Source: Croceicoccus sp. (GTDB lineage: Bacteria > Pseudomonadota > Alphaproteobacteria > Sphingomonadales > Sphingomonadaceae). Taken from it: DNA of 64,000 bases. Shown here piece after piece: positions 1-64,000 of this stretch; position 1 is the stretch's first letter, and the number at the start of each line of letters is the position of its first letter. The stretch covers positions 1 through 64,000 of the forward strand of contig NZMY01000050.1 of the NCBI GenBank assembly GCA_002694745.1, in the 5' to 3' direction. Both the position numbers and the translations under genes were made by a program. A model generated the notes under the pieces. That model worked only from the letters and a program-made list of their open reading frames with translations. It did no database searches and was not told the DNA's origin.

Positions 1-80
1 GCGAGGCCTGGAACAAGCTCGTCGATCAGCCGTGGCGCATCATGACCATCGGCCGCCGCAAATGGGCCCGTAGGTTCTGA
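1..80 (+). CDS. C-terminal end of an unidentified protein (partial)
   Basis: Only the last 25 codons are in the window. They are read from position 3 and end at the TGA at 78-80. The visible tail is basic and aromatic (it ends IGRRKWARRF). No family can be named from so little. It converges on rimI, and a short inverted repeat (GCAGGT at 86-91 with ACCTGC at 101-106) lies just after the stop. The frame is the only one of the three forward frames that stays open to a late stop next to that hairpin, so the call is reasonable but not certain. Confidence 0.45.
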   Translation, partial: EAWNKLVDQPWRIMTIGRRKWARRF

Positions 81-158
81 TCAGTGCAGGTTGGTATTAG
101 ACCTGCGAATATGCGTGGCGCCCAAAAGACGAAAAACGACGGGCTGCGAACAAACGCG

Positions 159-632
159 CTAAAGATGGTTAATCGCGCGCATGAAAGTTATCGCATTACG
201 CCTTTTGCCGTCACGACCTGAATAATAATCGCGCCTGATGCCGACCGGCCTGAAACCGTGCGCGTGATATAGGTGACGCGCCGGATTGTCGTCCCGCATT
301 TCAAGAAAGATCTTCGAACAGCCAAGGTCAGCCGCCGTTTCAACGGCACGTTCGATCAGCCTGCCGCCAAGTCCCCTGGCGCGCGATTCGGGCCTGACCG
401 CGATCAGCAGCAGTTCTTCCTCGTCCAATACGCGGCGCAGCAAGGCAAAGCCCGCGATCCTGTCGAAGTTGCCTGGAACGAGATTGCCGTCCTCATCGAT
501 CAGCACATAGCGCGTATCGGGCAGGACAAGCGCGCCAAGCAATTGGGAGCGGGTCCAGGCCTCGCCATAGACCGGGTCGAAGGCGGCCTCCATGACCCGC
601 ATGATCGCGTCGATAACATGCTGTTCGGCCAT
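159..632 (-). CDS. rimI: Ribosomal protein bS18 N-alpha-acetyltransferase RimI (GNAT family)
   Basis: Cytoplasmic GNAT acetyltransferase of 157 residues that uses acetyl-CoA; the family acetylates the N-terminus of bS18 and sometimes other proteins. The acetyl-CoA-binding motif A is visible around residues 81-97 (ESRARGLGGRLIERA), followed by the usual DDNPARHLYHAHGF stretch near 114-127 and the RRDYY motif near 133-137. The start is the ATG at 632, which overlaps the stop of tsaB in a TGATG junction. The reading frame stays open further upstream inside tsaB, but that part is only a shadow of tsaB. The tsaB-rimI pairing is widespread in bacteria and supports both names. Its likely substrate gene rpsR is also in this window at 14143-14367. 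Confidence 0.88.
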   Translation of the reverse strand: MAEQHVIDAIMRVMEAAFDPVYGEAWTRSQLLGALVLPDTRYVLIDEDGNLVPGNFDRIAGFALLRRVLDEEELLLIAVRPESRARGLGGRLIERAVETAADLGCSKIFLEMRDDNPARHLYHAHGFRPVGIRRDYYSGRDGKRRNAITFMRAINHL

Positions 633-1336
633 CAGCCCGCCTGCGTCGTGCCCGCCCGCGTCGTGTGTTCCTGCATCGGGGCTGCCGGGGCCATTCGCCG
701 GCCCGCGCCGTTCTTGTTCGGAAGGGCGGCGTCCGGGCGGCGGCCATAGGCCGGGCGCGGATCGGGCGTCAGCAATGCGGGGGGCAGCGCGGCGAATGCG
801 CGCGCGTCGGGCATGATCGCCAGCGCCCGGCCATCGCCGCGCAATTCGGTGAAAGCCTCCGCCCGGCTGCCCGCCACCACCTCGGCGGTCAGCGCCTGTA
901 CCGCGTCCTGCGGGCTGAGCGAGCGAGCCTCGCCCTGCGGCAGGCCATCGGCGCCGAACGACTGGACGAACCATTCGCCGTGCCCGGCATTGCTGACCAC
1001 GCCGACGCATGACGCATTTGTCTCTGCCTGTGCCTGCGCCGCGATCAGCGCCAGCGTCGGATAGCCCAGCAATTGCGCATCCCAAGCCAGCGCCAGCGCC
1101 TTCGCCGCCGCCAGCCCCACGCGAATGCCGGTAAAGCTGCCCGGACCGGTCGACACCGCGATCCGCTCTGCGCGCCCGCCGCCGGGCAGTTCGCCGATCA
1201 TCGGCACCAGCCGTTCGGCATGGCCGCGCCCCAGAGTCTCGCAATATCCCTCGATCAGGCACAGATCGTCGCCCCCGCCCTCGAACAGGGCGGCGGAGCA
1301 ATTCTCGGTCGCGCAATCGATGACGAGCGTGCGCAC
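632..1336 (-). CDS. tsaB: tRNA t6A37 biosynthesis protein TsaB
   Basis: Protein of 234 residues in the ASKHA superfamily. TsaB partners TsaD and TsaE to add threonylcarbamoyl to A37 of ANN-decoding tRNAs. The N-terminal phosphate-1-like segment (LVIDCATE, residues 4-11) and the diagnostic STGPGSFTGIRVG motif (62-74) are clear. The C-terminus after about residue 200 is low-complexity and poorly conserved, which is normal for TsaB. It sits between the NifU-like gene and rimI on the same strand, with 55 bp to the former and a one-base overlap with the latter. The three genes are probably cotranscribed. Confidence 0.9.
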   Translation of the reverse strand: MRTLVIDCATENCSAALFEGGGDDLCLIEGYCETLGRGHAERLVPMIGELPGGGRAERIAVSTGPGSFTGIRVGLAAAKALALAWDAQLLGYPTLALIAAQAQAETNASCVGVVSNAGHGEWFVQSFGADGLPQGEARSLSPQDAVQALTAEVVAGSRAEAFTELRGDGRALAIMPDARAFAALPPALLTPDPRPAYGRRPDAALPNKNGAGRRMAPAAPMQEHTTRAGTTQAG

Positions 1337-1391
1337 GTCGAGGCAGGTCCTTTTCAGCCGACCCGTCGGATCGGGGCCGCGAAAGGCCGGA

Positions 1392-1967
1392 TCAGGCCGC
1401 GCGAACCTCGGTCACTTCGGGGACGTAATGTTTCAGCAGACCCTCGATGCCCTGCTTCAGCGTCGCTGTCGAGGAGGGACAGCCCGAACAGGCGCCCTGC
1501 ATCTGCAGGAAGACTACGCCCTCGCGGAAACCGCGATAGACGATATCGCCGCCATCGCCCGCCACGGCAGGACGCACGCGGGTTTCGATCAGCTCGCGGA
1601 TCTGCGCGATCACGTCGGCGTCCTCGGGGCTGTCCTCGATGGTCTCGTCCTCGGCAGGAACCGCGAAACCGGCGGCATCGCCGCCCGCGAACAGGGGCGC
1701 TTCCGACACGAAATGGTCGAGCAGCACCGCCACCACCTGCGGCTTCAGCGCGGCCCAGTCGGTGCCCTGCGCCGCGGTGACGGACACGAAGTCGGACCCG
1801 AAGAACACGCCCGTCACGTCGCCCAGCGAAAACAGCGCCGATGCCAGCGGGGATATTTCCGCGCTTTCGGGATCGGCGAAATCGCGCGTGCCCGATGCCA
1901 TCACCTGCCGCCCGGGCAGGAATTTCAGCGTGGCGGGATTGGGGGGGGTTTCGGTCTCTATATACAT
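1392..1967 (-). CDS. NifU-family Fe-S scaffold protein (Nfu type)
   Basis: Protein of 191 residues with the two-domain Nfu layout: an N-terminal Nfu_N domain (about 3-88), an acidic linker (about 103-118) and a C-terminal NifU-like domain (about 119-188). The cluster-ligating CxxC is present as GACSGCPSS, with cysteines 160 and 163. Such proteins carry 4Fe-4S clusters to client apoproteins. The start ATG at 1967 follows a TATATA-rich stretch. Codons 7-9 contain a run of eight C on the coding strand, a place where sequencing error or slippage is possible. Divergent from the M16 protease gene, so the 143-bp gap 1968-2110 should hold promoters for both. Confidence 0.9.
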   Translation of the reverse strand: MYIETETPPNPATLKFLPGRQVMASGTRDFADPESAEISPLASALFSLGDVTGVFFGSDFVSVTAAQGTDWAALKPQVVAVLLDHFVSEAPLFAGGDAAGFAVPAEDETIEDSPEDADVIAQIRELIETRVRPAVAGDGGDIVYRGFREGVVFLQMQGACSGCPSSTATLKQGIEGLLKHYVPEVTEVRAA

Positions 1968-2110
1968 GGGGCCGATTTAGGCGAAGCGGCGGCGCGTTCA
2001 AGCTGTGATTGCTTGCGCATCGGCAAGCTGGCCTATGCGGCTGCGCGCAAAGGGGCGGGAATTCGCCGCATTCACTGGCGCTTCATGGCCGCCGTTCCTA
2101 TACAGGCAAC

Positions 2111-5068
2111 ATGAAATTGCATTCCCGCCAGGCGCTCATCGCCGCGCTTTCCGCCCTTCTTGCCAGCACTTCGGTCCTCGTCGCGACGCCCGCGGCGGCC
2201 CAGCCCGCTCCTTCTGCCGAGGCGAAGCGCGACTGGCCGCAGGTCGAGCAGGACCGCCCATGGCTCTATCGCGGCAGCGACATCCCGGTGGACGAGGAAT
2301 GGGTGTTCGGCGAGCTGGACAACGGGCTGCGCTATGCGGTCAGGCAGAACGACATTCCCGCCAATCAGGTCTCCGTCCGCGTGGCGGTCGACGCCGGTTC
2401 GATCCACGAGGCGGACAGCGAGCGCGGCTATGCGCACCTGCTCGAACATCTGGTGTTCCGCGAATCCAAGTATCTTGCCAACGGGCAGGCCATCGAACGC
2501 TGGCGCGAACTGGGCACCACGATCGGCGCGGACACGGGCGCGTTCACCTCGCCCACCCAGACCGTGTTCAATGTCGACGTTCCCGATGTCGATCAGGCCA
2601 AGCTGGGCGAAGTGTTCAAGCTGCTGTCGGGCATGGTGACGGGGCCGGTGCTGAACGACGCCAATGTCCAGACCGAATTGCCCATCGTGCTCGCCGAACG
2701 GCGCGAGCGCGGCGCGGCGGGGCGCCGTATTTCCGAGGCCACGCAGCAGACCTATTTCGCGGGCCAGCGCATCGCCGAACGCCTGCCGATCGGCACGGTC
2801 GAGACCTTGCAGGCCGCGGACGGCAAGTCGGTAAAGGCGTTCTACGACCGCTGGTACCGCCCCGACAACACGATCATCGTGGTCGCGGGCGACTTCCCCA
2901 CTGCGGTGCTGGAACAGGCGGTCAAGACCGCGTTCGGCGGCTGGAAGGCCGATGGCACGGCAACTCCTGCGCCGCCCTTCGGCGATCCGGTGCCCGGCCC
3001 GAACGCGCAGACCGCGCCGGGCGCGCTGGCGCCGGTCGACAAGGTCAGCGTGATCGTCGAACCCGACCTGCCGCGCAACATCGGCTATGCGGTGATGCGG
3101 CCGTGGCGTCCGGTGGTCGACACCATCGTCTATAACGAAGGGCTGCTAACCGATCAGCTGGCCATGTCGATCATCAATCGCCGGCTGGAATCGGCGGCGC
3201 GCGGCGGTGGCAGCTTCCTTGCCGCCTCGGTGGCGCAGGACGATCTCAACCGCTCGACCGATGCGACCTTCGTGTCGATCACCCCGCTGGGGGCCGACTG
3301 GAAGGGTGCGCTGCTGGACGTGCGCGCGGTGATCAAGGACGCGATCGAAAACCCGCCCACGCAGGAAGAGATCGACCGCGAAGCGGCGGAGTTCGAGAAC
3401 GCGTTCCGTGTCGGGGTGGAAACCCGCGACGTGCAGCAGGCCTCGGATCTTGTCGACAATGTGGTCGAGGCGATCAATATCCGCGAAACCGTCGCCGCGC
3501 CCGAAGTGGTGCTGGACGTGTTCGAAGGCATGAAGCCCAAGCTGACGCCCGAGGTGATCCTGATTCACACGAAGCAGCTGTTCAGCGGCGATGTCGTGCG
3601 CGGATTGATGAGCGTGCCCGACGCCAGCGAAGCGAACGAGGCCGCCTTCCGCGCCGCGCTGCTGCAGCCGGTGGAGGCCGACAATTCGGCCCGCGTCACG
3701 GGCGAGGCGATCTCGTTCGACGAACTCCCCTCGCTCGGCACGCCCGGCACGGTGGAGGCGCAGGCCGCGACCGGATTGTTCGAGATCGAACTGCTTCGCC
3801 TGTCGAACGGCGTCACCGCGATGATCTGGCCCAGCACCGCCGAACCTGGCCGCGTCAGCGTGCGCGTGCGTTTCGGCGCGGGCTATGGCGCGTTCGGTGC
3901 CGAAGACAATGCCGAGATCGCGCTGGGCGAGGTTGCGCTGATGGGATCGGGCATTGGCGAGCTCGATCAGGACGCGCTCGACCGCATTACCACGGGCCGC
4001 AAGATGGGGCTGCAATTCTCGATCGAGGACAGCGATTTCGTCTTCGCGGGCGAAACGCGTGCCGCGGACCTTGAGGATCAGCTCTATCTGTTCGCGGCCA
4101 AGCTGGCCGATCCGCGCTGGGACACCGCGCCGCTGGAACGCGCCAAGGCGGGGCTGTCGATCAGCTACGATTCCTATGCCGCCAGCCCGTCGGGCGTGCT
4201 CAACCGCGATTTCGAATATCTGCTGCGCGGCAAGGACCCGCGGTTCGAGGCACCGACGCCTTACGAATTGCAGGCCGTCAGCGCGGAGGACTTCAAGGAA
4301 ACCTGGGCGCCGGTCCTCGCAAGCGGCCCCGTGCAGGTCGAGATCTTCGGCGATTTCACCCGCGAGCAAGGCATCGCCGCGCTGGAGAAGACCTTCGGCG
4401 CGCTGGCTCCGCGCGAACCGGCTGCCGCTCTGCCGCAATTGTCCACCGCGCCGCAGACCGGCGGCGAACCTTTCGTCCTTACGCACCGCGGCGACGCGGA
4501 CGAGGCGGCGGCGGTGGTCGCATGGCCGACCGGCGGCGGACGCGACGACGTAACCCTGTCTCGCAAGACGCAGGTGCTGACGCAGATCTTCTCCAACCGG
4601 CTGTTCGACGCGATGCGCGAAAAGCTGGGCGCCAGCTATTCGCCCAATGTCGCCTCGCGCTGGCCGCTCGACCGCGAAACCGGCGGGTCGATCATCGCCA
4701 TGGCGCAGGTCGAGCCAGACGAGGTGCAGGTGTTCTTCGACACCGCGACCAGCATTGCCGAGGATCTCGCGACCAATCCGCCCAGCGCGGAGGAAATCGC
4801 CCGCGTCACCGAGCCGCTGCGCACCTATATCGAGCGCGTGTCGAGCGGCAACGGCTTCTGGCTGAGCGAACTGGGCGGCGCCTCGCGCGATCCGCGCCGG
4901 ATCGACCAGATCCGCACCATTATCCGCGACTATTCGCAGGTCACGCCCGAAGAGATGCAGGCGCTGGCGCAGCGTTTCCTCACCGGCGACGCCATGCGGG
5001 TGGAGATCGTGCCCGGTGCGACGGCAAGGGCAGGCAATGGCACGGCGGAGGCCGCTGCATCGCGCTGA
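2111..5068 (+). CDS. Periplasmic M16 family zinc metallopeptidase
   Basis: Protein of 985 residues with a Sec signal peptide (residues 1-30, ending ATPAAAQ), so it is exported. The inverted zinc motif HLLEH is at 109-113, and the distal glutamate lies in the ELPIVLAERRE segment near 190. Two M16 halves are evident: an active N-terminal half and a second half starting near residue 560 that lacks the HxxEH motif, as in pitrilysin-type proteases. The frame is open upstream to 2009, but the ATG at 2111 places the signal peptide at the N-terminus and is preferred. Substrate unknown; the family degrades peptides in the periplasm. It is transcribed away from the NifU operon. Confidence 0.88.
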   Translation: MKLHSRQALIAALSALLASTSVLVATPAAAQPAPSAEAKRDWPQVEQDRPWLYRGSDIPVDEEWVFGELDNGLRYAVRQNDIPANQVSVRVAVDAGSIHEADSERGYAHLLEHLVFRESKYLANGQAIERWRELGTTIGADTGAFTSPTQTVFNVDVPDVDQAKLGEVFKLLSGMVTGPVLNDANVQTELPIVLAERRERGAAGRRISEATQQTYFAGQRIAERLPIGTVETLQAADGKSVKAFYDRWYRPDNTIIVVAGDFPTAVLEQAVKTAFGGWKADGTATPAPPFGDPVPGPNAQTAPGALAPVDKVSVIVEPDLPRNIGYAVMRPWRPVVDTIVYNEGLLTDQLAMSIINRRLESAARGGGSFLAASVAQDDLNRSTDATFVSITPLGADWKGALLDVRAVIKDAIENPPTQEEIDREAAEFENAFRVGVETRDVQQASDLVDNVVEAINIRETVAAPEVVLDVFEGMKPKLTPEVILIHTKQLFSGDVVRGLMSVPDASEANEAAFRAALLQPVEADNSARVTGEAISFDELPSLGTPGTVEAQAATGLFEIELLRLSNGVTAMIWPSTAEPGRVSVRVRFGAGYGAFGAEDNAEIALGEVALMGSGIGELDQDALDRITTGRKMGLQFSIEDSDFVFAGETRAADLEDQLYLFAAKLADPRWDTAPLERAKAGLSISYDSYAASPSGVLNRDFEYLLRGKDPRFEAPTPYELQAVSAEDFKETWAPVLASGPVQVEIFGDFTREQGIAALEKTFGALAPREPAAALPQLSTAPQTGGEPFVLTHRGDADEAAAVVAWPTGGGRDDVTLSRKTQVLTQIFSNRLFDAMREKLGASYSPNVASRWPLDRETGGSIIAMAQVEPDEVQVFFDTATSIAEDLATNPPSAEEIARVTEPLRTYIERVSSGNGFWLSELGGASRDPRRIDQIRTIIRDYSQVTPEEMQALAQRFLTGDAMRVEIVPGATARAGNGTAEAAASR

Positions 5069-5199
5069 TGGTTGCGGCTGAAACCTTTGCATTGCGCCCC
5101 CCTCGGGGGTAAGGGCGGCCCTATTCCGACATTTCGGATGGAGTGAGAAACTGCCGCGGCACCCCAGCAGGGCGGTCCGGCAGGCGATGGAGTGACGAA

Positions 5200-6576
5200 G
5201 TGAACAAGACGGCGGACTGGAGCCCCGAAAGCTGGAAATCGCAGGAAGCAAAGCATCTTCCCGCCTATGCGGACGCAGCGGCGCTGGCCGATGCGGAGCA
5301 CAGGCTGACCCGGTTTCCCCCGCTCATCTTCGCGGGCGAGGCACGCGCGCTCAAGGCCGAGCTTGGCGAGGTGTCGCAGGGCAAGGGCTTCCTGCTGCAA
5401 GGCGGCGACTGCGCCGAGAGCTTCGCCGAATTCCATCCCGACAATATCCGCGACACGTTCCGCGTGATCCTGCAGATGGCGGTGGTGCTGACCTTCGCCA
5501 GCAAGCAGAAGGTGGTGAAGGTCGGCCGCATGGCGGGCCAGTTCGCCAAGCCTCGTTCCAGCGATGTCGAGGTCAAGGACGGCGTCGAGCTTCCCAGCTA
5601 TTTCGGCGACAACATCAACGACATCGCGTTCGAGGCGGAGGGCCGCAAGCCCGATCCCGAACGCATGATCCGCGCCTATAGTCAGGCCGCGGCCACGCTG
5701 AACCTGCTGCGCGCCTTCGCGGGTGGCGGTTATGCGAACCTGCGGCAGGTGCACCAGTGGACGCTGGATTTCATGGACCGGTCCCCGTGGGGCACGCGTT
5801 TCGCCCAGACGGCGGACCGCATCAGCGAGGCGCTGGACTTCATGGAGGCCTGCGGCGTCGATCCGGCGACCGTGCCGCAGCTGCAGGGCACCAATTTCTA
5901 CACCAGCCACGAGGCGCTGCTGCTCCCCTACGAGCAGGCGATGACCCGCCGCGATTCGCTGACCGGCGAATGGTACGACACCAGCGCGCACATGCTGTGG
6001 ATCGGCGACCGCACCCGTTTCGAAGGGTCGGCCCATGTCGAGTTCCTGCGCGGCGTCGGCAATCCCATCGGCATGAAATGCGGACCCAGCCTGTCGCCCG
6101 ACGCGCTGCTGTCGATGCTCGACACGCTGAACCCCGGGCGCCAGGCCGGGCGGATCACGCTGATCAGCCGCTTTGGGCACGAGAAGGTGGAGGCAGGCCT
6201 TGCCCCGCTGGTCCGCGCGGTCAAGCGCGAGGGCCATCCGGTGGTGTGGTCGTGCGACCCGATGCATGGCAATGTCATCAAGACCGACAGCGGCTTCAAG
6301 ACGCGTCCGTTCGACCGTATCCTGTCCGAGGTGAAGGGCTTCTTCGCGGTCCACCGGGCCGAGGGCACGCATGCCGGCGGCATCCATGTCGAGATGACCG
6401 GGCAGGACGTCACCGAATGCACCGGCGGCGCGGTCGCGATCACCGATGATTTGCTGTCGGCGCGCTATCGCACCCATTGCGATCCGCGCCTCAACGCCGC
6501 GCAGTCGATCGAACTGGCCTTCCTGCTGGCCGAGGAACTGAACGCCGAAGTCATGGCCCGCCGCGACGCGGCCTGA
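5200..6576 (+). CDS. 3-deoxy-7-phosphoheptulonate synthase, class II
   Basis: Plant-type DAHP synthase of 458 residues. It condenses phosphoenolpyruvate and erythrose 4-phosphate in the first step of the shikimate pathway. The class II signature [17 protein letters not shown] is at 67-83, including metal-ligand Cys71. Further matches are [12 protein letters not shown], the [13 protein letters not shown] stretch and WSCDPMHGN. The start chosen is GTG at 5200, preceded by GGAG at 5189-5192. This fits the usual family length better than the upstream GTG at 5143, which would add an odd Arg-rich leader. No trp- or phe-type leader peptide is evident upstream. Confidence 0.9.
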
Positions 6577-6651
6577 CTCGGCGCCTCGCTTCGAGGTAAA
6601 GTTAATTTGCTCGGGGCGGGCACCATAACCCGCCTCGCGCATTTTCGGTTC

Positions 6652-7911
6652 ATGGATGTTGCCGTTCGTTCCGCGCAGACCGGTGCCGACAAGCCTTCGG
6701 ACCGGCCGAAACCCCCGCTTGCGGGACAGTTTCGGGCCACCCGCCGGCTCAGCCTCGATCTGGCAGCGCGGCTTTCCGATGCCGATGCGACCATCCAGTC
6801 GATGGAGGATGCCAGCCCCGCCAAATGGCATCTGGCGCATACCAGCTGGTTCTTCGAAACCTTCCTGCTGCGCGATCATCTGCCCGATTACCGGCTGTTC
6901 GACGATCGCTACCCGTTTCTCTTCAATTCCTATTACGAGGCCGAGGGCCAGCGCATCGCCCGCTTTTCGCGCGGCATGCTGTCGCGCCCGACGCTGGACG
7001 AGATCGTCGCCTTTCGCCGCGCCATCGACGACGCGATGGAGGTGCTGCTAGACCGCGAGGATTGCGCCCCGCTGATTGCGCTGGGCATCGCGCATGAGCA
7101 GCAGCATCAGGAATTGCTGCTGACCGACATCAAGCATGCGCTGTTCCAGAACCCGCTCGGCCCGGCGATGTTCAAGGAACTGCCCGACATGCCGCAGCAC
7201 AAGGGCGAGGGCTGGATCGAGCATCAGGGCGGCATCGCACGCATCGGGCAGGATTGCGAAGGCGCACGCTTCTGCTTCGATTGCGAAGGTCCGCGCCACC
7301 GCGTCCTGCTCGAACCGTTCCGCCTGTCGCGCGGCCTTGTCACCAATGCCGAATGGGCGGCGTTCATCGCCGACGGCGGCTATCGCGATGCCTCGCTCTG
7401 GCTGTCCGACGGCTGGGCATGGGTAAACGGTGAGGGGATCGAGGCGCCGCTCTATTGGCATGGCGACGGTCATTTCACGCTGGCCGGATGGCAGCCACGC
7501 GATCCCGACGCGCCCGTCACGCATATCTCCTATTATGAGGCCGACGCCTTTGCCTCATGGGCGGGCAAGCGCCTGCCGACCGAAGCCGAATGGGAAGTCG
7601 CCGCCGCGGATGCCGATCCGGCGGCAGGCCAGCAAATGGACGAGGCGCAGGCGGCCCAGCCTGCCGCGACACCCGAACTGTTCGGAAGCTGCTGGCAATG
7701 GACGCGCTCGGCCTATCTGCCGCATCCCGGCTTTACCGCTGCGCCCGGCGCGGTCGGCGAATACAACGGCAAGTTCATGAGCGGGCAGTTCGTGCTCAAG
7801 GGCGCAAGCTGCGCCACCGCGCGCGGCCATTCGCGCCCCAGCTATCGCAATTTCTTCTACCCCCACCAGCGCTGGCAGTTCACCGGCCTGCGATTGGCAC
7901 AAGACATCTAG
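6652..7911 (+). CDS. egtB: Ergothioneine biosynthesis protein EgtB (sulfoxide synthase)
   Basis: Non-heme iron enzyme of 419 residues that joins a thiol substrate to hercynine and oxidises it. The N-terminal DinB-like domain carries the iron-ligand histidines, seen as KWHLAHTSWFFE (58-69, His60) and HEQQHQE (148-154). The C-terminal half (about 195-418) is an FGE-sulfatase domain with the typical THISYYEADAFASWAGKRLPTEAEWE and SRPSYRNFFYPHQRWQFTGLRLA segments. The ATG at 6652 removes a non-conserved upstream extension. It lies 10 bp before egtD, so the two form an operon. Thiol specificity (gamma-glutamylcysteine or cysteine) cannot be decided by eye. Confidence 0.92.
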   Translation: MDVAVRSAQTGADKPSDRPKPPLAGQFRATRRLSLDLAARLSDADATIQSMEDASPAKWHLAHTSWFFETFLLRDHLPDYRLFDDRYPFLFNSYYEAEGQRIARFSRGMLSRPTLDEIVAFRRAIDDAMEVLLDREDCAPLIALGIAHEQQHQELLLTDIKHALFQNPLGPAMFKELPDMPQHKGEGWIEHQGGIARIGQDCEGARFCFDCEGPRHRVLLEPFRLSRGLVTNAEWAAFIADGGYRDASLWLSDGWAWVNGEGIEAPLYWHGDGHFTLAGWQPRDPDAPVTHISYYEADAFASWAGKRLPTEAEWEVAAADADPAAGQQMDEAQAAQPAATPELFGSCWQWTRSAYLPHPGFTAAPGAVGEYNGKFMSGQFVLKGASCATARGHSRPSYRNFFYPHQRWQFTGLRLAQDI

Positions 7912-7921
7912 GGAGAGTGCC

Positions 7922-8926
7922 ATGACGGTTCAGCAGGCGCTGCGCATCGTTGACGAGGATGAGGCGGGGATCGACAATGCGTTCCGGCGCGATGTCCTGA
8001 CCGGCCTGTCGGAACCGCAAAAGGCGGTCCCGGCGCGCTGGTTCTATGACGAGCGCGGATCCGAATTGTTTGAGGACATCACGCGGCTCCCCGAATATTA
8101 CCCGACGCGGGCCGAGAAAGAGATCCTGCGCGCCCATGGAGGCGATTTCCGCCGCTGCATCGGCGCGGGGCGGGCCGTGGTCGAATTCGGATCGGGCAGT
8201 TCGGCCAAGACGCCGCTGCTGCTGAAGGCGATCGATCCGGCGGCCTATGTGCCGATCGACATTTCGGGCGAATTCCTCCGCTCGTCGGCGGACCGGCTGG
8301 CGGACAAGTTCCCCATGCTGCCGATCCACCCCGTCGAGGCCGATTTCACGCGCCCCGTGACCATGCCGCCAGAGATCGAGGGCGCCCCGCGGCTGGGCTT
8401 CTTCCCCGGATCGACCATCGGCAATCTCGTCCCGCGCACCGCGGTCGACATGCTGCGCGGCATGCGCGAAACGCTGGTCGCGGGCAGTCCGTCCGACAAG
8501 CCCCCGCTGCTGCTGATCGGGATGGACCGGATCAAGAGCCGCAAGGTGTTGATCCCCGCCTATGACGACGCACAGGGCGTGACGGCGGCGTTCAACCTCA
8601 ACCTCCTTACCCGCATCAACCGCGAGCTGAACGGCACGATGCCGGTCGATGCGTTTCGCCACAAGGCGGTCTGGAACGACGATATCGCCCGCGTCGAAAT
8701 GCATCTCGAGGCGCAGCGCGACATCGCCTTCACCGTGTGCGAGCGCAGCTTCACCATGAAGGCGGGCGAGACCATCCATACCGAGAACAGCCACAAATAC
8801 GGCCGCCGCTCTGCCGCCGCGCTGCTGCTGGCGGGCGGCTGGACGCCGCTGGAGCGCTGGAACGACCATGACAGCCGCTTCATGGTGATCCTGGCGGAAG
8901 CGAGCCCGCTTCGTTCGGCGCCGTGA
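7922..8926 (+). CDS. egtD: L-histidine N-alpha-methyltransferase EgtD
   Basis: SAM-dependent methyltransferase of 334 residues that trimethylates histidine to hercynine, the first step of ergothioneine synthesis. The SAM-binding motif VEFGSGSSAKT is at 87-97. The PARWFYDERGSELFEDIT segment (37-54), FFPGSTIGNL and the C-terminal ENSHKYG are typical of EgtD. A good ribosome-binding site (GGGAG at 7911-7915) precedes the ATG. Directly downstream of egtB and on the same strand; no egtC or egtE gene is adjacent, so the last C-S lyase step must be encoded elsewhere. Confidence 0.93.
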   Translation: MTVQQALRIVDEDEAGIDNAFRRDVLTGLSEPQKAVPARWFYDERGSELFEDITRLPEYYPTRAEKEILRAHGGDFRRCIGAGRAVVEFGSGSSAKTPLLLKAIDPAAYVPIDISGEFLRSSADRLADKFPMLPIHPVEADFTRPVTMPPEIEGAPRLGFFPGSTIGNLVPRTAVDMLRGMRETLVAGSPSDKPPLLLIGMDRIKSRKVLIPAYDDAQGVTAAFNLNLLTRINRELNGTMPVDAFRHKAVWNDDIARVEMHLEAQRDIAFTVCERSFTMKAGETIHTENSHKYGRRSAAALLLAGGWTPLERWNDHDSRFMVILAEASPLRSAP

Positions 8927-9029
8927 CGGGATTTTCCCGAAGAATTCCAGGGTCAGGATTTGACCTTGTCACCCAATCTGCCCAGTATCGCAGATCTGAA
9001 GACCGCAAGAAGAGAAAAGGGGAATTTTC

Positions 9030-9278
9030 ATGAAGTTCAAGACCGTAGCCATTATCGCATCGGCCGCCGCCTTCGCCACGCTCGGCGCCTGCGCGGAAAG
9101 CGAGCAGGAAGCACAGGAAGACCTGGTCGAGCAGCAGTACGAATCGGCTGAAGACACGCTCGAAGAGCAGGCCGATCTGGCAGAAGCCCAGGGCGACGAG
9201 ATGCAGGAAGAAGCTCTCGACGCGCAGGCCGACGCCATGGGCGAAGCCGGCGACGACGCCGAAGCCGCGATGGAGTAA
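9030..9278 (+). CDS. Small acidic lipoprotein
   Basis: Predicted lipoprotein of 82 residues. The signal peptide ends in a lipobox, TLGAC, with the modified cysteine at residue 21. The mature part is very acidic and rich in Glu, Ala and Gln in heptad-like blocks, suggesting an extended alpha-helix or coiled coil. A good Shine-Dalgarno sequence (AAAAGGGGAA) precedes the ATG. A strong terminator follows at 9321-9360, so it is probably monocistronic. No named family is recognised; function unknown. Confidence 0.75.
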   Translation: MKFKTVAIIASAAAFATLGACAESEQEAQEDLVEQQYESAEDTLEEQADLAEAQGDEMQEEALDAQADAMGEAGDDAEAAME

Positions 9279-9320
9279 GTCGCAAGACGATCTGCCGTCG
9301 TTCGCGACAGGTTGATCAAA

Positions 9321-9360
9321 AGGGCGGCGTCCGTTTCGAACGGGCGCCGCCTTTGCTTTT
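9321..9360 (+). terminator. Rho-independent terminator of the small lipoprotein gene
   Basis: Eleven-base-pair stem GGCGGCGTCCG with CGGGCGCCGCC (one T-G wobble) around the loop TTTCGAA, followed by a T-rich tail (TTTGCTTTT). It lies 43 bp after the lipoprotein stop codon. Confidence 0.85.
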
Positions 9361-9520
9361 GGCGTGCCGTGCTTTTGGGGTGGCCCGCAAGTCCAGCTTC
9401 ACGCCCCTGATATTTGCAATTGCTTGCGCATGGTGCCGCCTTTGACTACCGCGCGCATTCCGCAGGCTGATGCGGCGGAAATTGGCGTAATTATCATTCA
9501 CGAACAAGAAAGCAAATATC

Positions 9521-10546
9521 ATGGGTTATCGGGTGGCAGTCGTTGGAGCCACGGGCAATGTCGGACGCGAGATGCTGGCCATCCTCGCCGAGCGGGCCTT
9601 CCCCTATGACGAGATCGCGGCGGTTGCCTCCTCGCGCTCGGTCGGGACCGAGATCGAGATTGGCGACACCGGCCAGATGATCAAGTGCAAGAATATCGAG
9701 CATTTCGACTTCGCGGGCTATGATATCGCCCTGTTCGCGGCGGGCAGCGGCCCCACGGCCGAATATGCGCCCAAGGCGGCGGCGGCGGGCTGCGTGGTGA
9801 TCGACAATTCCTCGCTTTACCGCATGGACCCCGACGTGCCGCTGATCGTGCCGGAAGTGAACCCGGACGCGATCGACGGCTATACCAAGAAGAACATCAT
9901 CGCGAACCCGAACTGCTCGACCGCGCAGATGGTCGTCGCTCTGAAGCCGCTGCACGATGCGGCCAAGATCAAGCGCGTCGTCGTCTCGACCTATCAGTCG
10001 GTGTCGGGCGCGGGCAAGCAGGGCATGGACGAGCTGTTCGAACAGAGCCGCGCGATCTTCGTCGGCGACAAGCCCGAACCGGCCAAGTTCACCAAGCAGA
10101 TCGCCTTCAACGTGATCCCGCACATCGACGTGTTCCTCGACGACGGCTCCACCAAGGAAGAGTGGAAGATGGTCGCCGAGACCAAGAAGATCCTCGACCC
10201 CAAGGTCAAGGTGCAGGCCACTTGCGTGCGCGTGCCCGTGTTCGTCGGCCATTCGGAATCGATCAACATCGAGTTCGAGAACGAGATCACCGCCGAGCAG
10301 GCCCAGGACATCCTGCGCGAGGCGCCCGGCATCATGCTGGTCGATAAGCGCGAGGATGGCGGATATGTCACACCCGTCGAATGCGTGGGCGATTATGCCA
10401 CCTATATCAGCCGCGTTCGTGAGGATTCGACGGTTGATAACGGCCTCGCGCTCTGGTGCGTGTCGGACAATCTGCGTAAGGGCGCCGCATTGAACGCGGT
10501 GCAAATCGCGGAATTGTTGGGCCGCCGGCACCTCAAGAAGGGCTGA
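9521..10546 (+). CDS. asd: Aspartate-semialdehyde dehydrogenase
   Basis: NADPH-dependent enzyme of 341 residues that reduces aspartyl-4-phosphate to aspartate semialdehyde on the way to lysine/diaminopimelate, threonine and methionine. The nucleotide-binding GATGNVG motif is at 9-15 and the catalytic cysteine is Cys132 in NPNCST. The QSVSGAGKQGMDEL segment and the HxExxxxE-type FVGHSESINIEFE region are also present. Length and architecture match the bacterial Asd family. The 242-bp region upstream contains the terminator of the previous gene and presumably the asd promoter. Confidence 0.95.
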   Translation: MGYRVAVVGATGNVGREMLAILAERAFPYDEIAAVASSRSVGTEIEIGDTGQMIKCKNIEHFDFAGYDIALFAAGSGPTAEYAPKAAAAGCVVIDNSSLYRMDPDVPLIVPEVNPDAIDGYTKKNIIANPNCSTAQMVVALKPLHDAAKIKRVVVSTYQSVSGAGKQGMDELFEQSRAIFVGDKPEPAKFTKQIAFNVIPHIDVFLDDGSTKEEWKMVAETKKILDPKVKVQATCVRVPVFVGHSESINIEFENEITAEQAQDILREAPGIMLVDKREDGGYVTPVECVGDYATYISRVREDSTVDNGLALWCVSDNLRKGAALNAVQIAELLGRRHLKKG

Positions 10547-10552
10547 TGGTCC

Positions 10553-11017
10553 ATGGCAGCCCCCTCCATCACCGGAAGCCATGTGATGGAGGGCGGCTGC
10601 CAATGCGGCGCGGTCCGCTATCGCGTCGAGGTCTCTGACAACGAGGCCTATCTGTGCCACTGCCGCATGTGCCAGAAGGCGACCGGCGGCGTGTCGATCG
10701 CGTTCAAGAACGTCGATACCACCGGCCTTGTCTGGACTGGCGAGCCGCAATGGTATGAAAGCTCTCCCATCGCGCATCGTCCGTTCTGCGCAAAATGCGG
10801 GACGCCGCTGGGTTTCGGCTTTCTCGGCAGCCAATATCTGGACCTGACCGTCGGCAGCTTCGACGATCCCGCCTTTTTCGTGCCCACCTCGAACTGCGGG
10901 ATCGAGAGCAAACATGCCGCGTGGGAGGACACCAGCCATCTGCCGGGCGTGAAGGTCACCGAACTGGACAGCGCGATCAAGGCGTGGGGCAAGGCGGGGC
11001 TGAAGGTTCCTGACTGA
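10553..11017 (+). CDS. GFA/CENP-V family zinc-binding protein
   Basis: Protein of 154 residues with the cysteine pattern of the GFA (glutathione-dependent formaldehyde-activating-like) fold: GGCQCGAVRY (Cys16, Cys18), CHCRMCQK (Cys35, Cys37, Cys40) and FCAKCGTPL (Cys79, Cys82). These cysteines form two zinc sites. The reaction of most members, including this one, is not known; formaldehyde-glutathione chemistry is documented only for a few. It starts 6 bp after asd and is probably cotranscribed. An internal ATG at 10586, just before the first cysteine motif, is an alternative start. Confidence 0.85.
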   Translation: MAAPSITGSHVMEGGCQCGAVRYRVEVSDNEAYLCHCRMCQKATGGVSIAFKNVDTTGLVWTGEPQWYESSPIAHRPFCAKCGTPLGFGFLGSQYLDLTVGSFDDPAFFVPTSNCGIESKHAAWEDTSHLPGVKVTELDSAIKAWGKAGLKVPD

Positions 11018-11106
11018 ATGCCTGCTCCCGTTCCCGATCGAGCCGGTTGCCGATCGAAAGGGGCAACGGGATTGGCGCGGGCGGCAAAGGCCGCTAGGCA
11101 CGCTGC

Positions 11107-11904
11107 ATGACCGACAGTTCAGAAATCCATCTCGTCCGCGACGACATCGAGGCGCGCGACGGCACGCAGCTCGCCGTGTGGCGCATGGATGCGCCCGATC
11201 CGAACGGCCGCACGCTGGTGCTGGTCCACGGGCTGTTTTCCAGCGCGGAGATGAACTGGATCAAGTTCGGCCATGCCCGCACGCTGGCAGAGGCCGGGTT
11301 CAACCTGATCATGCCGGACCTGCGGGCGCATGGCGAAAGCGGAGCGCCGCACGATCCGGCCTGCTATCCGCCCGGCGTGCTGGTGAACGATCTGGAAGAT
11401 CTGCTCGCCCATTACGCGCTGGACGCGGAGGGGGCCGAATATGACCTCGCCGGATTCTCGCTGGGCGCGCGCACGGTGCTGGGCGGCGCGATCGCGGGGC
11501 TGACGCCGCGGCGGCTGGCGCTGGTGGGCATGGGTCTGGAAGGCCTGCTCGATTTCCGCCGCCGCGCAGGGTTCTTCATCGACGCCATCGACAATTTCGA
11601 CACGGCAAAGCGCGGCGACGACCATTTCTTCGCGGTGTCCTTCATGAAATCGATGAAGGTCGACCGCGTGGCCGCGCGCCTGCTGCTGTCGTCCAGCGGG
11701 CTGGCGCTCGACAAGGCGCAGCTGTCGGTGCCGCAAATGCCGGTGCTGGTGCTGTGCGGGACCGAGGATGACGACAACGGATCGGCCGAGGCGCTGGCCG
11801 AGGCGCTGCCCGACGCGCGGATCGCATGGATGCCCGGCACCCACATGACCAGCGTCACCGAAAAGGCGCTGGGCCGCGAATTGGCGGAATTCTTCAGCGC
11901 CTGA
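11107..11904 (+). CDS. Alpha/beta hydrolase
   Basis: Cytoplasmic alpha/beta-hydrolase of 265 residues with no signal peptide. The oxyanion-hole HG motif is at 41-42 (LVHGLFSS), the nucleophile is Ser118 in the elbow GFSLG, and the catalytic histidine is probably the one in PGTHMTS near 245. The acid residue is probably in the LCGTEDDDNG stretch. Substrate is not evident. It lies between the GFA gene and the convergent AMP nucleosidase gene. Confidence 0.85.
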   Translation: MTDSSEIHLVRDDIEARDGTQLAVWRMDAPDPNGRTLVLVHGLFSSAEMNWIKFGHARTLAEAGFNLIMPDLRAHGESGAPHDPACYPPGVLVNDLEDLLAHYALDAEGAEYDLAGFSLGARTVLGGAIAGLTPRRLALVGMGLEGLLDFRRRAGFFIDAIDNFDTAKRGDDHFFAVSFMKSMKVDRVAARLLLSSSGLALDKAQLSVPQMPVLVLCGTEDDDNGSAEALAEALPDARIAWMPGTHMTSVTEKALGRELAEFFSA

Positions 11905-11916
11905 TCGCGCCGCAGC

Positions 11917-13377
11917 CTAGCGGAACGGCGGCTCGTTGAACGCGCGCAGCTTGCGGCTGTGCAGGCGTTCGCCCTCGGCCTTCAGCAATTCGCAGCTTCG
12001 GATGCCGATCTGCAGATGGCCCGCAATGGCCTGCTCGTAAAAGCGGTTGGCCTGTCCCGGCAGCTTCAGCTCGCCATGCAGCGGCTTGTCCGACACGCAT
12101 AGCAGCGTGCCGTAGGGGACGCGGAAGCGGTAACCCTGCGCCGCGATGGTGGCGCTTTCCATGTCGATCCCGACCGCGCGCGACAGCGACAGGCGGTGGC
12201 CGGTCTTGCCGACCTGCAGTTCCCAGTTGCGGTCGTCGGTCGTGACGACGGTGCCGGTACGCATGCGGCGCTTCAGATCCACGCCCTCGGTCCCGCTGAT
12301 CTCCTCCGCCGCCCTGGCCATGGCCTGCTGCACCTCGGCAATGGCAGGCAGGGGGATCTCGGGCGGAAGCACGCTGTCGAGCACGTGATCGTCGCGCAGA
12401 TAGGCGTGGGCCAGCACGTAATCGCCGATCTTCTGGCTGTCGCGCAGCCCGCCGCAATGGCCGATCATCAACCACGCCTCGGGCCGCATCACCGCCAGAT
12501 GGTCGGTGATCGTCTTGGCGTTGGAAGGGCCGACACCGATATTGACCAGCGTGATCCCGTCGCCGCCAGGCGCGATCAGGTGATAGGCGGGCATCTGGTG
12601 CCGCCGCCAGGCGGTGTCCGACAGCAGGCTGCGGGCATTGTCGCGCCTTTGGTCCAGATAGAGCCCGCCCGCACCCGACAGCGCGGTGAAATTCTGTCCG
12701 TCCAGCTGCTGCGCCGCCCAGTCGACGAATTCGTCGACATAGCGGTGATAATTGGTGAACAGCACGAAACGCTGCACATGTTCGGGATTGGTGCCGGTGT
12801 AATGCTGCAGCCGCGCCAGGCTGAAATCGGTGCGCAGCCCGTCGAACAGCGACAGCGGCATCGGATCGTCCTGCGCGACGACATCGACGCCGTCGGCAAT
12901 CTCGTCCCCGATCAGCGCCAGTTCGGTCGCCGGGAAATGATGCGCCAGCTCGCGCGGCGACACGCTGGCAAGGTCGGTCGCTGCCCCCTCGCCAGACCAT
13001 GGGCCGTCGAGCACATAGGGAAACGGGATTTCCTGCCGCGAGGGACTGACCCCGACCTCGATCTCGTGATCCTCCATGATCAGCGACAATTGCTCGCGCA
13101 GATAGGGGGCGAACAGGCGGGGGCGGGTGATCGTGGTCTGATAGCGTCCCGGCCGCGTCAGCCGCGCGAAGGACCGGCTGACCTCCGAAGGCTTGCTGCT
13201 GCCCGAATAGCGCAAGCGCAGCTGCGGATAGGCATAGGACCCGTCGTTGCGGCGCGACCGGTCGGGCAGGGTGCCGTCCGCGGCATAGGCGATCATGTCC
13301 TCGCGCAGGGTCTGGCGCGCGGTGTCGTACAGCCGGGTCAGTTCGGCAATGATGTCGTCGGGCGTGTTCATCGACAA
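11917..13377 (-). CDS. amn: AMP nucleosidase
   Basis: Enzyme of 486 residues that cleaves AMP to adenine and ribose 5-phosphate. The N-terminal AMP-nucleosidase-specific domain (about 1-170) is followed by a nucleoside-phosphorylase-like catalytic domain with the INIGVGPSNAKTITDHLAVMRP region, WLMIGHCGGLRDSQ and GIDMESATIAAQGYRFRVPYGTLLCVSDKPLHGELK. Length is typical. Convergent with the alpha/beta hydrolase gene, with 12 bp between stops. Confidence 0.93.
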   Translation of the reverse strand: MSMNTPDDIIAELTRLYDTARQTLREDMIAYAADGTLPDRSRRNDGSYAYPQLRLRYSGSSKPSEVSRSFARLTRPGRYQTTITRPRLFAPYLREQLSLIMEDHEIEVGVSPSRQEIPFPYVLDGPWSGEGAATDLASVSPRELAHHFPATELALIGDEIADGVDVVAQDDPMPLSLFDGLRTDFSLARLQHYTGTNPEHVQRFVLFTNYHRYVDEFVDWAAQQLDGQNFTALSGAGGLYLDQRRDNARSLLSDTAWRRHQMPAYHLIAPGGDGITLVNIGVGPSNAKTITDHLAVMRPEAWLMIGHCGGLRDSQKIGDYVLAHAYLRDDHVLDSVLPPEIPLPAIAEVQQAMARAAEEISGTEGVDLKRRMRTGTVVTTDDRNWELQVGKTGHRLSLSRAVGIDMESATIAAQGYRFRVPYGTLLCVSDKPLHGELKLPGQANRFYEQAIAGHLQIGIRSCELLKAEGERLHSRKLRAFNEPPFR

Positions 13378-13442
13378 CAGCTAGCGCCCCGAATCTGACA
13401 TTTCAAAGGCAGGATCGCGGTTGCGGACGATATTCCTGCAAA

Positions 13443-13480
13443 AAGGGCGCGGACAGCCAAGCCGTCCGCGCCCTTCCTGA
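13443..13480 (-). terminator. Terminator of the rpsF-rpsR-rplI operon
   Basis: Perfect 12-bp inverted repeat AAGGGCGCGGAC (13443-13454) with GTCCGCGCCCTT (13464-13475) and a 9-base loop. Read on the minus strand the second arm ends in five T, giving a classical intrinsic terminator about 30 bp after the rplI stop codon. Confidence 0.88.
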
Positions 13481-13507
13481 TACTCGTCAAGACGGCAGAG
13501 AGGCCGA

Positions 13508-14128
13508 TCAGGCCTGCTCTTCGTCCTCGCCCTCGGCGGCTTCGCCCTCTGCGTCGGCATCGGCGAACTCGCCAGGCTCTGCATTGGGGTCGCGCTCTTC
13601 GGTGAAGCCGGTCTGTTCGGCGGCTTCTTCCTCGAACATCGCGGCCAGCACGTCGACGCCTTCCGACTGAAGCGAGGCTTCGTCGTCCGAGCGGGCGACA
13701 TTGGCCTTGATCGTCACATGCACCTCGGGGTGCAGCGCGATGGTCACGTCGAACATGCCGATGGTCTTGATCGGCGCGCTCAGGATGACCTGCTTCTTGT
13801 CGATGTCGTGGCCCTTTTCATTGAGGGCCGCGGTGATGTCGCGAACGTTGACCGAACCGTACAGCTGGCCGGCGTTCGACGACGCGCGGATCAGCACGAT
13901 CTCGGTGCCGGCAACCTTCTCACCGGCCTTTTCGGCTTCGGTGCGGCGCTCGGCGTTCTCGGCTTCCAGACGCTCGCGATTGGCTTCGAAGACCTTCTTG
14001 TTCGCCGCATTGGCGCGAAGGGCCTTCTTGTTCGGGAGCAGGAAGTTGCGGGCGTAGCCGTCCTTGACGGAAACCACGTCACCGATGGTGCCGAGCTTCT
14101 CGATACGTTCCAGGAGGATGATGTCCAT
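13508..14128 (-). CDS. rplI: 50S ribosomal protein bL9
   Basis: Ribosomal protein bL9, 206 residues. The conserved N-terminal domain (MDIILLERIEKLGTIGDVVSVK, then YARNFLLPNKKA) and the central helix with the C-terminal domain (to about residue 150) are complete. The last 55 or so residues form an acidic, disordered extension rich in Glu, Asp and Ala, so the protein is longer than the approximately 150 residues of E. coli bL9. Similar tails are common in this bacterial group as far as I recall. Last gene of the rpsF-rpsR-rplI operon, followed by a terminator. Confidence 0.97.
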   Translation of the reverse strand: MDIILLERIEKLGTIGDVVSVKDGYARNFLLPNKKALRANAANKKVFEANRERLEAENAERRTEAEKAGEKVAGTEIVLIRASSNAGQLYGSVNVRDITAALNEKGHDIDKKQVILSAPIKTIGMFDVTIALHPEVHVTIKANVARSDDEASLQSEGVDVLAAMFEEEAAEQTGFTEERDPNAEPGEFADADAEGEAAEGEDEEQA

Positions 14129-14142
14129 GGGTCAGGCCCTCC

Positions 14143-14367
14143 TTACTTGACGATGTAGGGCAGCAGGCCGATGTGGCGTGCGCGCTTGATCGCCTTGGAC
14201 AGCTCGCGCTGCTTCTTGGCGGATACGGCGGTGATGCGGCTCGGCACGATCTTGCCACGCTCGGACATGAAGCCCTGCAGCAGGCGCACATCCTTGTAGT
14301 CGATCGCGGGCGCATTCTTGGCTGCGAAAGGGCAGCTCTTGCGGCGGCGGAAAAACGGACGGGCCAT
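14143..14367 (-). CDS. rpsR: 30S ribosomal protein bS18
   Basis: Complete bS18 of 74 residues: [25 protein letters not shown], then the [43 protein letters not shown] core. It binds bS6 on the 30S platform. It begins 1 bp after the rpsF stop and ends 14 bp before rplI, so the three genes are cotranscribed. Its N-terminus is the expected substrate of RimI, encoded at 159-632. Confidence 0.98.
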
Positions 14368-14368
14368 C

Positions 14369-14725
14369 TCAGCGATCTCCCTTGCGGCCGCGGCGTTCGC
14401 GGTCGTTCTTGCGCATCATGACCGACGGGCCACCTTCGTGTTCCTCGACCTTGATGGTCATGTAACGGATCACGTCCTCGTTGATGCGGGTCTGGCGCTC
14501 CAGCTCCTCGACAACCTTGGCGGGCGCGTCGATGTTCAGCATCACATAGTGAGCCTTGCGGTTGCGCTGGATCTTGTAGGCGAGGTTCTTGAGGCCCCAG
14601 GTCTCGGTCTTCACGACCTTGCCCTCGTTCGCCTCGACAATCTCGGTGGCGGTGTTCGCAAGCGCATCGACCTGGCTCTGAGAGAGGTCCTGACGCGCAA
14701 GGAACACATGCTCGTAAAGCGGCAT
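14369..14725 (-). CDS. rpsF: 30S ribosomal protein bS6
   Basis: bS6 of 118 residues beginning [15 protein letters not shown], with the conserved [22 protein letters not shown] strand-helix region and a basic tail. The start is the ATG at 14725, preceded by AAGGA; the frame stays open upstream but that sequence does not resemble bS6. First gene of the rpsF-rpsR-rplI operon. The roughly 240-bp region upstream (14726-14967) must hold the promoter and any S6:S18-binding leader; I could not identify a convincing leader structure by eye. Confidence 0.97.
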
Positions 14726-14967
14726 GCGCTTGTTCCTTCGTCTGTGCCGATCGCTGACCCTCGCCCCCATGGCGAAAGGCCCCTCCGGCTTTCTTTCAAG
14801 ATTTCCGTCAGGCTGGTTCCGCCGCGGATTCGCGCGTCGGGCTCTGCCGGAAAGGGCGCGCCATACAGCGTCTGGCCGCAAATGCAAGCGCGCAGCGTCC
14901 GGCGAAACCCTTCGACTGCGTGCGATTGCCGTCTAATTTGGCACCGCGAATCGCAAGGGGGCAGGAC

Positions 14968-16257
14968 TTGGGCAGCATATCACACGATCGCGCAACGCCG
15001 GACCAGCCCGCACCCGCGCCGCGCATAAGGCCCGTCACCTCGGACCGCATCGCCAGCCTCGACATCGTGCGCGGTTTCGCGGTGCTGGGGATCCTTGCCG
15101 CCAATGTCGTCGGCTTTGCCCGCACCGGACCCTATTACTATTGGGGCATCCTGTACCCGCACGGCTTCTGGGAGGAGGCGGGCTGGCTGATCCAGTACCT
15201 CTTCCTCGACGGCAAGCTGCGCGGGCTGTTCGCCTTCCTGTTCGGCGCAGGCATGGCGATCTTCGTCGACCGCGCGGCGGCGAAACGCGGCATGGTGGGC
15301 GCGCTGCTGCTGCAGGGGCGGCGCCTGCTGTGGCTCGCGCTGTTCGGGGCGGCGCATTACTACCTGCTGTTCTTTGGCGACATTCTGCTGGATTACGCGG
15401 TCGTCGGGCTGGCCGCGATGCTGTTCCTGCCGCTGGGCACCCGCGCCCTGCTGTTCTTCGGCCTGTTCGCCAGCTTCTACATGGGCATCATGGGCGCCAT
15501 CGCCCTGTTTCCCGCCAGCGAACTGTCCGCGCTGTCCGCGCCGCCCGCCAGCGAAATCCGGCAGGATTACGAAGCGCAGGTAGAGGCCATGCGCGCCCAG
15601 AGCAATGCCAGCGACGCGGTCCGCCAGACCGGCAGCTTTGCCGACATCATGGCGTGGCGGCACAAGACGCGCAGCATATGGGACCGCATCGCCTTCATGC
15701 CGATATCGGGGCCGGCCTATCTGGGCCTGATGCTGTTGGGGGCGGCGCTGTACCGTCTGGGCTTCTTCTCGGGCGAATGGAACAGGCGCGCGATGATCGT
15801 GTGGGGCCTTGGCGGGATTGCCGCCTCGCTATTGCTGACCCTGCCGCTGGGCCTGATGGCGATGCGTTACGATCATTATCCGGCGGTCAGCTATTGGGTG
15901 CAGTTCGGCCCGACCTCGCTGCTGCGCCTGCCGATGATTGTGGGCTATGCGGCGCTGCTGATCGCGTTCACGCCCATGCTCGCGCGCAGCGGGTTCGGGC
16001 AGAGGCTGGCCGCGGCGGGGCGCATGGCGTTCAGCAATTACATCCTCAGCTCGGTCATGATGGGGATCGTGTTTCTCGGCTGGGGGCTGGGTCTTTACGG
16101 CGACTGGCACCGGCTGTCGCTGTGGGCATGGTCGGCGGGCGGCATGGGCCTGATGCTGCTGTGGTCGCGCCCGTGGCTGGACCGGTTCCGCTTCGGCCCG
16201 CTCGAATGGCTGTGGCGCTGCCTGACCTATATGCGGCTGTTCCCGATCCGCCGGTAA
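14968..16257 (+). CDS. DUF418 family integral membrane protein
   Basis: Polytopic membrane protein of about 429 residues. The N-terminal RIASLDIVRGFAVLGILAANVVGF segment is the hallmark of the YeiB/DUF418 family, and the conserved C-terminal DUF418 domain contains GRMAFSNYILSSVMMGIVF. About ten hydrophobic segments are visible. Members are suspected acyl- or small-molecule transport/transfer proteins, but the function is not established. The TTG at 14968 is preferred because GGGGGCAGGA precedes it; a GTG at 14920 in the same frame lacks a ribosome-binding site. Divergent from rpsF. Confidence 0.85.
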   Translation: MGSISHDRATPDQPAPAPRIRPVTSDRIASLDIVRGFAVLGILAANVVGFARTGPYYYWGILYPHGFWEEAGWLIQYLFLDGKLRGLFAFLFGAGMAIFVDRAAAKRGMVGALLLQGRRLLWLALFGAAHYYLLFFGDILLDYAVVGLAAMLFLPLGTRALLFFGLFASFYMGIMGAIALFPASELSALSAPPASEIRQDYEAQVEAMRAQSNASDAVRQTGSFADIMAWRHKTRSIWDRIAFMPISGPAYLGLMLLGAALYRLGFFSGEWNRRAMIVWGLGGIAASLLLTLPLGLMAMRYDHYPAVSYWVQFGPTSLLRLPMIVGYAALLIAFTPMLARSGFGQRLAAAGRMAFSNYILSSVMMGIVFLGWGLGLYGDWHRLSLWAWSAGGMGLMLLWSRPWLDRFRFGPLEWLWRCLTYMRLFPIRR

Positions 16258-16328
16258 GTTCATTTGCCAGCCACGGTTCGCCTGCTAAATGGTGCGGATA
16301 GTCTCATCCGAAAGGAAATTCCGTCCCG

Positions 16329-18074
16329 ATGCGCAAGCTGATCCTTGCCGCCGCCCTTGCCGGCTGTGCCATCCATGTCGTTCCAGCCAGCGCCCAGGAA
16401 GGGGCGGCCCAGGAGGGCGCCGCCCAGACGCGCGTCCTGTCGCCCGCCGAACGCGCCGATCCCGCCGCCGCGGCGATCGACGCCGACCAGATCGCCGCCA
16501 CCGTCACCTTCCTCGCCGACGATCTGCTGCAGGGCCGCGACACGGGCAGCGAATATTACGACATCGCCGCCGCCTATGTCGCCTCGCGCTACATGGCCAT
16601 GGGACTACAGCCTGCGAACGACGGCAGCTTCATGCAGGACATCACTTTCCGCACCGCCAGCAACGAAACGGCCGCGCTGTCCTTTATCGCGCCCGATGGC
16701 GTGGTCACGCTGGAACCGGGCACGGATTTCGTCGCGGGCGGCAGCTTTACCGAGCAGCAGGTGGAGCTGACCGCGCCGATGGTGTTCGTGGGGCAGGGCA
16801 TCCATAGCCCCGAAAACGGCATCGACGATTACGCGGGCGTCGATATCGCGGGCAAGATCGTGGTCGCCGTGTCGGGGACGCCCAAGACAGTTCCGGGCGA
16901 GATCGCCTCGACCCTCGCCAATACCAAGACGAAATATGCCAGCGAAAACGGCGCGGTCGGATTGATCTCGATCCGCAGCCGCGAATCGCTCAAGAGCATG
17001 TCGTTCGACAAGCTCGTCACCTATCTGAAGGAGCCGAGCGAGACCTGGGTCGGCCCTGACGGCAAGGCGAATGTGCAGGACCCCAATCTGCGGTTCCAGG
17101 CCTATATATCGCCCGAAACCGCTAAGCGCCTGCTGGCGGCGTCCGGCAAGGATCTGGACGAATTGCTGGCGGTCTATGACGATCCCAAGGCGAAAAGCCG
17201 CCCCGCCGCCTTCGACATGACGGGCGAGGCGACCGCCAGGGTCACGACCAAATGGGACGACAAGACCAGCGCCAATGTCGTCGCCATGCTGCCCGGATCG
17301 GATCCCGATCTGGCGGACGAATATGTGGTGATGAGCGCGCATCTGGACCATGTCGGCAACCATCTGACCGATGCGCCCGGCGAAGGGGGCGAGGGCGAAG
17401 ACACCGACACGATCTATAATGGCGCGATGGACAATGCGACCGGCGTCGCCACCATGCTGGAGGTCGCCCGCGTCATCGCGATGGGCCCGAACCGTCCCCG
17501 CCGACCGATCCTGTTCGCCGCGGTCACCGCGGAGGAAAAGGGCCTGCTGGGTTCCGAATATCTCGCCCGCAATTTCGTGCGCGATGACGGCAAGCCGGTC
17601 GGCGTCGTCAATTTCGACATGCCGGTGCTGCTATACGATCTAGCCGATGTGGTCGGGTTCGGAGCGGAGAATTCGACGATGGGGCAGACGCTGATCCGGG
17701 CGGGCGCGGCGACCGGCATCGGCGTATCGCCCGATTTCCTGCCGGAAGAGAACCTGTTCGTCCGCTCGGACCATTACAGCTTCGTCAAGGAAGGCGTGCC
17801 CGCGTTGTTCCTGATGACGGGTGTGCAGAACGGCGGCAAGCAGGCCTTCACCGACTTCCTCGGCACCCATTACCACAAGCCGAGCGACGATCTGAACCTG
17901 CCGCTCAACTGGGAATCGGCGCGCAAGTTCGCGCTGCTCAATTACGAGATCGTGAAGATGACCGCCAATGCCGACCAGCCGCCGATGTGGTACGAGGGCA
18001 ATTATTTCGGCGAAACCTTCGCGCCGGACGCGCCCCGCGCACCGGCGCTGGCTGCATCCGAACCGGCGGAGTGA
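16329..18074 (+). CDS. Secreted M28 family zinc aminopeptidase with PA domain
   Basis: Exported protein of 581 residues with a signal peptide ending near residue 22 (VVPASAQ). A protease-associated domain (about 140-240, with VFVGQGIHSPENGIDDYAGVDIAGKIVV) precedes the M28 catalytic domain. Co-catalytic zinc ligands are recognisable in SAHLDHVG, GAMDNATG (bridging Asp), the AVTAEEKGLLGSEYLARN segment (catalytic Glu and ligand Glu), NFDMP and RSDHYSFVKEGVPALF. Typical M28 proteins remove N-terminal residues from peptides in the periplasm. Its stop lies 4 bp from the stop of the convergent Mur ligase gene. Confidence 0.9.
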   Translation: MRKLILAAALAGCAIHVVPASAQEGAAQEGAAQTRVLSPAERADPAAAAIDADQIAATVTFLADDLLQGRDTGSEYYDIAAAYVASRYMAMGLQPANDGSFMQDITFRTASNETAALSFIAPDGVVTLEPGTDFVAGGSFTEQQVELTAPMVFVGQGIHSPENGIDDYAGVDIAGKIVVAVSGTPKTVPGEIASTLANTKTKYASENGAVGLISIRSRESLKSMSFDKLVTYLKEPSETWVGPDGKANVQDPNLRFQAYISPETAKRLLAASGKDLDELLAVYDDPKAKSRPAAFDMTGEATARVTTKWDDKTSANVVAMLPGSDPDLADEYVVMSAHLDHVGNHLTDAPGEGGEGEDTDTIYNGAMDNATGVATMLEVARVIAMGPNRPRRPILFAAVTAEEKGLLGSEYLARNFVRDDGKPVGVVNFDMPVLLYDLADVVGFGAENSTMGQTLIRAGAATGIGVSPDFLPEENLFVRSDHYSFVKEGVPALFLMTGVQNGGKQAFTDFLGTHYHKPSDDLNLPLNWESARKFALLNYEIVKMTANADQPPMWYEGNYFGETFAPDAPRAPALAASEPAE

Positions 18075-18078
18075 TCAT

Positions 18079-19503
18079 CTAGTCCAGCCGGTCCAGAATG
18101 GCGCGCGCGAAAGTGCTGAGCGTATCGTCGCGCGCGCCCATCACCACGATGCGGTCGCCGGCCTGCGCGATCTCGACAATGCGGTCGCCGCAATCCTCGC
18201 GCGATGCGAAATGCTCCGCATCCTTGCCCGCGTCGCAGATCCATTGCGCAAGATCGGCCCCGCCGATGCTGCGGTCCACGGTGCCGCCGAAATAGGCCGG
18301 GTCGCACAGGATCACCCGGTCGTCGCCGTCCAGTTCCTCGGCAAAGACCTCTGCCAGTTCGCGCCCCATCTGTCGGATCGGACCGAAGCCGTGCGGCTGG
18401 AAAAAGGCGATCACGCGGCCCGGATGCGCCCTTAAAGTGCGCAAGGTTGCGCGCACCTTGTCGGGGTTATGACCGAAATCGTCGATCACGGTGATACCCG
18501 ATGCGCTCGTCCCGACGATGTCGAACCGCCGCGCCAGACCGGTGAAGCCGCCCAGCGCCTTCACCGCGACATCGAAATCGACCCCCACCGCCATCGCCGC
18601 CCCCAGGGCCGCCAGCGCATTGGACAGATTGTGCCGTCCGGGCACCTGCAACGACAGTTCCGCCTCGCGCCCCTCGGCGCGGTCGAGCACAATAGCGCCG
18701 ATCCCGCGCGCTTCCTCGCGGATCGAACCCGCCGCCACGCCGATCCGCGCATCCGCCGCGTCGATCCCATAGGTGATCGCCGATCTCGCCCGTCCGGCCA
18801 ACGCCAATGCTTCCGCATCGTCGGCGTTGATCACGGCCATGTCCGACACGGCAAGGTAATCACCAAACAGCACGCGCAATTCGTCCATGCCCTTGTGGTC
18901 CAGCGTCACGTTCAGCAGCACCGCCACGCTGGGCCGGTAGAGCGCGATCGACCCGTCGCTTTCGTCCACCTCGGACACGAAGGAGCGCCCGTCGCCGACC
19001 CGCGCACTGGCGAACAGCGCGTCATCCGACCGGAAGTTCTTCATCACCGCGCCGTTCATGATGGTCGGATCGCGGCCCGCCTGCGTCAGCACCCAGCCGG
19101 TCATGCCCGTCACGGTCGACTTGCCGCTGGTCCCGCCGATGGCGATGCTGCGCTCCGCACCGTTGAACAGGGCGGACAGCAATTCGGCGCGGCTCATCCG
19201 GTCGCAGCCCAGTTCAATGGCGCGGCGTACTTCGGGCACGGTGTCCTCGATCGCGGCACTGGCGACAAGGATCTGGTCGCCGCTGGTGATGCCGCTGCCG
19301 TCCTGCGGGTACAGGTCGATGCCCTGATTCGCGATCCATGCGAATTTCTCGGGGCTTCGACCCTGGTCGAAACTGCGGTCCGATCCGGCAATCGCAGCGC
19401 CGCGCCCGCGCAGGATGCAGGCCAGCGGCAACATCCCCGACCCGCCGATGCCACAGAAGAAGAACGGGCGCTTCAGCAGCGCGGAAAGATCGCTATCGCT
19501 CAT
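18079..19503 (-). CDS. Mur ligase family protein (MurC/Mpl-like)
   Basis: Protein of 474 residues with the three Mur-ligase domains: an N-terminal Rossmann-like UDP-substrate domain (FFFCGIGGSGMLPLA, 14-28), a central ATPase domain and a C-terminal domain (FTGLARRFDIVGTSASG...DDFGHNPDKV). The ATP-binding loop reads GGTSGKST (123-130), where MurC and Mpl normally have GTHGKTT, a visible variation. The ATG at 19503 gives the normal N-terminus. It is divergent from an LD-carboxypeptidase gene, which favours a role in peptidoglycan recycling (reattaching a recovered peptide to UDP-MurNAc) over de novo synthesis, but the substrate is not certain. A MurC paralogue is the alternative. Confidence 0.8.
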   Translation of the reverse strand: MSDSDLSALLKRPFFFCGIGGSGMLPLACILRGRGAAIAGSDRSFDQGRSPEKFAWIANQGIDLYPQDGSGITSGDQILVASAAIEDTVPEVRRAIELGCDRMSRAELLSALFNGAERSIAIGGTSGKSTVTGMTGWVLTQAGRDPTIMNGAVMKNFRSDDALFASARVGDGRSFVSEVDESDGSIALYRPSVAVLLNVTLDHKGMDELRVLFGDYLAVSDMAVINADDAEALALAGRARSAITYGIDAADARIGVAAGSIREEARGIGAIVLDRAEGREAELSLQVPGRHNLSNALAALGAAMAVGVDFDVAVKALGGFTGLARRFDIVGTSASGITVIDDFGHNPDKVRATLRTLRAHPGRVIAFFQPHGFGPIRQMGRELAEVFAEELDGDDRVILCDPAYFGGTVDRSIGGADLAQWICDAGKDAEHFASREDCGDRIVEIAQAGDRIVVMGARDDTLSTFARAILDRLD

Positions 19504-19570
19504 GCCGTTCGTCGCTATTGAAGCAGGCCGCGCTTGGCAATGCGCGCCGGCCGCCCTAGCACTGCTTTTC

Positions 19571-20440
19571 ATGATCCGCGTCGCCATCTGTGCACCGTCC
19601 GCCTCGCTTCCACGCGAACTCGCAACGCAGGTCACGGCGGTCGCCGCGGGCTTCGGCGACGTCGAACTCCATTTTCACGAGCAATGCTTTGCCGAACAAG
19701 GGCATTTCGCCGGACCGGACGAGCAGCGACTGGCCGCGCTGGTCGAATGCGCGAACGATCCGAACTATGACGCGGTCTGGTTCGCGCGCGGCGGTTACGG
19801 ATCGAATCGCATCGCGGGCGATGCCATCGCGCGCATGGGGCCCGTCGCCAACGGCAAGATCTGGCTGGGCAGTTCGGACGGCGGTTACCTGCTGGGCGCG
19901 CTCTACCGGGCGGGGATCGGCAGGCCGGTCCATGCGCCCATGCCGCTCGACATCAAGCGCGAGCACGGCGCGGATGCCATCGGTTCGGTGCTGTCGTGGC
20001 TGTCGGGCGATCTGGGCGGGCTGGAGCCGCATCTGGACGGCAGGCCGACGGCGGCCTTCAACCTTATGACGCTGGCCATGCTGTCGGGCACGCCGCTGAT
20101 GCCGGACCTGTCGGGCCATGTCGTAATGGTCGAGGAGGTGAGCGAATATCTCTATTCGGTCGACCGCCTGTTCTTCCACGTGACCGAGGCGCTGCCGAAA
20201 TCGGTGCTCGGCCTGCGGCTGGGGCGGGTCAGCGACGTGCCCGAAAACGACCGCGAATTTGGCATGACGGCGGAAGAGATCGCCCGTCACTGGTGCGCGC
20301 GTTCGGGCATCGCCTTTCTGGGCGAGGCCGATATCGGCCATGACGCGGCCAATCGCATCGTCCCCTTTGGCATCACCGACCGCGAGGCGCCGCTGGGTCT
20401 TTCCGGTTTCTCCCTTGGCAAGCCGCGCTCTTGGCAATAA
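19571..20440 (+). CDS. S66 family LD-carboxypeptidase
   Basis: Serine peptidase of 289 residues, cytoplasmic, of the LdcA type that removes the terminal D-alanine from recycled tetrapeptides. Conserved elements are FARGGYGSNR (71-80), IWLGSSDGGYLL (97-108, containing the nucleophile serine) and the C-terminal GEADIGHDAANRIVPFGI with the catalytic His of the Ser-His-Glu triad. The ATG at 19571 is chosen because an upstream extension would run through the Mur ligase promoter. Divergently transcribed from the Mur ligase gene across a 67-bp spacer, so both could share control and act in the same murein-recycling step. Confidence 0.88.
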   Translation: MIRVAICAPSASLPRELATQVTAVAAGFGDVELHFHEQCFAEQGHFAGPDEQRLAALVECANDPNYDAVWFARGGYGSNRIAGDAIARMGPVANGKIWLGSSDGGYLLGALYRAGIGRPVHAPMPLDIKREHGADAIGSVLSWLSGDLGGLEPHLDGRPTAAFNLMTLAMLSGTPLMPDLSGHVVMVEEVSEYLYSVDRLFFHVTEALPKSVLGLRLGRVSDVPENDREFGMTAEEIARHWCARSGIAFLGEADIGHDAANRIVPFGITDREAPLGLSGFSLGKPRSWQ

Positions 20441-20482
20441 CGCGCCCCTTTCGATAAGCCCGCTCGAGAGGAGAAACAAAAT

Positions 20483-21436
20483 ATGCGCGCATTCGTGTTC
20501 CCGGGACAGGGCAGCCAGAAAATCGGCATGGGCATGGAACTCGCCGCCGCCAGCAGCGCCGCGCGCGAAGTGTTCGAGGAAGTGGACGACGCGCTGGGCC
20601 AGAAACTGGCCGCGATCATGGCCGAAGGGCCCGAAGAAACGCTGACCCTGACCGAAAACGCCCAGCCCGCGATCATGGCGAACGCCATCGCCACGCTGCG
20701 CGTGCTGGAACGGGATTTCGGCATCGTGCTGGCGGACAAGGCCGATTATGTCGCGGGCCACAGCCTTGGCGAATATACCGCCCTGTGCGCGGTCGGCGCG
20801 TTCTCGCTCTCCGACACGGCGCGGCTGCTGAAGCTGCGCGGACGCGCGATGCAGGCGGCGGTGCCGGTCGGCATGGGCGCGATGTGCGCCCTGCTGGGCG
20901 GCAGCGTCGCAGATGCCGAGAAACTGGCCGAGGAAGCCGCGACCGATCCCGCCACCGGCGTGAAGGAAGTCTGCACGCTGGCGAACGACAACGATCCCAC
21001 GCAGGTCGTGCTGTCGGGCCATGCGGGCGCGATCGAGCGGGCGATCGTGCTGGCCAAGGAGCTTGGCTTTCGCCGCGCGGTGCCGCTGCCCGTATCGGCC
21101 CCGTTCCACTGCCCGCTGATGGAACCCGCCGCGGCCGAGATGGACAAGGCGTTCGAGACGACCATGCCCCATCCCCCGCGCCTGCCGGTATTCGCCAATG
21201 TCACCGCAAAGCCGGTCGCCGACCCGGAAGAGATCCGCAAGCTGCTGGTCGCGCAGGTCATGGACCGCGTCCGCTGGCGCGAAAGCATGGGCGCGATGGC
21301 CGATGTCGGCGTCATCCGCTTTGTCGAGCTGGGCGGCAAGGTGCTGGCCCCGATGATCAAGCGCTCGACCACCGATACCGACGTCGTCAGCGTCGTCACC
21401 ATGGAAGATTGCGAGGCGCTGGCGAAGACCCTGTAA
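20483..21436 (+). CDS. fabD: Malonyl-CoA:ACP transacylase
   Basis: FabD of 317 residues, which transfers malonyl from CoA to acyl carrier protein for fatty acid synthesis. The FPGQGSQ motif is at 6-12, the nucleophile Ser94 lies in GHSLGEY (92-98), and the QPAIMA and SAPFHCPLM segments (second active-site histidine) are present. A GAGGAGAAAC ribosome-binding site precedes the ATG. Followed 37 bp later by fabG on the same strand, the usual fabD-fabG order; acpP and fabF are not found immediately downstream here. Confidence 0.96.
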   Translation: MRAFVFPGQGSQKIGMGMELAAASSAAREVFEEVDDALGQKLAAIMAEGPEETLTLTENAQPAIMANAIATLRVLERDFGIVLADKADYVAGHSLGEYTALCAVGAFSLSDTARLLKLRGRAMQAAVPVGMGAMCALLGGSVADAEKLAEEAATDPATGVKEVCTLANDNDPTQVVLSGHAGAIERAIVLAKELGFRRAVPLPVSAPFHCPLMEPAAAEMDKAFETTMPHPPRLPVFANVTAKPVADPEEIRKLLVAQVMDRVRWRESMGAMADVGVIRFVELGGKVLAPMIKRSTTDTDVVSVVTMEDCEALAKTL

Positions 21437-21473
21437 GGGCCGCCGCGCTTTCCCGAAACGAGAGGATACCAAG

Positions 21474-22223
21474 ATGTTCGACCTTACCGGCATGACCGCC
21501 CTTGTCACCGGCGCCAGCGGCGGCATCGGTTCCGCCATCGCGCGCAGCCTTGCCAGCCAGGGCGCGCGGCTGGCGCTGTCGGGCACCAACGCGGCCAAGC
21601 TGCGCAGCTTTCGCGAGCAGCTGAACGACGAAATTGGCGGCGATCACGTCGAAATCACCTGCGACCTGTCGAACCCGACGCAGGTCGAGGAACTCGTTCC
21701 CGCCGCCATCGACACGCTGGGCAAGCTCGACATCCTCGTCAACAATGCCGGCATCACCCGCGACGGGCTGATGATGCGCATGAAGGACGAGGACTGGGAT
21801 CAGGTCATGCAGGTGAACCTCAATTCCGCGTTCCGCCTGATGCGCGCCGCGACCCGCCCGATGATGAAGGCGCGGTTCGGGCGCATGATCTCGATCACCA
21901 GCGTCGTCGGTACCACCGGCAATCCGGGCCAGATGAACTATTCCGCGGCCAAGGCGGGCCTGACCGGCCTGACCAAGAGCCTTGCGCAGGAACTGGCCAG
22001 CCGCAACATCACGGTGAATTGCGTCGCCCCCGGCTTCATCCGCACCGCGATGACCGACGTGCTGCCCGACGACCAGAAGGCCGCATTGAACGGCCGCATC
22101 CCGATGGGCCGCATGGGCGAGGGCGACGATATCGGCGCGGCGGTCGCCTATCTGGCGTCGAAGGAGGCAGGCTATGTCACCGGCCAGACGCTGCACGTGA
22201 ATGGCGGCATGGTCATGATCTGA
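21474..22223 (+). CDS. fabG: 3-oxoacyl-ACP reductase
   Basis: Short-chain dehydrogenase of 249 residues that reduces 3-ketoacyl-ACP with NADPH in fatty acid elongation. The cofactor motif TGASGGIG is at 12-19, NNAG at 90-93, and the catalytic set Ser143, Tyr156 and Lys160 (YSAAK) is intact. The end GYVTGQTLHVNGGMVM is typical of FabG. GAGAGGATACC precedes the ATG. In operon with fabD. It is followed by an unusual 20-bp tandem repeat in the intergenic region. Confidence 0.96.
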   Translation: MFDLTGMTALVTGASGGIGSAIARSLASQGARLALSGTNAAKLRSFREQLNDEIGGDHVEITCDLSNPTQVEELVPAAIDTLGKLDILVNNAGITRDGLMMRMKDEDWDQVMQVNLNSAFRLMRAATRPMMKARFGRMISITSVVGTTGNPGQMNYSAAKAGLTGLTKSLAQELASRNITVNCVAPGFIRTAMTDVLPDDQKAALNGRIPMGRMGEGDDIGAAVAYLASKEAGYVTGQTLHVNGGMVMI

Positions 22224-22231
22224 GCCTTATC

Positions 22232-22300
22232 GGGGACCTGTCGTTCTTACGGGGCGTTTGTCCTCCCTTCGGGGCGTTTGTCTTCCCTGCGGGGCAGGGT
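22232..22300. repeat. Short tandem repeat, 20-bp period, 3 to 3.5 copies
   Basis: Successive 20-base units start at about 22231, 22251 and 22271. The second and third are nearly identical (GGGGCGTTTG followed by TCYTCCCTKC); the first is diverged (GGGGACCTG, TCGTTCTTAC); a partial fourth starts at 22291. It lies in the 218-bp gap between fabG and the FKBP gene, starting 8 bp after the fabG stop. No stable terminator is obvious in the gap. Confidence 0.75.
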
Positions 22301-22441
22301 AGCCGACTTGGTTTGACTTCGCGGCTCTTGCTTGCGACGATAGAGGTCAAAGCGGTGCGTGCGCTGGCCCGATGGCCGCGCGGCGCCTGTCGAGCGGCGC
22401 TTCCCTCAGCGCCGGAACCCTGAAGATCCAAGGAAGACCTC

Positions 22442-22879
22442 ATGGCCACTCCCAAGACCGGCGACATCGTCGTCATCGATTTTTCCGTAAAGACCGCAGA
22501 CGGCAGCGTCGTCGGCGGCACCGACCAGAACGGCCCGCAGACCGTCACCATGGGCAAGGGCGAGATCATGCCCCAGATCGAGGCCGCTCTTGAAAACATG
22601 GAAGAAGGCGCGCAGCAGGACGTCACCATCGTGTCCGAGCAGGCCTTCGGCCCGCGCCGCGAAGAGCTGATCATAGAGATCCCGCGCTCCACCCTGCCGC
22701 CCGAACCCGCGCCGCAGCCCGGCATGACGCTGGCCGCCAAGCAGCAGGACGGCAGCGAAATGAATCTCACCATCACCAAGGTCGGCGATGAGACGGTGAC
22801 CGCCGACGGCAACCACCCGCTGGCAGGCGAAGACCTGACCTTCGGCCTCAAGCTGGTCGAGATCAAGCAGGCCGCCTGA
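22442..22879 (+). CDS. FKBP-type peptidyl-prolyl isomerase, SlyD-like
   Basis: Protein of 145 residues with the SlyD split-FKBP layout: an FKBP part (residues 5-65 and about 120-143) with an inserted IF chaperone domain (about 65-120, EQAFGPRREELIIEIPRSTLPP). It lacks the His-rich metal-binding tail of E. coli SlyD. The NHPLAGEDLTFGLKLVEI motif is diagnostic. It would catalyse proline isomerisation and assist folding in the cytoplasm. Ribosome-binding site AAGGAAG precedes the start; a strong terminator follows at 22938. Confidence 0.9.
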   Translation: MATPKTGDIVVIDFSVKTADGSVVGGTDQNGPQTVTMGKGEIMPQIEAALENMEEGAQQDVTIVSEQAFGPRREELIIEIPRSTLPPEPAPQPGMTLAAKQQDGSEMNLTITKVGDETVTADGNHPLAGEDLTFGLKLVEIKQAA

Positions 22880-22937
22880 CCCGGCCTCGTCCTGCAACAG
22901 GATGCCTGGCGAAAAGATACTGGCGAAAAGCTATTGG

Positions 22938-22972
22938 CGCCCCGCAAGGTCACGGCCTTGCGGGGCGTTTTC
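22938..22972 (+). terminator. Terminator of the SlyD-like gene
   Basis: Perfect 12-bp stem CGCCCCGCAAGG / CCTTGCGGGGCG around a 6-base loop, followed by TTTT. It lies 58 bp after the stop codon. Confidence 0.9.
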
Positions 22973-23548
22973 GTGACTGCTGCGCATCGGGGCATTCCGG
23001 ACGCGCGGCACCCGTTCCGCGTGGGCATTTTCGATCTTCGCCCGGTAACCGGAGTTGAGTCCGATCCCGCCCCGATCCGGTTTCAGAACCGGAATGTCGC
23101 GCCGATGATCGGTCCGGTTCGCGCGATATTCCGCCCGGCGGGCCGCGACCATCGGGGTTATGCTGATGTGCCGGTACAGGCAGCGTGCGCTGTCCTACAC
23201 CGGGCGGGGGCGCTACGACGGCGTCATGCAAGGCCGTCATCCCGCAGCACACGAAGATTTTCCCCGGCACCCCATGGTGTCACCTTTGGCCGCCAGGCCC
23301 AGCGATTGTGCGGTGCGAAGCCGGGTTACAGCACCTGTAGGATGTGTCACCTTTGTCACTTTTCGCGGGGCTTATCGGGAAGCGCCCGCGCAGCGCACCG
23401 CCGCTATCACCGGCTTTTATCCCCAGAATCGACTTGTTCGCGTTCCGTTCGCCTTGTTCGCAAATGCCCATCCGCTAGGAAAGTTCGACCGAAATTCTCG
23501 TCCGGTCGGGTTTCCATTCGCCGCCGGGCTTAGGGGGATCTGATTGAA
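22973..23548. other. Gene-free region upstream of dnaN
   Basis: No supportable gene is seen in these 576 bp. Several open frames cross it but none has convincing codon use, a ribosome-binding site or a family match. Visible features are two copies of TGTCACCTTTG (23277 and 23345), a DnaA-box-like TTATCCCCA (23417-23425, one mismatch to TTATCCACA), and on the minus strand a short frame (23160 to 23083) ending GATFRF-stop, like the end of an outer-membrane barrel protein. That frame is closed by a stop after 25 codons, so it is at most a remnant. The dnaN promoter should lie in the last 200 bp. Confidence 0.6.
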
Positions 23549-24685
23549 ATGAAGGCGACGATCGAACGGGCAACCCTGCTGCACAGCCTGTCCCACGTGC
23601 AGTCGGTGGTGGAACGCCGCAACACGATCCCCATTCTCTCGAACGTGCTGATCGAGGCTTCGGCCGACGGCAATGTCCGGCTGATGGCGACCGACCTCGA
23701 CCTGCAGGTGGTAGAGGTGATGCCCGCCGCCTCGGTTGAAGGCGCGGGCGCAATCACCGTATCGGCGCATCTGCTGTTCGACATCGCGCGCAAGCTGCCC
23801 GACGGCTCACAGGTCAGCCTTGAGACGAGCGAGAACCGCATGATCGTCAAGGCGGGGCGAAGCCGGTTCCAGCTGCCGACCCTGCCGCGCGACGATTTCC
23901 CCGTCATTGTCGAGGGCGACCTGCCGACCAGCTTCGAGCTTCCCGCCGCCACGCTGGCGCAGATGATCGACCGCACGCGCTTTGCCATCAGCACCGAGGA
24001 AACGCGTTATTACCTCAACGGCATCTTCCTGCATGTCGCGGATGACGGCCCGAACGGCTCGGCGCAGCTGAAGGCGGCGGCCACCGATGGCCACCGCCTC
24101 GCGCGCTTTACCATCGTGCGCCCCGACGGGGCAGAGGGCATGCCCGACGTGATCGTGCCGCGCAAATGCGTCGCCGAACTGCGCAAGCTGCTGGAGGAAT
24201 CGCTCGACACCAATGTCGCGATCGACTTGTCGGCATCGAAGATCCGCTTCACGCTGGGCGGCGAGAGCGGCATCGTGCTGACCAGCAAGCTGATCGACGG
24301 CACCTTCCCCGACTACAGCCGCGTGATCCCGACCGGCAACGACAAGCTGCTGAAGGTCGATCCCAAGAGCTTTTTCGCAGGCGTCGACCGCGTGGCGACC
24401 ATCGCCACCGAAAAGACCCGCGCGGTGAAGATGGCGCTCGACACCGACCGGGTGACGCTGTCGGTCACCAGCCCCGACAACGGCACCGCGGCCGAGGAAC
24501 TGGCCGCCGATTACGGGGCCGAGGGTCTGGAGATCGGCTTCAACGCCAACTATCTGAAAGACATCCTCGCACAGATAGAGGGCGACAATGTCGAACTGCA
24601 CCTCGCCGATGCGGGCGCGCCCACGCTGATCCGCCAGAACGCGCAGAGCCCGGCGCTTTACGTGCTGATGCCGATGCGGGTGTAG
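23549..24685 (+). CDS. dnaN: DNA polymerase III beta subunit (sliding clamp)
   Basis: Sliding clamp of 378 residues, three successive clamp domains, which tethers DNA polymerase III to DNA. Conserved segments include ERRNTIPILSNVLIEA near the N-terminus, ETRYYLNGIFLH, ATDGHRLA and the C-terminal ALYVLMPMRV that forms part of the peptide-binding pocket. Length is normal. It is a stand-alone gene here, not next to dnaA or recF, as is usual in alphaproteobacteria outside the classic dnaA-dnaN arrangement. Confidence 0.97.
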   Translation: MKATIERATLLHSLSHVQSVVERRNTIPILSNVLIEASADGNVRLMATDLDLQVVEVMPAASVEGAGAITVSAHLLFDIARKLPDGSQVSLETSENRMIVKAGRSRFQLPTLPRDDFPVIVEGDLPTSFELPAATLAQMIDRTRFAISTEETRYYLNGIFLHVADDGPNGSAQLKAAATDGHRLARFTIVRPDGAEGMPDVIVPRKCVAELRKLLEESLDTNVAIDLSASKIRFTLGGESGIVLTSKLIDGTFPDYSRVIPTGNDKLLKVDPKSFFAGVDRVATIATEKTRAVKMALDTDRVTLSVTSPDNGTAAEELAADYGAEGLEIGFNANYLKDILAQIEGDNVELHLADAGAPTLIRQNAQSPALYVLMPMRV

Positions 24686-24800
24686 CCTTCGCGGCTTTCT
24701 TCATCCCGGAGAAAGCCCGCTTCGTCCAGATGACGATCCCGCAGAACTTGCGCGCCCCGTGCCCGACCGGCATGGGCCGGCAAATGGACGGAGACACCGA

Positions 24801-25208
24801 ATGAAACGCCCAATGAAGCGCCCCATGAAGCGCCCAATAAAGCACGGGTCCATGGCCGCGGCCATGACCGCCAGCGTCGCCCTTGCCGCCCCCGCGGCCC
24901 ACGCACAGGGCGCGACCAATCCCGATATTCGTTGCGCGGCATGGGCCATGCTGGCCAGCGCGCAGGAGCAGGACGAGGGGCGCAAGAACGCGCTTGGCTT
25001 CATGATGGCCTATTTCATCGGCCGCTATGAACAGGCGTCCGGCGGCAAGATCGAGGCGCAGATCACGCCGCAGACGATGGAAGACCTGCTGGGCGACGTG
25101 GACGAGGCGAACAAGGTCTGCGCGCCGCGCGCGACCGATTTTGGCCAGCGCCTGCAAAGGACGCTGCAAGGCATGCAGGCCCCCAACGAGGCAGCGCAGG
25201 GCCGATAG
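24801..25208 (+). CDS. Small secreted protein of unknown function with KRPM repeat
   Basis: Predicted exported protein of 135 residues. The N-terminus is an unusual basic repeat (MKRPMKRPMKRPIK, residues 1-14) made of a 12-bp DNA repeat, followed by a hydrophobic segment and cleavage site (ALAAPAAHAQ, about residues 28-37). The mature part has two cysteines (DIRCAAWAML and NKVCAPRA) and a helical centre. GGAG at 24790-24793 lies 7 bases before the first ATG; every repeat also contains an in-frame ATG, so the exact start is ambiguous. No named family recognised. Confidence 0.7.
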   Translation: MKRPMKRPMKRPIKHGSMAAAMTASVALAAPAAHAQGATNPDIRCAAWAMLASAQEQDEGRKNALGFMMAYFIGRYEQASGGKIEAQITPQTMEDLLGDVDEANKVCAPRATDFGQRLQRTLQGMQAPNEAAQGR

Positions 25209-25228
25209 GGCAATGATGATCGCGCCGG

Positions 25229-26548
25229 TCAGCGGCCGGCGCGGATCATTTCCTCGATCAGCGTGAACTTCTCGCGCGGAGCGCCCGAACGGGCGGCGGC
25301 AATCTCGGCTTCCTCGATCTTCTGCCAGTCGCGGAAGGTCACAATATCCAGCTGCCGCTCTGCCGCCAATGCATCAAAGCCGGGCCGACCGGCCTTGCTC
25401 TCGGGTCCGATCGCCCCGCTGTCAATATCCTCCGCCAGCTTGGCGATGATCGCGAAACCGTCGGGCTTGTTGGTGCCGATGGTCCCCGTCGGTCCGCGCC
25501 GCGCCCAGCCGACGCAATACAGCCCGCCGGTTTCGGGCGAGACCGATATGCGCCCCTCGTCACTGGCGAAGCGGCCAGCTTTCTCGTCGAAGGGAACGCC
25601 GGGGATCGCCGCGCTGCGATAGCCGATCGCCGAAATGACAAGGTGGCACGGCACCATATAGGTCTGGCCCGTGCCCGACAGCGTGCCGTCGATGATCTGG
25701 GTGCGCTCGACCTCCACTCCTTCGACCCGTTCGCTGCCGATGATGCGGACGGGGCGGGCATAGAAGTCGAAAGTGATCCGCAGCGGCTTGTCAGACGGTT
25801 TCGCCGCAAATTGCCGCAACCATTGAACCGATTTGCGCTGCCCCGGCTCCAGCGGCTCGTCCTCGGATAGCGGGGGCAAATCGTCCGGATCGACATAAGG
25901 CGCCGCCCGATCAAGCTCTGCCAGTTCGCCCAGTTCCTTGGGCGTCATGGCGATCTGGTGCGGGCCGCGACGGCCCAGGATGACGATCTCGTCCAGCCTC
26001 GAAGCCGCGATGGCGTCGAGCGCGTGGGCGACGATGTCCGATCCCTCGAACTCGCGCCGCGTCTTTGACAGGATGCGCGCGATGTCGAGCGCCACATTGC
26101 CATTGCCGATCACCACGGCGCGGCGTCCCGACAGATCGGGGTGAAGTTCGGTGAAATTCGGGTGACCATTGTACCACCCCACGAAGGCCGCGCTGCCGAT
26201 GACGCCCGGCAAATCCGCCCCCGGAATGCCAAGATCGCGGTCATGCGGCGCGCCGGTGGCGATGATTACGGCATCATACAACGCCTGCAGTTCGGCCAGC
26301 GAAATATCGTCGCCGATCGCGATATTGCCGACGAAGCGCACATTCTCGGTCAGCGCGGTCTTCTCATAGCGGAGCGACACGGCCTTGATCGTCTGGTGAT
26401 CAGGGGCGACGCCGGTGCGGATCAGGCCATAGGGCACGGGCAGGCGGTCGAACACGTCGACTCGTATGTCATCGCCCCACTGCTTGGTCGCCGCCTCGGC
26501 CGTATAATAGCCGGCGGGGCCAGATCCTATTATCGCGATATGGCGCAT
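25229..26548 (-). CDS. Ferredoxin/adrenodoxin-NADP reductase (FprA type)
   Basis: FAD-dependent NADP oxidoreductase of 439 residues. The FAD-binding GSGPAGYYTAEAA is at 8-20 after a start at 26548, the NADP-binding GNGNVALDIARIL is in the middle, and the typical PVPYGLIRTGVAPDH and GWARRGPTGTIGTNKPDG segments are present. The family moves electrons between NADPH and ferredoxin-like proteins. Its partner ferredoxin is not in this window. An imperfect inverted repeat (AGCCCTTT with AAAGGGCT, about 26605-26651) lies between it and the upstream hydrolase gene. Confidence 0.9.
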   Translation of the reverse strand: MRHIAIIGSGPAGYYTAEAATKQWGDDIRVDVFDRLPVPYGLIRTGVAPDHQTIKAVSLRYEKTALTENVRFVGNIAIGDDISLAELQALYDAVIIATGAPHDRDLGIPGADLPGVIGSAAFVGWYNGHPNFTELHPDLSGRRAVVIGNGNVALDIARILSKTRREFEGSDIVAHALDAIAASRLDEIVILGRRGPHQIAMTPKELGELAELDRAAPYVDPDDLPPLSEDEPLEPGQRKSVQWLRQFAAKPSDKPLRITFDFYARPVRIIGSERVEGVEVERTQIIDGTLSGTGQTYMVPCHLVISAIGYRSAAIPGVPFDEKAGRFASDEGRISVSPETGGLYCVGWARRGPTGTIGTNKPDGFAIIAKLAEDIDSGAIGPESKAGRPGFDALAAERQLDIVTFRDWQKIEEAEIAAARSGAPREKFTLIEEMIRAGR

Positions 26549-26666
26549 ATGTGCACTCTCCCATCCGGCTGCCCTTGTAAATAGGGGTGCCACTCGGCCG
26601 TGTCAGCCCTTTCGCCGACGCTATCGCATGGGCGGCAAATGAAAAAGGGCTTGCGACAAACCGTCG

Positions 26667-27488
26667 CTATCCAGCCAGAAAGGCGCGCAGGGCAGGCGAC
26701 ACATTCGCAGGCCGCGCCAGCGACGCCAGATGACCGCCCGAGGCAAGTTCAATCTTGGTCGCCTGCGGCAACAGGCAGCCGAGCATCTTGTGATGCAAGT
26801 AAGGCACGATCGCATCGTCGGCGACCCCGACAAGCGCCACGGGGACCCGCACGAAAGGCAGCAGAGGCGCCGCAGTCCATCCGGTCAGCGCCAGAAGCTG
26901 GCTGCCCAGACCCTGCGGCGATGGCGTGCGGAAACGCCGCAGCAGGGTAGCGTTCGCGCCCCCTTCGGCCAAGAGGGCATGGAAGTTCGAGGACAGGCGC
27001 AGCGGATCGACATATTCCTTGGGATCGATCAGCCGCCGGAGCACGTTGGGATTGGCAGGCGCCAGCGGCATGCCCGATGTCGTCGAGATCAGCGCCAGCC
27101 GCGTCAGCCGCCGCGCCGACTGAACCGCGATCTGCTGCGCCAGCGCGCCGCCCCATGAAAAGCCGACGCAATCGAAAGCGCGGCCCGGATGCAGCGCCTC
27201 CATCAATTCTGTCACTACACTCGACAGACTGCACATGAGCAGGGTTTGCTCAGGGTCGGGCGATCCGCCGCAGCCCGGCATCTCGGGTATCACGACCGCG
27301 CGGCCCTTGGGCGCGTCCGGCCCCGGCTCGGCCAGTGCCATCGCGAGCGGCTCCATCAGCTCGGCATTGAATCCGATGCCGTTCAGCATCAGCAGCGGCG
27401 GGCCATCCGGTTCCTGTTCCCGGCAATCGAGGACTGCCGCGCGCATGATCATCCCGCCGGCCCGGATTTCACGATAGTCGAATTGCAT
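26667..27488 (-). CDS. Alpha/beta hydrolase, poly(3-hydroxyalkanoate) depolymerase-like
   Basis: Alpha/beta hydrolase of 273 residues without a signal peptide. The oxyanion segment LLMLNGIGFNAELMEPL (32-48), the nucleophile Ser111 in GFSWGGALAQQ and the GVADDAIVPYLHHKML and GGHLASL acid/His segments resemble intracellular medium-chain PHA depolymerases (PhaZ). The start is the ATG at 27488; an artificial longer frame continues upstream into the strand opposite lepA. Other ester substrates are possible. Divergent from lepA. Confidence 0.78.
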   Translation of the reverse strand: MQFDYREIRAGGMIMRAAVLDCREQEPDGPPLLMLNGIGFNAELMEPLAMALAEPGPDAPKGRAVVIPEMPGCGGSPDPEQTLLMCSLSSVVTELMEALHPGRAFDCVGFSWGGALAQQIAVQSARRLTRLALISTTSGMPLAPANPNVLRRLIDPKEYVDPLRLSSNFHALLAEGGANATLLRRFRTPSPQGLGSQLLALTGWTAAPLLPFVRVPVALVGVADDAIVPYLHHKMLGCLLPQATKIELASGGHLASLARPANVSPALRAFLAG

Positions 27489-27635
27489 GGCCGTTACGCT
27501 AGCACGCAGCCGCAGCGCAGGACAGCATCCATTCGGGTGCGGCGGGTTCCATTCCGGCGCATCGCCCATTCCGGTGCGCGCCATGCCCGTCAATGCCTGC
27601 TGACAGGGGCGTAACACGCTGCTAACGGCGCTGGC

Positions 27636-29456
<1,821 letters not shown>

Positions 29457-29460
29457 CGGC

Positions 29461-29576
29461 CCGCGCCTAGCGCGAAGCGCTAGAAGCGAGAGCCGGTAAC
29501 TCCGGCCGGCGGCCGCGCGGGCGAAACGCCCGCCGCGAGCCGTTCGACGTCATGGCCGCGGCTTTGCCGCGGCTGA
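29461..29576. repeat. Three-hairpin structured repeat, copy A
   Basis: About 116 bp made of three consecutive hairpins: CTAGCGC-GAA-GCGCTAG (29467-29483), GCGGGCG-AAA-CGCCCGC (29517-29533) and GCCGCGGC-TTT-GCCGCGGC (29555-29573). They are joined by linkers that are also found in copy B (AAGCGAG, TCCGGCCGGCGGC and GAGCCGTTCGACGTCA). It begins 4 bp after the lepA stop and may end its transcript. Copy B is at 31273-31387, same orientation. Confidence 0.85.
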
Positions 29577-29596
29577 ATCAAGGCCGTCTGAAAACT

Positions 29597-30424
29597 TCAT
29601 GTTGCAGAAGGCTTGCTTTGAGATGAAAAACTTGCAGCAGACATCTTAATCAGTTCAGCTTCGACATCGGCATCCAGTTGCACATCACGCAACGAATGGA
29701 CGCAATGCAAGCCAGCTCCTACAATAAGACCAGTCTCCGGATGCCCAAAGAAATGTGACGATAGTTCCCGTAAATATCGCGGTTCAGGTATTCCGAAATT
29801 TTTGTCAGTTTTGTCTACGCACTTATATAGTGCGTGCGCTACAAGATCCGCGATTTGAATAATTGGCTCTTCGTTTTTCGTCATGATCTTGATATTATCA
29901 ACATCAATAAATCGGAGCTTTCTTGTTAATTGATGTTTTGGGTTTTTCTGACAAGCTCTCAAGAGATTTTTCATCTTATCGTAATCGACATTTGCTTTTT
30001 CAAAAATAATTTGGACGTTGCTGCTAGAAATTTTTCGACTCTCGAGGAACCATCCGATGCGTTCGAGAAGATACTGAGCGCATTTATTATAATACATGCT
30101 ACTATTATCAGATATTTTTTGTTTATAAGAGCCAAGGGTGTTTTTATGAGAAATAACGCCAAAAATACGAGTATCTAATTCTTTGATTTTGCGTATATAA
30201 TATAAAATTTGATAATGTTTTAATTGCGAGCAATGAAGATATTTTTTTGAAATTCTATTTTGTATTTCATTAAGATTATCTTCTACTAATTTACGGTCTT
30301 TGTTCCTTATTAAACACGCGCCCAATGTCATATATGGGGAAGCGCCACCTCCCTCCTGCGACCGGACCTTCTCAATGCCCGCCTCTCCACTCTCGTCAAT
30401 AAATACTGTGAACTGCTCTTGCAT
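29597..30424 (-). CDS. DUF3800 domain protein on AT-rich, probably foreign DNA
   Basis: Protein of 275 residues. The start of the DUF3800 domain is clear: FTVFIDESGEAG (residues 5-16), with the acidic Asp10/Glu11 typical of this RNase-H-like fold. The C-terminal PIIQIADLVAHALYK segment matches the family's QxADxxA motif. DUF3800 proteins are uncharacterised; the domain is often seen in mobile regions and near phage-defence genes. Base composition is strikingly AT-rich compared with every neighbour and lysine, asparagine and isoleucine codons are frequent, so it was probably acquired by transfer. ATG at 30424 is preferred; a TTG at 30460 is possible, and neither has a good ribosome-binding site. 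It lies between the two three-hairpin repeats. Confidence 0.85.
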   Translation of the reverse strand: MQEQFTVFIDESGEAGIEKVRSQEGGGASPYMTLGACLIRNKDRKLVEDNLNEIQNRISKKYLHCSQLKHYQILYYIRKIKELDTRIFGVISHKNTLGSYKQKISDNSSMYYNKCAQYLLERIGWFLESRKISSSNVQIIFEKANVDYDKMKNLLRACQKNPKHQLTRKLRFIDVDNIKIMTKNEEPIIQIADLVAHALYKCVDKTDKNFGIPEPRYLRELSSHFFGHPETGLIVGAGLHCVHSLRDVQLDADVEAELIKMSAASFSSQSKPSAT

Positions 30425-30588
30425 AAAGGTTGGACTGCGCAATCTAGGTGGATTACGCAAGTGACTATAGATTTTAATGCATAGTTAGGCTTCAGGGAGC
30501 GGGCTAATTTTGATCGCCCACTGACAAGACCTATTTCTTGCCGCACACTCACCCGCCCGCTTCGCCAGCACGATGCCGCCCCCGCATA

Positions 30589-31200
30589 TCATTCAGCTTC
30601 CGGTTGATGCTCGCATAAATCTCTGCCTCGCTGCGCTCTTCCGTCTCCGCCCGTTCGGCTTCCCATTCGGCTCCATTCGCGTTTCAGCCGTGCCAGCAGG
30701 GCCTGATCCACCGCCGACAGAGCTTTCGCGCCATCCGCCGCGAAGCGTTCGGGGGCTCGGTTGCGCAACAGGAACATCAGCAGCCGGTCGTTGTAGACGC
30801 GGCGCGTGCCGACGATCTGGCCGAAGTGGTAGACGGGCACTTCGACGCCGTGGATGGCGCGTTCCATGGCGACATCCTCTAGCCGCTGGACGCCCAGCGC
30901 CAGCGCGGCTTCCCATGCGGCGCGAAATTCGTGGCCCTTGGGGTGGCGGCGCAGGAGATAGGCGCCCTCGGGCGTCATGTTGACCGCGTGGGCGGCGCGC
31001 TTGACGCTGCCGCTGTCGGCCAGCGCCTCGATAAAGCGGCGCTGGCGGTCGGGGGTCCAGCCGTCGTGGCGGTTGTACTTGCGCGGCACGGGGGTGAAGT
31101 CGGGCAGGGTGCCGCTCGGGTTGCCGGGCGGATCGCCTGCCAGAACGGCGGGAAGGGCCGGGGAGGCGGCCGGGTGGCGGCGGGATTTGTCGATGGTCAT
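30589..31200 (-). CDS. Terminase-small-subunit-like / HTH hypothetical protein
   Basis: Protein of 203 residues, basic. The core (about 36-90) reads NRHDGWTPDRQRRFIEALADSGSV, then KRAAHAVNMTPEGAYLLRRHP, a layout resembling the helix-turn-helix of phage terminase small subunits: a tryptophan followed by a recruitment helix and a DNA-binding helix. No nuclease or ATPase motif is seen and no other phage gene is nearby, so a phage role is not implied. Start at 31200 is supported by GGAG 8 bases upstream. Its composition is GC-rich like the chromosome, unlike the DUF3800 gene 165 bp downstream on the same strand. Confidence 0.65.
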   Translation of the reverse strand: MTIDKSRRHPAASPALPAVLAGDPPGNPSGTLPDFTPVPRKYNRHDGWTPDRQRRFIEALADSGSVKRAAHAVNMTPEGAYLLRRHPKGHEFRAAWEAALALGVQRLEDVAMERAIHGVEVPVYHFGQIVGTRRVYNDRLLMFLLRNRAPERFAADGAKALSAVDQALLARLKREWSRMGSRTGGDGRAQRGRDLCEHQPEAE

Positions 31201-31272
31201 CGCGAACGCTCCGGAAGAAGGGCGCGATGGCATGGGGCATGACGAGGAAGTAGGACAATAAAATTGACCCCG

Positions 31273-31387
31273 CCGCGCCCAAGGCTCCGCCTTGGAAGCG
31301 AGTCGTGGTCAATCCGGCCGGCGGCACGCGCGGGCCGAAGTCCGCGCGGAGCCGTTCGACGTCACAGCCGCGGCTTTGCCGTGGCTG
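31273..31387. repeat. Three-hairpin structured repeat, copy B
   Basis: Same layout as copy A with different stem sequences: CCAAGGC-TCC-GCCTTGG (31279-31295), CGCGCGGGC-CGAA-GTCCGCGCG (31327-31348, one G-T pair) and CAGCCGCGGC-TTT-GCCGTGGCTG (31365-31387, one G-T pair). The linkers match copy A nearly base for base. It lies between the 5' end of the terminase-like gene and the 3' end of the PDZ-like gene. Confidence 0.85.
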
Positions 31388-31408
31388 CGCGCACCGACCG
31401 GAGCCCCA

Positions 31409-31936
31409 TCAACGTTCGAAAACCAGCAATTCGCTGCGCATCTGGCCATCGCGCATGAAGCTGATCTCGACCGCGTCGAGCAGGCCAAGCTCGCCGCCCA
31501 GAGCCTCAATGCGCTGCGGGGTCAGCGGCTGCTGGTCCATGTCGAGGATGACGTCGCCCACGCGAAGATCATGCTGCGCGAGCATGTCGGCATCGCTGTC
31601 AGGCATGATCGCATAGCCCTGCGCCGCGGGGCCGATCCTGGCGGGCGCAAGCGCCAGCCCCTCGGCCAGCAGCAGGCCCGAGGTCATCATGTTGGGATCG
31701 GTGGTGGCGGCGCCGGGCAGCGTGCCCTCTGCCGTCGCCGTCTGGCCGGTGGAGCGCACCAGCACGTAATCATCGGATCCGGCCAGCGAATGGTCCGAAC
31801 CCACCGCGCCGATCAGCCGGTAGGCGGCGAACAGCGCCAGCGCGATCAGCAGGGCCAGCCCGGCCAGGAGCAGGGGGGATACCCCCTGTCCCGACCGGAC
31901 CGGTTTGCTTTGCTGGTGAGAGCGGGACGCGGTCAA
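31409..31936 (-). CDS. Membrane-anchored PDZ-like protein
   Basis: Protein of 175 residues with a short cytoplasmic lead, one transmembrane segment (about 18-40, LLLAGLALLIALALFAAYRLIGAV) and a periplasmic C-terminal region resembling a type II secretion GspC/PDZ domain (RVGDVILDMDQQPLTPQRIEALGGELG). The start is a TTG at 31936 that overlaps the phoX stop (TTGA), so it is translationally coupled to phoX. There is no other secretion gene near it, so a GspC role is not supported; a helper for phosphatase secretion is only a guess from the linkage. Confidence 0.7.
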   Translation of the reverse strand: MTASRSHQQSKPVRSGQGVSPLLLAGLALLIALALFAAYRLIGAVGSDHSLAGSDDYVLVRSTGQTATAEGTLPGAATTDPNMMTSGLLLAEGLALAPARIGPAAQGYAIMPDSDADMLAQHDLRVGDVILDMDQQPLTPQRIEALGGELGLLDAVEISFMRDGQMRSELLVFER

Positions 31937-33453
31937 AGGTTGCCCTTTGCCCACGGTCCGCGGATCGCGAAGGTGATGCCGGGCGACTGCACGTTCACGA
32001 ACAGCGTGTCGCCAGCGGGATCGAAGCACGCGCCGCAGAACTCGGACCCGCGATAGTCGTCGGCCGGGAACTGGCCGGTGCGGCCCATGCGGGCAATGTC
32101 CGAATTCTCGATGATGACATTGCTTTTGGCGAGGATATAGGCGGCGCCGTCGGCATTATAGCCCATCAGGCGCTGGCCCGCGCCATAGGCGTCCTCGACA
32201 TCGTCGCCGTCGTCGCAGGTCACGATACCGCCGCGGGGCGAGATCGTGATGTTGTCGGGGTTGTTGCCCGCAACGCGCGCCGCCGCCGCATAGAGCAGCG
32301 TCATCGTGCCGCGTTCGGGGTTCGACTTGCTAGGCGTATAGACCCACACCGCGCCCAGGCCGCGACCGTCCGAACCGTTGCTGTCGCGTCCGAAGCTGGT
32401 GTCGACCACCGCGATGCTGTCGCCGTGATGCCAGATACCTTCGCCGCGGCTCATGGTCAGGCAGCCCTTGCTCAGCGCTTCGGCGAACGGGCCCGAGCCC
32501 ACGCCGCCGACGGGCGCCGCATCGGGTTCGTCGAGGTCGATCCATTCGATGTCGAGCGTCTGGCCCACGTGGTCGACCGCGTTCGCGCCGCCCAGTGCGA
32601 GCAGCTTGGCACCCGCGACGCCGGTGACCTTGGCCGCCTGCAGCTGACCGCCCTGCGCCAGCGAGCCATAGCGGCCGGAGGTGTTGGTCGGCTTGTAGCG
32701 GTAGAAGCCCGAACGATTGCGCGAATCCTCGGTCTCGTAGACATAGCCCGTCACCGGATCGACCGCGACGGCTTCATGCGCAAAGCGGCCCATGCCGACG
32801 ATCGGCTGGCCCGTCGTCTCGTTCGGGTTCACCGAACATTCGAACGCATAGCCATGCTTCTTGCCGCCGGCCGAGGTACCGTCATAGGTGGTTTCCTCGC
32901 AGGTGATCCACGTGCCCCACGGGGTCACGCCGCCCGCGCAGTTCGTGCTGGTGCCGCCCAGCGTCTGGTAATGCTCGACCAGCTTGCCGTTGCGCACGCG
33001 CAGCACGTCGCAGCCGCCGCCGACATAGCCGCCCGATTGCAGATTGCCGTCGTAGATGCCCTTTGCAGGCAGAAGTTCGGCCGCGATGCCGCGCAGTTCG
33101 TGGTTGCGGATCAGGAACGCGTCCTGTCCGCCCTTGCCGCCGGCCATCACGACGCCCATGCCGTCATGCACGCCGCGCACGCGGCTGCCGTCGGTCATCA
33201 GGTCGCCCTGCCAGCTATAGCTGCGATAGGTGAAGCCGCGCGGCAGCTTCAGCAGTTCGAGGCCGGTTTCCTGGTCCTTTGCCGCGAATAGCGGGCCATA
33301 GGGGCTGGCCGCCGGTTCCAGCTGACCCATCGAGCTTGCCGCCATCGCCTGACGCGACATCAGCCCGCCCAGCACGCCGCCAAGGGCCGTGATTGCGCCC
33401 ACTTGCGCGCCGCCGCGCAGGATCGCGCGCCTGTTGATCGATTCGATAGCCAC
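31933..33453 (-). CDS. PhoX family alkaline phosphatase (Tat-exported)
   Basis: Protein of 506 residues of the PhoX/DUF839 family; known members are calcium- and iron-dependent phosphomonoesterases secreted by the Tat pathway. The twin-arginine signal SINRRAILRGGAQVGAITALGG is at residues 5-26. The WITCEETTYDG, GRFAHEAVAVDP, GEGIWHHGDSI and GGIVTCDDGDD segments carry the acidic and cysteine/histidine ligands of the family. Start is GTG at 33453 with a perfect GGAGG 6 bases upstream. A PHO-box-like half site (CTGTCAT on the minus strand) lies about 75-81 bp upstream. Confidence 0.88.
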   Translation of the reverse strand: MAIESINRRAILRGGAQVGAITALGGVLGGLMSRQAMAASSMGQLEPAASPYGPLFAAKDQETGLELLKLPRGFTYRSYSWQGDLMTDGSRVRGVHDGMGVVMAGGKGGQDAFLIRNHELRGIAAELLPAKGIYDGNLQSGGYVGGGCDVLRVRNGKLVEHYQTLGGTSTNCAGGVTPWGTWITCEETTYDGTSAGGKKHGYAFECSVNPNETTGQPIVGMGRFAHEAVAVDPVTGYVYETEDSRNRSGFYRYKPTNTSGRYGSLAQGGQLQAAKVTGVAGAKLLALGGANAVDHVGQTLDIEWIDLDEPDAAPVGGVGSGPFAEALSKGCLTMSRGEGIWHHGDSIAVVDTSFGRDSNGSDGRGLGAVWVYTPSKSNPERGTMTLLYAAAARVAGNNPDNITISPRGGIVTCDDGDDVEDAYGAGQRLMGYNADGAAYILAKSNVIIENSDIARMGRTGQFPADDYRGSEFCGACFDPAGDTLFVNVQSPGITFAIRGPWAKGNL

Positions 33454-33516
33454 TTAATTCCTCCATCCATCGGGACCGGAACCGGGACCCGATCCCGATT
33501 CGCCGAGGCGGAAGCT

Positions 33517-33534
33517 AGGTTAGAAAGATGACAG
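33517..33534 (-). promoter_or_regulatory. Possible PHO box upstream of phoX
   Basis: On the minus strand the sequence CTGTCAT, four bases, then CTAACCT resembles the PhoB direct repeat (CTGTCAT, 4 bp, CTGTCAT). The first half is perfect, the second matches 4 of 7. The gene's family is commonly phosphate-starvation induced, so the site is plausible but weak. Confidence 0.35.
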
Positions 33535-33643
33535 CTTCCGATGAGACGGATGATCGTCTTGTGACTGTTAAATGATCATTCAGCATGTTCCGGTCGCAAA
33601 GCAGGCAGCCGCTTGGCCCAACAGCTTGTCCAAGCCGATCCGG

Positions 33644-34354
33644 TCAGCCGATGAGGTTCGATCCCGCGTTCGCATCGACCTTGCAGGCATAGATCAGGCG
33701 GCCTTCGCCCAGATGGTCGAACACCTGGTCCAGCCCGCGGCGCGAGAAGGCGAAGCAGCCCTGGCTGCGGCCCAGCTTGCCGTGCTGCTGAACCATTTCG
33801 GGTTCGGCATACCATGCGCTGTGCACCACGATGGCGCGCTGCATCGCATTGTCGTTGGTGGGGTCCAGCCCGACAAGGCGCTGCGAACTGCCGTGCTTGC
33901 CGGTGTAATAATTCGCGGTCAGATAGGCGCCTTCGGAGGTGGCGTTGGAGCCGGGACGATTGGAAAAGCGCTGCAACCAGCCGCTATAGGCCGGGTCCGA
34001 TCCGCTGCCGTGCGAGACCAGCAGCGACCGGCTCTCCCCCTTGTCGAGATCGACGAGGTGAAAGCGGGGCTGCGCGGAATGGGCAGCGAAATCGATGATG
34101 GCGATGCGGTCGCGCCGGACTTTCGCACCGTGCCGGTTCAGCGCTTCCATCGCGGACATGAACAGGTCCGGCCGGATGCCGGTCGCGCGGATCAGGTCGA
34201 GCGAGGCGTCGGTCGGCGCGGCGGCGGGGATGGCCGCACCCAGCGGCTGCACCACCGGGCGCGCGACGACCGGCGGCGCTGCCCTTGCGGCGGCGGCGGA
34301 GGTTGCGAGCAGGGTCGAGGCAGAAGCGATAAAGTTGCGGCGGCTGAATTTCAT
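33644..34354 (-). CDS. Murein L,D-transpeptidase catalytic domain family protein
   Basis: Exported protein of 236 residues with a Tat-like signal (MKFSRRNFIASASTLLAT, residues 1-18). The YkuD-like active site is visible as VHSAWY (conserved His) and LGRSQGCFAFS (catalytic Cys in the SxGC motif). Such enzymes form or remodel 3-3 cross-links in peptidoglycan or attach proteins to it. The ATG at 34354 positions the signal at the N-terminus; the frame is open further upstream. Divergent from an XRE regulator. Confidence 0.85.
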   Translation of the reverse strand: MKFSRRNFIASASTLLATSAAAARAAPPVVARPVVQPLGAAIPAAAPTDASLDLIRATGIRPDLFMSAMEALNRHGAKVRRDRIAIIDFAAHSAQPRFHLVDLDKGESRSLLVSHGSGSDPAYSGWLQRFSNRPGSNATSEGAYLTANYYTGKHGSSQRLVGLDPTNDNAMQRAIVVHSAWYAEPEMVQQHGKLGRSQGCFAFSRRGLDQVFDHLGEGRLIYACKVDANAGSNLIG

Positions 34355-34459
34355 GGGTTTTGCAGATAGGCCAGGAATGCAATCAAGGTCTTGGGGAATT
34401 ATTGTCGGAAACAAACATCATCTTGCGTCATGCAGGATAAGTCAAAGGCGAGATATTGC

Positions 34460-34951
34460 ATGGCCACCGCCCGTGAAAAGCCGGTTACGACCGAAAGGTA
34501 TCGCGCTGCGGTAGAACGGATCATCGCGGCGCTGCGCAAGGCACATGGCCTGTCTGACCGGCAGCTTGCGGCGCGGCTCGACTGCTCGCCCGGCACGATT
34601 CGCAATGCGCGCACGGGGGCGACCTCGCTCGATCCGGCAGTGCTGATGCGGATCGAACAGGCGTTCGGTCCGGGCGCGATCGATCCGCTGCTGGCGATGG
34701 CGCAGGTGCGCTGCCTGCCGGTGCACAGGCCGAAAGCGGGCAGCGGCGAGAACCCGACGCTTGCCATCGTCGAGGCGCTGCACGGCATCGTCGAGATGCA
34801 GTCCGCGCGCAGCGAGGGCGGGCGGCGCATCACCGATCACGAATTGCGCCACATCCTGCCCGAATTGCGCGCGGGGCGGGCGGCGCTCGACGTGCTGATC
34901 GCGCGTGCTGGACAGGAAGCGGGGGCCGGCGGCGGGTCGGGAGAAACCTAG
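34460..34951 (+). CDS. XRE-type helix-turn-helix regulator
   Basis: Protein of about 163 residues. An N-terminal Cro/C1-like helix-turn-helix is seen at about 16-65 (IIAALRKAHGLSDRQLAARLDCSPGTIRNARTG), followed by a basic linker and a helical C-terminal region (about 100-155) of unknown role. The ATG at 34460 is preferred; an in-frame ATG at 34430 would add ten residues. Its last four bases overlap the end of the convergent small membrane protein gene. Target genes unknown; the divergent L,D-transpeptidase is one candidate. Confidence 0.7.
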   Translation: MATAREKPVTTERYRAAVERIIAALRKAHGLSDRQLAARLDCSPGTIRNARTGATSLDPAVLMRIEQAFGPGAIDPLLAMAQVRCLPVHRPKAGSGENPTLAIVEALHGIVEMQSARSEGGRRITDHELRHILPELRAGRAALDVLIARAGQEAGAGGGSGET

Positions 34952-35253
34952 AACCCCAAAATGTTGGCCAGCGTGCCGAAATCCTCGGCCAGCGAACCGT
35001 CGCGCAGGATCAGCGACAGCGCCAGCACCACCTGCAGCACGATGATCGCCAGCAGGTAATATTTCAGATCGTCGCGCCAGCTGGGCGGGGGCTGCCAGAT
35101 ATGCTCGACCTCGGGCCGGTGCCACCAGTCGTTCAGCCATTGCAGCGGAGAGGAAGGTTCGTCGCGGTCGAGCAGGATCGAGGCGAGATCGGCGTCGAGC
35201 GAATCGTCGCCGAACGCCTCTATCGGGCGTCGCCGCATCGGCGTCAGTTCCAT
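34948..35253 (-). CDS. Small membrane protein of unknown function
   Basis: Protein of 101 residues with one clear transmembrane helix (about 65-84, YYLLAIIVLQVVLALSLIL) and an acidic, Trp-rich N-terminal part (residues 1-62, including WLNDWWHRPEVEHIWQPPPSW). No named family recognised. Same strand as the metallophosphatase gene upstream (60 bp away) and possibly cotranscribed with it; its stop overlaps that of the convergent XRE gene. Confidence 0.65.
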   Translation of the reverse strand: MELTPMRRRPIEAFGDDSLDADLASILLDRDEPSSPLQWLNDWWHRPEVEHIWQPPPSWRDDLKYYLLAIIVLQVVLALSLILRDGSLAEDFGTLANILGF

Positions 35254-35313
35254 CGCGTCGCGTCCATCACATCGCGTCCATCGCGGACCCGGGGCCGCGG
35301 TCGCTGCCGGTTT

Positions 35314-36168
35314 CTAGTCCCCGACTTTCGCGAGATCGACCGCCGGGTCGTAATCGTTCGCCCGCCCCGGTGCATGGTCGGGGTCGCTGGTGGAAAACAC
35401 CCACCCTTCGCCCTGTTCCAGCCCCACGGCGGTCAACTGTCCCGTGTAATAGGCGCCGGTATCGATGCCGATACGGTTTCCGGTGATCCCCGGCTTGCCT
35501 TCGAACACGGTATGTCCGTGTACCACGATCAGCCCGCCGAAGTCCTCCTTCCAATCGAGGAATTCGTCGCGGATCCAAAGCAGGTCGTCTTCTTCCTGAT
35601 CTTTCAGGGCGATGCCGGGGCGGATTCCGGCGTGCACGAACAGATAATCCATCGCGCGCAGCGAAACCGGCAGCGAATCGATCCAGTCCAGCATGTCCTC
35701 GCCGATGCGGCGGCGCGCGTCGGCGGCCATGTCGAACGGCTCGGGCTCGTCGATCTCGGCATCGGTCATGCCGAAACTGTGCAGCGTCTCGCGCCCGCCA
35801 TAGCGCAGCCACGGGCCGAGGAAGCTGTAATCGTGGCGCAGCGCGGTGATCATCATCGCCTCGTGATTGCCCTTCAGCATGACGAAGCGATTGGAACTGC
35901 GCGTCAGTTCGCGGCAGGCGCGCAGCAATTCGGCCGATTGCGGCCCGCGGTCGATGACGTCGCCCAGCAGGACGATGCCCGTCAGCTTGGGATCGCGCAG
36001 CCGGTTGTCGATCGCCACGTCCGAGATCAGCCGCCGGAACAGGTCGAGCCGCCCGTGGATGTCGCCGATCGCATAGACCCGTTCGAAACGGGGCGATTCG
36101 GCCCTGTGCCCACCCGTCGGCCGCGCGCCTGTCAGCGAGGCGGGAAAGAGGTTCTTCATCAGGACCAT
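35314..36168 (-). CDS. Serine/threonine protein phosphatase (metallophosphoesterase)
   Basis: Calcineurin-like phosphatase of 284 residues. All metal-binding blocks of the PPP family are present in order: GDIHGRLDLF, GDVIDRGPQS, LKGNHEAMM, then a conserved His region (HAGIRPG) and VVHGHTV. It would use a two-metal centre to hydrolyse phosphoester bonds; bacterial members act on protein phosphate or diadenosine polyphosphates, and which one applies here cannot be told. Cytoplasmic. Confidence 0.88.
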   Translation of the reverse strand: MVLMKNLFPASLTGARPTGGHRAESPRFERVYAIGDIHGRLDLFRRLISDVAIDNRLRDPKLTGIVLLGDVIDRGPQSAELLRACRELTRSSNRFVMLKGNHEAMMITALRHDYSFLGPWLRYGGRETLHSFGMTDAEIDEPEPFDMAADARRRIGEDMLDWIDSLPVSLRAMDYLFVHAGIRPGIALKDQEEDDLLWIRDEFLDWKEDFGGLIVVHGHTVFEGKPGITGNRIGIDTGAYYTGQLTAVGLEQGEGWVFSTSDPDHAPGRANDYDPAVDLAKVGD

Positions 36169-36388
36169 GGCGCCATCTTTGCACGCGGCGGGATGAACGC
36201 AAATAGACCGGGGGGATTAGGTATCCTGCCCCAAGGTCCAAGTACGGGCCGGGCGGTGGGTCATTCGGGCGGCGCATCATTACGGGACGGAAACGGGTGG
36301 AGGCAGCGCTGGGCGATCGGCACGAAGCCGGGGGATGGAGGGCGCAACTTCACTTGGCGTTCAGCAGCGGCAGGGTTATAGGCCTCGC

Positions 36389-37249
36389 ATGACTGCCCTC
36401 GACCGCGATGCAGCGCCCTTTGGCGCGTCTGTCCCTTCCCGCCGCCCCCGCCGCCTGATGCGCGCGTTGCGCCCGTTGCGCCTTGCCGCACTGGCGCTTC
36501 CGGCCCTTGCGGTCACGGCCTGCGGCGGCAACGGCGGCGGCGCGGACACGCCCGACACCGCCTATGTCGCGCGCGATGTGGAAACGCTGTATTTCGCGGC
36601 CAAGGACCGGCTGGACCGCGGACAGGTGCAGGCCGCCGCCGCGCTGTTCGACGAGGTGGAGCGCCAGCACCCCTATTCCGAATGGGCCCGCCGCGCCCAG
36701 CTGATGAGCGCGTTTTCCTATTATGTCGCACGCGATTACACCTCGGCGATCCGGGCGGCGCAGCGCTTCCTGTCGATCCACCCGGGCAACAAGGACGCGC
36801 CCTATGCGCAGTACCTGATCGCGCTGTGCTATTACGAGCAGATCAGCGACGTGCAGCGCGACCAGGCGATCACGCTGCAGGCCAAGCAGGCGCTGACCGA
36901 AGTGATCCGCCGCTATCCCAGCAGCGGCTATGCCGCCGATGCGCAGCTCAAGCTCGACCTTGTCAACGATCACCTTGCGGGCAAGGAAATGACGATCGGG
37001 CGCTTTTACCAGAAGAGCGGGCGCTGGCTCGCCTCGACCCTGCGCTTCCGCGAGGTGGTCGACGAATACCAGACCACCAGCCACACGGCCGAGGCGCTCT
37101 ACCGGCTGACCGAAAGCTATCTCGCCATCGGCCTGCCCGAGGAAGCGAAGAAGAGCGCCGCCGTGCTGGGCGCGAACTATCCGGGCAGCGAATGGTACGA
37201 AAAGGCCTATGAGCTGATGGAAGACAAGGCCGGCGATTACGTGAGCTGA
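36389..37249 (+). CDS. bamD: Outer membrane assembly lipoprotein BamD
   Basis: Lipoprotein of 286 residues of the BAM complex that inserts beta-barrel proteins into the outer membrane. A long N-terminal leader ends in the lipobox AVTAC (Cys near residue 48), and the mature part carries five TPR-like repeats with the typical YxxAxxxLxxG pattern (ETLYFAAKDRLDRGQVQAAAALFDEV and the ALCYYEQISDVQRDQ region). The ATG at 36389 is chosen; a later ATG just before the hydrophobic core is possible. Essential in other proteobacteria. Confidence 0.92.
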   Translation: MTALDRDAAPFGASVPSRRPRRLMRALRPLRLAALALPALAVTACGGNGGGADTPDTAYVARDVETLYFAAKDRLDRGQVQAAAALFDEVERQHPYSEWARRAQLMSAFSYYVARDYTSAIRAAQRFLSIHPGNKDAPYAQYLIALCYYEQISDVQRDQAITLQAKQALTEVIRRYPSSGYAADAQLKLDLVNDHLAGKEMTIGRFYQKSGRWLASTLRFREVVDEYQTTSHTAEALYRLTESYLAIGLPEEAKKSAAVLGANYPGSEWYEKAYELMEDKAGDYVS

Positions 37250-37420
37250 TCGGGCGCGCGCTTTTTAGGCGCTTGCATCGGGCTGCCGCCGAGGCCAGTC
37301 GTTTATCGGTAACGGACATTCGGTTCGGCCTGACGGCCCGAGGATGTGCATGTGCCCGAGGCGCAGATGGGCATGCATGCCGCAGCCGCCGGTCTTGAAC
37401 GGGCAGGGAAGGGGCCAGCC

Positions 37421-37900
37421 ATGACCAGCATCTACGACTTCAGCGCCGCAAGGCCCGACGGCAGCGCGGTGCCGCTCTCCGACTATCGCGGCAAGGTCAT
37501 GCTGATCGTCAATACCGCCAGCCGGTGCGGTTTCACCCCGCAATATGAAGGGCTGGAGCGGCTTTATCGCGACTTGCAGGATCGCGGACTGGTGGTGCTG
37601 GGATTTCCCTGCAACCAGTTCGGCAAGCAGGAGCCGGGCTCGGCGGACGAGATCGCCAGCTTCTGTTCGCTGAACTATGGCGTCACCTTTCCGCTGTTCG
37701 CGAAGATCGACGTCAACGGGCCCGGTGCCGCGCCGCTCTACGAATGGCTCAAGGCCGAGGCGCCCGGCCTGCTGGGGAGCGAGGCGATCAAGTGGAACTT
37801 CACCAAGTTCCTGGTCGGGCGCGACGGGCAGGTGGCCGACCGCTTTGCCCCCACGACCAAGCCCGAGGCCTTGCGCGGCGCGATCGAGGCGCTGCTTTGA
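37421..37900 (+). CDS. Glutathione peroxidase family protein
   Basis: Thiol peroxidase of 159 residues. The peroxidatic cysteine is in NTASRCGFTPQYEGLE, and the GFPCNQFGKQEPG (resolving Cys) and WNFTKFLVGRDG motifs are present, so it is a Cys-type GPx that probably uses thioredoxin as reductant. It detoxifies peroxides in the cytoplasm. AGGGAAGGGG precedes the ATG at 37421; the upstream frame is not part of the gene. Confidence 0.93.
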   Translation: MTSIYDFSAARPDGSAVPLSDYRGKVMLIVNTASRCGFTPQYEGLERLYRDLQDRGLVVLGFPCNQFGKQEPGSADEIASFCSLNYGVTFPLFAKIDVNGPGAAPLYEWLKAEAPGLLGSEAIKWNFTKFLVGRDGQVADRFAPTTKPEALRGAIEALL

Positions 37901-37960
37901 TTTAAATCGTTCTGGCGCAAATCATATTGTGCTTTGCCGATTTGGCGGCATGTTCGGCCC

Positions 37961-38392
37961 ATGGGTTCGCAGGAAAAATTCCTGATCGCGCTTGCGCTGA
38001 TCGGCGTGGCGGGCGGCGTGCTGCTGGCCGGTGAGATGAACGGATCGGGCTTCGGCGGCGCGCAGGCCGCGCTTTCGGTCGATCCCGCCGAGCTGAACAG
38101 GCATCCGCGCGGACCGCTCCCCAAGACGAAACCGGCGAGCTGGATCACCGAATATCCCAGCGGCGCGCTGCAGGCGGAATTGCAGGGCAGGCTGGTCACT
38201 CGGCTGGAGGTGGACGCGTTCGGCGAAGTCTCCACCTGCGAGGTGGTGGAGTCGAGCGGCGTGAAGGCGTTCGACCGGCGCAGCTGCGCCGCGCTGGTCA
38301 ATAATGCGCGCTTCTACCCGGCGCTGAACGAGGACCAGCAGCCAGTGAAGTCGGACTATGTCCAGACGGTCCGCTACGTGATTCCGGAATGA
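37961..38392 (+). CDS. TonB-C-like periplasmic domain protein
   Basis: Protein of 143 residues with an N-terminal membrane anchor (about 6-24) and a periplasmic domain resembling the TonB C-terminal fold: GRLVTRLEVDAFGEVSTCEVVESSGVKAFDRRSCAALVNNARFYPA. It lacks the proline-rich spacer and the ExbBD neighbours of a full TonB, so active-transport energising is unlikely without proof. It follows the gpx gene and converges on the MscS gene with 7 bp between stops. Confidence 0.75.
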   Translation: MGSQEKFLIALALIGVAGGVLLAGEMNGSGFGGAQAALSVDPAELNRHPRGPLPKTKPASWITEYPSGALQAELQGRLVTRLEVDAFGEVSTCEVVESSGVKAFDRRSCAALVNNARFYPALNEDQQPVKSDYVQTVRYVIPE

Positions 38393-38399
38393 CGCGTTT

Positions 38400-40184
38400 T
38401 CACCCCTCGTTCCCGGCTAGATCCATGCGCACTTCGCGCTCGCGCGGCAGATAGGCGGGCGCCGGTTCGTTGCCGGCCGCGGCATCGCGCGCGGCGGCGG
38501 CCTTCAGCATATATTCGCGCATCCGGCAGTGCATCGCCCATCCGCGTTTCGGATCGGGTGAGTTCGCCACCATGCGCAGCACCATGGCCGAGGCATTGTG
38601 GTCGACGACCTGCAGCTTTGCCTCGTCCTTGTCGATCACGTCCTCGTCACCCTCGACGAATTCGCCGAAATCCTCGCGCAGCGCGTCGATGTCGGCGCGG
38701 TGGTCGAGGTGGAGATGCGCGATCATGGTGAGGCTGGCATCCTCCTTGGTCCAGTTCTCGAAGCTCGACTGCACGAATTCGCCCACGGGGACCATGATGC
38801 GCCGCCCGTCCCATGTGCGCAGGCGCAGATGGGTGAAGCCGATCTTCTCGACATAGCACCAGCGGCCTTCGAACTCGACGGCGTCGCCGATCCGCGCGGT
38901 CTTGGCAAAGGCGATCTGGAGCGAGGCCATGATGTCGCTGAGCAGCGTGCGCGCGGCAAAGGCGAGGACGAGGGTGAACAGCCCCGCCGATGCCAGCAGC
39001 GAGAAGCCCAGCGTCTCGGTCAGGTCGGTCTGGACCAGCACGATGCCGATGCCCAGCAGCAGCACGATGACGATCGCCATGCGCCGCACCGCCGAGAGCG
39101 TGGTGTAGTAATTGCGGTCGCGTTCGTGGTCGGGCTGCGAGATATCGTCGATCTGGCTGTCGGCCACCCGGTCGAGGATCGCTTCGAGCACGGAAAGCAC
39201 CACCGCCGCGATGGCTGCGACGATCAGCAGGGTCTGCAGCGGATCGAGGATGGTGTTCACAAGCCCTGAGAAGGTGAACACCATGCCGCGCACCAGCGCG
39301 AAGGTCCCGGCAAAGGCGAACAGCGCCGCCGGGGTGCGGATCGCGTTCAATATGCGCGCCGCGATGGTGCCGCTGTAATGCGAGCGGAAATCGCCGATCG
39401 CCCGCCACGTCAACGCCGCCGCGCCGAATGCGATCAGCATCACCAGCGGCAGCGCGATCACTTCCCACCACGCCAGCGTCCAGAACGCCTGTTCGCGCAG
39501 CGCGGGCGGCAGCGCGCGTTCAAGCTGCGTCGGCCCGTATTGCCGGTAGAGCGCGGGCACGTTCTGCACCGTCTGGCTGGCGAACAGCCACACCGGGTCC
39601 TGCCCGTCCTGCTGCAGCCGCGCGATGCGGATCGATGTGCCGCGATCGTTGGTCTCGATCCGGCCAAGGCGGATATTGCGCCGCGCGGTGCCCGCCATCG
39701 GGTCCTTGTCGCTGCTGGTCGTGTCGACCGCGTCGGGACGGTCGGGCAGGGCGGCCCAGTTCACCATCACCGATCCGCGCACCACGTCGTACAACATGGC
39801 GGCGAGCTTTGGCCCCTGCTCGCGCTGCTGCGCCGGGGTCAGATGCGTCATGTCGAGCGCATAGCCGGCGCGCACCCAGTCTCCCTCGGCCCCGGCATCC
39901 ATGAAGCTTTCCATCAGCGCCTGCGGGGTGTCGCGGTAGAAATCGTCGGGAGGGGGCGCGATGCCGCCGTTCAGCGTGTCGATCTTGTAGACATAGGGAT
40001 CGCTGGAGATCGCCGCATTGCCCTGCGCCTGCGCGCTGCCTGCGAACGCGATCAGGGCGAGCGCCGCGAGGAGCAGCGCCACAAGTCGCGCGAAAGCCAT
40101 ATGCGCGGCAGGCTGGGCCCTATGCGCGCCAGGCCGGCGGGGGGCACTGCGCCCAGCGGAAAGATCGGTCACAAGTTCACCCAT
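38400..40184 (-). CDS. Mechanosensitive ion channel (MscS family)
   Basis: Membrane protein of about 594 residues. An exported N-terminal periplasmic part (signal about 30-53) precedes several transmembrane segments; the pore helix and beta domain are marked by LLSDIMASLQIAFAKTARIGDAVEFEGRWCYVEKIGFTHLRLRTWDGRRIMVP. Such channels open under membrane tension to release osmolytes. The ATG at 40184 has a GGGGGAGG site upstream; the ATG at 40100 gives a tighter signal peptide and cannot be excluded. Convergent with the TonB-C-like gene. Confidence 0.85.
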   Translation of the reverse strand: MGELVTDLSAGRSAPRRPGAHRAQPAAHMAFARLVALLLAALALIAFAGSAQAQGNAAISSDPYVYKIDTLNGGIAPPPDDFYRDTPQALMESFMDAGAEGDWVRAGYALDMTHLTPAQQREQGPKLAAMLYDVVRGSVMVNWAALPDRPDAVDTTSSDKDPMAGTARRNIRLGRIETNDRGTSIRIARLQQDGQDPVWLFASQTVQNVPALYRQYGPTQLERALPPALREQAFWTLAWWEVIALPLVMLIAFGAAALTWRAIGDFRSHYSGTIAARILNAIRTPAALFAFAGTFALVRGMVFTFSGLVNTILDPLQTLLIVAAIAAVVLSVLEAILDRVADSQIDDISQPDHERDRNYYTTLSAVRRMAIVIVLLLGIGIVLVQTDLTETLGFSLLASAGLFTLVLAFAARTLLSDIMASLQIAFAKTARIGDAVEFEGRWCYVEKIGFTHLRLRTWDGRRIMVPVGEFVQSSFENWTKEDASLTMIAHLHLDHRADIDALREDFGEFVEGDEDVIDKDEAKLQVVDHNASAMVLRMVANSPDPKRGWAMHCRMREYMLKAAAARDAAAGNEPAPAYLPREREVRMDLAGNEG

Positions 40185-40850
40185 GCGGTTTCAGGCCTCC
40201 CCCGAACCCGGCCGCAGACAGGCTGCTTGCGAAAAAAGCGCCGGCGTTCTGTCCTTTCAATCGGCTCGCCGCCATTTTGTGCCCGTATCCGCCACGCTGC
40301 CCGCCACGCTGTCCCGCCGTGGGCCGAGGATGCGGCCGGGGATGAGGCAGGCGCGATGCGGCTGGGGGGCAGGCGCGGGCGGTTGCCATGGCCGCGCTCG
40401 ATTCGCGCGTGGCGGGGCGGCGCGGCGTGCGGTGCGCCTATGGAAATCGGTCCCGCCGCACCCCATATTTCGGAAGCGGCCGGGCGATCACATAGCGGTG
40501 GAAAAGTTTTTTTAACGCCCACGCGGCTCTTGCAACGCTCTTGCCGCAAGGCGCTGCGCTTTGGGGCAAGCCCCTGCGGCTCGCTTCGGTGGAAAACTTG
40601 CGCTTGCTTGGCCGGGCGGTTGAGGCACTATCCCTAGCGGTCGGCTGATGAAGCGACCCGCAAGACCTTGTGCAGCGCGATGCTGCCGATTTTCCCGGCA
40701 AAAGCGGGAAATGACCGGGATGGCGGGGCTTTGGCGTGAAAGCGCACGGCCGGATGGGGCTCAATTGGATGGAACCGGTCGCTTACGAAAACCGGGCCCG
40801 ACATGCGCCCTTTTATGAATTGCGATGATGACAGGACCGGGGCGGCGACA
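40185..40850. other. Gene-free region upstream of nrdA
   Basis: No gene is supported in these 666 bp. Two copies of CGGTGGAAAA(G/C)TT lie at 40496-40508 and 40587-40599, 91 bp apart; read on the minus strand they contain TTTTCCACC, one mismatch from the relaxed DnaA box TTWTNCACA. A hairpin TTTCCCG-GCAAAAG-CGGGAAA is at 40691-40711. The sequence has many G- and C-rich short inverted repeats around 40540-40580. No NrdR box (ACACWATATATWGTGT) is recognised by eye. Confidence 0.5.
40691..40711. other. Hairpin in the nrdA leader
   Basis: Perfect 7-bp stem TTTCCCG / CGGGAAA with the loop GCAAAAG, about 140 bp before the nrdA start. It could be a leader-RNA or operator feature; function unknown. 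Confidence 0.5.
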
Positions 40851-42836
40851 ATGGATTTCAGAAACGGTGATGCAGGCCATGATGCGGAAGTTCCGACTGG
40901 AGATGTTCAGGTGAGCAGCAGCGACCTCGACACGGCAACCGCACCCGATGGCGCGCTGGAAAAGGCGGGCGAGGTGCTGGCGAAAGCCATGGCGGACGCG
41001 TCCTCCAAAAAGGCGCTGTCGTCCAAGGACGTGGCCGAGCGCCGCTTCACCATCGTCACCGATCCCGCCCGCGATGCCAAGCTGACCGAGTTCGGCAAGG
41101 AAACGCTGCAGGACCGTTACCTGCTGCCCGGCGAATCCTATCAGGACCTGTTCGCCCGCGTCGCCGATGCCTATGCCGACGACCAGGAGCATGCGCAGCG
41201 GCTTTACGACTATATCTCGAAATTGTGGTTCATGCCCGCGACCCCCGTGCTGTCGAACGGCGGCACCGGGCGCGGCCTGCCGATCTCGTGCTATCTGAAC
41301 AGCGTCGACGACAGCCTCGAGGGCATCGTCTCGACCTGGAACGAGAATGTGTGGCTCGCCTCGCGCGGGGGCGGCATCGGCACATACTGGGGCAATGTGC
41401 GCGGGATCGGCGAGCCGGTCGGCCTCAACGGCAAGACCAGCGGCATCATTCCCTTCGTGCGGGTGATGGACAGCCTGACGCTGGCGATCAGCCAGGGTTC
41501 GTTGCGGCGCGGCTCGGCGGCCTGCTATATCGACGTGCACCACCCGGAGATCGAGGAATTCCTCGAGATCCGCACCACTACGGGCGATTTCAACCGCAAG
41601 GCGCTGAACCTGCATCACGGCGTGCTCTTGACCGACGAGTTCATGGAAGCGGTGCGCGACGGAGCCGATTTCGACCTCAAGAGCCCCAAGGACGGCTCGG
41701 TGCGCTCGACCGTCAGCGCCCGCGCCCTGTTCCAGAAGCTGGTCGAGGTGCGGCTGCGCACCGGCGAGCCCTATTTCGTGTTCTCGGACACGGTGAACCG
41801 CATGATGCCCAAGCATCACCGCGATCTGGGGCTGAAGGTTTCGACCTCGAACCTGTGTTCGGAAATCACCCTGCCCACCGGCAAGGACCATCACGGCAAA
41901 GACCGCACCGCGGTGTGCTGCCTGTCTTCGCTCAACCTGGAAACCTGGGACGAGTGGAACGGCGACAAGCGCTTCATCGAGGACGTGCTGCGCTTCCTCG
42001 ACAACGTGCTGCTGGACTATATCGACCGCGCGCCGGAGGAGATGGAGAACGCCAAATATGCCGCCGCGCGCGAGCGTTCGGTCGGCATGGGCGTGATGGG
42101 TTTCCATTCGTTCCTGCAGTCCAAGGGCATCGGGTTCGAGAGCGCGATGGCGAAGGCGATGAACCTCAAGATGTTCAAGCACATCAACGCCAAGGCGAAC
42201 GAGGCGTCGATGATGCTGGCCAAGGAGCGCGGACCGTGCCCCGACGCCGAGGAAATGGGCGCGATGGAGCGCTTCAGCTGCAAGATGGCGATCGCGCCGA
42301 CCGCGTCGATCAGCATCATTTGCGGCGGCACCAGCGCCTGCATCGAACCGATCCCGGCGAATATCTACACGCACAAGACGCTGTCGGGCAGCTTCGTGGT
42401 CAAGAACCCCTATCTCCAGAAGATGCTGGCGGAAAAGTCCAAGGATTCGGCCAATGTCTGGAACTCGATCCTCGAACGCGGCGGGTCGGTCCAGCATCTC
42501 GACTTCCTGACGCCCGAAGAAAAGGCGGTCTTCAAGACCAGCTTCGAGATCGACCAGCGCTGGCTGCTCGAATTCGCGGCGGACCGCACGCCCTTCATCG
42601 ACCAGGCGCAGAGCCTCAACCTCTTCATCCCGGCCGATGTCGACAAGTGGGACCTCCTCATGCTGCATTTCCGCGCGTGGGAGATGGGGATCAAGTCGCT
42701 CTATTACCTGCGGTCGAAATCGGTGCAGCGCGCCGGTTTCGCAGGCGGGGTCGAGGCGGACAACACCATCGACGCAGCCAAGTACGAGCTGAACACCGGC
42801 GAGACCGATTACGAGGAATGCCTCGCCTGCCAGTAG
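40851..42836 (+). CDS. nrdA: Ribonucleoside-diphosphate reductase alpha subunit (class I)
   Basis: Catalytic subunit of 661 residues that reduces ribonucleoside diphosphates. The active-site cysteines are recognisable: Cys in PISCYLN (near residue 148), the thiyl Cys in STSNLCSEITLPTG and the partner Cys in CCLSSLNL; the C-terminal shuttle CLAC is at 657-660. There is no N-terminal ATP-cone. ATG at 40851 with GGGGCGG upstream is preferred; 40803 is also possible. A beta subunit gene would be expected directly downstream; instead a terminator follows and the next gene is an opposite-strand AraC regulator. The partner gene nrdB must be elsewhere. Confidence 0.93.
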   Translation: MDFRNGDAGHDAEVPTGDVQVSSSDLDTATAPDGALEKAGEVLAKAMADASSKKALSSKDVAERRFTIVTDPARDAKLTEFGKETLQDRYLLPGESYQDLFARVADAYADDQEHAQRLYDYISKLWFMPATPVLSNGGTGRGLPISCYLNSVDDSLEGIVSTWNENVWLASRGGGIGTYWGNVRGIGEPVGLNGKTSGIIPFVRVMDSLTLAISQGSLRRGSAACYIDVHHPEIEEFLEIRTTTGDFNRKALNLHHGVLLTDEFMEAVRDGADFDLKSPKDGSVRSTVSARALFQKLVEVRLRTGEPYFVFSDTVNRMMPKHHRDLGLKVSTSNLCSEITLPTGKDHHGKDRTAVCCLSSLNLETWDEWNGDKRFIEDVLRFLDNVLLDYIDRAPEEMENAKYAAARERSVGMGVMGFHSFLQSKGIGFESAMAKAMNLKMFKHINAKANEASMMLAKERGPCPDAEEMGAMERFSCKMAIAPTASISIICGGTSACIEPIPANIYTHKTLSGSFVVKNPYLQKMLAEKSKDSANVWNSILERGGSVQHLDFLTPEEKAVFKTSFEIDQRWLLEFAADRTPFIDQAQSLNLFIPADVDKWDLLMLHFRAWEMGIKSLYYLRSKSVQRAGFAGGVEADNTIDAAKYELNTGETDYEECLACQ

Positions 42837-42873
42837 ACGGACCCGGCGCGAAAACGCGGGCTTTAATCGAGAC

Positions 42874-42905
42874 AGGGCAAGGCGCTGTAGTGCCTTGCCC
42901 TTTTT
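42874..42905 (+). terminator. Terminator after nrdA
   Basis: Perfect 10-bp stem AGGGCAAGGC / GCCTTGCCCT around an 8-base loop followed by TTTT, 38 bp after the nrdA stop. It separates nrdA from the convergent AraC gene, so no cotranscribed nrdB follows. Confidence 0.92.
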
Positions 42906-42936
42906 CGTGTTGGCGAAGAACGCCGCGCCAAGTGAC

Positions 42937-43917
42937 CTATCGGTGATGTCGCAGGGTGTCGGAAGGGTTCTCGCCAAAAGCCTGACGGTATTTCTGCGCG
43001 AATGTGCCGAGGTTCGAAAAGCCGCAGTGAATGCCGATCCCGGTCACGGTCATGCCCGGTGCCGGGCACATCAGCATGTCGCGCGCGTGCCGAAGCCGTA
43101 CCCGGTTCACATAGACCATCGGTGAATAGCCATAGGTGCGCCTGAACAGGTGAAACAGGCTGCGGGCGCTGGTCTGCGACGCGACCGACAATGCCTCTAT
43201 CGTGAGCGGTTCGTTCCAATGCGCTTCGATGAAATCCACCGCGCGCTTCACCTGCCAGGGCGCAGCCGCGCGGGGCCTGCCGCGCAGCAGATGGCTGTAG
43301 TTATGCTCATAGGCTTCGAGATAGGAGACGAGGATCGCCTGCTCGAGTTCGGCAAGCATCAGCGGTGCGAAGTCCGCCATGCGATTGTCCAGTTCGCCGA
43401 TCAGCAGGCGGACAAGCCTTGCCTGCGCGGCCAGCAGGTCTTGATTGCCGCTGGGCCCCGCCATCATGACGGGCGGATCGACCGGCTGGCCGATCATGGC
43501 GGCAAGCTTGGCCGAAAGCACATTGGGGGCGATCCGGAGCGCGAGGTGGCGGAAGCCGTCGCCATATTCGAGTTTCATTTCGGTGCCCGGGCCTGCCGCC
43601 GTGCCGTAATCCTTGCCGACGATGACATCCTTGCCCAGCGCGGAGACATTGCCGCTGCCCGACAAGGGGATGCCTTGAACGAAGCAGTCGAACTGGTCCA
43701 TGACGACGCTGACGGGTGCGCCATAGTCGAGATATGTCAGGCCGATCGACGACAATTGGCAGCTGTTGATCACGCCGCTGAACTGGCGGCTGGAATCCGG
43801 CAGATCGAAATGCCGCACGGCGAAGCTTGCGCCCAGCCACTGGCTCACCTCATCCGGGTCGCGCGTTTTCAGCACGCCGTGTCCCCCAAGAAAATTCAAC
43901 GACAGCCCCCTTGCCAC
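42937..43917 (-). CDS. AraC family transcriptional regulator
   Basis: Protein of 326 residues. An N-terminal AraC-binding-like domain (about 1-200, with VMDQFDCFVQGIPLSGSGNVS) is followed by the AraC DNA-binding domain with two helix-turn-helix motifs (about 225-326: LTIEALSVASQTSARSLFHLFRRTYGYSPMVYVNRVRLRHARDML, then VTGIGIHCGFSNLGTFAQKYRQAFGENPSD). This layout is typical of AraC proteins that respond to aromatic or small-molecule ligands. Its target operon is not adjacent; the divergent response regulator is a candidate partner. Confidence 0.88.
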   Translation of the reverse strand: MARGLSLNFLGGHGVLKTRDPDEVSQWLGASFAVRHFDLPDSSRQFSGVINSCQLSSIGLTYLDYGAPVSVVMDQFDCFVQGIPLSGSGNVSALGKDVIVGKDYGTAAGPGTEMKLEYGDGFRHLALRIAPNVLSAKLAAMIGQPVDPPVMMAGPSGNQDLLAAQARLVRLLIGELDNRMADFAPLMLAELEQAILVSYLEAYEHNYSHLLRGRPRAAAPWQVKRAVDFIEAHWNEPLTIEALSVASQTSARSLFHLFRRTYGYSPMVYVNRVRLRHARDMLMCPAPGMTVTGIGIHCGFSNLGTFAQKYRQAFGENPSDTLRHHR

Positions 43918-44181
43918 GCTGGTGATCGCAATCGTGTCGTCGGCCCACTCCGACGACGGTTTTTGCAGTATCCGGACAATTGCTTCCTGTAACCTTATAT
44001 CGTGCTGTCCACTTCGCCACTATTGAATGCGCGTCCGCCACAGAATTGATGCGGATAGCGAAACGCATCCGCTGTATTCCTTTACGAATATGCGGTGGCG
44101 GCGACGCTGAATGCTGGCGTGCAACCTGATCTTCCCGGTGAAGTCTATGCGACACGAAGCGCCGGCGAAGTTTGTTCGGAA

Positions 44182-44847
44182 ATGGGATCGCGGGTTGTGG
44201 GTAGTCCAATCAGGCGGATCGTCCTGGCAGACGGTCATGAGATGATACGGCTTGGCGTCCGTTCGATCCTTTCGGCCCATCCTCACTGGCAAATCGTGGG
44301 GGAGGCTTCGAACGGGCGCGACGCGCTCGACCTCATCAGGTCCGCAAGGCCCGATATCGTCATCGTGGATTATTCGCTGTCTGCCATGAACGGGCTGGAG
44401 CTGACCCGCACGGTCAAGAAGGAACTGCCGCGGACCGAGATCCTGATCTTCACCATGCACGACCGCGACGATATCTTGGCCGAGGTTCTGCTGGCGGGGG
44501 CGCGCGGATATCTTTTCAAATCGGACACCAGCAAGCAGCTCGTGAACGCGGTCGAGGCGCTTGCGGTCAATCGGCCCTATTTTTCGGGCAAGGTATCCCA
44601 GACACTGCTCGACCGGTTCGTCCAGATGGCGTCGCGCGATGGAACGGCGGGGACACTGACGCCGCGTGAGCGGGAGATCGTGCAACTGATCGCAGAGGGC
44701 CAGCTGAACAAGCAGATCGGCGCTATCCTGGGTATCTCAGTCAAGACCGTCGAGACGCATCGAGCGGCTGTCATGCAAAAGCTCGAGCTCAAGAATTCGA
44801 CCGAGCTTATTCGTTACGCGGTGCGCAATCACATCATCGAACCGTGA
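44182..44847 (+). CDS. NarL/LuxR family response regulator (orphan)
   Basis: Response regulator of about 221 residues. The receiver domain runs from about residue 10 to 125 with phosphoacceptor Asp in IVIVDYSLSAMNG and conserved Lys in YLFKSD; a LuxR helix-turn-helix (LTPREREIVQLIAEGQLNKQIGAILGISVKTVETHRAAVMQKLELKN) is at about 155-205. No histidine kinase gene is adjacent. The ATG at 44182 is chosen because upstream sequence does not fit a receiver; a GTG at 44095 would add 29 residues. Divergent from the AraC gene over a 264-bp spacer that is less GC-rich than its surroundings. Confidence 0.88.
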   Translation: MGSRVVGSPIRRIVLADGHEMIRLGVRSILSAHPHWQIVGEASNGRDALDLIRSARPDIVIVDYSLSAMNGLELTRTVKKELPRTEILIFTMHDRDDILAEVLLAGARGYLFKSDTSKQLVNAVEALAVNRPYFSGKVSQTLLDRFVQMASRDGTAGTLTPREREIVQLIAEGQLNKQIGAILGISVKTVETHRAAVMQKLELKNSTELIRYAVRNHIIEP

Positions 44848-44914
44848 TGCCGCCGGGTTCCCGGCCATCCGAGAAACCCAGCCTTTGAGTAGTGCGGTGC
44901 CGCCTTTCAGGACG

Positions 44915-45217
44915 TCATCGCCTCCGCAGCTCCGCTTCGCGCCGCACGCTCGCGCTGCGTTTCCAGCCGCCGAGAAGCAGGAAAAACCCCGCAAAGGCCG
45001 AGAAGGCGAGCCAGCTGCCGACGATCTTGTGTGCTGGCCAGGCAAACTGGGTGCCGTGCTCCATTGCCTGCTGGATCCGCATGAAAACACGGCAGGCAAT
45101 GTCCAATGCCGCCACGAGCAGTATGGCTGCGACGCTTTTCAGGTTTAGCCGTTCGATGCTGGCGCCGATGACATAGAAGCCAATCATCCAGATCAGGGAA
45201 ATCATGCTGTTTCGCAT
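44915..45217 (-). CDS. Small membrane protein of unknown function
   Basis: Protein of 100 residues with probably three hydrophobic segments (about 5-20, 27-42 and 67-83) and a basic tail (SVRREAELRRR). No named family is recognised. The start is an ATG at 45217 with no good ribosome-binding site; an ATG four codons later is equally possible. Convergent with the response regulator gene. Confidence 0.5.
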   Translation of the reverse strand: MRNSMISLIWMIGFYVIGASIERLNLKSVAAILLVAALDIACRVFMRIQQAMEHGTQFAWPAHKIVGSWLAFSAFAGFFLLLGGWKRSASVRREAELRRR

Positions 45218-45354
45218 TCAGCCAGGCGGGAATCGCACAATCATCGCAGTTCGGGCTTAAGGAAAGATGATGGCCGAGGCCGCGTGCCTGCCCTTTGATG
45301 AGCCACCGGGTCGGCGATTCCTGCCGTGTCGTGCCTCTCGGTCCGGCCACGACT

Positions 45355-45381
45355 GAGGCCGAGGCAATATGCCCCGGCCTC
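45355..45381 (-). terminator. Strong hairpin downstream of the adhesin gene
   Basis: Inverted repeat GAGGCCGAGGC / GCCCCGGCCTC (one mismatch) around AATAT, about 45 bp after the adhesin stop. There is no T-run after it on the minus strand, so it is a possible transcript end, not a proven one. Confidence 0.4.
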
Positions 45382-45425
45382 CTTCCTGGTCCGCAGGAAG
45401 AACCCGTGAACCCGCGTTGCCGCCG

Positions 45426-47249
45426 TTACCAGCCGAACTGGAAACCGGCACGCGCGCCGACTTCTCCGCTGTCGAAGCCGACGCCCACCCCGGCGGACAC
45501 GGATGCGGCCGATCCGACGCGCGCCGCGAAAGCGGCGGTCCCGGCGGTGCGCTCTCCGTAATAGCCGAAGCCGCCCGACACGCCGTAGCTCTGACCCGGC
45601 ATGATGACGGGCGAATCCATCGCCAGCGCCATCGCCACGCCTTCATTCGCCTTGCGAATATCGCGCCGGTTCTCGTCGGCGAGATCGTAAAGCTCCGCCG
45701 TCTGTCCCTGCAGCTGGGTGATCGCCATGGAGTTCATGCCGATGGCGCTCGAATTCGCGGAAATGGCGGCCGAGTTCATCTGCACATCGTTGAAGCTGGC
45801 GAGCCCCGTCAGGCCGGGCGTGGTGCTAAGCCCGATGGTGCCATTGCTGTCCGCCGTCACGACCGAGATCGGCCCCGTCTGCGACGCCGTGCTGGCATCG
45901 AGCGAGGCGATGACGACCTGCCCGTCGTTCGCGGCGGTCGCGCCATTGCCGATCGCGACCGAATTGGTCCCGCTGGCCGAGGCGAGATTGCCGATGGCAA
46001 CCGATGTCTCGCCCGAAGCCGAAGCCGCTTCGCCCACAGCGGTCGAGCGGGTGCCCGATGCATTGGCAAGATGGCCCAGCGCGGTTGCGCGTTCGGTGGC
46101 GGCCTGCGCGCGCCAGCCATAGGCGGTTGCGCCCGGACCCATCGCCTGCGCCTGTCCGCCGACCGCCGTGGTCGAAGGACCGGTGGCGATGGTCTGCATC
46201 CCCATGTCGCCGTCGCGATTGCCGCCGATGGCGATGGAATCGCCGCCTTCGGCCAATGCGGTGTTGCCGATGGCGATGGCATTGCTGCCCGAGGCGACCG
46301 CGTCTTCCGCGCCTGCAAAGGACTGGTCGCCCGAAGCCGTGGTCTGGTGGCCGACCGCCGTGCCCATCGCGCCCGTCGCCTGCGCCTGCCAGCCCAGCGC
46401 GGTCGCGCCCGGCGTGGTCGCCACGGATTCGCCGCCGACCGCGGTGGTGGAATTGCCCATGGCCAAGGCCGTGTCGCCGACCGCGAGGGCATCGATGCCG
46501 TTGGCGATCGCTTCATTGCCGATGGCGGTGGCGTTGTCGGTCTGCGCGTCGGCATTCTCGCCCACCGCGACGGACCTCACGCCCTGCGCCGTCGCCAGAT
46601 GGCCCAGCGATGTGGCGCGTTCCGCCGTCGCCTCCGCGCGCCAGCCATAGGCGGTCGCGCCCGGCCCCATGGCCTGCGCCTGCCCGCCGACGACCGTAGT
46701 GGAGGGACCCGAAGCCACCGTCGGCGCGCCCATCGCGCCGTCGCGATTGCCACCAATGGCGATGGCGTCGTCCCCCTCGGCCAATGCGGTGTTGCCGATG
46801 GCGATGGCGTTGCTGCCCGAGGCGACCGCGTCTTCCGCGCCTGCAAAGGACTGGTCACCCGAAGCCGTGGTCTGGTGGCCGACCGCCGTGCCCATCGCGC
46901 CGGTGGCCTGCGACTGCCAGCCCAGCGCGGTCGCGCCCGGGGTGGTCGCCACGGACTCGCCGCCCAGCGCCACGGTGGAATTGCCGGTGGCCACGGCTTC
47001 ATATCCGATTGCTGTCGCATCGACGCCGTCGGCGCTTGCCTCGCTGCCCAGTGCCAGGCTGCCCTCGCCATTGGCGGCGGCATCGGTGCCGCAGGCCAGC
47101 GCGCCTGTCCCGGTGCCGGTCGCGCCCTGCGCGGTCGCATCGTCCAGCAGGCATTCCTCTGCCGCTGCGGGCAGTGCCAGCATGGCGATCATTGCGCCGG
47201 CGCTGACGGTGATGAAGCGGGCTGCGCGCCCGTTAAGATGGCTTGCCAT
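45426..47249 (-). CDS. Trimeric autotransporter adhesin (YadA-like) with duplicated head module
   Basis: Surface protein of 607 residues. A signal peptide (about 1-30) precedes a long head of YadA/Hep_Hag repeats (AxAIGxxAxAxGxxS-type, residues about 35-445), a neck/stalk region (about 445-530), and a C-terminal YadA membrane anchor of about 80 residues ending FQFGW, which forms a 12-strand trimeric barrel. Residues about 88-219 and 264-395 are nearly identical (period 176 residues, 528 bp), an evident recent internal duplication. The head is rich in Ala, Gly and Thr. Such proteins mediate adhesion or aggregation. It is the last gene of an all-minus-strand stretch, 228 bp after the anti-sigma gene. 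Confidence 0.9.
   Translation of the reverse strand: MASHLNGRAARFITVSAGAMIAMLALPAAAEECLLDDATAQGATGTGTGALACGTDAAANGEGSLALGSEASADGVDATAIGYEAVATGNSTVALGGESVATTPGATALGWQSQATGAMGTAVGHQTTASGDQSFAGAEDAVASGSNAIAIGNTALAEGDDAIAIGGNRDGAMGAPTVASGPSTTVVGGQAQAMGPGATAYGWRAEATAERATSLGHLATAQGVRSVAVGENADAQTDNATAIGNEAIANGIDALAVGDTALAMGNSTTAVGGESVATTPGATALGWQAQATGAMGTAVGHQTTASGDQSFAGAEDAVASGSNAIAIGNTALAEGGDSIAIGGNRDGDMGMQTIATGPSTTAVGGQAQAMGPGATAYGWRAQAATERATALGHLANASGTRSTAVGEAASASGETSVAIGNLASASGTNSVAIGNGATAANDGQVVIASLDASTASQTGPISVVTADSNGTIGLSTTPGLTGLASFNDVQMNSAAISANSSAIGMNSMAITQLQGQTAELYDLADENRRDIRKANEGVAMALAMDSPVIMPGQSYGVSGGFGYYGERTAGTAAFAARVGSAASVSAGVGVGFDSGEVGARAGFQFGW
46170..47010 (-). repeat. Internal duplication in the adhesin gene
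   Basis: Two nearly identical DNA blocks inside the adhesin gene with a period of 528 bp (for example the stretch from 46262 recurs at 46790). They encode residues about 88-219 and 264-395. Differences are mostly single synonymous bases, so the duplication is recent or kept uniform by gene conversion. Confidence 0.85.
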
Positions 47250-47477
47250 GTCGATTGTTCCTCTTCCTTGTTTCGGACCAGTTGGCGCGCGCGTGCGGTC
47301 CGCGATCAGGAAGTGGGCAATATGAAACCGGCATGCCCGAACCCTTCGCTGTCCCCGGCGGCAACGCCGCGTCGATGGCGCGGAATTGCGCGATCGGGCG
47401 CAGTTACGAAGGCAAACCCGTCATGGATGCAGGAAAAGGGGAAAAAATATTGCGTGAAAGCCGGCGGGCCAGCGGCG

Positions 47478-48254
47478 TCAGACGCGGTCGAGCGTTCCGG
47501 CCAGCACGATCGGCGGCGTCGGCGCCTGATGCGGCGCGGTCGTCTCATCCTCGAAGGTGACGGCCAGCGTCGCGCCCGGGACCAGCAGACCGGCCTGCTC
47601 TGCCGAGAGGCTGCGTTCGGTGCTGCCCGCCTGCGGGATCAAGCCGAGCGAAACGGGCGCGCCATCCTGCGGCACGACCCAAAGCTCGGGCGCGGTGCCC
47701 GGCTGCGCATCCAGACCCTCGATCGAAAGCGACAGGCGGCCCGATGCGGGATCGACCACGCTGGCAAGGCGCATCACGCCGTCCTCGCCCTCAAGCTGCG
47801 CGATCAGCACCGGTTGCGGAGCCGGAGCCTCGGCAGGCGGTGCGACCGGCGCGGGTCCCGGTGTCGAGACGTAGAGTGCGATGGCCGCCGCTGCCGCGCC
47901 CAGCCCGGCGAGCGCCGTGGCAATGCTCCAGCGCGAAGGTCCGCGGTTTTCGCGCGGCGGCGGCAGGCGGTGGATGTCGGCGCCCTGATGACCGTCGGCA
48001 TTCAGCCGAAGATCGATGGCGCGCCATACGCCGTCCGACGGTTCGACACTGCCGACCTGTTCGGACAATACGCCAAGCCGATGCCGCCACCATGCGACCT
48101 CGTCCGCGAAGGCGCGGTCCGCCATGCGGCGCTGCGCTTCGGCCAGCGCCTCGCCCTCCAGCACGCCCAGCGCCATCTCGCCCGCCAGCATGTCGGGATC
48201 GCCGCCTTCGGGGCCGGGGCCTTCGGGGCCGGTAGGGGGCATGTCGTCACTCAC
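47478..48254 (-). CDS. Anti-sigma factor (RskA-like)
   Basis: Single-pass membrane protein of 258 residues. An N-terminal cytoplasmic anti-sigma part (about 1-105, with LAGEMALGVLEGEALAEAQRRMADRAFADEVAWWRHRL, a zinc-free ASD-like helical bundle) is followed by one transmembrane helix (about 108-128) and a periplasmic RskA C-terminal domain (about 150-258, with AQPGTAPELWVVPQDGAPVSLG). It would hold the neighbouring ECF sigma factor inactive until proteolysed. Its ATG overlaps the end of the sigma gene by 8 bp, so translation is coupled. Confidence 0.85.
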   Translation of the reverse strand: MSDDMPPTGPEGPGPEGGDPDMLAGEMALGVLEGEALAEAQRRMADRAFADEVAWWRHRLGVLSEQVGSVEPSDGVWRAIDLRLNADGHQGADIHRLPPPRENRGPSRWSIATALAGLGAAAAAIALYVSTPGPAPVAPPAEAPAPQPVLIAQLEGEDGVMRLASVVDPASGRLSLSIEGLDAQPGTAPELWVVPQDGAPVSLGLIPQAGSTERSLSAEQAGLLVPGATLAVTFEDETTAPHQAPTPPIVLAGTLDRV

Positions 48255-48828
48255 CGCCCAGGCACCCCTTCAGGCTGGCAAGGCCGCGGCGGATCCAGCT
48301 TTTGACGGTGCCCAGCGGAGCGCCGATCCGTTCGGCCAGCTGCGAATGGCTGAGGCCGTCGAAGAACGCGAGGCGGATGGTGCGGCGATGTTCGTTCTGC
48401 AATTGCTCGATACACAGGCGGACGCGTTCGTGATCTTCCATGTCGCACAGGAAATCGTCGGCGGCGATGGCGTCGTCCTCGATCTCTTCCATCGCCTCGG
48501 CAGGGCGGGACACGACGGGGTCGCCGCGGCTTTCGCGGCGGGCACAATCGATGGCCGCATTGCGCGCGATCACGCACAGCCATGTCACGGGGCTGGCGAC
48601 GGCAGGATCGAAGCGGCCCGCGCGGCGCCAGACCTTGACATACACGTCCTGCAGAACGTCTTCCGACGTTTCCCGGTCGCGCACGATGCGAAGGATCACG
48701 CCGAGCAGCTTGGCCGAGGTCATGTCATAGACGGTCTTGAGCGCGGCGCGGTCGCCATGGGCGACCTGTTCGACCGCCGCGGCCAATGCCTGGCGTCGCT
48801 GCGCCGACCCGTCATCCCCCCGGTTCAT
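48247..48828 (-). CDS. ECF RNA polymerase sigma factor (SigK-like)
   Basis: Sigma-70 family ECF factor of 193 residues. Region 2 (about 25-95, with RDRETSEDVLQDVYVKVWRRAGRFDP and TWLCVIARNAAIDCARRE) and region 4 (about 130-185, with RRTIRLAFFDGLSHSQLAERIGAPLGTVKSWIRRGLASLKGCL) are intact. The RskA-type partner immediately downstream makes a SigK/RskA-like pair most likely. It lies 45 bp after the HupE-like gene on the same strand, so it may be read from the DUF4331 operon promoter as well as its own. Target promoters unknown. Confidence 0.93.
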   Translation of the reverse strand: MNRGDDGSAQRRQALAAAVEQVAHGDRAALKTVYDMTSAKLLGVILRIVRDRETSEDVLQDVYVKVWRRAGRFDPAVASPVTWLCVIARNAAIDCARRESRGDPVVSRPAEAMEEIEDDAIAADDFLCDMEDHERVRLCIEQLQNEHRRTIRLAFFDGLSHSQLAERIGAPLGTVKSWIRRGLASLKGCLGGE

Positions 48829-48873
48829 GCGCCGAACCTATACGCATTGCGCGCCGTGGCAAGCCGCATTCGA

Positions 48874-50016
48874 TCAGGCGAGGGTGAGGGCGAGGGCGAG
48901 GGCGAGGGCGGGGGGCACGCGCTGGACCAGCCACCAGCTTCCGCATAGCGCGATGCCGACCGCCGCGGCGGTGCGATATTGCGAAAAGCGGGGCCTGCGG
49001 GCCAGCAGCATCAGCGGCGGAACCGCGACCGCGAGCACGGCCAGCTGGACCAGTTCGATGCCCAGATTGAAGCCCAGTAGCGACGGCAGGTTCTGCGCCA
49101 TTTGCGCATCGGTCTCGGCCAGCAGCGTCGCGAAGGCGAGGCCGTGTATCAGGCCGAAGCCTATCGAAACCCATGCCTCGCGCCCTGGAAAGATCGGGCG
49201 GATCGCGTGCACGGCGGTCAGTATGACCGAAAAGGCAATGGCCGCCTCGACCGGCGCGGAGGGCAGTTCGATGGCGGTCAGCCCGGCCAGCACCAGCGTA
49301 GCCGAATGGCCCAGCGTGAAACCGAGGGTGATCCGGACAAGCCGCGAAAAAGTGCCGCGCATCGTCCGGATCCCGTCCCAGCGCGAACCCCGCGCGATCA
49401 GCGGAGCCGCCAGCAGCAAGGCCAGCAGGAACAGCAGATGATCGTATCCCTCGGCAATATGGATCGCGCCCAGCGAAACCGCGCTGGTAAAGGCGGCCCA
49501 TGAGGAGGGCACGGGATCGACCGCGATTTCCTGCCGGTCATGCCGCAGCGCGCCGATGACGCGGCTGTCGCCTGCCGATTTCACGACGACCAGCGCGAAA
49601 TGGTCGGGCACTTCGTCGATCACGGCGGACCAGCGCAGGACGAAGCGGCCCGGTTTCGGCGGCGTCGGCGTGAAGCGGACGAGCGCCAGCAGATCGGGCG
49701 GACCCTGCACCTGCGCGAAACGCAGGCTCTCGATCTGCCGCGGCCATGGATCGCTGTCCGCGCCGGACAAGGCGAACCGGTCCGACAGATAGGCGCGCGC
49801 GGCCCGCAGAGACGCCGCATCGCCGGATACGCCATTGCCGCTGGCATAGGCATATTCGGAACGCGGAATGATGATGTCGGCGACCACCTCGTCCGATTGG
49901 ACGGTCAGGGTGATCTCGCTATTGGGCGTCAGATGCGCGAGGGCGGGCTGGGCGAACAACGCCAACAGCATGGCCGCGATCAGGCACCACGCGGTTCTTA
50001 TCCGTGACCCAGCCAT
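48874..50016 (-). CDS. HupE/UreJ-like membrane protein
   Basis: Protein of 380 residues with a signal peptide (about 1-27), a soluble extracytoplasmic domain (about 28-180) and a C-terminal HupE/UreJ_2 membrane domain of about six helices beginning SLGAIHIAEGYDHLLFLLALLL and containing TLGFTLGHSATLVLAGL and GFGLIHGLAFATLL, with conserved His residues that may bind nickel or cobalt. HupE/UreJ proteins import nickel, but this two-part form is uncharacterised. The gene overlaps the TPR gene by 19 bp. Its 3' end is a run of GAGGGC hexamers encoding a Leu-Ala tail. Confidence 0.82.
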   Translation of the reverse strand: MAGSRIRTAWCLIAAMLLALFAQPALAHLTPNSEITLTVQSDEVVADIIIPRSEYAYASGNGVSGDAASLRAARAYLSDRFALSGADSDPWPRQIESLRFAQVQGPPDLLALVRFTPTPPKPGRFVLRWSAVIDEVPDHFALVVVKSAGDSRVIGALRHDRQEIAVDPVPSSWAAFTSAVSLGAIHIAEGYDHLLFLLALLLAAPLIARGSRWDGIRTMRGTFSRLVRITLGFTLGHSATLVLAGLTAIELPSAPVEAAIAFSVILTAVHAIRPIFPGREAWVSIGFGLIHGLAFATLLAETDAQMAQNLPSLLGFNLGIELVQLAVLAVAVPPLMLLARRPRFSQYRTAAAVGIALCGSWWLVQRVPPALALALALTLA

Positions 50017-51410
50017 GCAAGCCTCGCTTCCGGTGTGAATATACGGGGGTTTATCGCCAGCGCCTGTTCGCGCGCCTTGGCAGCAGCCTCGGCATCGCCC
50101 GCCATCGCGGCGGCATTGGCCATCGCGGCATAGAGCGTCGCGCTGCGCCACCCTCCGCGCTCGGCGGCGGCCAGTTCGGCGCGGGCGGCCTCGATCTCGC
50201 CCACGGCCATAAGGGTGTTGGCATAGAGCAGCCGCGCCTCGCCATAGGGACGCGCGTCCAGATTGCGGCGCGCGAGCACCCTTGCGCGCTCGGGCGATCC
50301 GAAGACGAGTTCGTGTTCCGCCGCATGCGCTGCCGCTGCGTCCGGGGCCTGCTGCATGCGTTGCTGCCAGATCGCCCCCGCCCGCTGCGCCCATGCCCGG
50401 CTTTGCGCGCGCTCGCCCCGGCTGCGATACATCATCGCGAGTGCGTCCATCGCTTCGGGCGCATCGGACAGTTCGGCCGCCTCGGTCATCAAGGGCAGCG
50501 CGCGCGCCATGTCGCCGTTCAACGCATGGGCTTCGGCCAGATGGGCCTTGGTCAGCCAGTATCCGGGAAACAACCCATCGGCCGCCCTGTAGAAGGCGAG
50601 CGCCCGCCCCCAGTTGCCCCGCGCGCTTTCCGCCGCGCCGATGCGCAGCGCGAGGCGGGCGCGGGTGAAGGGCGTGGCCCGCGGCCCTGCCATTTGCGCG
50701 AAAGACATGATGGCGTGATCGTACTCGGCTCGGGACAGCGCCAGCACCGCCTGCCGCCATGACTGGTCTGCAGCGGGATCGCTTTCGCGGGCGCGGCGGT
50801 AGAGCTGGTCGGCCAGCGCCTGATCGCCGCGATAGAACGCGATATCGCCGCGCATCGCCATCACTTCGGCGCGGTCGGACCGTGATGGCGGCACCGCCTG
50901 ACCCATGAACACCGCCAGTTGCCGCTCTGCCAGCGCAAGATCGTGCGCCTTCATCGCGGCGGATGCGCGGCGCAGGCTGGGACCCGATCCCTCGGGCGCG
51001 AGCGCTTGTGCATCGGCCAGTATTTGCTGCGCCCGTGCAAGGTCTGCATAATCGGCGGCCAGATCGAACCGCGCCAGCAGACCCGCCGCCAGCGTCTCGG
51101 CGCGCAGCCATTCGCCTTGGCCGTTGGACACACGCTCTTCCCCCAGCGCGATGCGTCTCTCGGCATCCTCGATCATGGCCGGATAATCCGCCGGGCCGAG
51201 CATGGGGCCGGACAGGACCGATGGCTGGATGTCGATGTTCGTCGGCGCGGCTTCGCCCGGCACGCCGGTCCTGCCTTCCAGCAGGACGGCGGCCCCGACC
51301 ACCGCGATCGGGGCAAGAAGCAGGACGGCCGCGCGCGGGAACATCACGGACCGCCTGCCCCTTGCCCCCGATGCCGTCATGACCGATGCCTGCTGATGGG
51401 TAGCAGTCAA
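49998..51410 (-). CDS. TPR repeat protein
   Basis: Protein of 470 residues with an N-terminal hydrophobic anchor (about 27-43, AAVLLLAPIAVVGAAVLLE) and a series of tetratricopeptide-like helical pairs (about 95-460), for example GDIAFYRGDQALADQLYRRARESDP and RALAFYRAADGLFPGYWLTKAHLAEAHALNGDMARALPLMTEAAEL. It is probably a scaffold facing the periplasm. Start is TTG at 51410 with GGAGG 7 bases upstream. It lies between a DUF4331-type lipoprotein gene (28 bp) and the HupE-like gene (19-bp overlap). Confidence 0.78.
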   Translation of the reverse strand: MTATHQQASVMTASGARGRRSVMFPRAAVLLLAPIAVVGAAVLLEGRTGVPGEAAPTNIDIQPSVLSGPMLGPADYPAMIEDAERRIALGEERVSNGQGEWLRAETLAAGLLARFDLAADYADLARAQQILADAQALAPEGSGPSLRRASAAMKAHDLALAERQLAVFMGQAVPPSRSDRAEVMAMRGDIAFYRGDQALADQLYRRARESDPAADQSWRQAVLALSRAEYDHAIMSFAQMAGPRATPFTRARLALRIGAAESARGNWGRALAFYRAADGLFPGYWLTKAHLAEAHALNGDMARALPLMTEAAELSDAPEAMDALAMMYRSRGERAQSRAWAQRAGAIWQQRMQQAPDAAAAHAAEHELVFGSPERARVLARRNLDARPYGEARLLYANTLMAVGEIEAARAELAAAERGGWRSATLYAAMANAAAMAGDAEAAAKAREQALAINPRIFTPEARLAWLGHG

Positions 51411-51438
51411 TGCATCGCCTCCGGCATCAACTCTCCGA

Positions 51439-52161
51439 TCAGCTTTCGGGCATCGCGCATGGCGTCAGGCCAAGGTCGATCAGATCGTCGGCCAGCGCGT
51501 TGGTAAGCCCGGTCAGCTGCTCGGTGAGCTCGGGTACGAAATCGCCTGCCGCATCGTCGGCGGGATCGGCGTCGTTATAGGCGGTCTTCACGTCCGAACC
51601 GATCAGCGCGGTGGCGACGGCGGGCATGCCCATGCGGTCGACACGGACATAATCGCCCGGTGCATCGGTGCGGAAGTCAAAGCCGCTTCCCCCCGATGCC
51701 AGCGGCGGATTGCCTTGCGGTGCGGCCAGATAGGGGAAGGCGGGATTATACTGGACGTCGTTGCCCGGCGGATTGACCGGAACCTCGGCCAGCGTGGTCG
51801 GGCTGTGCGTTCCAAGGTCGAGGAAGATCACCGCCAGCGTCACGTCGATGACCGGATCGGGAAGGCGGCGACCGTTCGGAAAGCCCGAGGGCGCGGACAG
51901 GTCGAGCGTCAGCGTATCCGGCACGATCAGATCGGCCACCGATACGCCGGGCGCGACTTCCTGCGTCAGGCAGGCGGTCACGTCATAGGTCGTGGTCGGT
52001 GCCGGCGTCGGCGCCGGGGTGGGTGCGGGCATGGGCGAGGGGGCCATGACCGGGTCGTCGTCCATGCGGTCATTGTCGCTGCATCCGGCCAGCGCCATCG
52101 CAATCGCAACGGGGGCAGCCATGGCCAGCTTTAACGTCGGGCGGGTAAAATCGGTGTTCAT
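51439..52161 (-). CDS. DUF4331-type lipoprotein
   Basis: Lipoprotein of 240 residues. Lipobox ALAGC (Cys near residue 27) is followed by a Pro-Thr-Ala linker (about 39-57) and a domain resembling the second half of DUF4331: FPNGRRLPDPVIDVTLAVIFLDLG and PYLAAPQGNPPL. Its start overlaps the preceding gene's stop in a TGATG junction, so the two are translated as a pair. DUF4331 is of unknown function. Confidence 0.75.
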   Translation of the reverse strand: MNTDFTRPTLKLAMAAPVAIAMALAGCSDNDRMDDDPVMAPSPMPAPTPAPTPAPTTTYDVTACLTQEVAPGVSVADLIVPDTLTLDLSAPSGFPNGRRLPDPVIDVTLAVIFLDLGTHSPTTLAEVPVNPPGNDVQYNPAFPYLAAPQGNPPLASGGSGFDFRTDAPGDYVRVDRMGMPAVATALIGSDVKTAYNDADPADDAAGDFVPELTEQLTGLTNALADDLIDLGLTPCAMPES

Positions 52162-52826
52162 CACAGCTGTCCTCCGAAACGTGCGGTCGTGGCCCAGACA
52201 TCGATCGGGTTTGCGCCATTGGCGATGCGATCGCGGGGAATTTCGATGACCACCGCCGTCAGGTTCTGGCCGGCAAAGAAATCGCGCGTGCTGTCGAACA
52301 TCAGCGTGCCGGTCGCCGCCGTGTCCTTGAAGCCCTGCAGGTCGAAGAAGAACGGATCGTCGAACAGCCCCGCCTCGACGCGGACGCCGTCCTGCGAAAG
52401 CACCTGTTCGACCGGTCCGCTCAGCGCGCCGGTGACGCCGGGCAGATTTTCGACCTGCACGCCATAGGTTCCGTCCGCATCTCCGGGTGCGAAACGGATG
52501 CGCAGCGGAATTTCCGCATCGGTCCGCTCGCCCGCGTTCGAGATATTGATGGTGTAGAGCACGTCGCGGTCGTAGGTCGCCGGCTCGCTGGTGGCCTGCG
52601 GCCCCGCGAAGGTCAGCGCCAGAACGACCGAGCTGTCGGTGTGAAACGCATAAAGATCGGCGATGTCGGCGGCCCTGTCGGGCGTCGAATCCACGCTGGG
52701 ATCGGTTCGCGCGGGCGGGTCGAGGTGGTCGGCCGCCATGCCGCCCAGCCCGGGTAGGACCAGCGCCGCGCCGGCGGCCATCGCCAGCCCCGCGCCCGCT
52801 ATCGTGACTTTCTTCCAGTTCTGCAC
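52161..52826 (-). CDS. Secreted DUF4331 family protein
   Basis: Exported protein of 221 residues with an N-terminal hydrophobic signal (about 8-30). The DUF4331 hallmarks MAADHLDPPARTDPS, DRAADIADLYAFH and GLFDDPFFFDLQGF are clear; only the first half of the domain is present. The related lipoprotein in the next gene carries the second half, so a DUF4331 protein seems to be split in two. GTG at 52826 is preferred: GGAG 7 bases upstream. First gene of the probable operon running to the anti-sigma gene. Confidence 0.82.
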   Translation of the reverse strand: MQNWKKVTIAGAGLAMAAGAALVLPGLGGMAADHLDPPARTDPSVDSTPDRAADIADLYAFHTDSSVVLALTFAGPQATSEPATYDRDVLYTINISNAGERTDAEIPLRIRFAPGDADGTYGVQVENLPGVTGALSGPVEQVLSQDGVRVEAGLFDDPFFFDLQGFKDTAATGTLMFDSTRDFFAGQNLTAVVIEIPRDRIANGANPIDVWATTARFGGQL

Positions 52827-52982
52827 CGCATTGCTCCCTCTGCTGCTTTGGCGATGCATCGCGGGCCGTCCGGATTGGCGCCCATGGATGTGTCGCGGGG
52901 GAAGCTACGAAGCCGGGGCGCGAGTGGATGCAGTCTGCCGAGAATAAATTTTCGCGGCGTCGGAATGTTCGGGGCGCCGCGC

Positions 52983-53009
52983 TGCACTGGCACTGGCACA
53001 GGCACTGGA
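52983..53009. repeat. Hexanucleotide tandem repeat (CACTGG)
   Basis: Four near-perfect CACTGG units (one is CACAGG) in the region between the DUF4331 operon and the tetR gene. It is in the shared divergent promoter region; no function is evident. Confidence 0.7.
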
Positions 53010-53030
53010 CGAATGGCGCCAAACACCTAT

Positions 53031-53044
53031 ATACCGGCCGGTAT
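53031..53044. promoter_or_regulatory. TetR operator (autoregulatory), operator 1
   Basis: Perfect 14-bp palindrome ATACCGGCCGGTAT that overlaps the tetR start codon (its last bases, AT, are the first two of ATG at 53043). Its core TACCGGCCGGTA matches the two sites upstream of the efflux operon. Confidence 0.75.
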
Positions 53045-53657
53045 GGAATGCTCCGATCTCAACACGAAGACCAAGGGCCGCCCGCGCGAGTTCGATCCCG
53101 ACGTGGCGCTGGCAGCGGCGCTGCGCGTGTTCTGGCAGCAGGGCTACGAAGGCGCGTCGCTCGCCATGCTGACCGATGCGATGGGCATCGCAAAGCCCAG
53201 CCTGTATTCGTGCTTCGGCAACAAGGAAGCGCTCTTCAAGCAGGCGCTCGACCTCTATGAGCGTGAGAAGCTGGCCTATATCGGTGCCGCGATCGAGGCA
53301 CCGACCGCGCGCGGCGTGGCCGAACGGCTCTTGCGCGGCGCGGTGGACACCCATGCCAATGCGCAGGATCCGCAGGGCTGCATGGGGGTGATGAGCATGA
53401 TCGGTTGCAAGGCCGAGGATGCCTCGATCCGCGACCATGTGATCGAACGGCGCAAGTCTTCCGAAACCGCGCTGATCGAACGGTTCGAGCGTGCGAAGGC
53501 GGAAGGCGACCTGTCCCCCTCCGTCGATCCGGAGACGCTGGCCCGCTATATCATCACGGTCATTCAGGGCATGCAGGTCCGCGCACAGGCGGGCGCGCCG
53601 CGCGAGGAGCTGGAAGGCATCGTGGACATGTTCCTGGCCGTCTGGTCCGACCGCTAG
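53043..53657 (+). CDS. TetR family transcriptional repressor of the efflux operon
   Basis: Regulator of 204 residues. The N-terminal TetR helix-turn-helix is clear at about 13-60 (GRPREFDPDVALAAALRVFWQQGYEGASLAMLTDAMGIAKPSLYSCFGNKEALF), followed by a helical ligand-binding domain with cysteines (GCMGVMSMIGCKAED) that might sense electrophiles or oxidants. It lies upstream of the RND efflux operon on the same strand. Palindromes matching its own start region are repeated in the operon's promoter, so repression of both by this protein is likely. Confidence 0.88.
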   Translation: MECSDLNTKTKGRPREFDPDVALAAALRVFWQQGYEGASLAMLTDAMGIAKPSLYSCFGNKEALFKQALDLYEREKLAYIGAAIEAPTARGVAERLLRGAVDTHANAQDPQGCMGVMSMIGCKAEDASIRDHVIERRKSSETALIERFERAKAEGDLSPSVDPETLARYIITVIQGMQVRAQAGAPREELEGIVDMFLAVWSDR

Positions 53658-53711
53658 GGCCGGTCGCGGCGCAGAAAATCCCGCCCGATTTCAATCGCCC
53701 GAAAAATAAAT

Positions 53712-53723
53712 TACCGCCTGGTA
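53712..53723. promoter_or_regulatory. TetR operator 2
   Basis: TACCGCCTGGTA, an imperfect palindrome matching the tetR start-region operator at 10 of 12 bases. It lies 11 bp before the -35 element of the efflux operon. Confidence 0.65.
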
Positions 53724-53760
53724 CAGAAAGCGCATTGACTTTCTGCTGCGCCGCAATAGA

Positions 53761-53772
53761 TACCGTCTGGTA
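53761..53772. promoter_or_regulatory. TetR operator 3
   Basis: TACCGTCTGGTA, 49 bp after operator 2. It overlaps the candidate -10 element (TAGATA) and the transcription start, a position where bound repressor would block initiation. Confidence 0.65.
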
Positions 53773-54024
53773 CATAAACCTGCCATTCATGTCTGCGGCC
53801 AGCCGGAGAACGCGATGCACACTGCCCCTGCGCCGGCGATGACCGGCTAAACCCCCGGCCCGGTCCAGCGCCGGGCCGCCTTTCAAAATCGAGCATGCTT
53901 CGTGTCCGGAAAACCGTTTTCCGGGCCGGGAGACATGCGTCCCGTTTCATGCCGCCCGGGCGCAGACCGCGCTTTCGGGAACCGTCAGCCGCGTGCCCGG
54001 CCCACGCGCAAGAGGTAAGCCATC

Positions 54025-54462
54025 ATGTTCCTTCCCGAAGAACATTCCCTGTCGCTCATGGCCCCGGCCAAGGCTGCGACCGCCAATCCGGCGGCTGATC
54101 CCGCCGCTCCCGTCCTGAGCGCGCTGGAACGCCGGGTGGTCGAAATCGCGCGCACCGACGCGCTCGACACGCTGAAACCGCGGCGCAAGCACGGATGGCT
54201 CGTCCGGCTTTTCATGGGGCGGGAACGGGCCTCGCCCGCGCTCGCCAACGAGACGCTGGAGGCGGTCCGCCGACTGGCCGTGACCGCCTGGCACCGCGAA
54301 GCGAACCCGCCCGCCCGCGCCATCGGCGAAGCCAGGGCCATCAGCGAAGCCAGGGCCATCAGCGAAGCCAGGGCCGCCGGGCTCAGCCGCGACCAGATCG
54401 ACGAAATCCTCACCATCATCCGCCGTTCGTTCGGCGCCCGCATTGAAAAGACTGCCCCATGA
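54025..54462 (+). CDS. Uncharacterised leading gene of the efflux operon
   Basis: Protein of 145 residues, no signal peptide. It is helical and charged, with an ARAISEARAISEARA repeat (about 99-116) encoded by an 18-bp DNA repeat. The C-terminal SRDQIDEILTIIRRSFG is amphipathic. GAGGTAAG precedes the ATG. Its stop overlaps the start of the adaptor gene (ATGA), so it is translated with the efflux genes. No named family recognised; role in efflux unknown. Confidence 0.7.
   Translation: MFLPEEHSLSLMAPAKAATANPAADPAAPVLSALERRVVEIARTDALDTLKPRRKHGWLVRLFMGRERASPALANETLEAVRRLAVTAWHREANPPARAIGEARAISEARAISEARAAGLSRDQIDEILTIIRRSFGARIEKTAP
54319..54372 (+). repeat. 18-bp tandem repeat within the leading gene
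   Basis: Three 18-bp units (GCCATCRGCGAAGCCAGG) at 54319, 54337 and 54355; the last two are identical and the first differs at one base. They encode the repeated Ala-Ile-Ser/Gly-Glu-Ala-Arg motif. Confidence 0.9.
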
Positions 54463-55739
54463 CCATCCAGACACCCCTCGACACGTTCCAGACCCGGATC
54501 GGCGAAGCCCGCGATAATCGGCCCGCCCGCCGCCCGCGAAAGCGCGCTCTGGCTTTCGCCGGACTGGGCGCCGCCCTGCTCGCCGGGCTCGGCTGGCATT
54601 TTCTTGGCGGCAATTCCGCCGAGGCCGCGCCGCCGCCCGTACCGGTCGTCACCATCGCCAGCCCCATCGTCCGCGAGGTGACCGAATGGGACGACTATAT
54701 CGGCCGTTTCGCGCCCAGCGAGATGGTGGAGGTCCGTCCCCGCGTGTCGGGCGCGATCACGGCGATCCATTTCCGCGACGGCGAGTTCGTCCGCAAAGGG
54801 CAGCCGCTGTTCACCGTGGACCCGCGCCCCTATCGCGCCGCGCTGGCCGAGGCGCGCGCCGATGTCGCCGCCGCGCAAAGCGCGCTGGCACTGGCGCAAT
54901 CGGACTATGACCGCGTGGCCGGGCTGACCGGCGACGAAGCCATGGCCGAAAGCGAGGTCGAGCAATTGCAGACAAGCGTGAGTTCCGCCCGCGCCGCGCT
55001 GGCGGCGGCGAGGGCACGCGCCGACCAGCGCGCGCTCGACGTCGAATTTGCCACGGTGCGCGCGCCGATCTCGGGCCAGATCTCGGACCGGCGCGTCGAT
55101 GTCGGCAATCTCGTCTCGGGCGAGAACGGCGCGGGGGCGAGCCTGCTGACCACGATCAACGCGCTCGACCCGATCTATTTCACCTTCGACGCGTCCGAGG
55201 CGCTTTACCTCAAGACCCGGCGGCAATCGGATGACGGCGACGAGGCAGGCCGCGTACAGGTGCGCCTGCAGGACGAGGCCGATTACCGCTGGGAGGGCAG
55301 GCTTGACTTCACGGACAACACGCTGGACCCGAATTCGGGCACCATCCGTGCCCGTGCGGTCTTCCGCAATCCCGACGGGTTCCTGCGGCCCGGCCTGTTC
55401 GGCGACATGCGTCTGGCCGAAGCCGGGACTGCCAGGGCGCTGCTGGTCCCCGACGCCGCCGTCCAGTCGGATCAGGCGCGCAAAATGGTTTTGATTGTCG
55501 GCAAGGACGATGTCGTCACGGCGAAGCCCGTCGAACCGGGACCGCTGGTGCGGGGCCTGCGGGTCATTCGCTCGGGCCTTTCGCCAAATGACAGGGTGGT
55601 GATCTCGAACTTCGCGGCGGCCGCCGCCGGTTCGAAGGTCGACAGCAAGCGCGGCCGAATCGCCTTCGCGGCGCAAGACACGTCCGCAACGCCTTCGCCC
55701 AGCGAACCCGCCGCGGCGCAGGCGACCATCGCCGAATAG
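54459..55739 (+). CDS. RND efflux periplasmic adaptor subunit
   Basis: Membrane-fusion protein of 426 residues. An N-terminal hydrophobic anchor (about 30-48) is followed by the lipoyl/hairpin/beta-barrel layout: VRPRVSGAITAIHFRDGEFVRKGQPLFTVDPRPY (lipoyl half), a coiled-coil hairpin with AESEVEQLQTSVSSARAALAAARARADQRALDVEFATVRAPISGQIS, and the barrel/MP region ending near residue 385. It links the pump to the outer-membrane channel. Its ATG overlaps the previous stop, and the pump gene follows after 71 bp. Confidence 0.93.
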   Translation: MTIQTPLDTFQTRIGEARDNRPARRPRKRALAFAGLGAALLAGLGWHFLGGNSAEAAPPPVPVVTIASPIVREVTEWDDYIGRFAPSEMVEVRPRVSGAITAIHFRDGEFVRKGQPLFTVDPRPYRAALAEARADVAAAQSALALAQSDYDRVAGLTGDEAMAESEVEQLQTSVSSARAALAAARARADQRALDVEFATVRAPISGQISDRRVDVGNLVSGENGAGASLLTTINALDPIYFTFDASEALYLKTRRQSDDGDEAGRVQVRLQDEADYRWEGRLDFTDNTLDPNSGTIRARAVFRNPDGFLRPGLFGDMRLAEAGTARALLVPDAAVQSDQARKMVLIVGKDDVVTAKPVEPGPLVRGLRVIRSGLSPNDRVVISNFAAAAAGSKVDSKRGRIAFAAQDTSATPSPSEPAAAQATIAE

Positions 55740-55810
55740 GCGCGCGCGCCTCGCATAAAGACAATTACACCCAGCCATTGGCCGGGTCACATATTTCACG
55801 GACGAAACCC

Positions 55811-58800
55811 ATGCGATTTTCCCGGTTCTTCATCGACCGGCCGATTTTCGCGGGCGTCATCGCGGTGCTGATCACCGTGGTGGGTGCGCTCGCCTTCATC
55901 GGCCTGCCCGTTACGCAATATCCCGACGTGGTGCCGCCGACGGTCACCGTCACGGCCACCTATCCGGGCGCTTCGGCCGAAACCGTGGCCGACACCGTCG
56001 CCGCGCCGATCGAGCAGGAGATCAACGGCGTCGACGACATGCTCTACATGGATTCGCAATCGACCGGCGATGGCAGGGTGACGATCACCGTCACCTTCAG
56101 GATCGGCACCGACCTCGACGAGGCGCAGGTGCTGGTCCAGAACCGCGTCGCCATTGCCGAGCCGCGCCTGCCGGAATCGGTGCGCGCGATGGGGGTGGTG
56201 ACCAAGAAGTCCTCGCCCGACTTCCTGATGATCGTGAACCTTCAGTCGCCCGATGGCACCTATGACCGCGAATATCTGTCGAACTATGCGCTGACGCGGG
56301 TGAAGGACCGGCTTGCGCGGCTGGACGGGGTGGGCGACGTGCAGATGTTCGGCGCGCGCGATTACGGCATGCGCATCTGGATCGATCCGGACAAGGCCGC
56401 CGCGCGCAATCTGACGGCGGACGAGATCGTCTCGGCCCTGCGCGCGCAGAACGTGCAGGTCTCGGCAGGCGCACTGGGACAGCCGCCCTATGACGGCGGC
56501 TCAGGCAGTGCGGGAGCCTATCAGCTCGGCGTCGAGTTGCAGGGCCGGCTGACCACGCCGGAGGAGTTCGGCAATGTCATCGTGCGCAGCGATGCAGGCG
56601 GCGGACAGATCCGCGTGAAGGATGTCGCGCGGATCGAACTGGGCGCGCAGGACTATTCGCTCAACACCTACCTGTCGGGCAATCCGACCGTGGTGATCGC
56701 GGTGCTGCAGCGCCCCGGTTCGAACGCGCTGGACGCGGCCGAGACGGTGCGGGAGGAAATGGACGCGCTGGCCGCGGATTTCCCGCAAGGCCTGGAATAT
56801 TCGGTCATCTACAACCCGACCGAGTTCATCGGCCAGTCGATCGACGCGGTCTATCACACATTGTTCGAGGCGGCGGTGCTGGTCGTGCTCGTCATACTGG
56901 TCTTTTTGCAGAACTGGCGGGCGGCGGTGATCCCCATCGTCGCGATCCCGGTGTCGCTGGTCGGCACCGCGATCATGCTGGCGGCGACGGGCTATTCGCT
57001 CAACAATCTGTCGCTGTTCGGGTTGGTGCTGGCCATCGGCATCGTGGTCGACGACGCCATCGTGGTGGTCGAGAATGTCGAGCGCTATATCGAGGAAGGC
57101 GTCAAACCGCTTGAGGCCGCGCGCCGGTCGATGGACGAGGTGTCGGGCGCGCTGGTCGCCATCGTGCTGGTGCTGTGCGCGGTGTTCATCCCGACATTGT
57201 TCATCGACGGCATCTCGGGCCAGTTCTACAAGCAGTTCGCCGTCACCATCGCGACCGCGACGGTCATCTCGCTGATCGTGTCGCTCACCCTATCGCCCGC
57301 GCTGGCGGCGATCCTGCTGCGCGAGAAGCACCGCGTGGCGGACGATGCCCCGCGCTGGCGGCGCGTGCTGCAGGGTGCAGGCGACCGGTTCAACCATGGG
57401 TTCGAGCGGATGAGCGAGGCCTATGCAAGGCTGACGCTGCGGCTGGTGAAGCGTCCGGCACGGATGATGGCGGGCTATGCCGCGCTGATCGTCGCGACGG
57501 GCGGTCTGTTCTGGGCGACGCCCGCGGGCTTCATCCCGCAGCAGGATCAGGGCTATTTCCTCGCCGCGATCTTCCTGCTGCCGGGTTCGTCCCTGTCGCG
57601 CACCGACGAGGTGACGCGCGAGGTGGCGGAGAAGATCCTGCCCGGCAAGGGGATACGCGGCGCGGTGATGTTCGCGGGCTTCAACGGCCCGTCGCGCACC
57701 GCCTCGCCCGATTCCGGGGCGATCTATTTCCCGTTCGAAAGTTTCGAAAAGCGCGCCGAACTGGGCGTGACCGAGGAAAGCATCATGGCCAAGGCGCAGG
57801 AAGCGCTGGCGGGTTACGACAAGGCCAGCATCATCCTCCTCCCGCCGCCCACGATCAACGGCATCGTCCCGCCCGGCGGCTACCGTATGATCGTCGAGGA
57901 CCGGTCGGGGCAGGGCTATGCCGAGCTTGAGAAGGCGGCGCAGGCCTTGCTGGCGCAGGCGAACACGCAGCCCGAGCTTCAGCAGGTCTATACCTTGTTC
58001 AACCGGGGGTCGCCGCGCGTCCATGCCGATATCGACCGGCGCAAGGCCGACATGCTGGGCGTGCCGCCGCAGAATATCTTCTCGACGCTGCAGACCTATC
58101 TGGGGTCAACCTTCATCAATGACTTCAACCTGCTGGGCCGGACATATCGCGTGACCGCGCAGGCCGATGCCGGATCGCGCAATTCGGTCGCGGATATCGC
58201 GAACCTGCAGACGCGGTCGAGCAACGGATCGATGGTGCCGATCGGCTCGGTCGCGACCTTCGAGAACAGGACCGGCCCCTACCGCGTGGTGCGATACAAC
58301 CTCCAGCGCGCGATCGAGGTGGATGGCAGCGTCGCGCCGGGATATTCCACCGGACAGGCGCTGGCGACGATGGAAAAGGTCGCCGCCGAAACGCTGCCGG
58401 CGGGCTATGGCGCCGAATGGACCGGCATCGCCTATCAGCAGTCGATCGCGGGCAATACCGCGGGCGTGGTGTTCGGCATGGCGGTGCTGTTCGTCTTCCT
58501 CGTGCTGGCGGCGCAATATGAAAGCCTGACGCTGCCGCTGGCGATCATCCTGATCGTGCCGATGTGCCTGTTCGCGGCCATGCTGGGCGTGAACCTGCGG
58601 GGGATGGACAATAATATCCTGACCCAGATCGGCCTTGTGGTGCTGATCGCGCTGGCGGCCAAAAACGCGATCCTCGTGGTCGAATTCGCAAAGCAGGCGG
58701 AGGAAGAGCAGGGCCTTTCGCCGGTTCAGGCCGCGGTGCAGGCCGCGCGCACCCGGCTGCGCCCGATCCTGATGACGTCCTTCGCCTTCATTCTCGGCGC

Positions 58801-59035
58801 GGTTCCGCTGGTCATCGCCAGCGGTGCCGGGTCGGAGCTGCGGCAGGCTTTGGGCACGGCGGTGTTCTTCGGCATGGCGGGCGTCACCGGCTTTGGCCTG
58901 CTGTTCACCCCCACCTTCTATGTCGTGTGCCGCAATTTGGCCGAGGCGCTGCGGTGCGGCCCCCGTCCGAATGCGGAGACGCCCCGCCCGAAACAGCCGC
59001 GCGATTACGATCCGCTGGCGATCCCGGCGGAATGA
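55811..59035 (+). CDS. RND multidrug efflux permease (HAE1 family)
   Basis: Inner-membrane pump of 1074 residues starting MRFSRFFIDRPIFAGVIAVLI, the usual AcrB-like N-terminus. Twelve transmembrane segments and two large periplasmic loops are expected; proton-relay aspartates are in GLVLAIGIVVDDAIVVVENVERY, and the second half has GLVVLIALAAKNAILVVEFAK with the conserved Lys. It would expel drugs, solvents or metabolites in exchange for protons. ATG at 55811 removes an upstream extension. It is followed 14 bp later by the outer-membrane channel gene. Confidence 0.96.
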   Translation: MRFSRFFIDRPIFAGVIAVLITVVGALAFIGLPVTQYPDVVPPTVTVTATYPGASAETVADTVAAPIEQEINGVDDMLYMDSQSTGDGRVTITVTFRIGTDLDEAQVLVQNRVAIAEPRLPESVRAMGVVTKKSSPDFLMIVNLQSPDGTYDREYLSNYALTRVKDRLARLDGVGDVQMFGARDYGMRIWIDPDKAAARNLTADEIVSALRAQNVQVSAGALGQPPYDGGSGSAGAYQLGVELQGRLTTPEEFGNVIVRSDAGGGQIRVKDVARIELGAQDYSLNTYLSGNPTVVIAVLQRPGSNALDAAETVREEMDALAADFPQGLEYSVIYNPTEFIGQSIDAVYHTLFEAAVLVVLVILVFLQNWRAAVIPIVAIPVSLVGTAIMLAATGYSLNNLSLFGLVLAIGIVVDDAIVVVENVERYIEEGVKPLEAARRSMDEVSGALVAIVLVLCAVFIPTLFIDGISGQFYKQFAVTIATATVISLIVSLTLSPALAAILLREKHRVADDAPRWRRVLQGAGDRFNHGFERMSEAYARLTLRLVKRPARMMAGYAALIVATGGLFWATPAGFIPQQDQGYFLAAIFLLPGSSLSRTDEVTREVAEKILPGKGIRGAVMFAGFNGPSRTASPDSGAIYFPFESFEKRAELGVTEESIMAKAQEALAGYDKASIILLPPPTINGIVPPGGYRMIVEDRSGQGYAELEKAAQALLAQANTQPELQQVYTLFNRGSPRVHADIDRRKADMLGVPPQNIFSTLQTYLGSTFINDFNLLGRTYRVTAQADAGSRNSVADIANLQTRSSNGSMVPIGSVATFENRTGPYRVVRYNLQRAIEVDGSVAPGYSTGQALATMEKVAAETLPAGYGAEWTGIAYQQSIAGNTAGVVFGMAVLFVFLVLAAQYESLTLPLAIILIVPMCLFAAMLGVNLRGMDNNILTQIGLVVLIALAAKNAILVVEFAKQAEEEQGLSPVQAAVQAARTRLRPILMTSFAFILGAVPLVIASGAGSELRQALGTAVFFGMAGVTGFGLLFTPTFYVVCRNLAEALRCGPRPNAETPRPKQPRDYDPLAIPAE

Positions 59036-59049
59036 AAGGAGCCAGAGAG

Positions 59050-60462
59050 ATGTTCCGCATGAACAAGACCATTGCCGCGCTGCTGTCGGCGAGCGCGCTG
59101 ACCGCCTGCACCGTGGGGCCCGATCATATCGCACCGGCGATACCGCCCACCGCCTCTGCGCCGTTCGTCGGGGTGCAGACGGCGGATGTCACCGCCGATG
59201 CGCCCGCCGATGACTGGTGGACGCTTTATGACGATCCGGTCCTCGACGCGCTGGTCGAGGATGCGCTGGCCGCCAATACCGACATTCGCGTCGCCCTTGC
59301 GCGGATCGAACGGGCGCGCGCCTCTTTGCGCGGATCGTGGGGAGAGGCGCTGCCGCAGACGAAGGTCTCGGCTTCGGGCAGCTATGGCCGCGTCTCGGAA
59401 AGCGAGACACTGCCGGGCATCGACCGCGAGGGACGCCGCATCGCGGGCGAATTCGCGGCGGGTTACGAGCTGGACCTGTTCGGCCGCGTCGCGCGCGGGA
59501 TCGAGGCATCGCGCGCCGATGAGGGTGCCGCGCGTCAGGACGCCGATGCGGTGCGCGTCATGGTCGTCGCCGATACGGTGCAGGCCTATGTCGACGCGGC
59601 GGCCAGCGCGCAGCAGATCGCGGTGGCGCAGTCGATGGTGGATTTGCTGGCCCGATCCGAACGCATCACCCATGCGCGTTTCGAGCGCGGCCTGAACCAG
59701 AAGCTCGACGTGCTGCGCCTGACCCAGCTGCGCGAGGCGCGGGCCGCGACAATCCCGCCCTTGATGGCGCGCCGCGATGCCGCGCTGTTCCGGCTGGCGA
59801 CGCTGACCGGGCGCACGCCGCAGGAGCTGCCCGCCGATGCGCTGCGGCGCCGGACGACGCCCGATGTCTCGCAGCCGATCCCCGTGGGCGACGGGCGGAT
59901 GCTGCTGGCCCGGCGTCCCGACGTGAAGGCGGCGGAGCGCAGGCTGGCGGCCGATACGGCGCGCATCGGCGTGGCGACGGCGGATCTCTACCCGCGCATC
60001 AGCCTGGGCGCGGCGGTATCGACCACTTCGCTGGGCGACATGCCCGTCTTGGGGTCCGGGCCGCTGGGCTGGCTGGTCGGCCCGCTGATCCAGTGGGCAT
60101 TCCCGAACCAGGAGGCCGTGCGCGCCCGCATCGAAGCCGCGCGGGCGGATGCGGACGCCGATCTCGCGCGTTTCGACGGCACCGTGCTGCGCGCGCTGGA
60201 AGAGACGGAAACCGCGCTATCCGCCTATCGCAACGCGTTGGTGAGCGAAGAGCGGCTGGCCGCCTCGCGCGATGCGGCGGACCGCGCGGCGAAGGTCAGC
60301 CTTGCGCGCCAGAGCCGCGGCCAGATCGACGCGCTGGCCTCTCTGGATGCGCAACGCACCTTGGCCGAAACCGAAGCCGATTTTGCCGCCGCGCGCCGCG
60401 CCGTCGCCTTGGCGCAGATCGATCTGTTCCGCGCGCTTGGCGGCGGCTGGACGGGCGGGTGA
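59050..60462 (+). CDS. RND efflux outer membrane channel (NodT family lipoprotein)
   Basis: TolC-like outer membrane factor of 470 residues. Lipobox SALTAC with Cys19/20 (LTACTVGPDH), then the NodT-type repeated helical hairpin domain (DWWTLYDDPVLDALVEDALAANTDIRVALARIERARA at about 55-92, and the second copy ending with ALAQIDLFRALGGGW). It docks onto the adaptor to form the exit duct. AAAGGAGCCAGAGAG precedes the ATG. Last gene of the efflux operon; it is convergent with the GNAT gene 33 bp away. Confidence 0.93.
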   Translation: MFRMNKTIAALLSASALTACTVGPDHIAPAIPPTASAPFVGVQTADVTADAPADDWWTLYDDPVLDALVEDALAANTDIRVALARIERARASLRGSWGEALPQTKVSASGSYGRVSESETLPGIDREGRRIAGEFAAGYELDLFGRVARGIEASRADEGAARQDADAVRVMVVADTVQAYVDAAASAQQIAVAQSMVDLLARSERITHARFERGLNQKLDVLRLTQLREARAATIPPLMARRDAALFRLATLTGRTPQELPADALRRRTTPDVSQPIPVGDGRMLLARRPDVKAAERRLAADTARIGVATADLYPRISLGAAVSTTSLGDMPVLGSGPLGWLVGPLIQWAFPNQEAVRARIEAARADADADLARFDGTVLRALEETETALSAYRNALVSEERLAASRDAADRAAKVSLARQSRGQIDALASLDAQRTLAETEADFAAARRAVALAQIDLFRALGGGWTGG

Positions 60463-60495
60463 AAAAGAGGATCGATCCGCGAACTGCCCGCTATG

Positions 60496-61641
60496 TCACG
60501 AGAGCCTTAGCGCCGGCAGATAGCCCGCATATTCCAGACGCATCATGGACAGGATCGCAAACCTTGCCATCAGTCCGCGCATGGTGGGCCTGAACATCAG
60601 GTTCCAGCGATATTCCTGTTCCCGGGGAGACCAGCGGGTCTTGGAAACGTCGCGGCCTACCGACAGGTTGACGGCTTTCTTGCCGGATTCGATCGACTGT
60701 TTGATGACCTCGTAGACCAGGGTCGTCATCACGCTGTATTTCCCGAATTCGGCTTCGTAACCCGAGTAATAGAGATACAGCCCATCCTCGGTCTCGAAAC
60801 CGAGCCTGGCTGCGACAACCCTGTCGTGATGCTGCATCAGGAAAAGGCGCAAGCCCGAGCTGTCGGGATCGCTCGCGAGGGTCGCGATGAACTGCCGCGC
60901 ATAGTCTTCCTCGAAGACATTGCGGTGGCGGGTTCCATGCGTCTGGTTCGCGCGCAGGGCGTGAAGGCGATAGAAGTCGGGAAGAAAAGCACCGATCGAG
61001 CCGGAATCGCGCAGGCATCGGAACTGCAGGTCGACGCCGTCCCGCTTGGCGCTGTTATAGCATTTGCGGATCGATTCCCTGATGTTGCGCTTCATCGCCG
61101 AGCGGAATGACGCAAGGTCGGGTTCGAGCATCACCACGAAACTCTCGACCAGCGGGCGCGTCGGGTGCGGGATCGAAACCGCGTCGTAAAGATCCGCAAC
61201 TTCAGGCGGACCCGCCGGCAGCGAGATGACGTCCCAATGGGTATAATGCGTCTGCACATAGGAAACGAACGCCGAATAGGCGGCGTGTGCATGGCCCTCT
61301 TTGACGAGGCCCGTCCTCAATTCGGTCAATATGTTGTCGGCGCCCAGCGGCTGCAGATAGCTGAGGACGGGCACGCCCTTGACCACCAGATTTTGCCGAA
61401 GCATCGGGAAGACGCCGATGATTTCGCGCCCGTCCTCGACCAGGAAAATCTGCAATTTCCGGTTGGCGCCGCCCATGCGGCCGAATTGCTCCCACCAGCT
61501 CTCGTTATAGAACAGCGACTGGAACGGCTCGGCAATGCCCGGCTGCCTCTCCAGGCGGTTCCAGCCAGCACGCTCGGCATCGGTCAGTTTCGCGAAATCG
61601 TCGACAATACGTACCATCGATCCGGCAACAGCTTTTTCCAT
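60496..61641 (-). CDS. GNAT-like (FemAB/BioF2-type) acyltransferase
   Basis: Protein of 381 residues of the Acetyltransf_6/FemAB-like group, a double-GNAT fold. The N-terminal part has QSLFYNESWWEQFGRMGG and the central part AMKRNIRESIRKCYNSAKRDGVDLQFR; the C-terminal GNAT motif is LGFETEDGLYLYYSGYEAEFGKYSVMTTLVYEVIKQSIESGKKAVNLSVGRDVSKTRW, typical of CelD/polysaccharide-associated acyltransferases. It is cytoplasmic; exopolysaccharide or cellulose modification is a family guess. A glycosyltransferase begins at 63439 but is not adjacent. Confidence 0.78.
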   Translation of the reverse strand: MEKAVAGSMVRIVDDFAKLTDAERAGWNRLERQPGIAEPFQSLFYNESWWEQFGRMGGANRKLQIFLVEDGREIIGVFPMLRQNLVVKGVPVLSYLQPLGADNILTELRTGLVKEGHAHAAYSAFVSYVQTHYTHWDVISLPAGPPEVADLYDAVSIPHPTRPLVESFVVMLEPDLASFRSAMKRNIRESIRKCYNSAKRDGVDLQFRCLRDSGSIGAFLPDFYRLHALRANQTHGTRHRNVFEEDYARQFIATLASDPDSSGLRLFLMQHHDRVVAARLGFETEDGLYLYYSGYEAEFGKYSVMTTLVYEVIKQSIESGKKAVNLSVGRDVSKTRWSPREQEYRWNLMFRPTMRGLMARFAILSMMRLEYAGYLPALRLS

Positions 61642-61753
61642 CAGAATCGGACCGCTCTACCGCCGGGCACTTAAGGGTTCATTGCCGGTGCCTCAGCTTG
61701 GACATGCTTCGTCGGCGCAGGCATCCGATATGACGCATCCCTGTCCCGGCGAG

Positions 61754-61783
61754 CTGTTTCCCGGCAGGCTGCTTCCCGGCAGG
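61754..61783. repeat. 15-bp tandem repeat upstream of the DUF421 gene
   Basis: Two 15-bp units (CTGYTTCCCGGCAGG) at 61754 and 61769, with a degenerate third unit just upstream. It lies in the 299-bp gap between the acyltransferase and DUF421 genes, which otherwise shows no gene. Confidence 0.7.
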
Positions 61784-61940
61784 GGAGGGCGATGGCGATA
61801 TTGCAAAGCCTTGTAAATATGGTTTCGCCCTATGCGCCCGGCCGCTGCATGCCGCCATGACGCGACTGCCGCCGGATCGACCGCCAGCCTAACGCGTTGC
61901 AAAGAAAGGAAACAGACACGAGATTTTTGCGAGGGCCCGA

Positions 61941-62543
61941 ATGACCGACGACCCGGACATGCTTTACAATTCCATCGAACGCCTCGCCAGCGCGGGGATA
62001 TCGGCGGCCATATTATTCGTCGTCATCGTCGTGTTGATCCGCCTGCTGGGCAAGCGCGCGACCGGGCAGATGAGCAATTTCGACTGGATGATCTCGATCA
62101 CCGTGGGCAGCCTTGCCGCCAGCGGGATCTTGCTCAAGAACGTCAGCCTTGCCGATGTGATCCTTGCCATCGCGGTCATCGGATTCCTGCAATGGGCCAC
62201 CGCGTGGCTTGCCTGCCGCAGCGAATGGTTCGAAAAAATGGTGCGCGCCCGGCCCCGGCTGCTGGTCCACAAGGGGCGGCTGCTGGAAGAGGACATGCGG
62301 CGCGAGCGGATCTCGCGGCACGAGATATTCTCGTATCTGCGAGGGCGGGGCTATGTCCGTCCGGACGAGGCGAACTGGGTCGTGCTGGAGAACGACGGCA
62401 CCATGACCGTGATCCCCCGGCAGGAGGCAGGCTTCGACGATGCGGGGCTGCTGGACGATGTCGTGTGGTCGTCGTCTCCGGCGGCGGACGCGAAGGAACG
62501 GCCGGGCGAAAAGCGCGGCGAAAAGGCGGAACCATCGCGCTGA
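61941..62543 (+). CDS. DUF421 (YetF-like) membrane protein
   Basis: Protein of 200 residues. Three N-terminal transmembrane segments (about 18-34, 46-62, 69-90) with the signature RLLGKRATGQMSNFDWMISITVGSLAASGIL are followed by a cytoplasmic DUF421 domain (about 100-180, LLEEDMRRERISRHEIFSYLRGRGYVRPDEANWVVLENDGTMTVIP). YetF-type proteins are associated with sporulation/germination in Bacillus but the family function is unknown here. A polar tail ends the protein. Confidence 0.88.
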   Translation: MTDDPDMLYNSIERLASAGISAAILFVVIVVLIRLLGKRATGQMSNFDWMISITVGSLAASGILLKNVSLADVILAIAVIGFLQWATAWLACRSEWFEKMVRARPRLLVHKGRLLEEDMRRERISRHEIFSYLRGRGYVRPDEANWVVLENDGTMTVIPRQEAGFDDAGLLDDVVWSSSPAADAKERPGEKRGEKAEPSR

Positions 62544-62573
62544 CCTTAGGTTGAGACGGAAACCCGCGACGCC

Positions 62574-63197
62574 ATGGAGACCCGGATGACCGCCGACACG
62601 AAGACCCTCGACCGGCAGGCCGCAACCCGGATCGCGCCCCGCAGCGGTGTGGCCTTTGAATTGGCAGAAGGCCAGCGGCTGACGGTGATCGACCCCGAAG
62701 GACAGCAGGTGTCCGACCTGCTCGCCTTTGTGCGCGGAGACGTGGGCGAGGTGATCTCGAACGGGCGGACCTTCGATTATGAAGAGACGATCGCGCTGAC
62801 CACCGGCAACCGGCTGTGGTCGAACCGCTCGAACGTGCTGCTCTCGATCGAGGAGGACACGGTCGGTCGGCACGATTTCCTGCTGACCCCGTGCAGCGAG
62901 GCGACGTTCCGGCATTTCTATCCGGGCAAGCCCGTGCACCGCGGCTGTTTTGGCAATCTGGCTGAGGCGCTGGCCCCCTATGGAATCGGGGAAGACCAGA
63001 TCCCGGTCGCCTTCAACTGTTTCATGAATGTGCCGATCGCGGCGGATGGCGGCGTGTCCGTCGTGCCGCCGTCGAGCCGGGCGGGCGACCGCATCACCCT
63101 GCTGGCGCACCGCGACCTGGTGATCGGGCTGACGGCATGTTCGGCCTATGACAGCAATGGCGGCAGTTTCAAACCGATCGATTACCGCATCGACTGA
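62574..63197 (+). CDS. DUF1989 (urea carboxylase-associated-like) protein
   Basis: Protein of 207 residues with the DUF1989 pattern: LTVIDPEGQQVSDLLAF (about 36-52), SNRSNVLLSIEEDTVGRHDFLLTPCSEAT and the C-terminal DLVIGLTACSAYDSNGGSFKPIDYRI. Members are found near urea-amidolyase genes or alone, and some belong to enzymes of urea or amide catabolism; no such neighbour is visible here. ATG at 62574; an in-frame ATG four codons later (MTADTK) is an alternative start. Confidence 0.85.
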   Translation: METRMTADTKTLDRQAATRIAPRSGVAFELAEGQRLTVIDPEGQQVSDLLAFVRGDVGEVISNGRTFDYEETIALTTGNRLWSNRSNVLLSIEEDTVGRHDFLLTPCSEATFRHFYPGKPVHRGCFGNLAEALAPYGIGEDQIPVAFNCFMNVPIAADGGVSVVPPSSRAGDRITLLAHRDLVIGLTACSAYDSNGGSFKPIDYRID

Positions 63198-63224
63198 CCG
63201 CACAGACCGAAAAGGGAAAGACCC

Positions 63225-63416
63225 ATGAGCGACAAGCAGGACAAGATCGAAAAGCAGGCGATGCCCGACAAGGACCCGTCGGACATGCCCACGACCGACC
63301 GGCGCGAACGCAACAGCAAGCTGTATAACGAGCTGCGCAAGGAGGATTCGGTCGACCCCGAGCAATATCCCAAGAAGGACCGCGATGCCGCGGATCTGAC
63401 CGGCAAGGACCAGTGA
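63225..63416 (+). CDS. Small hydrophilic protein of unknown function
   Basis: Protein of 63 residues, highly charged (Lys, Asp, Glu) and without hydrophobic segments or cysteines, probably disordered. GGGAAAGA precedes the ATG. It lies 27 bp after the DUF1989 gene and 22 bp before the glycosyltransferase, so it is probably in the same operon. Not a recognised family. Confidence 0.65.
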   Translation: MSDKQDKIEKQAMPDKDPSDMPTTDRRERNSKLYNELRKEDSVDPEQYPKKDRDAADLTGKDQ

Positions 63417-63438
63417 AACGCCAAGGGTCGAAGCGCGC

Positions 63439-64000
63439 GTGAAGATCGCCGTCGTCGGGCATATCCGTTTCGCCATAGCGGAACCCTTCGCAGGCGGGAT
63501 GGAGGCGCATTGCGCGGCGCTGTGCAAGGCGCTGTCGGACGCGGGCCACGACATCGTGCTGTTCGCCGCGGATGGCAGCGAAACCGCCGCGCCGCTCAAC
63601 GCGATCTGCGACGATCCTTACGAGGATGTGCTGCCATGGGCGCGCTGGCGCGGGACCGAGGAACTGGCGCGCTATCAGCACGATTCCTTTGCGCGCGGCT
63701 GGGAGGCGATCCTCTCGGGCGGCTTCGACGTCGTCCACAATAATGCGCTGTTCCCCGATCTGATCGACTGGGCCGCGCGCGACAGCATGCCCATGCTGAC
63801 ATCGCAGCATGTGCCGCCCTTCGGCATCATGCGCGACGCGGTAATGCGCGCCATCGGCGACGAGCGGCTGCAGTTCAGCGTTACCTCCGCCAGCCAGCTG
63901 CCTCTGTGGCTGCAGCGTCCGGCGAGCAATCTCGGCGTGGTGCACAACGGGATCGACACGGCGTTCTGGCAGCCGGGCGAGAAGGGCGGCCGTTTCCTGT
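63439..64000 (+). CDS. Glycosyltransferase family 4 protein (partial, N-terminal part)
   Basis: Starts at a GTG at 63439 and runs off the window after 187 codons. The N-terminal KIAVVGHIRFAIAEPFAGGMEAHCAALCKALSDAGHDIVLFA is typical of GT-B fold glycosyltransferases of family 4 (MEAH loop binds the acceptor side); DVVHNNAL and SNLGVVHNGIDTAFWQPG are the usual linker segments leading to the C-terminal nucleotide-sugar domain, which is outside the window. Sugar donor and acceptor unknown. Probably cotranscribed with the small hydrophilic protein gene. Confidence 0.85.
   Translation, partial: MKIAVVGHIRFAIAEPFAGGMEAHCAALCKALSDAGHDIVLFAADGSETAAPLNAICDDPYEDVLPWARWRGTEELARYQHDSFARGWEAILSGGFDVVHNNALFPDLIDWAARDSMPMLTSQHVPPFGIMRDAVMRAIGDERLQFSVTSASQLPLWLQRPASNLGVVHNGIDTAFWQPGEKGGRFL

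Follow-up and report, generated by a model that had tools for sequence, protein, structure and literature searches.

The 64,000-nucleotide stretch of Croceicoccus sp. DNA analysed here (the window) carries two copies of an element of ~130 nt that consists of three consecutive helices, P1, P2 and P3, and looks like a real, so far unnamed RNA structure. We consider it probable that the element forms a complete transcript 3' end and acts as plus-strand RNA. The features that can be read from the sequences are the three covarying helices, the junction with a stop codon or tRNA, the orientation, a T tract in three distant genera and the persistence of copies at orthologous gene ends; protection of the transcript end by P1 and P2 is a function that we infer.

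Two copies of the element in the window

Two repeats, A and B, had been recognized by the initial annotation, and both are present and in register (72% identity over 53 nt and 87% over 46 nt) with the stems that it quoted. They lie at the sites it gave, but their 5' ends are 12-13 bases further upstream, at 29449 and 31260. Copy A (29449..29576, plus strand; match to covariance model R2 in its own genome, E 1.9e-18) closes lepA, the gene for elongation factor 4 (27636..29456, plus strand; Pfam LepA_C, E 7e-50), and its first 8 bases are the final 8 of the lepA reading frame. P1 of this copy (29451..29502, plus strand; letters checked and pairs counted in lepA orthologues) is built, from the outside inwards, of GAGT (29451-29454) with ACTC (29499-29502), CGGC (29457-29460) with GCCG (29492-29495), CGC (29462-29464) with GCG (29486-29488) and the apical arms CTAGCGC (29467-29473) and GCGCTAG (29477-29483), all on the plus strand. 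The lepA stop codon, TGA at 29454..29456 (plus strand; ORF 27636-29456), lies within it. Continuing on the plus strand, the conserved single strand CGGC (29503..29506; lepA alignment A6, described below) separates P1 from P2 (29507..29546, with one bulged T at 29543; pair counts in alignments A3 and A6, and letters), and the conserved single strand ACGTCA (29547..29552; A6) separates P2 from P3 (29553..29575), which has a TTT loop and is the equivalent of the putative terminator hairpin in relatives.

Copy B (31260..31388, plus strand; R2 match with E 7.6e-16) has its helix 1 at 31263..31313 (plus strand; letters checked), with the outer arms ATTGACC (31263-31269) and GGTCAAT (31307-31313), read by eye on the plus strand, and the apical arms CCAAGGC (31279-31285) and GCCTTGG (31289-31295), taken from the predicted plus-strand fold. 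Helix 3 lies at 31365..31387 on the plus strand. The CCAAGGC/GCCTTGG hairpin is present in the minimum-energy fold of copy B and the outer ATTGACC/GGTCAAT pairing is absent from it. Plus-strand folding gave z = -4.74 for copy A and z = -2.92 for copy B, and minus-strand folding z = -4.27 and z = -1.11, respectively.

The A/B alignment and the letters bear out that the stems of the two copies differ yet stay paired. The order of three hairpins proposed earlier also stands in both copies; an outer helix around hairpin 1 had been missed, formed in A by GAGT..CGGC with GCCG..ACTC and in B by ATTGACC with GGTCAAT. Among the linkers said to be conserved, CGGC and ACGTCA are single-stranded, but CGG of CGGCCGGCGGC and TCG of TTCGACG extend helix 2, and the idea of hairpins joined by unpaired linkers was dropped for this reason. 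Nor is the element confined to the described pair, as model R2 finds 7 copies in the window genome at E<0.001. The training alignment of R2 includes A and B, so their E-values say little by themselves; the evidence for the element is the covariation and the wider set of copies.

Covariation of the three helices

P1 is long and comprises an outer part, a small internal loop (GA/GTA in the lepA copies), an inner part, a C/AGA loop and, at its apex, a hairpin that varies. P2, with its single bulged T, comes after CGGC, and P3, with its TTT loop, after ACGTCA. In a MAFFT alignment of 19 copies from the window genome and relatives (A3), on which the structure was drawn by hand from the same sequences, 89.8% of 898 cells are paired and 24 of 49 pairs show two-sided changes, and none of 500 shuffles reached the observed values on any of the five measures. 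When the partner was slid by one to three columns, pairing fell to 29-45%, a control biased in favour of the structure because the structure was derived from the A3 sequences; the shuffles and the two-sided counts are the stronger part of this evidence. The 5' end of copy B is misaligned in A3, and thus B contributes nothing to P1 there. Two-sided changes were also counted in 42 of 46 pairs among 89 model-fitted copies (A4) and in 41 of 46 pairs among 65 model-fitted copies from three other genera (A5), both alignments being biased towards the model. P3 pairs in 95% of cells, giving a stable hairpin at the end of the element.

To avoid the mixing of paralogues, copies at lepA 3' ends only were aligned with MAFFT (A6, 13 sequences, omitting the more diverged lepA copies L103, L105, L116 and L144). 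In this set 92.6% of cells are paired, with two-sided changes in 21 of 50 pairs; on four of the five measures none of 500 shuffles matched the observed value, and on the fifth, the number of further pair types, 47 of 500 did so. The outermost four pairs of P1 in the window join the last Glu codon and the first base of the stop (GAG T) to ACTC. In relatives whose frame ends in TAA TGA or TGA TGA, the 3' arm reads ATTA or ATCA, so that the 3' untranslated arm tracks changes around the stop codon. These four positions are paired in 13 of 13 lepA sequences, and three of the four covary.

The comparisons support a covarying three-helix fold that appears to be under selection, also in the set restricted to orthologues. 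Selection for the fold, as suggested by the initial annotation, is supported by covariation in many copies, the lepA orthologues among them, and the covariance-model search that it proposed yielded further copies that keep the pairing and, in the stretches searched, match no Rfam family, leaving the claim of a conserved structure in place. Compensatory changes might also arise by hairpin-templated repair (quasi-palindrome correction), which needs no selection, and the fact that whole stems differ between copies would fit such a process. It would have to account, however, for two-sided changes in P1a, the four-pair helix beyond the internal loop, whose arms are 44 nt apart in A with one arm lying in a codon and the stop, and for loops and linkers that are conserved while the stems change; we regard it as very improbable. 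The count of G.U against A.C, used to ask which strand folds, was 21:25 in A3, 14:7 in A6 and 187:89 and 67:34 in the model-fitted sets, and is a weak test where the alignment is not model-fitted.

Distribution and copy number

Searches of the family and the class scored 9-10 candidates per genome, and the resulting prevalences and copy numbers are lower bounds. Matches were found in 10 of 14 genomes of the window's genus. Across the family, at least 41 of 298 genomes match model R1 and at least 70 of 298 genomes, in at least 31 of 96 genera, match model R2. Within a class-wide sample, at least 2 of 337 genomes match, both of them from the window's family. Named carriers include Erythrobacter, Porphyrobacter, Croceicoccus, Sandarakinorhabdus and Polymorphobacter. 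Ten genomes picked for having matches hold 3, 16, 19, 23, 24, 32, 37, 38, 39 and 39 copies. A contiguous 400 kb of one of these ten, chosen regardless of matches, contains 6 copies, corresponding to ~50 per genome; three of these six were in the model's training set.

Position at gene and tRNA ends

Positions were assessed in two sets of copies, with gene ends called by a purpose-made codon-usage gene caller and an accepted distance of -50 to +25 from the end of the coding sequence. The first set comprises 81 copies, obtained from 89 model matches after removal of 8 (4 duplicate records, 1 cut by a contig end and 3 weak). Sixty of the 81 start within this distance of the end of a same-strand coding sequence, and 57 of these 60 overlap its stop codon (median -8). 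A tRNA-Gly lies directly 5' of another 5 copies, 7 follow a same-strand gene at a greater distance, and for 9 the nearest upstream gene is encoded on the opposite strand. The second set comprises 65 copies from genomes G016, G050 and G172, a non-random sample drawn from 60 high-scoring stretches as against 114 matches counted. Here 45 copies are at coding-sequence ends, 42 of them overlapping the stop, 3 are at tRNA ends (Arg, Gly, Ala), 4 are farther away and 13 have an upstream neighbour on the opposite strand or none. Across both sets, which have 4 loci in common and give 142 distinct copies, 103 begin at the stop codon of a gene on their own strand and 7 immediately 3' of a tRNA, while 32, copy B included, are away from any same-strand gene or tRNA end as called.

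The 108 upstream proteins fall into 70 clusters, 9 of which have members from at least two genera according to the labels applied. Since these labels count every named record as a separate genus, as many as two or three of these 9 clusters could lie within one genus. The multi-genus clusters include lepA, rpoA and groEL, and one that is ndk-like by eye. The domain scan covered 30 of the 63 upstream proteins in the first set, as C-terminal parts, and several consequently fell below curated cut-offs. The scanned proteins include relatives of IF-2, RpoA, GroEL, L33, aconitase and glutamate dehydrogenase, an AhpC-like peroxiredoxin, CysS, malate synthase, GcrA and PurM, as well as LysR-type, Lrp-like, HerA-like and VOC-family-like proteins; LepA is also found upstream. 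Some of the genes concerned (LysR type, VOC-family-like) are not obviously highly expressed. Four loci (L111, L122, L253 and L280) have two elements in facing orientation, separated by 22 to 135 nt; at L122 and L253 each of the two closes one of a pair of convergent genes, and at L111 and L280 only one of them closes a gene.

The T tract after P3

In the second set, 55 of 65 copies have at least 5 T in the 12 nt after P3, compared to 6 of 65 in control stretches at +40 to +52, and the mean number of T in the first 12 nt is 6.6, against 2.0 further on. This 12-nt count falls outside the model except for the model's last base or two. The fraction of T is 0.60 in the four bases that follow P3 and declines to ~0.2 beyond 28 bases. 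The enrichment is modest in the first set, with T at 0.25-0.33 in the first 20 nt and 0.17-0.20 further on (68 of 81 copies parsed). At least 5 T in 12 nt were found in 19 of 50 first-set copies outside the window's genus and in 4 of 31 copies from Croceicoccus; copy A has 2 T in this interval and copy B has 0.

Judged from sequence, P3 and its T tract in the three-genome set are the signature of an intrinsic terminator. A predicted terminator role is well supported in some genera and is not supported for copies A and B of the window. Of the three options offered by the initial annotation, a transcription-end element fits best, on the grounds of gene-end position and the T tract.

Relation to known RNA families and repeats

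Rfam 15 gave no match above the gathering cut-off in the window and 8 loci. At a permissive threshold, applied to the A-B region and 12 more loci, tRNAs passed and no other match reached its cut-off; a miRNA model that matched helix 1 of L110, for example, scored 36.6 bits against a cut-off of 92. The earlier statement that no named family fits agrees with the absence of Rfam matches in the stretches searched. A search of titles and abstracts in the open-licence literature found no such element named. The passages of PMC2267715 on stem-loop families, which concern other genomes, do not name Sphingo- taxa, Zymomonas or Erythrobacter. Terminators built from DNA uptake sequences are mentioned in the same passages (PMC2267715) and resemble the element in having a conserved sequence dispersed in terminator hairpins; the element differs in its three helices and covarying stems. 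Rfam motifs DUF3800-I and -IX are named in a passage of PMC11701678, and a DUF3800 gene adjoins copy A. Assignment to a DUF3800 RNA motif was rejected because the window has no Rfam match and the genome has 1 DUF3800 gene against 7 elements.

Zymomonas mobilis is a member of the Sphingomonadales. For this organism, a passage of PMC7566282 reports 249 intrinsic terminators with mapped transcript ends and E. coli-like properties. Like an intrinsic terminator, the element has in three genera a hairpin (P3) followed by a T-rich tract, at the ends of genes and tRNAs. It differs from them in two extra covarying helices and fixed single-stranded motifs 5' of P3, in a fold that begins on the stop codon, and in the T tract being mostly absent from the window's genus. 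What is new is a probable transcript 3' end whose conserved structure is unusually large and starts from the stop codon, and which in several genera closes with what looks like an intrinsic terminator.

REP and BIME repeats, which are associated with RAYT transposases, are dispersed hairpins, often found 3' of genes and credited with mRNA end protection. A GTAG tetranucleotide at the foot of the hairpin is a feature of REP/RAYT systems. The element is likewise made of dispersed hairpins, often 3' of genes, but is ~130 nt long, mostly in one orientation, and starts on the stop codon. GTAG was seen by eye in copies at LysR sites, where its TAG is the stop, and not in lepA copies. A Y1 transposase was found in 2 of 8 carrier genomes, one match being weak, and not in the other six (G000, G005, G006, G016, G050 and G353), and on this ground membership in the REP/RAYT group was rejected. 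As regards integron attC sites, the genes that carry the element include core genes such as lepA and rpoA.

The region 3' of lepA

Copy B closes no gene, as the ORF on its 5' side (30589-31233) runs away from it, and it is therefore an orphan copy. Between A and B lie an A+T-rich DUF3800 gene (29597-30460, minus strand), the only one found in the genome, and this ORF, a hypothetical ORF of 214 aa (ORF214; minus strand) for which no Pfam match was found. The order 3' of the lepA element in the window is DUF3800, ORF214, copy B, two more genes and a YkuD-type ORF named by eye (33644-34414). In G005 the YkuD-type gene is directly 3' of the lepA element. G006 has different cargo next to the lepA element, then a homologue of ORF214, a copy B with a poor score (43 bits) and the YkuD-type gene, and the interval matching the DUF3800 region of the window has a different sequence there. 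Copy B appears to have arrived, or been retained, together with inserted cargo.

Homologues of ORF214 occur near lepA in several genera, and at L137 and L207 the homologue itself is followed by a same-strand element. Extra copies of the last 18 to 118 codons of lepA, with unrelated sequence between them, were observed 3' of the intact gene at L194/L207, L199/L212, L196/L209, L208, L210 and L215 and, by eye, at L192, L193 and L198. The hairpin element is present at one of the duplicated lepA ends in G078 (L105). In the window's family, the 3' end of lepA has the appearance of a hotspot for insertions, with 29456-31260 as the possible hotspot region in the window. Eight Croceicoccus copies (L072, L075, L082, L088, L090, L092, L094 and L098) have a 3' extension of ~60-68 nt, each shared with at least one other copy, and in L093 the shared part is limited to the first 26 nt; the pattern resembles that expected from amplification of a longer composite repeat.

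The element could be a mobile REP-like repeat that survives best just 3' of genes, with hairpins that act in single-stranded DNA during copying and an RNA without a role. Such a repeat would be multi-copy and dispersed, as the element is, and the extension common to eight copies, as in a recent composite repeat, the variable cargo flanked by A and B (with a single element in G005 and two in G006) and the folding of both strands, seen in the minus strand of copy A, would all be expected of it. The largely uniform orientation relative to genes and the overlap with stop codons argue against it, as do the copies at tRNA ends, the copies at orthologous gene ends in different genera and the scarcity of Y1 transposases. 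The mobile option named by the initial annotation is weakened on these counts, although amplification of the composite version does seem to have taken place in the window's genus, and we think a mobile repeat unlikely to explain the element.

Proposed role and significance

As a complete transcript 3' end, the element would begin on the stop codon or directly after the tRNA CCA and would leave almost no single-stranded 3' untranslated RNA. P3 would close the element and, with its intrinsic-terminator make-up in several genera, would stop RNA polymerase. P1 and P2 may form a compact cap against 3'-to-5' exonucleases, Rho and other single-strand-binding factors, a function in keeping with housekeeping genes that are well expressed. 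Most Croceicoccus copies have lost the T tract, and there the cap function or a Rho-dependent ending would carry the element.

It is possible, and we suggest this only tentatively, that the copies constitute a genome-wide 3'-end module through which termination and the stability of mRNA ends would be set in tens of transcription units, with some protein or the terminating ribosome as its reader. A ribosome-sensing role is conceivable since the stop lies in P1: the outer helix holds the last sense codon and the first stop base, a ribosome on the stop would have to open it, and the fold could thereby report finished translation. The tRNA-linked copies (7 of 142) mean that ribosome sensing cannot be the general rule; they would need the protein or the end-protection version. 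A platform for a dedicated RNA-binding protein, or a small RNA derived from the 3' untranslated region, either of them coordinating a set of genes, appears doubtful to us. If a dedicated protein bound the element, this would account for the conservation of CGGC and ACGTCA, which are kept unpaired, together with bulges and asymmetric internal loops, while the stems change, but no single pathway common to the 30 scanned upstream proteins was seen.

If transcription and folding of the complete 3' end are confirmed, the Sphingomonadaceae (in the GTDB sense) would have their own family of complex 3' ends with the stop codon built in, a structured-RNA family that Rfam 15 did not return for the stretches searched. 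As many as 39 copies were detected in one genome; these would be natural replicated 3' ends, and would allow the links between translation termination, transcription termination and mRNA protection to be tested.
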